Below, one piece after another: positions 1 through 34,275 of a stretch of DNA of 34,275 nucleotides; within the stretch, counting starts at the first letter, position 1, and each line of letters begins with the position of its first letter. The notes beneath the pieces were generated by a model. That model searched no databases and was not told where the DNA came from. It was given only the letters and a program-made list of their open reading frames with translations. The stretch comes from Prochlorococcus sp. AG-402-C22 (GTDB taxonomy: Bacteria > Cyanobacteriota > Cyanobacteriia > PCC-6307 > Cyanobiaceae). The stretch covers positions 1-34,275 of the forward strand of contig QCHO01000012.1 in the NCBI GenBank assembly GCA_003279535.1. Direction: 5' to 3'. Both the position numbers and the translations under genes were made by a program.

Positions 1-162
1 CTCTAATGGGGTTCTTTTAAGCCTGTAAAATTTAATCCTTTTTTTGTCTGGTTCTGTATCTCTCTGAAATTTACTTTCGTATGAATTAATTATTTCTTCT
101 TCTAGAACTTTTTCATACTCTAAATTATCAATTGGATCACTATTATCCTTTTTATTTTTCAT
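1..162 (-). CDS. Hypothetical protein, N-terminal part (runs off the window)
   Basis: The minus-strand frame is open from an ATG at 162 to the window edge, giving 54 codons without a stop. The visible part begins MKNKKDNSDPIDNLEYEKVL. It is strongly charged and hydrophilic, Glu-rich first and then Lys/Arg-rich (KKRIKFYRLKR), with no signal peptide or membrane segment. I do not recognise the family. Absence of stops, codon use like its neighbours and an ATG next to an intergenic gap support a real gene. Its 3' end and function cannot be judged here. Confidence 0.55.
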   Translation of the reverse strand, partial: MKNKKDNSDPIDNLEYEKVLEEEIINSYESKFQRDTEPDKKRIKFYRLKRTPLE

Positions 163-443
163 TAAAATTACATAAGCATCATAATATTAACTAATTTATT
201 GTGTTTTAAAAAGGATCAAATTATATCTATTAAAAGCTGTTATACAAACATATCATGGTTTTGAAAATACTTTAAGATTGTCTTATTTAAAAAAGATATA
301 TTACTCAAGATATTCTTTTTAATTCTTCCTATTGTTTGAGCCATTTAAAATAATTATCTCTATAAACTTCTTAGCATTCATTAAATTGGAAGGCAATATT
401 TAATTCAAGAGTTAGAATAGTTTAGATTTTAATATTAATCAAT
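163..443. other. Intergenic gap, no gene seen
   Basis: This is 281 bases of very AT-rich sequence between the divergent genes at 1-162 (minus) and 444-755 (plus). It presumably carries both promoters. I see no open frame over about 20 codons, no tRNA-like fold and no clear terminator. Confidence 0.5.
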
Positions 444-755
444 ATGCAAAGGTATCTGATTTCTTACGAATTCACTGATGGAGAGGATCAAGAAGAAGGT
501 GGAGAAATGCTAATAAATTGGTACGAATCAGGAGGTCCCCAAAACCGACCTGAAAACTATGAGGTTCATTCTTGGATTTTTATGGTCCAAAATGGTATTG
601 GACATTCTGTTGTTAGTGCAGATTCACTTGAGACAATTTGGAAACAATGGCATCCCTGGAGAAGGTTAATGGATATCAGTATTCAGCCATGTACGGATCT
701 TGATGAAACAGTAGGATTGCTCAAAAAGCAAAAAATGAATACAAGAATGGTCTAA
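444..755 (+). CDS. DUF3303-like small protein
   Basis: This is a 103-residue soluble protein with no signal peptide or membrane segment. The layout resembles cyanobacterial DUF3303 proteins: an N-terminal strand (QRYLISYEF), a middle section on 'message' strands (SWIFMVQNGIGHSVVSA), then a helix and W-rich turn (IWKQWHPWRRLMDISI) followed by a short C-terminal helix (DLDETVGLLKK). That is the order expected for a small ferredoxin-like alpha/beta barrel fold. The biochemical role of the family is not known to me. It is transcribed alone, with about 100 bp before the next gene. The family call is from pattern memory and is moderately secure. Confidence 0.6.
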   Translation: MQRYLISYEFTDGEDQEEGGEMLINWYESGGPQNRPENYEVHSWIFMVQNGIGHSVVSADSLETIWKQWHPWRRLMDISIQPCTDLDETVGLLKKQKMNTRMV

Positions 756-852
756 AAGTATTTATTAAACCTCTATATAAATCTATTTTAGTAACAGCCA
801 ATACTACATACATAATCCTTTGCGTTAAAAAGGGTAAGATTAATTTTTAAAG

Positions 853-1044
853 ATGATTGAGTCTTATCACATTTACTTCAAAGGAGAAATTCTATTTAAG
901 AATTTGAGTAAAGATGACTTTAATTTTGTCTGGGGGAAATTATATACATCCTATATAAATGCTCTTGATGAGGAGCTTACCTATGAAATAATTAGTGAAA
1001 GCAACATTAAGGAGCCTACCTTTAACCTTGAGCCGTCTTACTAA
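853..1044 (+). CDS. Small hypothetical protein (63 aa)
   Basis: This is a 63-residue acidic soluble protein beginning MIESYHIYFKGEILFKNLSK. It consists of a short strand (YHIYFKGEILF) followed by a predicted helix (KDDFNFVWGKLYTSYI) and an acidic tail ending NLEPSY. The 'strand, LS-x-x-x-F-x-x-W-x-x-L' pattern recurs in tiny proteins of marine picocyanobacteria, but I cannot assign a function. It has a clean ATG, codon use matches its neighbours, and it lies in the same direction as the DUF3303-like gene upstream. Confidence 0.55.
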   Translation: MIESYHIYFKGEILFKNLSKDDFNFVWGKLYTSYINALDEELTYEIISESNIKEPTFNLEPSY

Positions 1045-1063
1045 ATCAAACAAAGATCTCAAA

Positions 1064-1306
1064 TTATGAATAAAACAGGAACAGCTGTTTCTCTTTTATT
1101 TTGAGAAACTCTTTTTCTTCTTTAGTAATATCCAAACCTATTTTATTTGCCTCAATTTCGACATTTGAAATATAAGTTTCATAGTTCTGCTCTCTTTTAA
1201 ATAGGGCAGCAATACCAATATCAGTTATAAACCAGATAAAGTGATCAGTTTCTCCAATTGGCTCTTCTTTTAAAGAGTCAATAATCAAATCACTTGTTGA
1301 ATCCAT
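1064..1306 (-). CDS. Hypothetical protein (about 80 aa)
   Basis: The frame is open up to an ATG at 1348, but that start lies inside the upstream gene, overlapping its last codons. The ATG at 1306 (MDSTSDLIIDSLKEE...) leaves a normal gap and is preferred. The product is soluble, with a helical N-terminal part, a hydrophobic strand (HFIWFITDIGIAALF) and a long charged C-terminal helix (EIEANKIGLDITKEEKEFLK). I do not recognise the family. It lies directly downstream of the membrane protein at 1330-1566 on the same strand, so co-transcription is likely. Confidence 0.5.
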   Translation of the reverse strand: MDSTSDLIIDSLKEEPIGETDHFIWFITDIGIAALFKREQNYETYISNVEIEANKIGLDITKEEKEFLKIKEKQLFLFYS

Positions 1307-1329
1307 ATAATTTAATTGTCTGGGAACTT

Positions 1330-1566
1330 TTAATTGCCCCCATTGCAATACCTTACTGCCTCTGAATTAGTACCACCATCTTCAATAATTTCGGCAACAC
1401 ATTTATTGAAAAATTTAGACTCTTTTTTTACTGAACAGAATCCAAAAGCAATTGCAGCTAAGGCTATTGCAGATACGAAACTAGAACCAAGTTGTATAAA
1501 ACCATAGGCAAACATAATGTTTTTCTTACCAGAGCATTTTTTTAAATCCTTTTTTTCTTCTGACAT
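1330..1566 (-). CDS. Small membrane protein with C-terminal Cys pair
   Basis: This is a 78-residue protein with a charged, Lys-rich N-terminus (SEEKKDLKKCSGKK), one hydrophobic segment at about residues 20-45 (AYGFIQLGSSFVSAIALAAIAFGF), and a tail with two cysteines in the arrangement FFNKCVAEII ... AVRYCNGG. The 'C...G...AVxxCNGG' tail is a pattern I associate with short membrane proteins of marine picocyanobacteria. If the tail is periplasmic or lumenal the cysteines could form a disulfide. That topology is inference. Function is unknown. It heads a two-gene minus-strand unit with the gene at 1064-1306. Confidence 0.6.
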   Translation of the reverse strand: MSEEKKDLKKCSGKKNIMFAYGFIQLGSSFVSAIALAAIAFGFCSVKKESKFFNKCVAEIIEDGGTNSEAVRYCNGGN

Positions 1567-2099
1567 TTGAATTCTTTAACTCCATTTAATTTATTTGTTT
1601 AATTTTAGATTTGAGAAATATTTCCATAGAGAAAACCGAATCAAGACTTAATTTGAACAGATGAGACAAAAATATAAAATTTCAAGTTGCCTTTTATTTT
1701 TCTTAACTTTAATTGTCAATTTGATACATCGATCAAAAATAAATTTTTAAAATCTTTCTAAACTTTAGTTTCTGGGAAAGAAACTTTTTATAATTTCAAA
1801 AGTAATGATCCCACTGTTATAACAATAGATTATGATGCGTTTTAAACTATAATTAAACTTTTCTTAGTGAAGTATTAATACTTAGAAATTAATCAACAAA
1901 AGCTTGTTTTGATAATGCTCCCCGAGAGTTATCCACTTTTTTAGTGTTTTTCAACAGGGTTTTCCACAATATGTTGATTAAATTAAATCTTCTATGTGCA
2001 AAATAAAATATTTTCTATTTTTTAAAAAATATATCCACATTTTGTTTTGGGGATCAGTAGGATTTTGGTGTTATTTTTTTGAAATCAAATTCTAAGCTT
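1567..2099. other. Long intergenic region containing DnaA-box-like repeats
   Basis: This is 533 bases without a convincing gene, among the longest gaps in the window. Most of it is plain AT-rich sequence. The notable part is 1929-2039, where same-strand sequences close to the DnaA box are clustered (annotated separately). The region separates the minus-strand pair 1064-1566 from the plus-strand small ORF at 2100. Confidence 0.5.
1929..2039 (+). promoter_or_regulatory. Cluster of DnaA-box-like sequences
   Basis: Three 9-mers on the plus strand resemble the DnaA box TTWTNCACA: TTATCCACT at 1929-1937 (one mismatch), TTTTCCACA at 1960-1968 (perfect) and ATATCCACA at 2031-2039 (one mismatch). A fourth, TTTTCAACA at 1948-1956, is weaker. 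TCAACA (1951-1956) and TGTTGA (1972-1977) form an inverted repeat around the perfect box. An AT-rich stretch lies between the second and third boxes. The local pattern looks like a bacterial replication-origin or DnaA-titration site. Chance matches are common in AT-rich DNA, so this is a candidate only. Confidence 0.4.
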
Positions 2100-2225
2100 A
2101 TGAATTCAAATAAATTAAAAAATAATTTGACTACTGAAACGAAAGAGCATTCTAAGAAATCAAGACTTGGTCTTCTTACTAATGAAAATGATTTTTTAGT
2201 TAAAAATTTAAAAAAGGCCGGATAA
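2100..2225 (+). CDS. Small basic protein (41 aa)
   Basis: The ATG at 2100 opens a 41-codon frame, MNSNKLKNNLTTETKEHS..., ending VKNLKKAG before TAA. It is Lys/Asn-rich, soluble and helical in character, with a central segment SRLGLLTNENDFLVKNL that looks like a real amphipathic helix. An antisense frame of 62 codons (2054-2242) covers the same DNA, but its product is an implausible Phe/Leu/Ser-rich string, so the plus strand is preferred. Family and function are unknown. It lies just downstream of the DnaA-box-like cluster. Confidence 0.45.
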   Translation: MNSNKLKNNLTTETKEHSKKSRLGLLTNENDFLVKNLKKAG

Positions 2226-2521
2226 TTTCCAAGAGTTATCAAATAAATTTAAGAAAATAATTTTATTTATAAATTTGTTCTTCTGAAAGTTAAAACTAAT
2301 TTGTATTTAAATTATTGGAGTTTTGTCAATTAAATATAAATTTTCTATAAAAAATACAAACTTATACTCCTTCGTTAAACATTAGAAATAAATATCAGTT
2401 ATAGTAGATGAATCTCAATAAGAGATCAGATTAGAAATATAAACGGTAAATTCATAGGTTTTTTTTAAAATTATTTATTGACTCCTTTTACCTATATTTG
2501 AAAATTAGTTCAAGTTAAAAG

Positions 2522-2773
2522 ATGAATACCCAAGAACTTAAAGTCAACTACAAAAAGCTTTTAAACAAAGCTGCTAAAGCAAACGGTCGTAAAGAAACTG
2601 TTTCTTACTTAAATCGTGCTGCTAAAATCAAGTCAAAAATCTATTCAAATACTAAAGTAAATTGCTTTAGATGTAATGGAGCAGGTTTTCTAAGAATTTC
2701 ATTAGATGAAACTAAAACCTGTCTATCTTGCTATGGAAAAGGTTTTTTAATTAAAGAAATTCAGCAGGTTTAA
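2522..2773 (+). CDS. Small protein with DnaJ-type zinc-binding motif
   Basis: This is an 83-residue protein. The N-terminal half is a Lys/Asn-rich helical region (about residues 1-45). The C-terminal half holds two CxxCxGxGF-type repeats, CFRCNGAGF (about residues 48-56) and CLSCYGKGF (about 67-75). These match the zinc-binding repeats of the DnaJ cysteine-rich domain, so one Zn(II) bound by four cysteines is expected. There is no J domain, so it is not a DnaJ. Small proteins of this kind occur in cyanobacteria and plastids and may act as thiol or assembly factors, which is inference. It heads a plus-strand run of tiny membrane proteins. Confidence 0.65.
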   Translation: MNTQELKVNYKKLLNKAAKANGRKETVSYLNRAAKIKSKIYSNTKVNCFRCNGAGFLRISLDETKTCLSCYGKGFLIKEIQQV

Positions 2774-2792
2774 AACAAATTTGACTTAGTTA

Positions 2793-2948
2793 ATGAAAAA
2801 TCTCATACAAGCTCATAAAAAATTAATTAAAACAGTTAAAGAACAAATGGGTTTTTCAGATTATGGGATGTACTGGTTGGCTTTCCTGGAAGGGGGATTA
2901 ACCATTTGGTTACTAGATAGAATATTTTTTCACTGGTTAAAGTTTTAA
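2793..2948 (+). CDS. Single-pass small membrane protein (51 aa)
   Basis: The ATG at 2793 opens 51 codons ending in TAA. It has a basic helical N-terminus (KNLIQAHKKLIKTVKEQ) followed by GFSDYGMYWLAFLEGGLTIW and a hydrophobic C-terminus, giving one membrane helix with the basic end likely cytoplasmic. The DYGMYWL segment resembles NYGMHWL in the small membrane protein at 7082-7279. The function is not known. It lies 19 bp downstream of the zinc-motif gene, so the two are likely co-transcribed. Confidence 0.55.
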   Translation: MKNLIQAHKKLIKTVKEQMGFSDYGMYWLAFLEGGLTIWLLDRIFFHWLKF

Positions 2949-3039
2949 TTAAAATTTAGTGTTAAAAAATTTATATAAAAATCAGATAAATTAATTCATC
3001 GAAACCATCAATAAAGTTGTAGCATAGTAAAAAACCGAT

Positions 3040-3267
3040 ATGCAATTACTGGGATTAATTCTTCTTCTAGCTAGTAGCTGGTATTTGTGGAAATTAACAT
3101 CAAACTTTCTTGATGAACCAACAAAAAAAGAGCTGACAAATAGTTTTAATAATCTCAAAAATAAATTCTCTGAAGGGAAACAAAATTTTTCTAAAGCAAA
3201 AATAAGTGAAGCCTGGGAAAAATACAAAGAAGAAGGCGGAGCTTTATCGAATAAAGAAAAAAGCTAG
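3040..3267 (+). CDS. Small membrane-anchored protein (75 aa)
   Basis: A hydrophobic N-terminal segment (about residues 3-17, LLGLILLLASSWYLW) acts as an anchor or uncleaved signal. It is followed by a highly charged amphipathic region rich in Lys, Glu and Asn (LKNKFSEGKQNFSKAKISEAWEKYKEEGG). The family is not recognised. Its stop codon TAG (3265-3267) shares its final G with the GTG start of the next gene, which implies translational coupling. It is the first gene of a chain of four overlapping reading frames. Confidence 0.55.
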   Translation: MQLLGLILLLASSWYLWKLTSNFLDEPTKKELTNSFNNLKNKFSEGKQNFSKAKISEAWEKYKEEGGALSNKEKS

Positions 3268-3524
3268 TGAATTTTTTTATTATTACTAGTCTGACTAAAG
3301 ATATTTCTAGAATTGATTTAATTGGTATTTTGATTGGTCATTTAGTTTTTGGTATTGCATTGACACAGCTTTTAGATTGGACGTGGTTGAAGAACCTTAT
3401 GAGTGAAGAAGATAAAACAAGGATGCTTAAAAGTTATACATGGAAAGACTTATTAGTTGATGGAGCAATTGTTACGGTAGTTATAGGAATAATCTTTTTA
3501 ATAATTAGCATTTTTTATAAATGA
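3267..3524 (+). CDS. Two-helix membrane protein (85 aa)
   Basis: The GTG at 3267 overlaps the preceding stop by one base. The protein has two hydrophobic segments, about residues 18-38 (LIGILIGHLVFGIALTQLL) and 65-84 (GAIVTVVIGIIFLIISIFY), joined by a charged linker (LKNLMSEEDKTRMLKSYTWK). The hairpin topology would put both ends on the same side of the membrane. I do not recognise the family. Its TGA stop (3522-3524) overlaps the ATG of the following microgene (3521-3523) as ATGA, so the chain is translationally coupled. Confidence 0.55.
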   Translation: MNFFIITSLTKDISRIDLIGILIGHLVFGIALTQLLDWTWLKNLMSEEDKTRMLKSYTWKDLLVDGAIVTVVIGIIFLIISIFYK

Positions 3525-3616
3525 GCGTAACTTTCATCCTTTTAGTTTTTTTAATGATATCAATTGTGTTTTTTACTCAAATAATAAATTCCTCCGACAA
3601 GAATCAGCTTAAATGA
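3521..3616 (+). CDS. Membrane microprotein (31 aa)
   Basis: The ATG at 3521 sits in an ATGA overlap with the previous gene. The 31 codons encode MSVTFILLVFLMISIVFFTQ followed by a short polar tail, INSSDKNQLK. It is a single membrane helix with almost no other sequence. The size and shape resemble single-helix subunits of photosynthetic complexes, but no such subunit is recognised. Its TGA (3614-3616) overlaps the ATG of the next frame, again as ATGA. Two consecutive ATGA overlaps are the main evidence that these tiny frames are translated. Confidence 0.5.
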   Translation: MSVTFILLVFLMISIVFFTQIINSSDKNQLK

Positions 3617-3720
3617 CAGAAGTAACTAGCAACTCCTCAACTGGGTGGTATTTAATCGCTTTGGTAAGCACTTTATCTTTTTTAGCCCTAATATATCTTG
3701 GCCAAAAAAAAATAGAATAA
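3613..3720 (+). CDS. Membrane microprotein (35 aa)
   Basis: The ATG at 3613 overlaps the stop of the preceding frame (ATGA). The product has a polar N-terminus (MTEVTSNSSTG) and one membrane helix (WYLIALVSTLSFLALIYLG) ending in a short basic tail (QKKIE). The family and function are unknown. A hairpin with flanking A and T runs starts about 25 bp downstream, so this is the last gene of the plus-strand run that begins near 2522. Confidence 0.5.
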   Translation: MTEVTSNSSTGWYLIALVSTLSFLALIYLGQKKIE

Positions 3721-3743
3721 ACTTTGAAAGATTATTTAAATTC

Positions 3744-3784
3744 AAAAAAAAAACTCTGCAACTACTTGAGATGCAGAGCTTTTA
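3744..3784. terminator. Bidirectional rho-independent terminator
   Basis: CTCTGCA (3754-3760) pairs with TGCAGAG (3772-3778) around an 11-base loop. A run of ten A lies on the left (3744-3753) and CTTTT on the right. It can therefore stop both the plus-strand microgene operon and the minus-strand gene at 3802-3924. Confidence 0.75.
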
Positions 3785-3801
3785 ATTATTAATTAAATTA
3801 T

Positions 3802-3924
3802 TTATATAAATCTATTAATAATAAAACCTTTTTTCTTAATTAAAGAAAAAGAGACCGATGAATTTGATGAAGATACTGAATTCACGGCCCCTTTGATAAC
3901 CGCATTTTTCGGTAGATACGACAA
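3802..3924 (-). CDS. Small protein (40 aa) with TTG start and very strong RBS
   Basis: On the minus strand the bases AAAGGAGGTGAT (3928-3939) are a 12-base perfect match to the end of 16S rRNA. They are followed at ideal spacing by TTG at 3924 and 40 sense codons. The peptide begins MSYLPKNAVIKGAVNSV, continues through a Ser/Asn-rich stretch, and ends KKKGFIINRFI, basic and hydrophobic. A bidirectional terminator sits just past its stop. Such a complete Shine-Dalgarno is rare in AT-rich Prochlorococcus genes. No known family is recognised. It could be a secreted or modified peptide precursor, but that is speculation. A non-coding RNA is the alternative. Confidence 0.5.
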   Translation of the reverse strand: MSYLPKNAVIKGAVNSVSSSNSSVSFSLIKKKGFIINRFI

Positions 3925-3927
3925 TGA

Positions 3928-3939
3928 ATCACCTCCTTT
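3928..3939 (-). promoter_or_regulatory. Perfect Shine-Dalgarno sequence for the 40-aa gene
   Basis: AAAGGAGGTGAT on the minus strand can pair over 12 bases with the anti-Shine-Dalgarno tail of 16S rRNA. Its GGAGG core lies about 8 bases before the TTG at 3924, and it decides that start, since no ATG is available in the frame. Confidence 0.65.
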
Positions 3940-4057
3940 ACTAATGTTTTTTTTAAAGATAACTAAAAAAATCAAACAAACAAAGAAATTCGTAAAAAAT
4001 TTAAAAGTTTTTTAACAAATTAATGATATAAATCTCTTCAATATAAAAGTTTAGACA

Positions 4058-4723
4058 TTACCAAGGCAAAACTTCTCCATTTGCATGCCAAAAAGTGCCT
4101 GAGTTTTTTTTATTTAAAGAATCAATACGTTTTAAAAGGCCATTTGCTGATTCTTCAGGACTAATTCCATTTCTTGTAAAGCCGGTCATTCTTGTACTCA
4201 CTAACCCAGGATGCAAAATAGCTACATAAATATCTTCTTTTAATAAATCAATAGAAAGTGATTTCGCTGCCATGGATAAGGCAACTTTAGACATCCTGTA
4301 ACCATAAGAACTTCCTGATGAATTATCTTCAATAGAGCCCATTCTACTTGTTATAAAAGCAACTTTAGAAGATTTTTTTAAAAGATGTTTAAGTGATTGA
4401 GTGATAATTATTGGGCTCAATGCATTGACCTCAAATTGACGCAAAATACTTTTTTTATCTAAGTTTTCGAAAGAATTAAATTCATAAATTCCTGCATTAT
4501 TAATTAAGCAATCTAAATTGACTCCAGATAGTTTGTTACACAAATTTGTTATCGACTCAATAGAAGAAATTTCTATATTCTCTTCAACTCTCACTCCTAA
4601 ATCTTTAAGTTCTTTTGAAGCTCTCCTACACGTTGCAATTACCTTATCTCCCCTCTTATGGACTTGCTTGCATAATTCTAATCCAATACCCCTATTTGAA
4701 CCTGTTATTAGAAAAGTGGACAT
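4058..4723 (-). CDS. Short-chain dehydrogenase/reductase (SDR)
   Basis: This is a 221-residue classical SDR with a Rossmann fold that uses NAD(P)H to reduce or oxidise a carbonyl or alcohol. The cofactor loop is TGSNRGIG (residues 7-14). The NNAG motif lies at about 75-78, the catalytic serine lies in FITSRMGS, and the active-site YxxxK is YRMSK in SYGYRMSKVA. The LHPGLVSTRMTG segment after the active site is typical of C-factor-like SDRs, a subgroup slightly shorter than the usual 250 residues. The substrate cannot be read from sequence. The basic residue after TGSN and ATCRR suggest NADPH. It is transcribed alone. Confidence 0.85.
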   Translation of the reverse strand: MSTFLITGSNRGIGLELCKQVHKRGDKVIATCRRASKELKDLGVRVEENIEISSIESITNLCNKLSGVNLDCLINNAGIYEFNSFENLDKKSILRQFEVNALSPIIITQSLKHLLKKSSKVAFITSRMGSIEDNSSGSSYGYRMSKVALSMAAKSLSIDLLKEDIYVAILHPGLVSTRMTGFTRNGISPEESANGLLKRIDSLNKKNSGTFWHANGEVLPW

Positions 4724-4893
4724 CTTTGCAATAAGTAATGAAAGATTAATCTATATCCAAATATAAAAAAATAAACTAGAAAAAAAGTTAGACATTTCCA
4801 AATCAAATTTTTATAAAGTTATAATTTACTTTATTATCTATTAATAGTTTATAAAAATAAAAATTGATATTATTATTATTCAACAATTTATTT

Positions 4894-5097
4894 ATGGAAA
4901 TTTTTAATCAAGAATTGATACAAGAAATAATTAGAGTAACTTGGAGAAATCCTGCTTTTATGGCTATAGCCATTGCATTAGTCTGGCTTATCCCACAAAT
5001 ACTTATAAGAAAAGTTATGTCAAAAAAATATGAACAAAGGAAAATAGAAATTCAAAAAAATAAAATTCAGAAGCTTTATCCTAATACCCTTAAATAA
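4894..5097 (+). CDS. Single-pass membrane protein (67 aa)
   Basis: The frame can be read from a TTG at 4864, but the ATG at 4894 (MEIFNQELIQEIIRVTW) gives a more protein-like start and is preferred. One hydrophobic helix lies at about residues 21-40 (AFMAIAIALVWLIPQILI). It is followed by a strongly basic coiled-coil-like tail (RKVMSKKYEQRKIEIQKNK), which by the positive-inside rule is cytoplasmic. The family is not recognised. It is divergent from the SDR gene, with about 170 bp between them for promoters. Confidence 0.5.
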   Translation: MEIFNQELIQEIIRVTWRNPAFMAIAIALVWLIPQILIRKVMSKKYEQRKIEIQKNKIQKLYPNTLK

Positions 5098-5156
5098 AAT
5101 TCTTAAGTTTTAAGATTTATTCATAAATCGAAAATACTTTTAAATCAAAGTTAACA

Positions 5157-5327
5157 ATGACCTACAAAATAATTAGAATTGATGGGAAAGATGATGAATT
5201 AACCGCTCAAAGTTTTGATAAGTATTCAGATGCATACGATTTGTTAGAAGAACTATATGGTGATTTATGTTGTTCAGATGCTGATTATGGAGATATAACT
5301 TATTACGATATTGTAGAAAATAATTAA
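5157..5327 (+). CDS. Small acidic protein (56 aa)
   Basis: The ATG at 5157 opens 56 codons beginning MTYKIIRIDGKDDELTAQSF, with FDKYSDAYDLLEELYGDLCC in the middle and an acidic Tyr/Asp tail (DADYGDITYYDIVENN). The pattern is strand, acidic turn, helix, then a Cys-Cys pair. It is soluble and strongly acidic. I recall similar short acidic proteins in marine picocyanobacteria but know no function. An antisense frame (5173-5367) gives an implausible His/Asn/Tyr-rich product. The gene at 5338 follows 10 bp later, so the two probably form one transcript. Confidence 0.55.
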   Translation: MTYKIIRIDGKDDELTAQSFDKYSDAYDLLEELYGDLCCSDADYGDITYYDIVENN

Positions 5328-5337
5328 AACAGTAACA

Positions 5338-5547
5338 ATGGATAATAAAAAATGGGCTCCCTCCCAAGAAGAAAATATTGGGGTTATAACGAGTGTATAT
5401 GAATTCATCAAAGAAGAGCTTTCAGAACTTCAAAAAGAAACTGGATGTCCCGATTCATTTATTTATGATTTCATTGGCAAGATTCAGAATGAATGGCATC
5501 CAGAATCTTGCCACTCCATAGTTAGAAATAAAAAAAGGAAAAATTAG
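5338..5547 (+). CDS. Small soluble protein (69 aa), related to the protein at 7286
   Basis: This is a helical soluble protein. The core is YEFIKEELSELQKETG followed by IYDFIGKIQNEW and a basic tail (RNKKRKN). The spacing YExIK...LQKxT...IxNEW is shared with the 60-residue protein at 7286-7468 (YEEIKNICINLQKDT ... LIMNEW), so the two look like diverged paralogues. No catalytic motif is visible. A hairpin with a long T run follows the stop, so it ends the short operon that starts at 5157. Confidence 0.55.
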   Translation: MDNKKWAPSQEENIGVITSVYEFIKEELSELQKETGCPDSFIYDFIGKIQNEWHPESCHSIVRNKKRKN

Positions 5548-5566
5548 AAAATTTCAAATCCTCAAC

Positions 5567-5600
5567 TCAAATATTTAAATATTTGAAGAATTTTTTTTTA
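5567..5600 (+). terminator. Terminator built on a 20-bp perfect palindrome
   Basis: TCAAATATTTAAATATTTGA (5567-5586) is a perfect inverted repeat followed by AGAA and nine T. It is positioned 20 bp after the stop of the gene at 5338. The stem is all A/T except its two G-C pairs, so its strength as a terminator is uncertain. Confidence 0.55.
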
Positions 5601-5643
5601 ATAAAAATTCTTTAATATAATTTGAAATTAAAAATATTAAATC

Positions 5644-5730
5644 ATGATTATTAGAATACTAGGTATCGTACTTATTCTTGGTACTATTGCATATTATGGT
5701 TTAGTTTTGACTGGGCAAAGCAACCTTTAG
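5644..5730 (+). CDS. Membrane microprotein (28 aa)
   Basis: The ATG at 5644 opens 28 codons, a single hydrophobic helix (IIRILGIVLILGTIAYYGLV) with a short polar tail (LTGQSNL). Size and composition resemble single-helix photosystem or cytochrome b6f subunits, but I cannot match it to a named one. It is a separate transcript from the gene before it, judging by the terminator at 5567. The next gene starts 23 bp later. Confidence 0.4.
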   Translation: MIIRILGIVLILGTIAYYGLVLTGQSNL

Positions 5731-5753
5731 TTTTTTAGTTTTTAAAATTTCTC

Positions 5754-5966
5754 ATGAAATGGCCTCCTACTCTTTGTTGGACAGCACCAAAAACTATTAA
5801 TGGTAATAGGCATTTTCAAGTTAAAGCTTATGGAGGTAAAAATGAAGATAGATGGGTTGATATTTTTCCTACCAAAAATAAAAAAGATATTAAAAGAATC
5901 TCATGGGAAAAACTAAAATCAGAATGGAATACTGGATGGTTAAGGCTCCCAAAAGATAAAGATTAA
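5754..5966 (+). CDS. Trp-rich small protein, TIGR02450-like
   Basis: This is a 70-residue soluble protein with a Trp/Pro-rich N-terminus (MKWPPTLCWTAPKTINGNRHF), a strand pair (FQVKAYGG ... RWVDIFPT), then ISWEKLKSEWNTGWLRLP. This order (W-T-A-x-P, HFxV, strand on 'W-V-x-I', W-x-x-L, then W-x-x-GW) matches the small Trp-rich family TIGR02450, whose function is not known. Length is normal for the family. It follows the membrane microgene closely and may share its transcript. Confidence 0.55.
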   Translation: MKWPPTLCWTAPKTINGNRHFQVKAYGGKNEDRWVDIFPTKNKKDIKRISWEKLKSEWNTGWLRLPKDKD

Positions 5967-6063
5967 TTTGTTTATGTAAACAAATATTATTAACCATAAA
6001 ACTGTAAAAAATAATACCTAGTACGAAAAAAATAACTTCTAATATTTTTAAAAACTAATTAAT

Positions 6064-6237
6064 ATGAAGTCAGAACCGAAAAAAAAACTTCCTAATAAAA
6101 AAGTTATAAGATCAGCAAAATTTGAGGCTAAAGAACAATTCACAAAATCTGCATTAGAAAATTTAAAATCAGAAAATGAGAGACTTGTTAATTCACTAAA
6201 AAAGTCTGGTGAAATTAAAGAATCAAAAAAAAAATAG
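6064..6237 (+). CDS. Highly basic helical protein (57 aa)
   Basis: The ATG at 6064 opens 57 codons with about 30% lysine, beginning MKSEPKKKLPNKKVIRSAKF and followed by the helical stretch TKSALENLKSENERLVNSL and a poly-Lys end. The central heptad-like Leu spacing suggests a short coiled coil. It has no membrane segment or cysteines. The high charge suggests nucleic-acid or membrane-surface binding, which is inference. The family is not recognised. Confidence 0.5.
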   Translation: MKSEPKKKLPNKKVIRSAKFEAKEQFTKSALENLKSENERLVNSLKKSGEIKESKKK

Positions 6238-6288
6238 ATTTACAGAATTAAAAATTATTTATTATTATATTATTTTATAGATCGAGAA

Positions 6289-6408
6289 ATGATTGAAAAA
6301 ATCTCTCTTGCGAATTCTCATTTACCTCAACTTATTGGGTTCGTACTGATGTCAATAGGTTATACATTTGGAAATAAATTCTATCTTCCAGAAATTAAAC
6401 AAAAATAA
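6289..6408 (+). CDS. Small hydrophobic protein (39 aa)
   Basis: The ATG at 6289 opens 39 codons, MIEKISLANSHLPQLIGFVL followed by MSIGYTFGNKFYLPEIKQK. It has one short hydrophobic helix (PQLIGFVLMSIGYTF) with a Pro-rich, basic C-terminus. It is too short for confident prediction, with no family or function assigned. Frame, codon use and the run of same-strand small genes support it. Confidence 0.4.
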   Translation: MIEKISLANSHLPQLIGFVLMSIGYTFGNKFYLPEIKQK

Positions 6409-6730
6409 TCATTCTTTAGTTAATTAATAATATTTTAATTAAATAACATTGAAATATACTCCTATTAAAAACTTTTCAATACTTTCTTTGATTCCATAAA
6501 GACAATTCCCTATTACAACTGACACATAAACGTAACATTAAAGTCTTTTTAAAATGTGATATCCAAATAAAAGGTAAGAATCAATACTAATTATTTTGAA
6601 ATATGTTACATTTGGTAATAATTAAAGTTAAGGTTTCCTCTGTCAATAAATCAGATATAAGGAAATGTTTGATACATAAAAATGTAATTTACTCTTTGGC
6701 TTACTAATTGATCACATATTAAATTTAAAA
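6409..6730. other. Intergenic gap upstream of the Hli gene, nothing clear
   Basis: This is 322 bases of AT-rich sequence with no open frame of interest and no convincing hairpin terminator. It must contain the promoter of the Hli-type gene at 6731. The length leaves room for a small RNA, but I see no conserved structure I could name. Confidence 0.4.
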
Positions 6731-6985
6731 ATGGATGCTCTTACTAGTTTTATAGTTGTTATCATCGCAATTACAATCCAATTCACTCTATACGCGATCA
6801 AAAGGTTACAGGAACCTCTAGAACCAGATTATTTGATAGATAAAAATTCAAAAAAATTCAAAAACTATTTGGGTAAATATTGGAAAAATGCCGAAATAAC
6901 AAATGGTAGATTAGCTATGATTGGTTTTTTTGCTTTAATAGTTAATTACGGCTTTTTTGGGTGGATAATTCCTGGTTTTATTTAA
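6731..6985 (+). CDS. hli: High-light-inducible (Hli/LHC-like) protein with extra N-terminal helix
   Basis: The C-terminal third carries the chlorophyll-binding helix of the Hli/one-helix LHC-like family: AEITNGRLAMIGFFALIVNY (about residues 54-73), where Glu, Asn and Arg of ExxNGR are the expected pigment and salt-bridge residues. Hli proteins bind chlorophyll and carotenoid and protect photosystem assembly intermediates under high light and stress. Unusually, a second hydrophobic stretch lies at the N-terminus (about residues 5-22, TSFIVVIIAITIQFTLYA), so at 84 residues it may span the membrane twice. Most short Hli proteins have one helix. It is transcribed alone after a 320 bp gap. Hli genes are common in Prochlorococcus islands. 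Confidence 0.85.
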   Translation: MDALTSFIVVIIAITIQFTLYAIKRLQEPLEPDYLIDKNSKKFKNYLGKYWKNAEITNGRLAMIGFFALIVNYGFFGWIIPGFI

Positions 6986-7081
6986 GCTATAAATATATTT
7001 AATATTTAAGGAAAAATAAATCTCTCGTACAAAACAAACTCTCCTTTTTTAAAAAAAAATTTTATTATAAATAAAAAACAA

Positions 7082-7279
7082 TTGAGTAATTCTGACTTTG
7101 ATAAAAACGGATTAGACAACTATGGAATGCATTGGCTTCAATATGCTGCTTTTGCTTTCTCTGGTTTTGCTATATTTACGACCTGGGCATTTTTTTATGA
7201 TGAAAGATTCCATAATTTTATAATGAATATTTTTAGGGTTATTAACTGCAGTGGATTTAACTGTAATGGAGCTTTTTAA
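7082..7279 (+). CDS. Small membrane protein (65 aa), TTG start
   Basis: TTG at 7082 starts the frame (MSNSDFDKNGLDNYGMHWL) and no upstream ATG is available in frame. One membrane helix lies at about residues 20-38 (QYAAFAFSGFAIFTTWAFF). It is followed by an amphipathic tail with two cysteines (INCSGFNCNGAF). The NYGMHWL start of the helix resembles DYGMYWL in the protein at 2793-2948. An antisense frame (7112-7303) is judged a shadow. Function unknown. The gene at 7286 begins 6 bp after its stop. Confidence 0.45.
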   Translation: MSNSDFDKNGLDNYGMHWLQYAAFAFSGFAIFTTWAFFYDERFHNFIMNIFRVINCSGFNCNGAF

Positions 7280-7285
7280 AATTTT

Positions 7286-7468
7286 ATGGCCAATCCAGAT
7301 CAAAAAACAATATTAATTGATAATGCTTATGAGGAAATAAAAAATATTTGTATAAATCTTCAAAAAGATACTAATGCCTCGAATTTAGAAGTTAAAAGTT
7401 TACTAAAACTAATTATGAACGAATGGGAAGAAAAGGAAGAACAAAAAACTGGTTTTGGATTCAGGTAA
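7286..7468 (+). CDS. Small soluble protein (60 aa), related to the protein at 5338
   Basis: This is a helical soluble protein. The core YEEIKNICINLQKDTNASNL followed by LLKLIMNEWEEKEE aligns with the protein at 5338-5547 over the YExIK, LQKxT and NEW positions, so duplication within the island is likely. No enzyme motif is visible. It follows the membrane protein at 7082 with a 6 bp gap and is probably translated from the same mRNA. Confidence 0.5.
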   Translation: MANPDQKTILIDNAYEEIKNICINLQKDTNASNLEVKSLLKLIMNEWEEKEEQKTGFGFR

Positions 7469-7567
7469 AATTAGCCACTATCTAGAAGTGCCTGTGGCAT
7501 AAAATTATTTCAATATGAATAGTTTTCTTCTTTAAAAATTTAATATTCATAATTTTACATTTTTTAA

Positions 7568-7611
7568 GAAAGAAATAAAAAGGAATGAATTTCAAATAGA
7601 AGATTCATTCC
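7568..7611 (-). terminator. Rho-independent terminator, minus strand
   Basis: GGAATGAAT (7582-7590) pairs perfectly with ATTCATTCC (7603-7611) around a 12-base loop. On the minus strand the stem is followed by TTTTTATTTCTTTCTT. It marks the 3' end of a minus-strand transcript covering the microgenes at 7638-7863. Confidence 0.75.
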
Positions 7612-7637
7612 GTATTTAGCATTAGTTTTATCTAGAT

Positions 7638-7745
7638 TTAAATTTTATAATCTGACTTCTCTGGTGGACTGTCAATCATTAGATCCCTCCGATTCAACAA
7701 GTTTAACTTACGCCTTAAATATAAAGAAAGTAAATCAGTAAAAAT
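7638..7745 (-). CDS. Possible small protein (35 codons) without ATG/GTG/TTG start
   Basis: A minus-strand frame is open from after a TAA near 7757 down to a TAA at 7638-7640. Read from ATT at 7745 it encodes LLSLYLRRKLNLLNRRDLMI followed by DSPPEKSDYKI, which looks like real protein. TTG codons occur late, and the only ATG (7679) would leave 13 residues, but it is preceded by a good ribosome site (GGAGGG, 5 bases upstream). Either the short peptide is made, or a rare ATT start is used, or this is a decayed gene. A strong terminator follows at 7568-7611, so the region is transcribed on this strand. Confidence 0.3.
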   Translation of the reverse strand: MFTDLLSLYLRRKLNLLNRRDLMIDSPPEKSDYKI

Positions 7746-7757
7746 GCTGATTTTTTA
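7733..7757. terminator. Weak hairpin with T run
   Basis: AAATCAG and CTGATTT form a 7-bp stem around TAAAAATG. On the plus strand it is followed by TTTATTTT, which could stop readthrough from 7082-7468. On the minus strand the T run is less regular. It lies between two minus-strand microgenes. Confidence 0.4.
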
Positions 7758-7761
7758 TTTT

Positions 7762-7863
7762 CTAAAATGTTTGGATTAAAGAAGCCAATTCTGGTGCATC
7801 TAATAAAAGTGCAAAAAATGTAAGTACAACTAATAAAAATATTGAGAAGTAAAATTGAATCAT
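7762..7863 (-). CDS. Membrane microprotein (33 aa)
   Basis: The ATG at 7863 opens 33 codons: MIQFYFSIFLLVVLTFFALL followed by LDAPELASLIQTF. It is a single hydrophobic helix with a short acidic tail, the layout of many single-helix thylakoid subunits. No named subunit is recognised. A hairpin with T run lies directly upstream on the same strand, so it may be read by passage through that terminator or from its own promoter. Confidence 0.45.
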   Translation of the reverse strand: MIQFYFSIFLLVVLTFFALLLDAPELASLIQTF

Positions 7864-7898
7864 AAAAACAACTTACTTAAAAAGATTTTTTTAAGTTG
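7863..7898 (-). terminator. Terminator of the first DUF1651 cassette
   Basis: On the minus strand CAACTT (7898-7893) pairs with AAGTTG (7874-7869), with additional A/T pairs inside, followed by TTTTT (7868-7864). It lies about 65 bp after the stop of the gene at 7964-8197. Its T run touches the ATG of the 33-codon microgene. Confidence 0.55.
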
Positions 7899-7963
7899 TA
7901 TAAAATAATGCTTTGTTTACACAATTAAATATCTCTACCTAGAAAAGTTTAATTAGAAAATAA

Positions 7964-8197
7964 TTAAGATGCTTCAGGAGAAAATATCGTTCTATTTTTT
8001 TGCCAATACTCACAACCTTTAAGTAAATGATCGCCCTGCGGTATACGTTTTTCGTATCTTGGACAGATCAAAACAGTAGCAAAAGTTTCTGTAGTGCTGT
8101 AGCGAAATTGATTGCAAGTAATACAAATCTTTGTTCGTTTTCGTTTTAGGGTAGATTCTTTTAGATATTCCCATTTTGACGGATTTACCTTGATCAT
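7964..8197 (-). CDS. Small Cys-rich, probably zinc-binding protein
   Basis: This is a 77-residue basic protein with a Lys/Arg-rich N-terminus (SKWEYLKESTLKRKRTK) followed by four cysteines: CITC (about residues 25-28), then C in LICPRYEKRIPQG and C in LLKGCEYW. A CxxC pair plus two spaced cysteines would suit one zinc site. The HLLKGCEYWQKN segment resembles a family of small cyanobacterial proteins of unknown role. It starts 2 bp after the stop of the DUF1651 gene at 8200-8490 and is clearly co-transcribed with it. A second overlapping frame (8019-8222) is rejected. The binding partner, DNA or protein, is unknown. Confidence 0.6.
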   Translation of the reverse strand: MIKVNPSKWEYLKESTLKRKRTKICITCNQFRYSTTETFATVLICPRYEKRIPQGDHLLKGCEYWQKNRTIFSPEAS

Positions 8198-8199
8198 GA

Positions 8200-8490
8200 T
8201 TACTGAAATTTATTAGTAACAATTTGCCAACCTCCTGAAATTAATTCATTCCAGGTTTCACAAGCACACTCAATAGGATGAAGTCTTGTATTTTTAATTT
8301 GGGCTGGTTCACCTAATTCATTTGCATAGAAAAGGTGAGTATATACTTTTAAGTTATTAGATACAGATTTCTTATAACTCTCAAAATAAATTAATAAACC
8401 ACTTTTTTGGTTAAACAACCAGCCAGTTGGGGGGTCAATAAGGCTGCCACGATAAAAATTAGTCCGAACATTAGCGACTCCTGAAGTCAT
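8200..8490 (-). CDS. DUF1651 family protein, copy A
   Basis: This is a 96-residue soluble protein with the layout of DUF1651, a family largely confined to marine picocyanobacteria: an N-terminal WTNF-like start (here VRTNFYRG), PPTGWLFN, a strand on LLIYF, then FYANELGEPAQIKNTRLH and a terminal helix ending SGGWQIV. It matches copy B at 10779-11078 along its length (TNF, P-x-GWL, YAN-x-LGEP, IK, W, GW). Function is unknown. It is read from a strong sigma-70-type promoter with a LexA-box-like palindrome overlapping the likely transcription start. It heads a two-gene cassette with the Cys-rich protein at 7964. Confidence 0.75.
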   Translation of the reverse strand: MTSGVANVRTNFYRGSLIDPPTGWLFNQKSGLLIYFESYKKSVSNNLKVYTHLFYANELGEPAQIKNTRLHPIECACETWNELISGGWQIVTNKFQ

Positions 8491-8496
8491 GAAGAT

Positions 8497-8510
8497 AATA
8501 CAGTTGTACT
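8497..8510 (-). promoter_or_regulatory. LexA-box-like palindrome, cassette A
   Basis: On the minus strand the 14-mer AGTACAACTGTATT fits the cyanobacterial LexA consensus RGTACNNNDGTWCB at every defined position but one (T for C at position 13). It lies immediately downstream of the -10 box, where a repressor would block initiation. The same box with the same mismatch occurs at 11087-11100. Confidence 0.5.
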
Positions 8511-8513
8511 ATT

Positions 8514-8542
8514 AATATAAATGTACTACTCATAGACGTCAA
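8514..8542 (-). promoter_or_regulatory. Sigma-70-type promoter of DUF1651 cassette A
   Basis: The -35 is TTGACG (8542-8537) and the -10 is TATATT (8519-8514), with a 17-base spacer, reading leftward. Both hexamers are identical to those of the promoter at 11104-11133. Confidence 0.65.
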
Positions 8543-8679
8543 GTATTCCTCTAGGTAATTATTTAAATACGAAAATTACTTTTCAGAAATAAACAACTTT
8601 AAATTTCTTATTTGGTAATAGCGAATACAAGTAAGTCCTTCAATGGGAAAATATCATTAAAGAACAATTCAAAAATAAA

Positions 8680-8907
8680 ATGTATCGAAATCCCTTCTAT
8701 TTAGGATGGAATAAAGGTTGGTCTTTTCTATTCTTTTTAGAAGGTGGCGTAGCAAAAATAGAAGCAAAAGGTTTTGGTATATCTATTACAACAAAAGTGA
8801 AAAAGGGGGAATCACCCTTAGAATCTGCAGATAGATTAGTTTTTAAAGAACAAAGGATAAGAAAATCAAGATATTATTCTTGGATTAGATCCATTAATGA
8901 AAAATAA
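8680..8907 (+). CDS. Hypothetical protein (75 aa)
   Basis: This is a basic protein beginning MYRNPFYLGWNKGWSFLFFL. An N-terminal hydrophobic/aromatic stretch (SFLFFLEGGVAKIEA) leads into an alternating-residue strand region (FGISITTKVKKGESP) and a basic helix (RLVFKEQRIRKSRYYSWI). A single membrane contact is possible but the hydrophobic run is short. The family is not recognised. It is divergent from DUF1651 cassette A, with about 190 bp between them. Confidence 0.45.
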   Translation: MYRNPFYLGWNKGWSFLFFLEGGVAKIEAKGFGISITTKVKKGESPLESADRLVFKEQRIRKSRYYSWIRSINEK

Positions 8908-8984
8908 TAAATTAAGGTAGTCCTTAAATTATTAAAGTAATTTGTTGCAAATCAATTTAGAATAAAGTTAATTATTTATTTTCT

Positions 8985-9242
8985 GTGTCCAATAAATTTT
9001 ATGAATGGTGGAAAAACCATAGAAAAGTTGTAGCCTATGGGGCTTTTATCATCTTATTTGGTTTTTATTTATCTCCTGTTGTCAAAGAAGCAAAGTATAA
9101 AAACCAATGCATTAAGTACTCTACTAAAGGAGCATTAACTAAATTTAATAAAGACGATATTGGAGAAACTTTATTAGAAGAAACAGGTTTGAACATTGAT
9201 GAACTAGCAAAGATTGAAGGTTATAAGAATTGCATTAATTAA
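8985..9242 (+). CDS. Single-pass membrane protein with Cys tail (85 aa), GTG start
   Basis: The GTG at 8985 starts a frame with a Trp/Lys-rich N-terminus (SNKFYEWWKNHRKVV), one membrane helix at about residues 17-33 (AYGAFIILFGFYLSPVV) and an acidic tail with two cysteines (NQCIKY ... YKNCIN). By the positive-inside rule the tail would lie outside the cytoplasm, where the cysteines could pair. This topology resembles the protein at 1330-1566. Function unknown. It is the likely first gene of a plus-strand run leading to the ligase-like gene. Confidence 0.5.
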   Translation: MSNKFYEWWKNHRKVVAYGAFIILFGFYLSPVVKEAKYKNQCIKYSTKGALTKFNKDDIGETLLEETGLNIDELAKIEGYKNCIN

Positions 9243-9272
9243 ATAGTTTGCACAAATTACGATGAGTTTTAA

Positions 9273-9479
9273 ATGATAAAAGGTGTGCTTAAACTAATTT
9301 TGTTAATATTATTATTTGGATTTATATCAATAAGTCCAAAAGCAAGATATGTGGTTGGCATATCTCTAAAACAAATTTCTTCATTTCTTTTATGGACTGT
9401 TAAATATGAAGATAGAGAAAAATGGATTATAGATAAACCAAGTTGGATACCAAGCCAAAGACTTAAGCCATCGTATTAA
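9273..9479 (+). CDS. Membrane-anchored small protein (68 aa)
   Basis: The N-terminus carries a hydrophobic helix (about residues 4-21, GVLKLILLILLFGFISIS) followed by basic and aromatic sequence (VKYEDREKWIIDKPSWIPSQ) and the ending RLKPSY. It is probably an uncleaved anchor with a short cytoplasmic or peripheral tail. The family is not recognised. Its stop TAA abuts the ATG of the ligase-like gene at 9480 with no gap, so translation of the two is likely coupled. Confidence 0.5.
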   Translation: MIKGVLKLILLILLFGFISISPKARYVVGISLKQISSFLLWTVKYEDREKWIIDKPSWIPSQRLKPSY

Positions 9480-10229
9480 ATGAAGACTTATTTAGAAGAA
9501 AGAATTGAATGGTATGACGATAATTATAGAAATGGTAATGCTTTAATTTCTGATAAGCAGTTTGACCAACTTGAAAAGAACTTATTAAGAACAAACCCTA
9601 ATTGTGATTACTTTAAAAAGAAAAATAAACTAGTTTTGCCCTCCTTAGAGAAGGATTCAATAGATGAATTTTTGAAAGGATTATTACCAGATACCAAATT
9701 ATTAATTGAGCCTAAAATTGATGGATGTGCTGTTGCTTTGCAATATAGAGAAGGAACCTTGGAAAAAGCAATTTCAAGAAACGGAACTGACGTCACTAGT
9801 AAACTAATAAAAGTACGAGACATTCCAAAGCATTTTCCCTTACGAGGAGTTCTTCAAGTGAGGGGTGAATTATACTCACCCAGCCAAACTCCAAATATCT
9901 CTCAAAGAATCGCCTCTGGATTTCTGCGAGCAAAAGAAGGATTTTCTGAAAGTCTTAGCTTCTGCGCATTTCAAATACTTAATTCAAAACTTAACCAATA
10001 TGAGTCCAAAAAGAGTCTTTCTAAGCTAGGCTTCAAGACCCCTGAGGATATTTCGTGCAACTTTACTAGCCAAGTTCAAGTATTAAGAAAACATTGGCTG
10101 GAAGGGAAGCTTTTTAGGAACTATCCAACAGATGGAATAGTAGTAAAGATAAATTCTAGAAAATTACAATTAATTAGAGAAAAATCAAATTTAGATTATC
10201 CTTATTGGCAAGTTGCAATAAAACATTAA
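9480..10229 (+). CDS. NAD+-dependent DNA ligase-like protein: NMN-binding and adenylation domains only
   Basis: This is a 249-residue protein matching the N-terminal third of bacterial LigA (about 670 residues). Residues 1-45 fit domain Ia, which binds the nicotinamide part of NAD+ (ISDKQFDQLEKNLL, with Phe where LigA usually has Tyr). The nucleotidyltransferase core follows: KIDG (about residues 79-82, with the AMP-accepting Lys), SRNGTDVT, RGELY, TDGIVVKIN, and PYWQVAIKH at the very end (the PxWxxAxK motif). The OB fold, zinc finger, HhH and BRCT domains are absent, not merely broken: the stop comes right after the last adenylation motif. It can plausibly self-adenylate but should not seal nicks alone. 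Coupled to the membrane gene upstream and overlapping the microgene downstream. Confidence 0.85.
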   Translation: MKTYLEERIEWYDDNYRNGNALISDKQFDQLEKNLLRTNPNCDYFKKKNKLVLPSLEKDSIDEFLKGLLPDTKLLIEPKIDGCAVALQYREGTLEKAISRNGTDVTSKLIKVRDIPKHFPLRGVLQVRGELYSPSQTPNISQRIASGFLRAKEGFSESLSFCAFQILNSKLNQYESKKSLSKLGFKTPEDISCNFTSQVQVLRKHWLEGKLFRNYPTDGIVVKINSRKLQLIREKSNLDYPYWQVAIKH

Positions 10230-10342
10230 TGGAATTAATACACCAAGTTTTTCCTTCTTGGCATATTTACTTGGATATGTTTCTGGTTGGTTTTGGAACC
10301 TACTGTTTTCTAAGGATTAAGAAAAAAATAAAAACCAAATGA
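10229..10342 (+). CDS. Membrane microprotein (37 aa)
   Basis: The ATG at 10229 shares its A with the TAA of the ligase-like gene. The 37 codons encode MELIHQVFPSWHIYLDMFLV then GFGTYCFLRIKKKIKTK: one membrane helix with a strongly basic, presumably cytoplasmic tail. The overlap shows it belongs to the same operon as the ligase-like protein. The family is not recognised. Confidence 0.5.
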   Translation: MELIHQVFPSWHIYLDMFLVGFGTYCFLRIKKKIKTK

Positions 10343-10493
10343 ATAATTCTTAAATAAAGAATGAGATTCCAGCGACGATAGACTTAAAGTTTTGATAAAA
10401 AATTATTCTTTTAAGGAAAATATAAACAAAATATTAAATCCTTTTTTTGAATTCAAAAATCGCCACATATTATATAATTCCATAAATAGAATT

Positions 10494-10529
10494 CTTAAAT
10501 CATCCATGGTCATTAAGCATGGATTTAAG
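10494..10529. repeat. Imperfect inverted repeat
   Basis: CTTAAATC-AT-CCATG (10494-10508) pairs with CATGGATTTAAG (10518-10529), a 12-13 bp stem with a 2-base bulge and 9-base loop. It overlaps the stop of the minus-strand gene at 10500. No T run follows on either strand, so it is not a standard terminator. It may stabilise the 3' end of the mRNA. Confidence 0.4.
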
Positions 10530-10658
10530 TTGTTCGCTATCTAGTTGCTCGAGATAATTTCTCATTGCCAACCAAGATCTTCTACTTTCTAACTTTCCGC
10601 TTCGTTTAAATAAATTTGCGGAAACTTGATCTATCAATTCTTTATGTGTCATATTCAT
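10500..10658 (-). CDS. Small helical basic protein (52 aa)
   Basis: The ATG at 10658 (alternative 10652) opens 52 codons: MNMTHKELIDQVSANLFKRS, GKLESRRSWLAMRNYLEQLD and a short end MLNDHG. It is all-helical, soluble and basic, with a helix-turn-helix-like spacing that is not strong enough for a family call. It overlaps the end of the 46-aa gene at 10642-10782 and is the third gene of the DUF1651 copy B cassette. Function unknown. Confidence 0.5.
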   Translation of the reverse strand: MNMTHKELIDQVSANLFKRSGKLESRRSWLAMRNYLEQLDSEQLKSMLNDHG

Positions 10659-10782
10659 ATTCTTCATCTAGTTCAATTACAACACCATTAAAAAATTCTG
10701 CTAATAATTTTGATGGGTCTTGTATAGATATCTTTTTATCTACTTTTGATAATTTCTTTTTGATTGGATTTAAGTTAGTCAT
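10642..10782 (-). CDS. Small protein (46 aa) coupled to DUF1651 copy B
   Basis: The ATG at 10782 overlaps the TGA of the DUF1651 gene (ATGA). The product has a basic N-terminal half (MTNLNPIKKKLSKVDKKI) and a hydrophobic, then acidic C-terminal half (LLAEFFNGVVIELDEEYEYD). The opposite charges at the two ends are its most distinctive trait. No family is recognised. It sits between DUF1651 copy B and the 52-aa gene in a chain of overlapping frames. Confidence 0.5.
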   Translation of the reverse strand: MTNLNPIKKKLSKVDKKISIQDPSKLLAEFFNGVVIELDEEYEYDT

Positions 10783-11078
10783 ACTGATTCAGGTAATTCA
10801 AGTTCTTCAAAAGTCCAGCCTTCTAATTGAAGGTCATGCCATTTATCCCAAGCATTATCCAAATACATTTGAGTTGATGATTTAATTGCCATTGGCTCAC
10901 CAAGATCATTTGCATAATATGTATGAGCAAAAATCCTCATACTATTTCTTGTAGATTTTTTATTCCTTGTAAATAAAATTAATCTGCTGCGGTCTGGGCT
11001 AAGCAACCAACCACTTGGGGTCTCATTACGATAACCGTAAGAAAAATTAGTCCAAACATTAGCCCCTCCTAAAGTCAT
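10779..11078 (-). CDS. DUF1651 family protein, copy B
   Basis: This is a 99-residue soluble protein showing the DUF1651 features more clearly than copy A: VWTNFSYG, TPSGWLLS, the strand LILFTRN, YANDLGEPMAIKSS, then the W-rich helix DNAWDKWHDLQLEGW. The molecular role of the family is not known. It is read from the same type of promoter as copy A, with the same LexA-box-like operator, and heads a three-gene overlapping cassette (10500-11078). Shared promoter and protein sequence indicate duplication of a regulated unit whose downstream partners then differed. Confidence 0.8.
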   Translation of the reverse strand: MTLGGANVWTNFSYGYRNETPSGWLLSPDRSRLILFTRNKKSTRNSMRIFAHTYYANDLGEPMAIKSSTQMYLDNAWDKWHDLQLEGWTFEELELPESV

Positions 11079-11086
11079 TACTTAGT

Positions 11087-11100
11087 AATACATGTGTACT
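11087..11100 (-). promoter_or_regulatory. LexA-box-like palindrome, cassette B
   Basis: On the minus strand the 14-mer AGTACACATGTATT matches the cyanobacterial LexA consensus RGTACNNNDGTWCB except at position 13, the same exception as at 8497-8510. It begins directly after the TATATT -10 box region. Confidence 0.5.
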
Positions 11101-11103
11101 ATT

Positions 11104-11133
11104 AATATAAGTGCATTAGAAATAGATCGTCAA
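11104..11133 (-). promoter_or_regulatory. Sigma-70-type promoter of DUF1651 cassette B
   Basis: The -35 is TTGACG (11133-11128) and the -10 is TATATT (11109-11104), with an 18-base spacer, reading leftward. It is identical in both hexamers to the promoter at 8514-8542. Confidence 0.65.
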
Positions 11134-11190
11134 GTATTTTGGTAAACAAATTATTTTCACTGATAGAGAATAAAAACAGTCCGGCTATTA

Positions 11191-11242
11191 CTAAAAAATA
11201 AAAAGCCTCCAAGAACTCAGTCGTTACAACTGTTCTTAGAGG
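11191..11242 (-). terminator. Strong rho-independent terminator after 6S RNA
   Basis: Read on the minus strand, CCTC-T-AAGAAC (11242-11232) pairs with GTTCTT-G-GAGG (11216-11206), with AGT/ACT pairs further inside, followed by CTTTTTATTTTTT. It ends the purK-6S RNA transcript. Confidence 0.85.
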
Positions 11243-11425
11243 TATACCGGATCCCCGTCAGTTCTCTGCTGCATCGACCTGGAAATGCCAGAAGAGGATT
11301 CAAAGTGGGCTTTCGTTTCCGATTACAAGATCGGTTTACTACCGCATCACGACAGTCTCCTCATGTCGAAAGAGAGTCAGATCAGAGCACATAAAGAAGA
11401 ACTTAACCAAAGACCCAGTGCCTTA
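11240..11425 (-). ncRNA. ssrS: 6S RNA (cyanobacterial, downstream of purK)
   Basis: This 185-base region is clearly richer in G and C than its surroundings, lies right after purK on the same strand, and ends at a strong terminator. In cyanobacteria 6S RNA is characteristically next to purK. The fold fits: a long rod closed by CGAC/GTCG (11365-11368 with 11275-11278) and TCCTC/GAGGA (11358-11362 with 11294-11298), a terminal hairpin CCGAT-CTTGTA-ATCGG (11334-11319), and a small hairpin CTGG-CATTT-CCAG (11291-11279) on the 3' side of the central bubble. 6S RNA mimics an open promoter and sequesters RNA polymerase. SRP RNA, tmRNA and RNase P RNA signatures are absent. Exact ends are estimated. 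Confidence 0.75.
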
Positions 11426-11441
11426 ACTCTAACTTATTTTT

Positions 11442-12632
11442 TTATGCATTTGGAGATGGCCAAATGTCTCTTACCATAGTTAATAGAACTTGCGCCTCAT
11501 CATATCTTTCAGAATGCGTTTTACCATTTAATAAAAATGTAATGTGAGCCATCTTTCTTCCCAGAATTTCTCGAGATTTGCCATAACAATGAATATTAGA
11601 ACCATCAATATCAGATAACATTTTAACTCGTGTTTCCATTGAAATTGGGAAATTCTTTTTTAATCCCAGTAGATTTATCATAATTGCCCCTTCACAGTTC
11701 ATTTCAATTTCAGGTGGCATTATCCCAGAAGAAATACAAACATATTGATCAAACTGACTTGAAGTACAAGCTTCAATAGAGAAATGAGCTGAGTTATGTG
11801 TTCTTGGAGCTATTTCATTAATTAAAAGACCATTATCTCCATAGAAGAATTCAACAGCTAAAACTCCAACGTAATTAAGTTCATTAACTATTGAAGAGAA
11901 AATATTTATTGCAAATAAGTTCAAATCATATTCAGTTGTTCCAGGTGCAAGAACCCAATCACAAACCTGGTTTGATTGGAATGTCTCAACGATTGGAAAG
12001 AATCTTATCTTACCGGTTCTATCTCTCGAACCAACAAGAGCCAATTCTTTTTCATACTCTATCCATTCTTCTATTAACCACTCATCAGAATTATTCTCTG
12101 TTAAAAAATAATCTAAATCTTCTTTTGTCTTTATTTTTTTGTTCCCTTTACCGTCATATCCACCTTTATTTGATTTTGCCATTAGAGGGAAATTCCAATT
12201 ATTGATTTCCTCATCTGAGAGATTTTTAAAATCTTCAATACTTATCCATTTTGGACAGGGAATGTTCATTTTATCTATTAATTTTTTTTGAGAAAACCTA
12301 TCAACTAAGGGCTTAATTGCATTAAGGCTTGGAACAAAAATATCGTTATTGTCAATTAAATTTAATTTATCAATTTTTATCCACTCATTTTCAAAAATTA
12401 TTTTTTCACACTCATTAATTAATGACTTATTACCTCTTATCTTTAAAGGGTCAGCTTCTATGACATGATCTGCTTTTAAACCAGCAGGATCATCACAAGA
12501 TTTTGTTTGAACACATACTTCTAAATCTCTTTTTTTTGCTGCCTCGGTTAACATCAAAGCCAGTTGACCACCTCCAATTATTCCTAGGGAATAATTTTTC
12601 TTAATACCTTTTATATTTTTTTTAAAACTCAT
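11442..12632 (-). CDS. purK: N5-carboxyaminoimidazole ribonucleotide synthase (PurK)
   Basis: This 396-residue ATP-grasp enzyme makes N5-CAIR from AIR, bicarbonate and ATP in purine synthesis. The N-terminal Rossmann-like domain opens with LGIIGGGQLALMLTEAAKK (residues 16-34). The ATP-grasp part includes FPLMAKSNKGGYDGKGNKKI (about 145-165), EEWIEYEKELALVGSRD and LLINEIAPRTHNSAHFSIEA (about 267-286), the metal-binding Glu/Asn region. The C-terminal part HCYGKSREILGRKMAHITF is diagnostic of PurK. The length is normal. The gene is divergent from aroB, and 6S RNA follows directly on the same strand, as in other cyanobacteria. Confidence 0.95.
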   Translation of the reverse strand: MSFKKNIKGIKKNYSLGIIGGGQLALMLTEAAKKRDLEVCVQTKSCDDPAGLKADHVIEADPLKIRGNKSLINECEKIIFENEWIKIDKLNLIDNNDIFVPSLNAIKPLVDRFSQKKLIDKMNIPCPKWISIEDFKNLSDEEINNWNFPLMAKSNKGGYDGKGNKKIKTKEDLDYFLTENNSDEWLIEEWIEYEKELALVGSRDRTGKIRFFPIVETFQSNQVCDWVLAPGTTEYDLNLFAINIFSSIVNELNYVGVLAVEFFYGDNGLLINEIAPRTHNSAHFSIEACTSSQFDQYVCISSGIMPPEIEMNCEGAIMINLLGLKKNFPISMETRVKMLSDIDGSNIHCYGKSREILGRKMAHITFLLNGKTHSERYDEAQVLLTMVRDIWPSPNA

Positions 12633-12757
12633 AGCATGATTTTATTACCATTTCTAATTCTTAACAACTGAATTTTTAAGTATCTAGAGCTTAGATTTTG
12701 CTAATATATAAAGTACTTAATACCAAATATTTATAAATTTTTACTAGGTAATCAATT
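12633..12757. promoter_or_regulatory. Divergent promoter region purK / aroB
   Basis: These 125 bases separate the start codons of purK (leftward) and aroB (rightward). TATATAAAG at about 12703-12711 is a candidate -10 region for aroB. No operator is evident. Confidence 0.35.
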
Positions 12758-13849
12758 GTGAATAAGAGAAAAATATTAGTCCCATTAGGTGATAAGTCAT
12801 ACGAAGTAACTCTAGAAGCAGGGATACTGAATAATATCAGCGAGGAACTTTTAAAAATTGGAATAACAAAGAATAGAAAAATACTTGTGATTTCAAATGA
12901 AGAAATATCAAATTTATATGGAGAAAAATTCTTAAATAATTTAAAAGTTAATAAATTTCAGGCCCAAATATTCCTTATCAAGGCTGGAGAATCATATAAA
13001 AACTTGTCAACCTTAAGTGAAATATATGATGTTGCATTTGAATTTGGTTTAGATAGAAATTCAATAATTATTGCCCTTGGAGGAGGAATTGTTGGAGATG
13101 TAAGTGGTTTTGCAGCTGCTACTTGGCTAAGAGGAATTGAATATATTCAGATTCCAACAACATTATTATCGATGGTTGATTCATCTGTGGGAGGAAAAAC
13201 AGGAGTAAATCATCCAAAAGGCAAAAATTTAATTGGAGCTTTCAATCAACCTAAAGCAGTTTTCATTGATCCAGAAACTTTAAAGAGTTTGCCCAAAAGA
13301 GAATTTAGTGCAGGCATGGCAGAAGTAATAAAATACGGAGTCATTAGAGATAAAGAACTTTTCGAATACTTAGAAATTGAAAAGAACAAGAATGAACTTA
13401 TAAATCTCAATAATGAATATCTAATTAAAATAATTAATAGTTCAATTAAAACAAAGTCTCATGTAGTTTCTCAAGACGAACATGAAAATGGTATTAGAGC
13501 AATATTGAATTATGGGCATTCTTTTGGTCACGTTATTGAAAATTTATGCGGATATGGCAAATTTCTACATGGTGAGGCGATATCAATTGGGATGAATATT
13601 GCGGGTAAAATAGCAATTGAGAAAGGGTTATGGTCTATAGAAGAATTAGAGAGACAGCAAAATCTTTTGGAGAGTTACGATCTTCCTACCGAGATCCCCA
13701 AAATAAATAAAGAGGACGTTATGAAAATACTTATGGGCGACAAAAAAGTTCGTGATGGAAAAATGAGATTCATTTTACCGAAAGAAATCGGTGATGTTGA
13801 TATATATGATGACGTAGAGGATTCATTATTTTTAAAGTTTTTTTCTTAA
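12758..13849 (+). CDS. aroB: 3-dehydroquinate synthase (AroB)
   Basis: This is a 363-residue NAD-dependent, metal-dependent enzyme that cyclises DAHP to 3-dehydroquinate, step two of the shikimate pathway. The signatures are clear: [16 protein letters not shown] (about residues 87-102), [20 protein letters not shown] (about 108-127), [20 protein letters not shown] (about 132-151), the metal ligands in [11 protein letters not shown] (about 252-262), and HGEAISIGM (about 271-279). The start is GTG at 12758, preceded by weak purine-rich sequence. The length is normal. The 3' end overlaps the convergent methyltransferase gene by 4 bp. Confidence 0.96.
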
Positions 13850-15036
13850 CGAAAGCAGCTTGAATTTATATTCTTTTTCTTCTCCTTGAACTTATTAAAA
13901 ACAAACCACTTAAAATCACCAAGACAAACAGGATCAACCAGTCTCAGTAATGTCTCTCTTCTTAAAAGAGCATTTGATAAATCCTCCTTAAATTCTTTCT
14001 GAATTCCATAAAGTCTCTCTGCTAATCCAAGCGCCAACAAAGCCTCTCCTTGTTTAGTTATCCCAACAGTATTAAATCCAACATTCTCAGCATCATTAAT
14101 TAAAGTTTCTACGCACAAATGAGATGTTAAATCGCAATTTCCAGGAGAATCTAGGACATTAGGAATCATTTTTTGATTTTTATAAGTAACCATCGTCCCA
14201 TCAGAATTCCTAGAGGTATAGTATTTTTCAGCTTCTTTAGCGTAATCAATTATCAATAAGATACCATTATTGATTTTCCCATATAGAGCTTTTAACCATT
14301 CTGAATTATCTACATGCCATTCTGTCGTCCATCCTTCAAGAGCATCTTTAGGTGGAATAGTTATTCCCAATTCACTTTTAGCAAGTTCGATACTTTTTTC
14401 TAATTCACTTGTAATTGGCATTTCATCAAGAAATAATCTGTAGGATTTTTTGTCTATAGATACTGCTTGTCGAAATAATTTTTCTTTTGAAAAAGTGATT
14501 CTCTCTACCGGCAAAGCATCTAAAACCTCATTTGCTATAACTATTCCATTGATATTATTTTCCTCTACTTCTTCCAAACCTTTCCATAAAATATCAATAC
14601 CTAAGCTTAATAAATCCTCCAATTTATTTTTTTGTTTTTCTACCATCCCTTTATTAGGTTCAATGATTATAAAAGAAACTCCTTTCAAAAAATTCTTGCT
14701 GCTTCCTAATAAATATTTAATTAATCCACTCATAAAGCTTCCATCTCCAGCTCCAAATTCAATTACAGCTAATTTCTGATTAGATAAAAAAACACTTTTG
14801 AACTGAAACAACCAATCTTCTATTTGTCTACCAACCAAAAAAGCAAAATCATCTGATAATGAGGATGATGTAACAAAATCGCCTCCAACGCCTAACTTAG
14901 CTTTACCACTGCCATAGTAACCATTGACAGGATCATTTAAAACAAAATTCATATAGTCATAAAAACTTATAGTCCCACCCATTTGAATTATTTTTTTTAC
15001 CAACCAATCTGGATTATTCGCGGGTAGGCTATTCAT
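13846..15036 (-). CDS. SAM-dependent methyltransferase, MidA/NDUFAF7 family
   Basis: This 396-residue protein belongs to the DUF185/MidA family, whose mitochondrial member NDUFAF7 methylates an arginine of a complex I subunit. The N-terminal signature is [20 protein letters not shown] (residues 19-38), then [20 protein letters not shown]. The SAM site is [15 protein letters not shown] (about 91-105), then [16 protein letters not shown] and [15 protein letters not shown] role in assembling the photosynthetic NDH-1 complex is an attractive inference but unproven. It overlaps the end of aroB by 4 bp tail to tail, and is divergent from the TPM-domain gene with 31 bp between. Confidence 0.85.
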
Positions 15037-15067
15037 CGGCGAAAATATAAAGAGACAAAACTTATTT

Positions 15068-15865
15068 ATGCCTTCAAAGATTAACTATTTATTGGGAATA
15101 TTTCTATCTATATTAGTTTTAATTTCACATAAACCTGTTTTCGCTATAAATAATCCAAATCTCTTACCAGAAGAAAAAACACCAGTAATTGATTTAGCTA
15201 AAACATTAAGCCCTAATCAGAAAAAATCTTTAGAGGATAAGCTCAACAATCTAGAAATTGAAAGTGGATGGAAAATTAAATATTTATCTCAGTTTGAGAG
15301 TTCTCCTGGTAGCGCAATAAAAGACTATTGGGATTTAGATGAAACAAGTTTATTAATCGTTGCAGATCCTAGAGGAGGTAATTTGCTGAACTTTAACGTA
15401 GGAGAAGCTTATTTTAATTTTATGCCAAGATTATTTTGGGTTGAACTTCAAACAAGATTTGGTAATCAATATTATGTGAAAGATCACGGTGAGGATGGTG
15501 CAGTATTAGATGCAATTAATTCAGTAAAGATTTGCCTTGAAAGAGGTGGGTGTCAAGTTGTCCCTGGCCTACCCAAAGAGCAATATATATGGACCTTATG
15601 TACTTCTATTCTTGGAGGTCTAGTAGCAGGTTTCGCATCTGCTCCAAGAAAAGAAGGTCAATTGATATCAATTGGATTTTTAGCTCTTCTTTCTCCTTTA
15701 TGGGGAATGTTATTTGGAATTTTTGGTTTGGCACCGATAATATCTAGAACAAATGATTTATTACCTTTATTTAAAAATGGTTTAGCTTTTACAGCCGCAG
15801 GTATTGCGGGTTATATCTTATCTCAAACATTGTTTGCAAGATATGAAAAGCCCAAAAAATCTTAA
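15068..15865 (+). CDS. psb32: TPM-domain protein, Psb32-like
   Basis: This 265-residue protein has a signal-type N-terminus (about residues 1-26, LLGIFLSILVLISHKPVFA). It is followed by a TPM (TLP18.3/Psb32/MOLO-1) domain (about 36-165: PVIDLAKTLSPNQKKSLEDK, LNNLEIESGWKIKYLS, DYWDLDETSLLIVADPRGG, GDLV-like strands, GAVLDAINSVKICLERGG). Two or three membrane helices follow (about 175-260). Psb32 and its plant relative TLP18.3 protect photosystem II and help its repair cycle in high light, with the domain in the thylakoid lumen. The membrane tail is longer than in the shortest members. The gene is monocistronic as far as can be seen. Confidence 0.75.
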   Translation: MPSKINYLLGIFLSILVLISHKPVFAINNPNLLPEEKTPVIDLAKTLSPNQKKSLEDKLNNLEIESGWKIKYLSQFESSPGSAIKDYWDLDETSLLIVADPRGGNLLNFNVGEAYFNFMPRLFWVELQTRFGNQYYVKDHGEDGAVLDAINSVKICLERGGCQVVPGLPKEQYIWTLCTSILGGLVAGFASAPRKEGQLISIGFLALLSPLWGMLFGIFGLAPIISRTNDLLPLFKNGLAFTAAGIAGYILSQTLFARYEKPKKS

Positions 15866-15888
15866 AATATGATCAAAAATATCTAATC

Positions 15889-16722
15889 CTAAAAATATTT
15901 ATCTTCTTCACAAATTTTACCGGAGTCTGAATACCATCGATGAGAAACATTTATTAATTCATTTTTTTCAAACTCAACCCATGAAAAGTTAATTAATAAT
16001 TTCCCATCCTCATCAGTTTTATATCTTGGCACTACCGCAGTGTTGAAATAAATTGTTCCTTTACTATCAATTTTAAACATCTCTCTTAAACCAAGATTTC
16101 TTTTAAGCCGATTGTGCATATGACCAAAAATTACAAGTTCAACTTTTCTTTTCTTTTGTATTTGAGAAATAGCCACAGACAAATCTCTATCTCCCCAATC
16201 TAAAGAGGGTAATTTCCAGTCTTTCCCACAAATGCTTTTAGGTTCTGAGCCTAAACCAGAAGGGCCAGCATGAGACATAATAATTAAAGGGATATCATCA
16301 ATAGTCTCCTCTGAACATTTGATAATTTTATTTATTGAATCTTGTTCGGTAATAGGTCCATAAACGCCTTTAACTTCTTTTGAAAGAAAATAACCGCCTC
16401 CAGAACTACATGGTCTTGCAGAAAGTAAATTTATTTGATTATTAAAAACTTTTAAATCCCATGCACAATATTTCTCTCCAAGTACACGAATCTGCTTTGA
16501 GAGAATTTCACCTGTAGAATCCTTCCCTCTATCATGATTTCCTAAAATCACAAAAGTAGGAATTTTGATCTCATTGATTTTTTTTATTATTTTGACACTC
16601 CCATCAGAAATATCACCAACAAATAAAACAATATTTGGTTTAATAATCGATAAAACTTTCAAGTCTAATTCAGACCATTGACCATGACAGTCACCAACAA
16701 TAGCAATTTTTAAATTTGTCAG
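15889..16722 (-). CDS. Metallophosphoesterase (TIGR04168-like), apparent CTG start
   Basis: This is a calcineurin-like phosphoesterase of about 277 residues. The first canonical start in frame is TTG at 16662, but it would delete the essential first metal motif, which is encoded just upstream: LKIAIVGDCHGQW (GDxH). The frame stays open to CTG at 16722 (CTG ACA AAT TTA) and ATT at 16725, with a stop further up. A CTG or ATT start therefore looks necessary. Other motifs are FVGDISDG, ILGNHDRG (GNHD), MSHAGPSGLG and FGHMHNRL (GHxH). The family is typical of cyanobacteria and plastids, with unknown substrate. It is divergent from nadA over about 50-100 bp. Confidence 0.8.
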   Translation of the reverse strand: MTNLKIAIVGDCHGQWSELDLKVLSIIKPNIVLFVGDISDGSVKIIKKINEIKIPTFVILGNHDRGKDSTGEILSKQIRVLGEKYCAWDLKVFNNQINLLSARPCSSGGGYFLSKEVKGVYGPITEQDSINKIIKCSEETIDDIPLIIMSHAGPSGLGSEPKSICGKDWKLPSLDWGDRDLSVAISQIQKKRKVELVIFGHMHNRLKRNLGLREMFKIDSKGTIYFNTAVVPRYKTDEDGKLLINFSWVEFEKNELINVSHRWYSDSGKICEEDKYF

Positions 16723-16825
16723 AATTTTTTCTGTTTAAAGGCATATAATCTATTTAGAGATATTCTAAATCCTGACCAGTATAACTTCTACTGCAAAACA
16801 GAAATCCGTTCAAAACGAAGAGGAT

Positions 16826-17740
16826 TTGATTTCTGAAATAAAGGAGCGTTGCAAAAAAGCTAATGCTATTATTCTTGCGCACTATTATCAAGCGCCAGAA
16901 ATTCAAGAAATTGCAGATTTTATTGGCGATTCATTAGATCTATCGAGAAAAGCTGCAAATAATGATGCAGACATAATAATTTTTTGCGGTGTACACTTTA
17001 TGGCCGAAACTGCAAAAATACTTAGCCCAAATAAAACAGTCCTATTACCAGATATTGATGCAGGATGTTCATTAGCAGATGATTGTCCCTCAGATAAGTT
17101 TAAAAAATTTAGGGAAGAAAATCCAGATCACTATGTCGTAAGTTATATAAATTGTACTGCAGAAGTAAAAGCGCAAAGTGATTTAATTTGTACAAGCAGT
17201 AATGCAGTCTCATTAGTTAAAAAGATACCTGAAGATAAAAAGATAATATTTGCACCGGATCAGAACCTTGGGAGATGGGTACAGAAGAATTCAGGGAGAG
17301 ATCTTAAATTATGGCCCGGCAGCTGCATTGTTCATGAATCATTTAGTGAAGAAGCACTACTAAAATTAAAATATCAAAATCCAGGATCAAAAGTCATTGC
17401 TCATCCTGAATGTAGTCAAAATTTATTAATCCTCTCAGACTTTATTGGATCAACAAGTAAACTGCTTGATTTCGTAAGTAAAGATCAATCTACAACATAT
17501 ATGGTATTAACTGAACCTGGAATAATCCATCAAATGAAGAAGAAAGAACCTAATAAAATCTTCATTGAAGTTCCAGATATAAATGGTTGCAAATGTAACG
17601 AGTGTCCATATATGAAATTAAATACTTTAGAAAAAATTCTAGATTGTTTGAAAAATAATTCCCCGTCTATCGAACTTGACCCAGAAATAATAAGAAGAGC
17701 CTATGTGCCAATAAAGAGAATGCTGGATATGAGTAATTAA
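16826..17740 (+). CDS. nadA: Quinolinate synthase (NadA)
   Basis: This enzyme condenses iminoaspartate with dihydroxyacetone phosphate to quinolinate for NAD synthesis, using a 4Fe-4S cluster. Motifs in order: AIILAHYYQAPEIQ (residues 14-27), FIGDSLDLSRKA, FCGVHFMAETAKILSP, DAGCSLADDCP (first cluster Cys), TSSNAVSLV, PDQNLGRWVQK, WPGSCIVHE (second Cys), HPECSQ, GSTSKLLDF, and NGCKCNECPYMKLNTLEKI (third Cys). The end RAYVPIKRMLDMS is typical. TTG at 16826 gives 304 residues. The frame remains open upstream to a CTG at 16772 (CTG ACC AGT ATA), which would add 18 residues, and no ATG exists in between. It overlaps the convergent protease gene by 4 bp. Confidence 0.95.
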   Translation: MISEIKERCKKANAIILAHYYQAPEIQEIADFIGDSLDLSRKAANNDADIIIFCGVHFMAETAKILSPNKTVLLPDIDAGCSLADDCPSDKFKKFREENPDHYVVSYINCTAEVKAQSDLICTSSNAVSLVKKIPEDKKIIFAPDQNLGRWVQKNSGRDLKLWPGSCIVHESFSEEALLKLKYQNPGSKVIAHPECSQNLLILSDFIGSTSKLLDFVSKDQSTTYMVLTEPGIIHQMKKKEPNKIFIEVPDINGCKCNECPYMKLNTLEKILDCLKNNSPSIELDPEIIRRAYVPIKRMLDMSN

Positions 17741-19056
17741 TTTAATGAAAATACTTTATCTTTCTTATTAATTTTTAGGAATGCATTAAGGTTTGTAGTT
17801 TTAGGCTTAAATTCACTTATCTGATTCTTTCTATTAATTATATTTATTAGCTCTTTTTCACCAGCTTTATATTGTTTATCTCTTCTAGTTCCAATCTCTC
17901 TTTGGAGAATAGGGTTGATATTCATTTTCACTTCTATGTCAGGAATAATTCCAGATTTGTTTATATCTGTGCCGTTCGGAGTTAAATACTTAGCGACTGT
18001 AACAGTTAACCCTGAACCATCAACTAATGTTCTCATTGATTGAACTAGACCTTTACCAAACGTTTTCTTTCCAACTAATTTTCCTCTTTTGTTATCTTTT
18101 ATTGCACCAGAAACTATTTCACTTGCACTAGCAGAACCCTCGTTAACTAGGACAACTAAGGGCTTTTTTGTTAGAGCTTGACCGTTTCCTCTTTTTGTTT
18201 CTTTTAAACCACCTTTACTGACTGTACTTACTATTACTCCTTTGTTAATGAAGTGCCTTGAGATATCAATGCTTGATTCTAATAAACCTCCTGGATTACT
18301 TCTCAAGTCAAGAACATATCCTGCAACTTTTCTTGTTTCTAAATCTTTAATAGCATCTTTAGTCTCTTTTGATGCATTTGCATTAAATTGTTTAATTCTC
18401 ACATAGCCAATTAATAAACCGTTTTTGGTTTGATTGACTTTACTTGATACAGATTTTATTTCAATCTTTTCTCTTGATAAAATCTTAAAAAAGGATTTAG
18501 AACCTCTAAGAATTTCAAGCTTAACTTTAGTACCTCTTTGTCCTCTTATTAATTTCACGGCATCCTCTATATTCATGCCTTCAGTAGAAATATCATCTAT
18601 AGACAATATTTTATCTTTAGCTTTAATTCCAGCATCAAATGCAGGGGTGCCCTCTATGGGAGAAATAATTATTAAATCATCAGATTCTTTATCTTTAACA
18701 ATTTGGATACCAACTCCAGTTAATTCACCAGAGGTATCAATTCTCATTTGATTAAATTCCTTAGGTTCTAAAAATCTTGTATAAGAATCATCTAAATTAG
18801 AAAGCATATTTCTAATCGCATCATATGCTTCATTGCTGTCTGAATATGTTTTTGATAAAACCTCTTTTCTTAGATTAATCCAATTAGACTTTTGAAATTT
18901 ACCGCTTGAATCAAGAAAATCTCTATATACAATTTGCCAAACATGATCAATTACTTCTTTATAACTATTATTTAAAACTGTTGCTTCTGCAAAATTATTT
19001 AAAAATAGTCCAGAAAAGGTTGTCGCAAAAACAATTATAAATTTTTTTTTAAGCAA
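17737..19056 (-). CDS. C-terminal processing protease, S41 family
   Basis: This 439-residue secreted serine protease starts at TTG 19056 and has a signal peptide (residues 1-25, KKKFIIVFATTFSGLFLNNF). The PDZ domain lies at about residues 105-195 (GELTGVGIQI, SPIEGTPAFDAGIKAKDKIL, GQRGTKVKLEILRG), then the tail-protease domain with LDLRSNPGGLL. The catalytic dyad is Ser310 in GSASASE and Lys335 in TFGKG, the normal 25-residue spacing. In cyanobacteria CtpA removes the C-terminal extension of photosystem II protein D1 in the lumen, and paralogues CtpB/CtpC process others. Which paralogue this is cannot be told from sequence alone. It lies between nadA and ispG. Confidence 0.9.
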   Translation of the reverse strand: MLKKKFIIVFATTFSGLFLNNFAEATVLNNSYKEVIDHVWQIVYRDFLDSSGKFQKSNWINLRKEVLSKTYSDSNEAYDAIRNMLSNLDDSYTRFLEPKEFNQMRIDTSGELTGVGIQIVKDKESDDLIIISPIEGTPAFDAGIKAKDKILSIDDISTEGMNIEDAVKLIRGQRGTKVKLEILRGSKSFFKILSREKIEIKSVSSKVNQTKNGLLIGYVRIKQFNANASKETKDAIKDLETRKVAGYVLDLRSNPGGLLESSIDISRHFINKGVIVSTVSKGGLKETKRGNGQALTKKPLVVLVNEGSASASEIVSGAIKDNKRGKLVGKKTFGKGLVQSMRTLVDGSGLTVTVAKYLTPNGTDINKSGIIPDIEVKMNINPILQREIGTRRDKQYKAGEKELINIINRKNQISEFKPKTTNLNAFLKINKKDKVFSLN

Positions 19057-19132
19057 TTTTCTTATCTTAAAAGAATCCGATTTTTTTATTATAAAAAGAA
19101 TTTATTTATAATTTCAAAAATTTGACAAATCC

Positions 19133-20350
19133 TTAAGGATCAATCCACTTCCCATCATCCTTGATAAGTTGGATTAAAGCATTAACCCCCTCATCTTCAG
19201 GTACTCTTTTTATCTCTTCTTTCCTTCTATATAAGGCAATAGTTCCTTTGCCTTTACCAACATAACCATAATCAGCGTCTGCCATTTCTCCTGGCCCATT
19301 AACAATACATCCCATTATTGCTATATCTAGACCCGTCAAATGTGAAGTGGCGTTCCTAACTTTATCTACAACTTCTTCTAGATTGAAAAGTGTTCTCCCA
19401 CAACTAGGGCAACTGATGTATTCAACCATTGTTTTTCTTAATCCTAAAGATTGCAAAATTGAATAGCAAACTGGTATTTCCTTCTCTGGGGCTTCTGTTA
19501 AAGAAACCCTGATGGTATCTCCTAATCCCTCTGCTAAAAGCGTCCCAATTCCAGCAGTACTTTTAATCCTTCCATAATCACCATCTCCAGCTTCAGTCAC
19601 TCCTAAATGTAAAGGATAGTTATATCCTTCTGAGTCAAGCCTATCTGCGATCATTCTGTAAGCTGCCATCATGACCGGGGCCCTGGATGCTTTCATAGAA
19701 ATAATTATGTTATGAAAATCAAGCTCATCACAAATTTTGACGAACTCCATCGCAGATTCTGTCATTCCCAATGGAGTATCTCCATAAGTAAAAAGCATTC
19801 TTTCAGATAGAGAACCATGATTAACTCCAATCCTTAGAGCTTTATTTTCAGCCTTTAAAACTTCTACCAAAGGGGTAAATCTTTTAAGTATTGTTTGTTT
19901 AATAGTTTCAAATTCCTCATCTGTATATTCAGTTCTTGTAGGTTCTGATTTTTCAAATACAAACAATCCAGGATTAATTCTCACTTTATCAACATGTTTT
20001 GCAACCTCCATTGCAATTTTCATACCATTATGGTGAACATCAGCTACCAAGGGAGTGTTGATATTATTTTCTAATAATTTTGCTTTTATATCTCCTACTG
20101 CTTTTGCATGTGCTAAGGAAGGAACAGTTAATCTTACTATTTCACAACCAACATCATGAAGTCTTTTGATAGCCAAGTAAGCATTTTCGACATCCATAGT
20201 ATCTTCATTTATCATGGATTGAACTCTTACTGGATAATCACTTCCAATAGCTATATCACCAACCATTACTGTTCTAGTTATCCTCCTCTCAATATGAGTT
20301 GAATATCTTTTGGAGAGACTATTAACCTCTTTTGATTGAGTTAATGACAT
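19133..20350 (-). CDS. ispG: 4-hydroxy-3-methylbut-2-enyl diphosphate synthase (IspG/GcpE)
   Basis: This 405-residue 4Fe-4S enzyme carries out the penultimate step of the MEP isoprenoid pathway, converting MEcPP to HMBPP, with ferredoxin as likely donor in cyanobacteria. The N-terminal TIM barrel shows [55 protein letters not shown] and [12 protein letters not shown]. The C-terminal cluster ligands are CPSCGRT and [20 protein letters not shown]. The length is the cyanobacterial type without the plant insertion. It sits between the uracil glycosylase gene (upstream, 34 bp) and the protease gene. Confidence 0.97.
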
Positions 20351-20384
20351 TAAAATTCTTGATATTCAAAAAGGATTCACTAAA

Positions 20385-20888
20385 TTATAAGGCATATAGT
20401 TTACCGCTTACATTCTCTAGGTCTTTTAGGGTTAAATGATAAGGTTTATTAATTTCTTTTGAAGGAAATCTCAACAGATAAGATGGATGAAAAATTACCA
20501 TAATTTCTCTCCCATCTTTTTTAATCCATTGACCTCTCAAATTACTTATGGGATCCTTAAAATCTAAAATAGTTCTCATGGCAGTCGAACCAGTAAGTAA
20601 TATAATTTTTGGATCAACTAGCTTTATTTGCTGCAACAACCATGGTTTATGAATATTAATTTCTCTGGTCGTGGGTTTTCTATTATTTGGTGGACGACAT
20701 TTAATTACATTACAAAAATAAACATCTTCCTTATAGTCAATCCCCGCCTTTATCAATAATTCGTTTAATAATTTACCAGATTTACCTACGTAAGGTTTTC
20801 CTTCTAAATCTTCTTTAGCTCCAGGCGCTTCACCAATTATTAACAAATCTGCAAAAACACTCCCTCTTCCAATAACTAACCTTTTCAC
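20385..20888 (-). CDS. Uracil-DNA glycosylase, family 4-like, missing most Fe-S ligands
   Basis: This 167-residue protein removes or should remove uracil from DNA in base-excision repair. Motifs: GEAPGAKEDLEGKPYVGKSG (residues 19-38, the catalytic-water/uracil motif), YFCNVIKCRPPNNRKP, and HPSYLLR near 133-139. Family-4 enzymes normally have four cysteines that hold a 4Fe-4S cluster: a CxxC near the N-terminus, one in IVKCRPP and one about 16 residues later. Here the protein begins at GTG 20888 with KRLVIGRGSVFADLL, so the N-terminal CxxC is absent, and an in-frame stop precludes a longer start. The fourth ligand is replaced (NIHKPW). Only the KCRPP cysteine remains. Confidence 0.85.
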   Translation of the reverse strand: MKRLVIGRGSVFADLLIIGEAPGAKEDLEGKPYVGKSGKLLNELLIKAGIDYKEDVYFCNVIKCRPPNNRKPTTREINIHKPWLLQQIKLVDPKIILLTGSTAMRTILDFKDPISNLRGQWIKKDGREIMVIFHPSYLLRFPSKEINKPYHLTLKDLENVSGKLYAL

Positions 20889-21050
20889 CGAAAATAAAAC
20901 TTTAAATATTTTTTATCTTAAGAACTCAAAACATGAAAATAAAATAGATTAAGAAAATGAACTAAATTAAACCATTCTGTGATACTTTTAATTATTCTTA
21001 ATTAATGCATTTGTCATTATTAAAAGTCATATTTGAAAAGCTATAAATCA

Positions 21051-22229
21051 ATGAGTAAAGTTAATTTATCTGAAAGGGCACTTTCAATTGAGCCTTCTCT
21101 TACATTGCAGATAAGTGCCAAAGCAAATCAATTATCTGCAGAAGGAGTAGATATTTGTAATTTAAGTGCAGGAGAGCCAGATTTTAATGCCCCAAAAGAA
21201 GTTATAGAGGCTACGAGCAAAGCTATATTTGATGGATTTACAAAGTACGGTCCCGCAGCGGGCAATTTAGATCTCCGAAAAGCAATTGCAAATAAACTTC
21301 AAATTCAAAACGAATTAAATATTGAATATGAAAATGTAATGGTCACAAATGGTGCTAAGCAAGCAATATATAATCTTTTCCAAGTTTTATTAAATGCTGG
21401 AGATGAAGTTATTATTCCTTCTCCATACTGGTTAAGTTATCCCCAGATGGTCAGGTTGGCGGGGGGGGAGCCAATCTTTACAAATTCTTCTGCTGAAGAT
21501 GGATTTAAAATAAATATAAAAGATTTAAAGTCTAAAATCTCTTCAAAAACTAAATTTATAATTATCAATTCTCCCAATAACCCTACTGGAAGAGTTATGT
21601 CAAAAGAAGAATTATTGCAAATTGCCGATATAGCCAGAGAAAATCCAAATATCAATATTCTTTCTGATGAGATTTACGAACTAATCCTTAAAAAAGAATT
21701 TAAACACTACAGTTTATCAACACTAGCAGATGACTTAAAAGATAGGATTTTCATAATAAATGGTTTTGCCAAGGGATGGGCTATGACTGGCTGGAGGGTA
21801 GGTTATTTAGTAGGTCCCAAAGATGTAATCAAAGCATCCTCAGCATTACAAAGTCAAAGTACAAGTAATGTTTGCTCTTTTGTTCAAAAAGGTGCTCTAG
21901 AGGCTTTAAAAATTAATGTTGAGTTTTTCTCAATGATAAATAGCCATTATGATCAAAGAAGAAGTCTCCTCTATGAGAGCCTTAAAAATATAAATGGGAT
22001 TTATATTGAAGAACCTAATGGAGCATTTTACGCATTTCCAAGATTACCTAACTCCTCAATTTCCTCTGTTGATTTCTGCAATAAAGCTCTTCATGATTAC
22101 GGATTAGTTGTTGTACCTGGAAAAGCTTTTGGAGCTGATGAATGTATTAGAATATCCTGTGCAGCTTCAGAGATTAAAATAAAAGATGGACTAAATAGGC
22201 TTGAAAAAGCAATCTCTGAATATTATTAA
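21051..22229 (+). CDS. PLP-dependent aminotransferase, class I (aspartate-type)
   Basis: This is a fold-type I aminotransferase. The ATG at 21051 (MSKVNLSERALSIEPSLTLQ) gives 392 residues. An in-frame TTG at 21033 would add six. Motifs: LSAGEPDFNAP, KYGPAAGNLDLRKAIA, VTNGAKQAIYNLF, PSPYWLSYPQMV, NSPNNPTGRVMSKEEL, SDEIYELI, then the PLP-lysine region NGFAKGWAMTGWRVGYLVGP and, near the end, IRISCAAS. These fit the I-gamma aspartate/prephenate aminotransferase subgroup. Substrate preference cannot be fixed by sequence. It leads into phnD 13 bp later and is likely co-transcribed with the transporter. Confidence 0.9.
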   Translation: MSKVNLSERALSIEPSLTLQISAKANQLSAEGVDICNLSAGEPDFNAPKEVIEATSKAIFDGFTKYGPAAGNLDLRKAIANKLQIQNELNIEYENVMVTNGAKQAIYNLFQVLLNAGDEVIIPSPYWLSYPQMVRLAGGEPIFTNSSAEDGFKINIKDLKSKISSKTKFIIINSPNNPTGRVMSKEELLQIADIARENPNINILSDEIYELILKKEFKHYSLSTLADDLKDRIFIINGFAKGWAMTGWRVGYLVGPKDVIKASSALQSQSTSNVCSFVQKGALEALKINVEFFSMINSHYDQRRSLLYESLKNINGIYIEEPNGAFYAFPRLPNSSISSVDFCNKALHDYGLVVVPGKAFGADECIRISCAASEIKIKDGLNRLEKAISEYY

Positions 22230-22242
22230 TTTAAACTTAAAT

Positions 22243-23142
22243 ATGTTTAATTTAAATTTAAAAAAAATAATCCTAAGTTCATCTTTATCATTTTTTGTTT
22301 TTTCATTACCGGTATTTTCAAATCCCAAAGTTTTAAAAGTTGGAGCCATACCTGATCAAAACCAAGATGTTTTGGACAAAAGATTTAACTTATTTTCAAA
22401 AGAATTATCCAAACAACTAGATATAGAAGTTAAATACATCCCTGTTATTAATTATGTTGCAGCAGTAACTGGATTTAGAACTAAAGATTTAGATTTGGTT
22501 TGGTTTGGCGGTTTATCAGGAGTTCAAGCAAGATTACAAACTCCTAATTCAATCGTCATAGCTCAAAGAGATATAGATAAGGAATTTAAAAGTGTTTTTG
22601 TAGTAAACAAAAATTTAGAACTTAACTCAATTTCAAATAATAAAGGACTTAGAAAACTCAAGAATTTAAGATTTACTTTTGGCTCTGAAAACTCAACTTC
22701 TGGAAGATTAATGCCAGAATATTTCTTAAATCAAGCAGGGGTAGAAATTAAAAACTTTAAAGGTAAAAAAGCAGGTTTTAGTGGGAGTCATGATGCCACA
22801 ATAGCTTTAGTTAATAGTGGAGCATTTGATGCTGGAGCTTTAAATAAACAAGTTTGGGAAAACAATCTTAAAAACAATTCTAAAAGAACAAGTAATTTAG
22901 AATTATTCTGGATTACCCCAGAATATGTTGACTATCATTGGTTAGCTCAAGGGGATCTTGAAAATAGATTCGGGGAAGGGTTTACTAAACAACTTAAATC
23001 AGTAATTCTAAATTTAGATTTAAATCAAAAATCACATAAACAGATATTAGATATGTTCAATGCAAAAAGATTTATTAATGCAGAAGCAAAACAGTATAAA
23101 AATATAGAGGATATTGGGAGGAAATTAAAAAAAATAAGATGA
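22243..23142 (+). CDS. phnD: Phosphonate/phosphite ABC transporter substrate-binding protein (PhnD-like)
   Basis: This is a periplasmic binding protein. The ATG at 22243 gives 299 residues and a signal peptide (IILSSSLSFFVFSLPVFS). A longer frame from TTG at 22201 would overlap the aminotransferase gene and is not needed. After cleavage comes LKVGAIPDQNQDVLDKRFNL, then VNYVAAVTGFRTKDLDLVWF, GGLSGVQAR, FGSENSTSGRLMPEYFL (typical PhnD ligand loop), GFSGSHDATIALVNSGAFDAG, and TPEYVDYHWLAQGDLE. PhnD proteins bind phosphonates, and some Prochlorococcus members bind phosphite. Which ligand this binds is open. It overlaps phnC by ATGA. No Pho-box was recognised. Confidence 0.9.
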   Translation: MFNLNLKKIILSSSLSFFVFSLPVFSNPKVLKVGAIPDQNQDVLDKRFNLFSKELSKQLDIEVKYIPVINYVAAVTGFRTKDLDLVWFGGLSGVQARLQTPNSIVIAQRDIDKEFKSVFVVNKNLELNSISNNKGLRKLKNLRFTFGSENSTSGRLMPEYFLNQAGVEIKNFKGKKAGFSGSHDATIALVNSGAFDAGALNKQVWENNLKNNSKRTSNLELFWITPEYVDYHWLAQGDLENRFGEGFTKQLKSVILNLDLNQKSHKQILDMFNAKRFINAEAKQYKNIEDIGRKLKKIR

Positions 23143-23876
23143 ATAATACTCTCTTAGAATTAAAAAATATATCTTATAAATACGAAAATAATCTGATCCT
23201 AAATAAAGTAAATTTAAAAATCAATTCAGGGGAAAAAATTGCACTTTTAGGTAAAAGCGGTTCAGGGAAAACTACACTTATTTCCGTGCTTAATGGCACT
23301 ATCAAGCCAACTCAAGGTGAGGTTAAATTATTCAATAAAAGTTTCGAGGAATTAGATAGAAAGCAAAAAAGCAAAATAACTACTATTTGGCAAGATTTAA
23401 GATTAATAGAAGATCTCTCAGCAGAACAAAATGTTAATTGTGGACTACTAGCGGAAAAAAGTCTTTATTTCGCTTTTAAAAATTTGCTAAATATAAGTTC
23501 TTTTAAGCAGGCTCATAAATATATGAAACTATGTAGACTTCATAACTCTATTTACGACAAAAAAATCAGAAAACTATCTGGGGGGCAAAAACAGAGGGTG
23601 GCTATAGCTAGATCATTAATTCAAGCAACAAATATATTACTTGCAGATGAGCCTTTTAATAATTTAGATCCCAAATTGATATCAACAATTAAAAAACTGC
23701 TGCTAGAAAATATTGATAAAAACAATATAAAATCTCCAAAGGCAACATTAGTTGCATTACATAGATTAGATTTGTTGAACGATTTCGATAAGGTTATTGG
23801 GATAAGGGATGGTAAAATCTTTTTTAATATTGAAAAAACTAAATTAAAGAAGTTTCATTTAGACAAAATATATTAA
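23139..23876 (+). CDS. phnC: Phosphonate/phosphite ABC transporter ATPase (PhnC-like)
   Basis: This is a 245-residue ABC ATPase. Walker A is GKSGSGKTT (about residues 37-45), the Q-loop IWQDLRL, the signature LSGGQKQRVAIARSL, and Walker B ILLADEPFNNLD, with the switch His in LVALHRLD. Length and motifs fit PhnC. Its ATG overlaps the end of phnD (ATGA), and phnE begins one base after its stop. Together the three make a complete importer. Confidence 0.93.
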   Translation: MNNTLLELKNISYKYENNLILNKVNLKINSGEKIALLGKSGSGKTTLISVLNGTIKPTQGEVKLFNKSFEELDRKQKSKITTIWQDLRLIEDLSAEQNVNCGLLAEKSLYFAFKNLLNISSFKQAHKYMKLCRLHNSIYDKKIRKLSGGQKQRVAIARSLIQATNILLADEPFNNLDPKLISTIKKLLLENIDKNNIKSPKATLVALHRLDLLNDFDKVIGIRDGKIFFNIEKTKLKKFHLDKIY

Positions 23877-23877
23877 T

Positions 23878-25383
23878 TTGTTCAATAAATTAAAATTAAA
23901 CTATATCTCAATATCTTTTCTACCAATATTGGTTTGCATACCTCTAGGGTGTCAACTAATAACTAATTTACATTTTGAAGGGTTTGATTTATTCAAAGAA
24001 TTTTTTATTTCTGCATTTAATCCCAAGATCGATGATGAAATTATTATTAGCGTAATTAATCGATTAAATGAAACTATCTTAATTAGTTTTTTTAGTTGGT
24101 TAGTAAGTATTATTTTTGGAGTAATTTTTGGAATATTATCCTCAAATATTTTTTATAAAATCTTTAATATTCCAATTTTTTTAAACAGCATAATAAGATT
24201 TTTTCTAACAATAATTAGATCAATTCATGAAGTAGTTTGGGGAATACTATTAATGCAAATATATGGCATAAATTATTCAATAGGAATAATAGCTATATGT
24301 ATTCCTTATATTGCTGTAAATTCAAAAGTCTTTGCTGAACAATTAGAAACTATTGACTACAAAAGTTTTGAATCTATAAACCAAATCAATGCGCCTAAAT
24401 TTTCTTCTTTATTAACTTTAATATGGAATCCAATAATCAATACATTTAAAAACTTTGGTTTATATCGATTAGAATGTTCAATAAGAAGTACTGTAATTTT
24501 AGGACTTTTTGGGATTGGAGGAATAGGTACAAGTATTTTTTTATCTTTTCAAACTTTGAATTTTAGAGAATTATGGACTTATTTATGGTCCTTAGCAATT
24601 TTGATAATTCTTTCTGGATTAATATTCAAAAAAATAAATTTTAACAATACAAATAAAATTCAATCTATTTTTTTTATTGCAGTTTTTTTTATAACAATTT
24701 TACTTTCTATTCCATATTTTCTTTATTTTGTTTTTAATAATAATTTTGAAAATTTTAATTCTGTTAGTACCCTATTTAAATCAAGCTCCGATTTGGGATT
24801 ATTTGATTTCTTAAAACTTATATTGGAAACAATAATTTTAAGTCTTTTATCGACGGGAATTGCAATTGGTTTACCTCCTTTAGTAATAGGAATTTTCAAT
24901 AGCAATACTTCTAAGATTCTTATAAGAATTTTTGCATTTTTATTGCGTTTAATACCTACACCTGTAATGCTTCTAATACTTTTAACTTTTAATAATCCTT
25001 CTTTATCTTTAGCAGCTTTAACATTGGGTCTTCATAACGCTGGCATTACAAGCAAATTACTTTTTACAAATCTGGATAGCCAAGATAAGAGAAATTATAT
25101 CGCAATGAAATCTTTAGGAATTTCAAAAAAGACTAGTTGGCTTTTAGGTTTATTTTCTCAACAAGCAAAAAGTTACTTAGCATATTGCGCTTATAGATCT
25201 GACATAATTATTAGAGAAACTGCAATTGTTGGAGTTATTGGAAGTGTTGGTCTAGGTTGGCAATTGCAAGAATCACTTAGTTCATTCGCATGGCAAGAAG
25301 TTACCACAGTTTTGCTAGCTTATAGCTCAATCGCAATAATTGGTGAATTAATAAATGGTAAAATCAAAGATGGTTTGACTTGA
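23878..25383 (+). CDS. phnE: Phosphonate/phosphite ABC transporter permease, double-length (PhnE-like)
   Basis: This 501-residue permease, starting at TTG 23878, is about twice the usual PhnE. The first half (about 1-250) has five or six helices and a degenerate permease loop (YRLECSIRSTVILGLFGIGG). The second half (about 270-500) repeats the pattern with a better loop (YRSDIIIRETAIVGVIGSVG). The fusion supplies both membrane domains in one chain, so no second permease gene is required. The double-length form appears normal for Prochlorococcus. It is the last gene of the phnDCE set, followed by a 49-bp gap to the next gene. Confidence 0.88.
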   Translation: MFNKLKLNYISISFLPILVCIPLGCQLITNLHFEGFDLFKEFFISAFNPKIDDEIIISVINRLNETILISFFSWLVSIIFGVIFGILSSNIFYKIFNIPIFLNSIIRFFLTIIRSIHEVVWGILLMQIYGINYSIGIIAICIPYIAVNSKVFAEQLETIDYKSFESINQINAPKFSSLLTLIWNPIINTFKNFGLYRLECSIRSTVILGLFGIGGIGTSIFLSFQTLNFRELWTYLWSLAILIILSGLIFKKINFNNTNKIQSIFFIAVFFITILLSIPYFLYFVFNNNFENFNSVSTLFKSSSDLGLFDFLKLILETIILSLLSTGIAIGLPPLVIGIFNSNTSKILIRIFAFLLRLIPTPVMLLILLTFNNPSLSLAALTLGLHNAGITSKLLFTNLDSQDKRNYIAMKSLGISKKTSWLLGLFSQQAKSYLAYCAYRSDIIIRETAIVGVIGSVGLGWQLQESLSSFAWQEVTTVLLAYSSIAIIGELINGKIKDGLT

Positions 25384-25432
25384 TTTGTAAGAATATTCTG
25401 TTGAATCATATAATTATTTTTTCCTATTTAAA

Positions 25433-26077
25433 GTGATTAGTCTACCAAAACAGCTAGTTGTAATTGGAGATAGCTCAGTTTATGGATGGGGGGATAATGA
25501 AGGTGGTGGATGGTGTGAGAGGCTAAGAAAAGATTGGTTTAAGAACCAAAATGGGCCAGTTATTTATCAACTTGGAGTGAGAGGAGATGGGATAGAAAAG
25601 GTTTCATCTAGATGGGAGAAAGAGTGGTCCTCTAGAGGAGAAACAAGAAGAAATAAACCTAAAGCAATCCTGCTAAATGTAGGTCTTAATGATACTGCAG
25701 CAATTGGTCAGAAAAACGGAAGGCATCAATTAGATATCAATGGTTTTGAATATGGATTAGAGAGATTAGTCAATGAAATGAGCTCTCAAACCAGGGTCTT
25801 TGTTCTTGGTTTAACACCGGTTGATGAGAACAAAATGCCATTCGCTGGATGTCTATGGTACTCAAATGATTTTTGTAATTCTTATGAAAGGAGAATGGAG
25901 GAAGTTTGCCTCAATCAGAATGTTCCATTTCTTCCTACATTTAGAGAAATGTACTCTGATCAAAGGAGTAAGAATTGGATTACGAATGATGGTATTCATC
26001 TAAATTCCAAAGGACATTTTTGGATTTTTCAAAGACTGAAGAGCTGGGAGATTCTTACAAAATGGAAGGAATCCTAA
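25433..26077 (+). CDS. SGNH/GDSL-type hydrolase
   Basis: This is a 214-residue predicted esterase/lipase-type enzyme, starting at GTG 25433. The four SGNH blocks are visible: GDSSVYGWGD with the nucleophile Ser in GDS (about residues 12-14), Gly in RGDGIEK, Asn in NVGLNDT (about 81-87), and the catalytic Asp/His in NDGIHLNSKGH (about 186-196). There is no signal peptide, so it is cytoplasmic. The substrate is unknown, possibly a lipid or acetylated sugar. It follows the phnE gene by 49 bp and converges on the DUF92 gene. Confidence 0.85.
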   Translation: MISLPKQLVVIGDSSVYGWGDNEGGGWCERLRKDWFKNQNGPVIYQLGVRGDGIEKVSSRWEKEWSSRGETRRNKPKAILLNVGLNDTAAIGQKNGRHQLDINGFEYGLERLVNEMSSQTRVFVLGLTPVDENKMPFAGCLWYSNDFCNSYERRMEEVCLNQNVPFLPTFREMYSDQRSKNWITNDGIHLNSKGHFWIFQRLKSWEILTKWKES

Positions 26078-26099
26078 CTGTTTCTGAATATTTTTATTT

Positions 26100-26837
26100 T
26101 TAAAAATACGAATATAAGATAAGAGCAAAGATAGCAAAAACAGAAGCGATACTTGTCTGAATAGCATTTACCATTTCATTAGTTAATTTATATTTATTTT
26201 GAAATGTAGCGCCAATAATGCTTTCAGAAAGTGTTGCTATGAATCCCGAAACTGCAACAATTATAAAATGGTATTTTGTAGAAATAATTGATAGACGCAA
26301 CATTATAAAAGCCATAAATATAGACCCTAAGACACTAGCTAATGTTCCTTCTAAACTTATTCCTCCTTCAGTGCCTCTCTCAACCTTCTTGAGTGAAGTA
26401 ATTAAATATGTATCTTTCCCAAATCTTTTTCCAATTTCACTACCAAAAGTATCAGCCAACTTTGATGCAAAACTTGCGGCAAAACCAATTTTAAAAAAAA
26501 CTACATTGGCAAAATTAAATTTGGTCATCATGGCAAAAAATAATCCTGTAGCTGCGGAGCCCCAAACATTTTCAGGACCTCTTCTCCCACCTCTTTTTTC
26601 GGCTATCCCTTTTTCTTTTTTAAATTTATATCCTATTTTGGTTACGAGAGAGCCAAATAATAAGTAAATTACAACTGATATCCAACCCTGCCATGACAAG
26701 CATCCCCACAAAATTGTTCCTAAAATACCTGCACTTATCCAACCGCCTTTTGTCATCAAAGGAATCTTGCGGAACATATAAATCAAACTAAAATTAATCC
26801 AAAAACCTATAAAAAATTGATTTGTAATAAAACTCAT
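26100..26837 (-). CDS. DUF92 integral membrane protein
   Basis: This 245-residue protein has about six membrane helices and the DUF92 signature: GGWISAGILGTILWGCLSWQ, KGIAEKRGGRRGPENVWGSA (about residues 75-95), FGSEIGKRFGKDTYLITSLK and RGTEGGISLEGTLASVLGS (about 150-170). In plants and cyanobacteria the family includes VTE6, the phytyl-phosphate kinase that recycles chlorophyll-derived phytol for tocopherol synthesis. The conserved loops are predicted to bind a nucleotide. A phytyl-phosphate kinase role is plausible here but not proven. It follows rsmE at a 6-bp gap. Confidence 0.82.
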   Translation of the reverse strand: MSFITNQFFIGFWINFSLIYMFRKIPLMTKGGWISAGILGTILWGCLSWQGWISVVIYLLFGSLVTKIGYKFKKEKGIAEKRGGRRGPENVWGSAATGLFFAMMTKFNFANVVFFKIGFAASFASKLADTFGSEIGKRFGKDTYLITSLKKVERGTEGGISLEGTLASVLGSIFMAFIMLRLSIISTKYHFIIVAVSGFIATLSESIIGATFQNKYKLTNEMVNAIQTSIASVFAIFALILYSYF

Positions 26838-26843
26838 TTTTAT

Positions 26844-27617
26844 CTAATTCCTTAATTTCAAATCATTTCTCCATTGGTTTAGAATTGATGATGCATTAAT
26901 ACTAGCTGTTGAAGTTCTTAAGATAGTTTCAGAGAGTTTAACAACTGTATTATTGTTTTCATTAAAAAAATCAATTTCTCTTGAAGACCAACCTCCTTCA
27001 GGGCCAATTACATTCCAGAAAATACCCCCTTTTTTATTTACTATTTCTTGCTGCTTTTTTAACCATTGATTTAAGTCATAACAGGTATCTTCTCTAGTTA
27101 CTGATATTGAAACTCTCTCTTGATTATCCCTTCTTTTTAACCATTCAATAATATCCATACCATTTAAAATAGATGGTTTCCATAATCTCTCACTTTGCTC
27201 AACTGCTTCGTTGATAATTGAATTCCATCTCAAAAATTTTTTTGTAAAATTTAAATTTTTGTTTACCTGTCTTTCCGAAAATAATGGTTGTATAAAATCA
27301 ATTCCTATTTCAGTACACATTTTTAAAATATCCTCAAAACCACTTTTTGGTATAACAACAGCTATTCCCAATAAGTAAATTTCTTGTTGTTGAAATAAGT
27401 AAGGTTTTTGTAATTGACTTATTTTTAAAGAATCATTTTTAACTTTAATTGCTTTCCATAATGAACCCTCACCATTAGCTATAAATATTTCTTTACCAGT
27501 TTTTATCCTCATTACTTTATTAATATAATGAGCTTCATCATTAGTCAGCTTTAGATTATTACTCTTAATATTTACAATTCTTTCAGGGGAAATAAATAAT
27601 CTGGTTAAGTCTTCCAT
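26844..27617 (-). CDS. rsmE: 16S rRNA (uracil-1498-N3)-methyltransferase (RsmE)
   Basis: This 257-residue SPOUT-class methyltransferase modifies U1498 of 16S rRNA. The N-terminal PUA-like part (about 1-75) shows DEAHYINKVMRIKTGKEIFI. The SPOUT domain has GIAVVIPKSGFEDILKMCTE, NEAVEQSERLWKPSI and the knot motifs NVIGPEGGWSSREIDFF and VKLSETILRTSTASINAS. It is co-directional with the DUF3531 gene upstream (9-bp gap) and the DUF92 gene downstream. Confidence 0.95.
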   Translation of the reverse strand: MEDLTRLFISPERIVNIKSNNLKLTNDEAHYINKVMRIKTGKEIFIANGEGSLWKAIKVKNDSLKISQLQKPYLFQQQEIYLLGIAVVIPKSGFEDILKMCTEIGIDFIQPLFSERQVNKNLNFTKKFLRWNSIINEAVEQSERLWKPSILNGMDIIEWLKRRDNQERVSISVTREDTCYDLNQWLKKQQEIVNKKGGIFWNVIGPEGGWSSREIDFFNENNNTVVKLSETILRTSTASINASSILNQWRNDLKLRN

Positions 27618-27626
27618 CTAACACAC

Positions 27627-28070
27627 TTAATCTTTGAAAACCAAATCTTCATGTTCTTCAATAGCCCAATCATTATTTTCACCACCAATAATTAACTCTT
27701 CAATTTTCACATAATTATTTGATATCTCATTCAAAGAATTAATTAATATATCTAATGAAAGCGAATCTGAAGTACCAAAATCGACCCAACATCTTGCCCA
27801 CAGATTTTGATATTCCATTATTCCTAAATTATGCATTAGGGCTGGAAGAGATGTGTTTTTTTGTTCATTATCGTATGACATCCAACTTAGATCTGAACCC
27901 TCTTCATGCGTTTGTAAATTTTCAGAGTTAAAGCCCCCTAACCTTCCTAAAACGTACCAACTATCAAAAACTCCATCTAAATAATTTTTTTCATCTTGAG
28001 TTGGTGATTCTGAAAACCTTATCCATATCCAACAGTTAAAAGGATCAACTTCTCTAAAAACAATGTTCAT
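27627..28070 (-). CDS. DUF3531 family protein
   Basis: This is a 147-residue soluble acidic protein with the DUF3531 layout: a start FREVDPFNCWIWIRF, then EKNYLDGVFDSWYVLGRLGG followed by FNSENLQ (about residues 26-52), ALMHNLGIMEYQNLWARCWVDF (about 77-98) and an acidic tail. The family is found across cyanobacteria and in plants and has no known function to me. It is the first gene of the minus-strand set DUF3531-rsmE-DUF92, divergent from the ABC ATPase gene with 83 bp between. Confidence 0.8.
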   Translation of the reverse strand: MNIVFREVDPFNCWIWIRFSESPTQDEKNYLDGVFDSWYVLGRLGGFNSENLQTHEEGSDLSWMSYDNEQKNTSLPALMHNLGIMEYQNLWARCWVDFGTSDSLSLDILINSLNEISNNYVKIEELIIGGENNDWAIEEHEDLVFKD

Positions 28071-28153
28071 ATTGACTAATAGCCTTTTAGATATACAGCT
28101 ATTATAAGTAAGTTATCAATAGATTAAAATTCATACCTACAACTTAATTAATA

Positions 28154-28801
28154 ATGCTTGATTTAAAAGAAATATCTTATCAACCTCAAACTGGTGAAAG
28201 AAAAATAATAGACAATCTTAATTTAAAAGTTCATGAAAATGAAATCATCTTAATTTGCGGCAATAGTGGTTCTGGAAAAACAACCCTGCTAGAAATAATA
28301 AGCGGGTTAACAAATCCCCAAAAAGGAAAAATTACTTGGAAAAATAAAATTTTATCTTCTAGGCAAAGGAGATGGTTTTGTGGTGTAGTATTCCAATTTC
28401 CAGAAAGATACTTTATAGGTACAACCATTGGAAAAGAATTAAAAATCGGCCATAAATCTTTAAGAGAAAAAAATATAGAAATAGTTTTAAATAAGGTAGG
28501 TCTGAAAAAATTAAATCTTACCCAACCACCAGAACAACTAAGTGGTGGTCAACAAAGGAGATTAGCAGTAGCAGTTCAGCTACTCAGAAACCCCTCAGTT
28601 CTTTTACTTGATGAACCAACTGCTGGATTAGACTGGACAATGAGAAATGATGTGAAGAATTTAATCCTTGATCTAAAAAATAAAAATACAATTATTATTG
28701 TTACTCACGAACCTTCCTTATTTGAAGGCATTCCCTCTAGAATGCTAATTCTAGAAAAAGGGAAAATAAAAAATTTTATGAAAGAAAATCATGAAAGATA
28801 G
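28154..28801 (+). CDS. ABC transporter ATPase (EcfA/CbiO-like)
   Basis: This is a 215-residue ATP-binding subunit. Walker [13 protein letters not shown] (about residues 36-47), Q-loop [11 protein letters not shown] (FQFP is characteristic of the ECF/cobalt-type group), signature [16 protein letters not shown], Walker [13 protein letters not shown], switch THEPSLF. No permease gene is nearby, so the substrate is unknown. Plants have a related chloroplast half-transporter. Its last codons overlap the ATG of hslO by 11 bp, so the two are co-transcribed. Confidence 0.9.
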
Positions 28802-29693
28802 GATAGTTCGTGCTACTGCAGCAAATGGAGGGATAAGATTAGTTGCAGTCTTAACCACAGAATCCACCTTAGAAGCAAAAAAAAGACATGGTCTTTCTTA
28901 TTTAACCACTTGTATCTTAGGAAGAGCATTTAGTGCTTCACTGCTTTTAGCAAGTTCGATGAAGATAATGCACGGGAGGGTTACTCTAAGAGTTAGATCT
29001 GACGGCCCTTTAAAGGGATTGCTAGTTGATGCAGGTAGAGACGGAAAAGTTAGGGGCTATGTAGGGAATCCTGATTTAGAATTGGATCTTATCAATACAG
29101 ATAATAATAAATATGCTTTTGATTTCACAAAAGCATTAGGTACAGGATATTTAAATGTCATTAGAGATACAGGAATTGGAGAGCCCTTTACAAGTACTGT
29201 TGAATTAGTAAATGGGAATATTGCCGAAGACTTAGCTTCATATCTATATCATTCAGAACAAACTCCTTCTGCTGTATTTATTGGAGAAAAAATTCAAAAT
29301 AAAAGCGTTATTTGTAGTGGTGGATTATTAGCTCAAGTTTTACCTAAAAAAGATACTGACCCTTTATTAGTTTCGCTACTTGAAGAAAGATGTAAAGAAA
29401 TCAATTCTTTCAGCGAGGAACTATTTAAGTCAAAAGATGATCTTCTTTCGTTAATAAGAAATATATTTCCCGATATTGACGATAAATCAATATCTGAAAA
29501 AGCTCGTTCCCAAGAAGTCAGTTTCAAATGTAAGTGTTCCAAACAAAGAAGTTTAAATGCAATGAAAATGCTCGATAAAAATGAGTTGGAGGATATTCTA
29601 AAGAAAGAGGGTAAAGCGGAATTGGTTTGTGAATTTTGTAAGAATAAATATTTATTAAATTATGAAGAAATTAAATCGTTGATAGAAAATTAA
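28791..29693 (+). CDS. hslO: Redox-regulated chaperone Hsp33 (HslO)
   Basis: This is a 300-residue holdase chaperone activated by oxidation. The N-terminal domain (about 1-235) begins [20 protein letters not shown] and includes [47 protein letters not shown] and [13 protein letters not shown]. The C-terminal redox switch has four cysteines, CKC (248-250) and CEFC (281-284), which bind zinc when reduced and form disulfides under oxidative stress. The length is normal. It overlaps the ABC ATPase gene, and its stop abuts the convergent CPP1-like gene with no gap. Confidence 0.96.
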
Positions 29694-30368
29694 TTATAAG
29701 AAAATTACTCCCAGCCACAAAATAACCATAGCGGGAATACTTTGAATTTTTTGTATTGATAAAGAATTATTTGATATCTCTTGAATGAAAGAATTAGTTT
29801 CAAGTAATCCTCCGAATATTAATCCTATTGAAAGAAAGGTAACACTCCATCCTAGAGAACCTATAAATCTTTTCCCGGATTTAATTTGAGTATAGGTAAG
29901 TATTAATGTTGAGATAGAGAGCAAAAGCCTATTATTCGAATCAGGGCTAATAAATAGCAAAATTAAAAATAATAAACCAATAGATATTTTTAATGAGAGG
30001 TTATCAAATGAGGGAGGCGTTATTTTTGGAAGACTATATGGACTTGAGTTCTTAGAGTTATTACTAAAATTCTTTATCTTAGAGAGTAGTGGGAAATTAT
30101 TGTTGGTAAATTGATTAATTTGTTTTTCTTTTTTTGAAGCACTTACAGCTTCATAACTTACATTTCCAGATTGTCTTGCTTTCAAACTCCCCATAAGTAA
30201 TTGATCGAAGGAGGATTCTATTTTTGCTTTTAAAATTAAATCTTCACCAGCCTCTTTAACTTTAATATCTCTAGCTTTTTGAATATCCTCAAAAGCAGCG
30301 TCTTCTTTTACACCTAAAATTTCATAAGGTGATTTACCACTATTGTTTTTACTACTGTTTGAATCCAA
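29694..30368 (-). CDS. CPP1-like (DUF3353) membrane protein with J-like domain
   Basis: This is a 224-residue protein. The N-terminal J-like domain (about residues 12-65: SPYEILGVKEDAAFEDIQKA, LILKAKIESSFDQLLMGSLK) lacks the HPD motif of true DnaJ. A Ser/Asn-rich linker follows, then three to four membrane helices (about 128-222). This matches the CPP1/chloroplast J-like domain family. In plants CPP1 stabilises the light-dependent protochlorophyllide oxidoreductase. A similar role here is inference. It is the last minus-strand gene before hslO, about 50 bp downstream of prfC. Confidence 0.82.
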   Translation of the reverse strand: MDSNSSKNNSGKSPYEILGVKEDAAFEDIQKARDIKVKEAGEDLILKAKIESSFDQLLMGSLKARQSGNVSYEAVSASKKEKQINQFTNNNFPLLSKIKNFSNNSKNSSPYSLPKITPPSFDNLSLKISIGLLFLILLFISPDSNNRLLLSISTLILTYTQIKSGKRFIGSLGWSVTFLSIGLIFGGLLETNSFIQEISNNSLSIQKIQSIPAMVILWLGVIFL

Positions 30369-30419
30369 AATTTTTTACCAATACTAACAGATTAACCAAT
30401 TTTATAATCCATTAAGGCT

Positions 30420-32057
30420 TTATAAAACAATTGGTTCGACTCCACTAACAACAGGAGCGACCTTGTTTAAATTTAATTGATTATTATCTTCAACAAATTG
30501 ATTTAGATTCCACTCGTTTTTAAAAAGAATAACTGGTCTATTCCAACAATCTTTGACTATTTTACAATTAAAAACTCTGCCAAGTTTTTCAATAGCTGGC
30601 CATCCATCAGAGACCCATCTAGCCAATTGATATGGCATTGATTCAAGATTTGCATCTACACTATATTCACTTTTTAACCTGTGAGTTACTACTTCCAACT
30701 GTAATTGCCCAACAGCTGCGAGTATAGGATCTCTTTTGCTCTCATCAAAATCATAAAGGATCTGAACAGCGCCTTCTTCACGAAGTTCATTAACACCCTT
30801 TCTAAAGTTTTTAAATGCTGAAGGATTTGGATTCCTTAGCCAGCTGAATATTTCAGGACTAAAAGATGGTATCCCTTCATACTCTAAATGAGTACCTGTG
30901 TAAAGAGTATCTCCAATAGAAAACATTCCTGGATTATTTAAGCCAATAACATCCCCGGGGTAAGCATCATCAACTACTTCTCTGTCTTGGCCAAATATTT
31001 TTTGGGGTCTTGATAATCTGATTGTTTTCCCAGTTCTGGAATGTTTAACTGACATATCCTTTTCAAATTTTCCACTACAAACTCTTATAAAAGCAACCCT
31101 ATCTCTATGCTTTGGATCCATGTTTGCTTGAAGCTTAAAAACAAATCCACTAAATTCACCACTTGCAGGTTCAATATCCCCCTTATTACTATTTCTTGGA
31201 GTTGGTTTTTGAGCCATCTTAAGAAAACTATCTAAAAATGGTCTTACACCAAAATTAGTCATTGCAGATCCAAAGAAAACAGGAGTTAAAGAGCCATTAA
31301 AAACCTTTTCTTTTTCGAATTTCGATCCTGCCTCATCAAGAACCTCCAATTCTTCAAGTGAGATCTCTAGTAACTCTCTCTCAACATATTTTGACAGCTC
31401 TTTATCTTCAAGACTTAATCTCTTCTCATTCGATTGCTTTCCTCTTACAGCTTTATCAAATAAAATCACCTCTCTTGAAAATCTATCAATAACACCCCTA
31501 AATTCTTCACCACTCCCAATTGGCCAGTTAATAGGTAAAGTACTTAACCCAAGTTCTGATTCAATTTCATCAAGTAAAGAAAATGGCTCTCTTCCTGGTC
31601 TATCCATTTTATTTATGAAAGTAAATATTGGTATTTTTCGCATTTTGCAAACTTCAAACAACTTTCTAGTTTGAGGTTCTAGTCCTTTAGCCGCATCTTC
31701 CAGCATAACTGCATTATCAGCAGCAGCTAATGTTCTATAAGTGTCTTCAGAGAAATCTTGGTGTCCAGGTGTATCTAATAGATTGATTACTGATCTTTCA
31801 TATTCAAATTGCAATACAGTTGATGTAATTGAAATACCTCTTTGTTTCTCAAGTTCCATCCAATCTGACGTAGCTTTTCTCTGATTACCCCTAGCCTTTA
31901 CTGCTCCTGCTTGTTGAATAGCACCACCATACAAAAGAAGCTTCTCTGTAAGAGTAGTTTTCCCCGCATCTGGATGTGAAATAATGGCAAAATTTCTTCT
32001 TTTATTTACCGCATCCAGAATATCCTTATTATTTAAAATTTCAGTATCTAAGCTCAT
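30420..32057 (-). CDS. prfC: Peptide chain release factor 3 (PrfC)
   Basis: This 545-residue GTPase removes RF1 and RF2 from the ribosome after termination. The GTP-binding motifs are [19 protein letters not shown] (about residues 27-45), [31 protein letters not shown] and [12 protein letters not shown]. The RF3-specific downstream region includes [20 protein letters not shown] (about 305-325) and [20 protein letters not shown]. The length fits the family of about 530. It is monocistronic or co-transcribed with the methyltransferase upstream (31-bp gap). Confidence 0.95.
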
Positions 32058-32088
32058 TTATATAAGATAAGGGCCTTTCACTTAGTTC

Positions 32089-32784
32089 TTAAACATTACC
32101 ATAGACTATTAAATATTTATCACCATCTTCAAACACTTCTAAAGAAGATAGGTTATTCTCCAGAGTGAAATTTTTTAACTCTTTAAAAGTATAAGAAGCT
32201 TTTAAAGAGGCATAATAATCATTAGTCAAAGTCTCATTATATTTTTTTGAACATTGTACTTTGAGTTCAAAAGCTGACTTTTCATTTAATGGCCTTTTTA
32301 AATCCTTATGAAAATTTACAGTGATATTACTAGACAAACTTTTTATGGTGTTAAAGAAATCTTCTAGATAGGTAATATGATGGATCAAACTGTTACTTAC
32401 GAGTAAACTTATTTCTTTCGTAAATAAAAAATTATCTGATCTAATGTCCTTTATATCAGAACAAATGTAGCGTAAATTTTTTAATTTTTTTTGATTATTA
32501 GAAATATTTTTCTTATATTCTGCTCTCAAAATCATCTCTTTAGAACCATCTATTCCTATTACTTCGGTATTAGGCCATTTTATTGCTAACTTCTCAGAAA
32601 TATTTCCTGGGCCGCATCCTAAATCAACTATTAAATCTTTTTCACTTAAAGAAATATTTTTTCTCAAAAGATAATGATTTATTTGATTAATTAGATTAAA
32701 TTCCCCTTCTGAAAAATCAGCTTCGTCATAAGAAATGACCTGCTCTTTTTCTTCCATTAATTCAGGTTCAGGGATTCTTTCCAT
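32089..32784 (-). CDS. Class I SAM-dependent methyltransferase
   Basis: This is a 231-residue Rossmann-fold methyltransferase. The SAM site is LIVDLGCGPGNISEKLA (about residues 47-63), with VIGIDGSKEMILRAE (motif II), RYICSDIKDIRSDNF (motif III) and LLVSNSLIHHITYLEDFF (motif IV area). The N-terminal PELMEEKEQVISYDEADFSE resembles small-molecule methyltransferases of the trans-aconitate/ubiquinone-like type. The substrate is unknown. It lies upstream of prfC on the same strand and is divergent from nrdJ. Confidence 0.85.
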   Translation of the reverse strand: MERIPEPELMEEKEQVISYDEADFSEGEFNLINQINHYLLRKNISLSEKDLIVDLGCGPGNISEKLAIKWPNTEVIGIDGSKEMILRAEYKKNISNNQKKLKNLRYICSDIKDIRSDNFLFTKEISLLVSNSLIHHITYLEDFFNTIKSLSSNITVNFHKDLKRPLNEKSAFELKVQCSKKYNETLTNDYYASLKASYTFKELKNFTLENNLSSLEVFEDGDKYLIVYGNV

Positions 32785-32843
32785 ATCAATTCTTGAAACA
32801 AAGATTTCATATTAAACATAATTCTACACAAACCGTTAAATAG

Positions 32844-32914
32844 TGGTAAGAATGGTTGCAGACGCCACAGGTAGAGTTATTCTTCCAGTACGGGTTATTT
32901 ACATACTTTTTTTT
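32844..32914 (+). promoter_or_regulatory. Candidate structured leader upstream of nrdJ
   Basis: A 9-bp stem with a 1-base bulge, TGG-T-AAGAAT (32844-32853) with ATTCTTCCA (32879-32887), is followed by a weak AGTA/TACT stem (32887-32890 with 32904-32907) running into eight T (32907-32914), just before the GTG at 32918. It may be an attenuator-like leader. I see no standard B12-box or other named riboswitch. It is supported only by folding by eye. Confidence 0.3.
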
Positions 32915-32917
32915 ATC

Positions 32918-34275
32918 GTGACTGTTGCACCAAATAAAGCTTCTTCAGAAAGCAATTCCAATAATCTTAAAAAAGATGATTTTCCAAAGACTGCGCCAGC
33001 TGCTTATCCTGTTTTTTTCAGATCTTACAGTAGAAAAACTGCCTCTGGCAAAAGGGAGAACTGGAGTGAAGTAGGTGAAAGAAATTTATCGGGCTTAAAA
33101 GAATTAGGAAAACTTTCTGATGAAGAATTAATCCTAATGAGAGAGATGCAAAGCAACCAAAAAGCCCAACCTTCAGGGAGATGGTTATGGATTGGAGGAA
33201 CTCCTTGGATTAACAAAAACCAAAATTTCTCTGGGGCATACAACTGTACTTCAACAAACTTAATTGATTGGGAAGCCTTCGCTTTGATGATGGACTTAGC
33301 AATGATGGGATGTGGAACAGGTGCAATAATTGAGCCTCATTTTATAAATAATCTACCTACGGTAATAAACAAAATAAATATTAAATCAGTTAGTGAAGTT
33401 GGAATAACTCCTAAAGATCAAAGAGAAGAAAAATCATCATTAGAAATTAAAGGAAAAGATCTTCATATCAAAGTTGGGGATAGCAGAAGAGGGTGGGTAG
33501 ATAGCTATAAATATCTTCTTGAGGCATCAAGTAACGAGAATCTTGAAAGAGAAATTGATGTTTATATTAATTTGGAAGATATTAGGCCTGCTGGAGAATC
33601 ATTAAAAGGTTTTGGTGGTATGGCAAATCCTATCAAATTGAAAGATCTTTACTCTAGAGTCGCATCACTTCTTGGAAAGGCAATTGGCAGGAAATTAAGT
33701 ACAGTAGAGTGTTGTTTATTAATTGATGAAGCTGCAGTAACCATAGTTGCTGGGAATATAAGAAGAAGTGCTGGAATGAGACAATTTGCTTCAGATGATA
33801 ATGAAGCAGCATCGGCAAAAGAAAATTTATGGAGTCAAGATGACAATGGTAATTGGAGAATAGATCCTGAAAAAGATGCCCTCAGGATGGCTAATCATAC
33901 TAGGGTTTATCATACAAAACCCACTTACCAAACTGTTTTGGATGCTGTAACAAAACAATTCCATTCAGGTGAGGGAGCTATTCAATTTGCTCCAGAAGCA
34001 ATCGCAAGGTCAAATGCAGATATTCTCAAAGATGATGAATTGAGAAAGGAATTTATTGAAATCTACTCAGAACAAGGTAAGGATGAAGCGAGGAATTGGA
34101 TAAATAGTAGTTATGGTCCATTCTCTGAAGAAGAGTTAGACCACAGGATGAGCAGATATGGACTTAACCCTTGTGGGGAGATTTTGGGAAATGATTTCCA
34201 CTGCAATTTGGCTGAAGTTCATTTAAATCAGATTGATCCTGGCAATTTTGAAGAGCAAAAAAAAGCTTTTAAAGC
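32918..34275 (+). CDS. nrdJ: Class II (adenosylcobalamin-dependent) ribonucleotide reductase, 5' part
   Basis: The frame is open to the window end, with about 452 codons visible. GTG at 32918 (MTVAPNKASSESNSNNLKK) is preferred over an in-frame ATG at 32852, whose 22 extra codons look like leader rather than protein. The enzyme makes deoxyribonucleotides using a cobalamin radical. Visible motifs: TAPAAYPVFFRSYSRK, PSGRWLWIGGTPWI, SGAYNCTSTNLIDW (active-site Cys), MMGCGTGAIIEPHF, SGEGAIQFAPEAIARSN and NPCGEILGNDFHCNLAEVHL (radical-site Cys and Glu of NPCGE). These fit the monomeric Lactobacillus-type triphosphate reductase. The C-terminal part lies outside the window. Confidence 0.93.
   Translation, partial: MTVAPNKASSESNSNNLKKDDFPKTAPAAYPVFFRSYSRKTASGKRENWSEVGERNLSGLKELGKLSDEELILMREMQSNQKAQPSGRWLWIGGTPWINKNQNFSGAYNCTSTNLIDWEAFALMMDLAMMGCGTGAIIEPHFINNLPTVINKINIKSVSEVGITPKDQREEKSSLEIKGKDLHIKVGDSRRGWVDSYKYLLEASSNENLEREIDVYINLEDIRPAGESLKGFGGMANPIKLKDLYSRVASLLGKAIGRKLSTVECCLLIDEAAVTIVAGNIRRSAGMRQFASDDNEAASAKENLWSQDDNGNWRIDPEKDALRMANHTRVYHTKPTYQTVLDAVTKQFHSGEGAIQFAPEAIARSNADILKDDELRKEFIEIYSEQGKDEARNWINSSYGPFSEEELDHRMSRYGLNPCGEILGNDFHCNLAEVHLNQIDPGNFEEQKKAFK

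Follow-up and report, generated by a model that had tools for sequence, protein, structure and literature searches.

Two operons of Prochlorococcus sp. AG-402-C22, each headed by a gene of the DUF1651 family, very probably belong to the LexA (SOS) regulon of their genus, a reading to which comparative sequence analysis leads us to assign a probability of about 0.88. Both lie on the minus strand of the window, by which we mean the whole analysed stretch of 34,275 nucleotides (contig QCHO01000012.1, positions 1 to 34,275). A preliminary description of this DNA had proposed SOS control of DUF1651 from twin LexA-like operators on either side of a DNA-ligase fragment. Re-reading reproduced the coordinates and sequences of both operons, the TTGACG/TATATT promoter of each on the minus strand, and a 14-mer starting 3 nt after each -10. 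The relevant features, by position in the window, are:

7964..8197, minus strand: cysteine-rich partner ('C4 protein'), 77 aa, CxxC...C...C, beginning 2 nt after the type-1 stop
8200..8490, minus strand: DUF1651, long subfamily, type 1, 96 aa (PF07864, 50.2 bits)
8497..8510, minus strand: LexA-type box AGTACAACTGTATT, an exact RGTACANNTGTAYT match ending 6 nt before the type-1 ATG
8514..8527, minus strand: further box-like site AGTACATTTATATT with 1 mismatch, which overlaps the -10 of the type-1 promoter
8514..8542, minus strand: type-1 promoter read from sequence, TTGACG - 17 nt - TATATT (-35 8542-8537, -10 8519-8514)
9480..10229, plus strand: NAD-ligase-type adenylation protein, 249 aa, KIDG motif (PF01653, 67 bits)
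10500..10667, minus strand: conserved ORF, 55 aa, its start overlapping the 46-aa ORF
10642..10782, minus strand: conserved ORF, 46 aa, its start overlapping the type-2 stop (ATGA)
10779..11078, minus strand: DUF1651, long subfamily, type 2, 99 aa (PF07864, 42.6 bits)
11087..11100, minus strand: LexA-type box AGTACACATGTATT, an exact RGTACANNTGTAYT match ending 8 nt before the type-2 ATG
11104..11133, minus strand: type-2 promoter read from sequence, TTGACG - 18 nt - TATATT (-35 11133-11128, -10 11109-11104)
11240..11424, minus strand: 6S RNA (Rfam RF00013, 90 bits)

Both DUF1651 proteins score above the curated PF07864 cut-off of 22. The C4 protein matched no Pfam or NCBIfam family, and has stand-alone relatives that carry an exact box of their own; it may form a zinc ribbon, as read from the cysteine pattern because its structural model, built on an alignment of close relatives, was useless (pLDDT 40.7). 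Each 14-mer departs from the published consensus RGTACNNNDGTWCB at one position, as originally described. Close to the 3' end a T stands where the consensus has C, and the same deviating T is found in the box of this genome's own lexA, GGTACATTTGTATT. The window contains two exact RGTACANNTGTAYT sites and, with up to two mismatches, 17 matches against 9.0 expected, a weak excess. Together with the main type-1 box, AGTACATTTATATT could form a tandem operator: this stretch is conserved at ~0.94-0.96 per column over all 78 type-1 upstreams, against 0.54-0.78 in the adjoining -35/-10 spacer. The corresponding spacer of type 2 is itself 0.94 conserved, so that the footprint contrast is weak there, and the near-perfect arms of the type-1 box are partly so by construction, since box-anchored conservation was computed on box-matching upstreams only.

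The specificity of the box emerges at the level of the genome. In the 1,171,404 bases of AG-402-C22 the exact pattern occurs at six distinct sites (none for the backward control), located at recA, lexA, both DUF1651 genes and the starts of two other small ORFs; random placement would bring at least two of six sites within 120 bp upstream of the four DUF1651 genes with P ~2.5e-6. Five Prochlorococcus genomes together yield 39 strand matches at 33 distinct exact sites, with 3 in the backward control; the sites are distributed among DUF1651 (10), lexA (5), a divergent epimerase/76-aa pair (5), recA (4), a 65-68-aa ORF (4) and C4-type genes (4), with one site left without assignment. The C4-type gene at the site in genome G021 is a looser relative. 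The box thus shared with lexA and recA is also that of the marine picocyanobacterial LexA regulon (Li 2010, PMC3091678; Kolowrat 2010, PMC2921402), where it is likewise common to these two genes, and a Prochlorococcus LexA box is in print as TAGTACA-N2-TGTACTA. DUF1651 is not named in what these two accounts offered us of the regulon, and may figure in their target lists under locus tags. The LexA encoded by AG-402-C22 has both Pfam domains as well as the AG, Ser and Lys motifs of self-cleaving LexA, whose roles in self-cleavage are described in PMC2921402.

A scan of DUF1651 promoters across Prochlorococcus against randomised promoters, the check suggested at the outset, found the box retained in one part of the family. 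In the long subfamily (about 96-100 aa) 121 of 123 upstreams match the box with no more than one mismatch, 106 of them exactly, and in 111 of these 121 it sits at -19 to -23; shuffled long upstreams gave no exact match in 2,460 and 11 with at most one mismatch. In the short subfamily, by contrast, a single upstream of 37 has such a box, and the gene it precedes is a fragment of a disrupted long one (Fisher 3e-32, uncorrected for the relatedness of the sequences). At the named loci the box precedes 71/78 type-1 and 75/75 type-2 genes. It recurs in other genera with at most one mismatch before 19/30 and 11/20 DUF1651 genes in two samples, the remaining 9/20 of the second having at least two mismatches, while DUF1651 accounts for 2 of the 24 readable exact sites in six genomes from outside the genus (backward control 3). 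DUF1651 exceeds the Pfam cut-off in 99 of 101 genus genomes searched, and a long-subfamily query was matched in 92 of the 101. Judged by these upstream sequences, the box within the genus is a property of one subfamily and not of DUF1651 as a whole. The proposal of SOS control is therefore strongly supported by genome-wide specificity, subfamily contrast, the named loci and recurrence in other genera, while its extension to the whole family in this genus did not hold. Because the switch of the SOS genes has been kept beside close relatives, DUF1651 is probably an SOS-response family.

Under this reading LexA dimers would occupy the 14-mer at the presumed transcription start and keep both operons off. 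Upon damage, single-stranded DNA would activate RecA, LexA would cleave itself, and the operons would be transcribed, one giving type-1 DUF1651 together with its cysteine-rich partner and the other the type-2 protein along with the products of the conserved 46-aa and 55-aa ORFs. Small SOS effectors are known from other bacteria in SulA, YneA and SidA, which are LexA-repressed and lineage-specific; by analogy, the boxed DUF1651 genes are likewise small, lineage-specific and, by prediction, LexA-repressed. A box alone is no proof of induction, since among predicted LexA targets only 15/27 in CC9311 and 10/46 in WH8102 were reported to rise with mitomycin C.

Other explanations of the box itself fare poorly. 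Its occurrence at further small-gene families means that the sites are not confined to repair genes, and could point to another repressor with a LexA-like site, under which the genes would answer a different stress. However, the exact pattern precedes lexA in five of five genus genomes and recA in four of five, and at one site in genome G110 an ORF that is S24-peptidase- or UmuD-like by eye starts 117 nt after the box; we regard such a repressor as highly improbable. Alternatively, the fixed distance from a conserved -35/-10, and the good conservation of the type-2 promoter region throughout, might suggest a start-site or promoter-class element (an initiator or -10 extension) acting with no repressor. 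This is scarcely credible: the box lies 81-84 nt before the recA ATG (four genomes) and 16-17 nt before the lexA start (four of five), so it is not bound to one promoter layout, the short DUF1651 genes lack it, and its words vary mainly at two central bases across types, evidence that is only partly independent since the words were found with a search pattern whose arms are fixed.

The ligase-like gene between the operons had been viewed as a fragment and as a member of the same damage-inducible module. The ORF is indeed present, but decay is contradicted by its orthologues (78 found in 80 named loci), 77 of which are exactly 249 aa and one 245. Its product matches phage NAD-ligase families (PHROGs). 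A single DNA-repair module uniting this gene with the DUF1651 operons would accord with the KIDG motif retained in 78/78 orthologues and with the fact that 76/80 named loci have both type 2, on the type-1 strand, and a ligase-type gene, on the opposite strand. Yet these 80 loci are close relatives, the gene is transcribed from the opposite strand, and none of the 78 orthologues has a box (at most one mismatch) within 200 bp upstream. Moreover, in MED4 (G015) the three do not lie together, since the boxed type-1 and type-2 genes are ~120 kb apart and a short ligase ORF is found at 626 kb. Common membership is thus improbable, and we propose that the ligase-like gene is a neighbour, conserved but controlled differently.

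Comparison with MED4 links the boxed genes to phage infection. By sequence type PMM0684 (G015, 652944) is the type-1 counterpart; it lies beside the 6S RNA, which fixes the synteny as purK - 6S - DUF1651, and has an exact box upstream, while PMM0819 is probably the type-2 counterpart. PMM0684 has been published as phage-induced, as have PMM0685 and PMM0686, neither of which has its own box (at most one mismatch) in the 4-kb MED4 stretch. PMM0685 could stand third in the boxed operon; the induction of PMM0686 is not accounted for by the box. DUF1651 genes, of the same Pfam family as those in the window, were described as phage host-response genes in three strains (PMC5490813), and fewer phage were obtained from a WH8102 strain mutated in a DUF3387-DUF1651 operon. 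PMC5490813 names no regulator, the terms LexA, SOS, RecA and DNA damage having 0 occurrences in it. Phage infection would break host DNA and so switch the DUF1651 genes on. These reports could also be taken to mean that DUF1651 proteins have a role in hindering or helping phage and not in repair, the LexA box serving to sense attack. We consider this possible, if on the unlikely side: no PADLOC family was found for either DUF1651 protein, and the WH8102 strain is named as a DUF3387 mutant, so that its effect on phage need not be due to DUF1651.

A phage origin of DUF1651 was considered and rejected. The type-2 protein gave one weak tblastn match against 50,697 phage records (E 0.07, 28%, a Streptococcus satellite phage), a Synechococcus-type DUF1651 protein gave none, and neither search recovered the copy that PMC5490813 names in coliphage ECBP5. 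One match in viral_contigs (L257), which has the same box and operon, is no evidence of a phage gene because it looks like a Prochlorococcus locus. PHROGs returned nothing at E <0.05 for DUF1651 and the small proteins, and in PADLOC, with E values up to 1 admitted, neither the C4 protein nor either DUF1651 protein matched a family; matches of the 55-aa ORF to two candidate PDC-S26 profiles (E 0.0016 and 0.0026, over a short part) and of the ligase (E 0.019) were taken as chance.

The predicted fold offers a weak lead to function. In the AlphaFold2 model of type 2, residues 21 to 90 have pLDDT blocks of 81-90, and the top seven VIA-align rows are PARP WGR domains (five from PARP2), with Z 6.0-4.8 over 71-77 residues. 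The best alignment has Z 6.0 over 75 residues with rmsd 3.5, a Z under 8 possibly reflecting a common arrangement. DUF1651 may have a fold similar to that of the WGR domain, which in PARP1/2/3 binds DNA breaks. Homology to WGR was rejected, the likeness being one of fold only: the Pfam scan gave DUF1651 only and no match to the WGR profile (PF05406), and hhalign of 47 DUF1651 rows (43 used) with 17 cyanobacterial WGR sequences lent no support (Prob 0.3). Foldseek found no match at E <=0.001 in PDB or BFVD; its WGR matches had E above 0.2, with other proteins ranked ahead. Ranks 2-3 in BFVD were uncharacterised Synechococcus-phage proteins (prob 0.97, 1.00; E 0.09, 0.13). A sequence search of solved structures gave two matches, at E 0.067 and E 0.87, which we attribute to chance. 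Our best guess, from the regulation and this weak, WGR-like predicted fold, is that DUF1651 members may be small nucleic-acid-associated damage-response proteins. A more specific proposal, which we hold to be doubtful, would make them stand-alone WGR-like DNA-end-binding SOS effectors with co-switched cysteine-rich partners, induced via LexA by phage-broken host DNA, in which case the published 'phage-response' DUF1651 genes would report on the SOS response of the host.

SOS control would provide a regulator, and hence a physiological context, for a family that has no assigned function and is present in almost all of the Prochlorococcus genomes searched. It could also offer a simple reason for the rise of DUF1651 during cyanophage infection, and it yields a short candidate SOS list for these very abundant marine phototrophs, in which lexA and recA are joined by DUF1651, the C4 protein and two more small-gene families that have no assigned function.

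Rereading of the sequence and a Pfam search placed both DUF1651 genes, their promoters and their LexA-type 14-mers (the boxes) where a preliminary description had put them, in a window that is one contig of a draft assembly (Prochlorococcus sp. AG-402-C22; 1,171,404 bases, 81% complete). The features concerned are the following.

1812–2070, minus strand, Yfr17 small RNA (Rfam, 99.5 bits)
7964–8197, minus strand, 77-aa cysteine-rich C4 protein of operon 1, starting 2 nt beyond the DUF1651 stop
8200–8490, minus strand, type-1 DUF1651 gene (operon 1)
8497–8510, minus strand, type-1 box
8514–8527, second box-like stretch, over the type-1 −10
9480–10229, plus strand, ligase-like gene
10779–11078, minus strand, type-2 DUF1651 gene (operon 2)
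11087–11100, minus strand, type-2 box
33237–33250, one-mismatch box within a long plus-strand ORF (32843–34273), probably due to chance

In both operons the box starts 3 nt past the −10, leaving 6 or 8 nt to the ATG, and this position probably places it over the predicted transcription start, a typical place for a repressor. Operon 2 continues downstream of DUF1651 with 46-aa and 55-aa ORFs whose starts and stops overlap, and the two DUF1651 types lie within 3 kb of one another, adjoining purK and 6S RNA.

The pattern RGTACANNTGTAYT, built from published Prochlorococcus LexA sites and the two window sites, occurs at six distinct sites across the whole AG-402-C22 assembly (none for the backward-read control), namely ahead of recA, of lexA, of each DUF1651 gene and of a 68-aa ORF, with the sixth separating a 76-aa ORF from an epimerase-like gene that diverges from it. 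The window sites match by design, since the pattern was partly built from them; the recA and lexA matches and the conservation counts are independent of that circularity. Loose matches carry little meaning, as allowing up to two mismatches yields 17 matches in the window versus 9.0 expected, a number attained by 2 of 100 shuffles.

DUF1651 (PF07864) is present in 100 of 101 genus genomes, in 99 of them above the cut-off. Part of the listed matches was sampled, combining loci from genome searches with 80 stretches picked by position, blind to the box, and spanning twins, divergent copies and short forms. A profile search gave 193 DUF1651 frames, de-duplicated to 160 rows with distinct upstreams, which were typed by signature words in the protein and scanned from 120 bp before to 20 bp after the domain start. 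With at most one mismatch, the box was found upstream of 60/61 type-1 (52 exact), 46/46 type-2 (43 exact) and 15/16 type-3 genes (11 exact), the three types forming the long subfamily (~96–100 aa). The box starts at −19 to −23 in 111 of the 121 boxed long-subfamily upstreams; the rest lie further up, including four type-1 rows fitting only at the second, −10-overlapping site and one fragment with its site at −116. The two misses are the second half of L089, a type-1 copy with broken frame and intact box, and type-3 gene L122 (two mismatches). Dinucleotide shuffles of long upstreams gave no exact match and 11 with at most one mismatch among 2,460. Within the genus the box is carried by the long subfamily rather than by DUF1651 as a whole: among short-subfamily upstreams, 1/37 matched in the same range and at the same threshold, this one being the first half of L089 (shuffles, n = 740: none exact, two with at most one mismatch). 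The Fisher test of long versus short counts rows without regard to relatedness.

A footprint analysis was based on named loci, the best 80 of 239 and all near the query, which supplied 78 type-1 and 75 type-2 upstreams. With A or G permitted at one arm position, the box was found in 71/78 and 75/75, respectively, and the seven misses comprise six with one mismatch and one mis-called start. Over all 78 type-1 rows the box columns are 0.90–0.96 conserved, except one central base (0.81), versus 0.54–0.78 in the adjoining spacer; the arm value of 0.999 derives from box-matching rows only and is partly by construction. For type 2 the contrast is slight, with the arms at 0.994, the spacer at 0.94 and the central bases at 0.69 and 0.99. 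The second type-1 stretch equals the box in conservation, something that the −10 by itself could partly account for. Tandem box-like sites 16–17 bp apart occur both at the type-1 promoter and at the AG-402-C22 lexA (L007).

Across this assembly and four further genus genomes (G015, G049, G021, G040), 33 distinct exact sites were found (39 strand matches; three for the backward control) and assigned by reading the nearest starts. Ten lie at DUF1651 genes (including a type 3 that is truncated or broken), five at lexA, four at recA, five at the epimerase/76-aa pair, four at a 65–68-aa ORF and four at C4-type genes, that of G021 being a looser relative; one lies inside another ORF and has no target assignment. 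In G015 the box heads three consecutive genes, encoding type 1, a 45-aa ORF and a C4 protein. The C4 family has its own box when standing alone, an independent sign of common control of the DUF1651 and C4 families. The box between the epimerase-like gene and the divergent small gene, which ends in C-x-VW, is exact in 5/5 genus genomes and in 5/6 scanned genomes of other genera (L005, L230–L233, L288–L290, L292, L310). A 65–71-aa family with N-terminal SSPYA.F or SASPYA.F has an exact upstream box in several genera (L010, L234, L236, L237, L291, L299, L304), and a Pfam and NCBIfam scan of one copy gave no match.

Beyond the genus, 31 of 45 genomes of the family match the long-subfamily alignment. 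Among 30 such loci three boxes are exact and 19, including these, have at most one mismatch; the next 20 stretches, two chosen knowing that a site adjoined and two from places already in the earlier 30, gave eight and 11, respectively. Viewed from the sites, 2 of 24 exact sites examined lie at DUF1651 (26 distinct sites in six genomes). The link therefore extends past the genus, yet is not universal there. In the larger genomes G174 and G161 an exact box precedes an ORF that by eye resembles DprA (L293, L294).

The ligase-like gene, whose Pfam match is to the NAD-dependent ligase adenylation domain, had been proposed to belong to a damage-inducible module with DUF1651. Among the best 80 of 239 loci it accompanies both DUF1651 types in 76, and its orthologues are 249 aa in 77/78 and keep KIDG in 78/78; however, it lies on the opposite strand, and none of the 78 has a box with at most one mismatch within 200 bp. 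It is a conserved neighbour and probably not a module member. In the four complete genus genomes (G015, G040, G049, G021) PF01653 is confined to 249–263-aa ORFs, full-length LigA gave no match, and each encodes two ATP-dependent ligase ORFs (PF01068, ~546–548 and 444–452 aa). Two genomes of other genera, G156 and G170, gave no PF01068 match and encode full LigA (691 and 704 aa); G156 has short PF01653 ORFs as well. A replicative NAD ligase alongside ATP ligases is described for some strains in PMC6698739.

An AlphaFold2 model of DUF1651 (22-row alignment, mean pLDDT 75.6) has a β-β-β-β-α-β core with pLDDT blocks of 81–90 over residues 21–90 and a low-confidence N-terminus. WGR domains bind DNA breaks, an activity that would suit an SOS protein, and a structural aligner ranked seven PARP WGR chains, five of them PARP2, at the top (Z 6.0–4.8, where Z < 8 may mean a common arrangement; next unrelated rows 4.5). 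Foldseek, the other aligner, placed PUR-alpha and PC4 first (E > 0.2), and DUF1651 aligned by profile against 17 WGR sequences from cyanobacteria gave Prob 0.3, so that the WGR-like fold is a lead only. A search of viral folds (BFVD) with the model listed in second and third place two uncharacterised proteins, from Synechococcus phages S-CAM1 and S-H9-1 (prob 0.97 with E 0.09 and prob 1.00 with E 0.13; TM 0.50 to query), possibly phage-encoded look-alikes of DUF1651.

A connection to phage response emerges from G015, taken as strain MED4, in which 6S RNA and Cyano-1 matches (L118) coincide with the published yfr7 and yfr3 coordinates. Its type-1 gene at 652,944 is identified with PMM0684, the next after yfr7 in the published table, and its type-2 gene at 774 kb with PMM0819 by gene-number interpolation only; both carry an exact box. 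According to PMC5490813, PMM0684 and PMM0819 are DUF1651 genes rising during P-SSP7 infection, and PMC2518516 counts PMM0684–PMM0686 as group 2 or among the phage-induced genes with the strongest upregulation. No box was seen at PMM0686 in the G015 stretch examined, and the literature examined yielded no report on recA or lexA in P-SSP7 infection. As far as the literature searched extends, the LexA–DUF1651 link is not in print: PMC5490813, the one paper among those searched to name DUF1651, makes no mention of LexA, SOS or RecA, and PMM0684, PMM0819 and PMM0685 are absent from the main text, as available, of the picocyanobacterial LexA papers PMC3091678 and PMC2921402, whose supplementary lists may hold them as locus tags. 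Phage infection might damage host DNA and thereby, via LexA, induce DUF1651. Judged by its promoter sequences, DUF1651 would be a new addition to the known LexA regulon rather than a system of a novel type.
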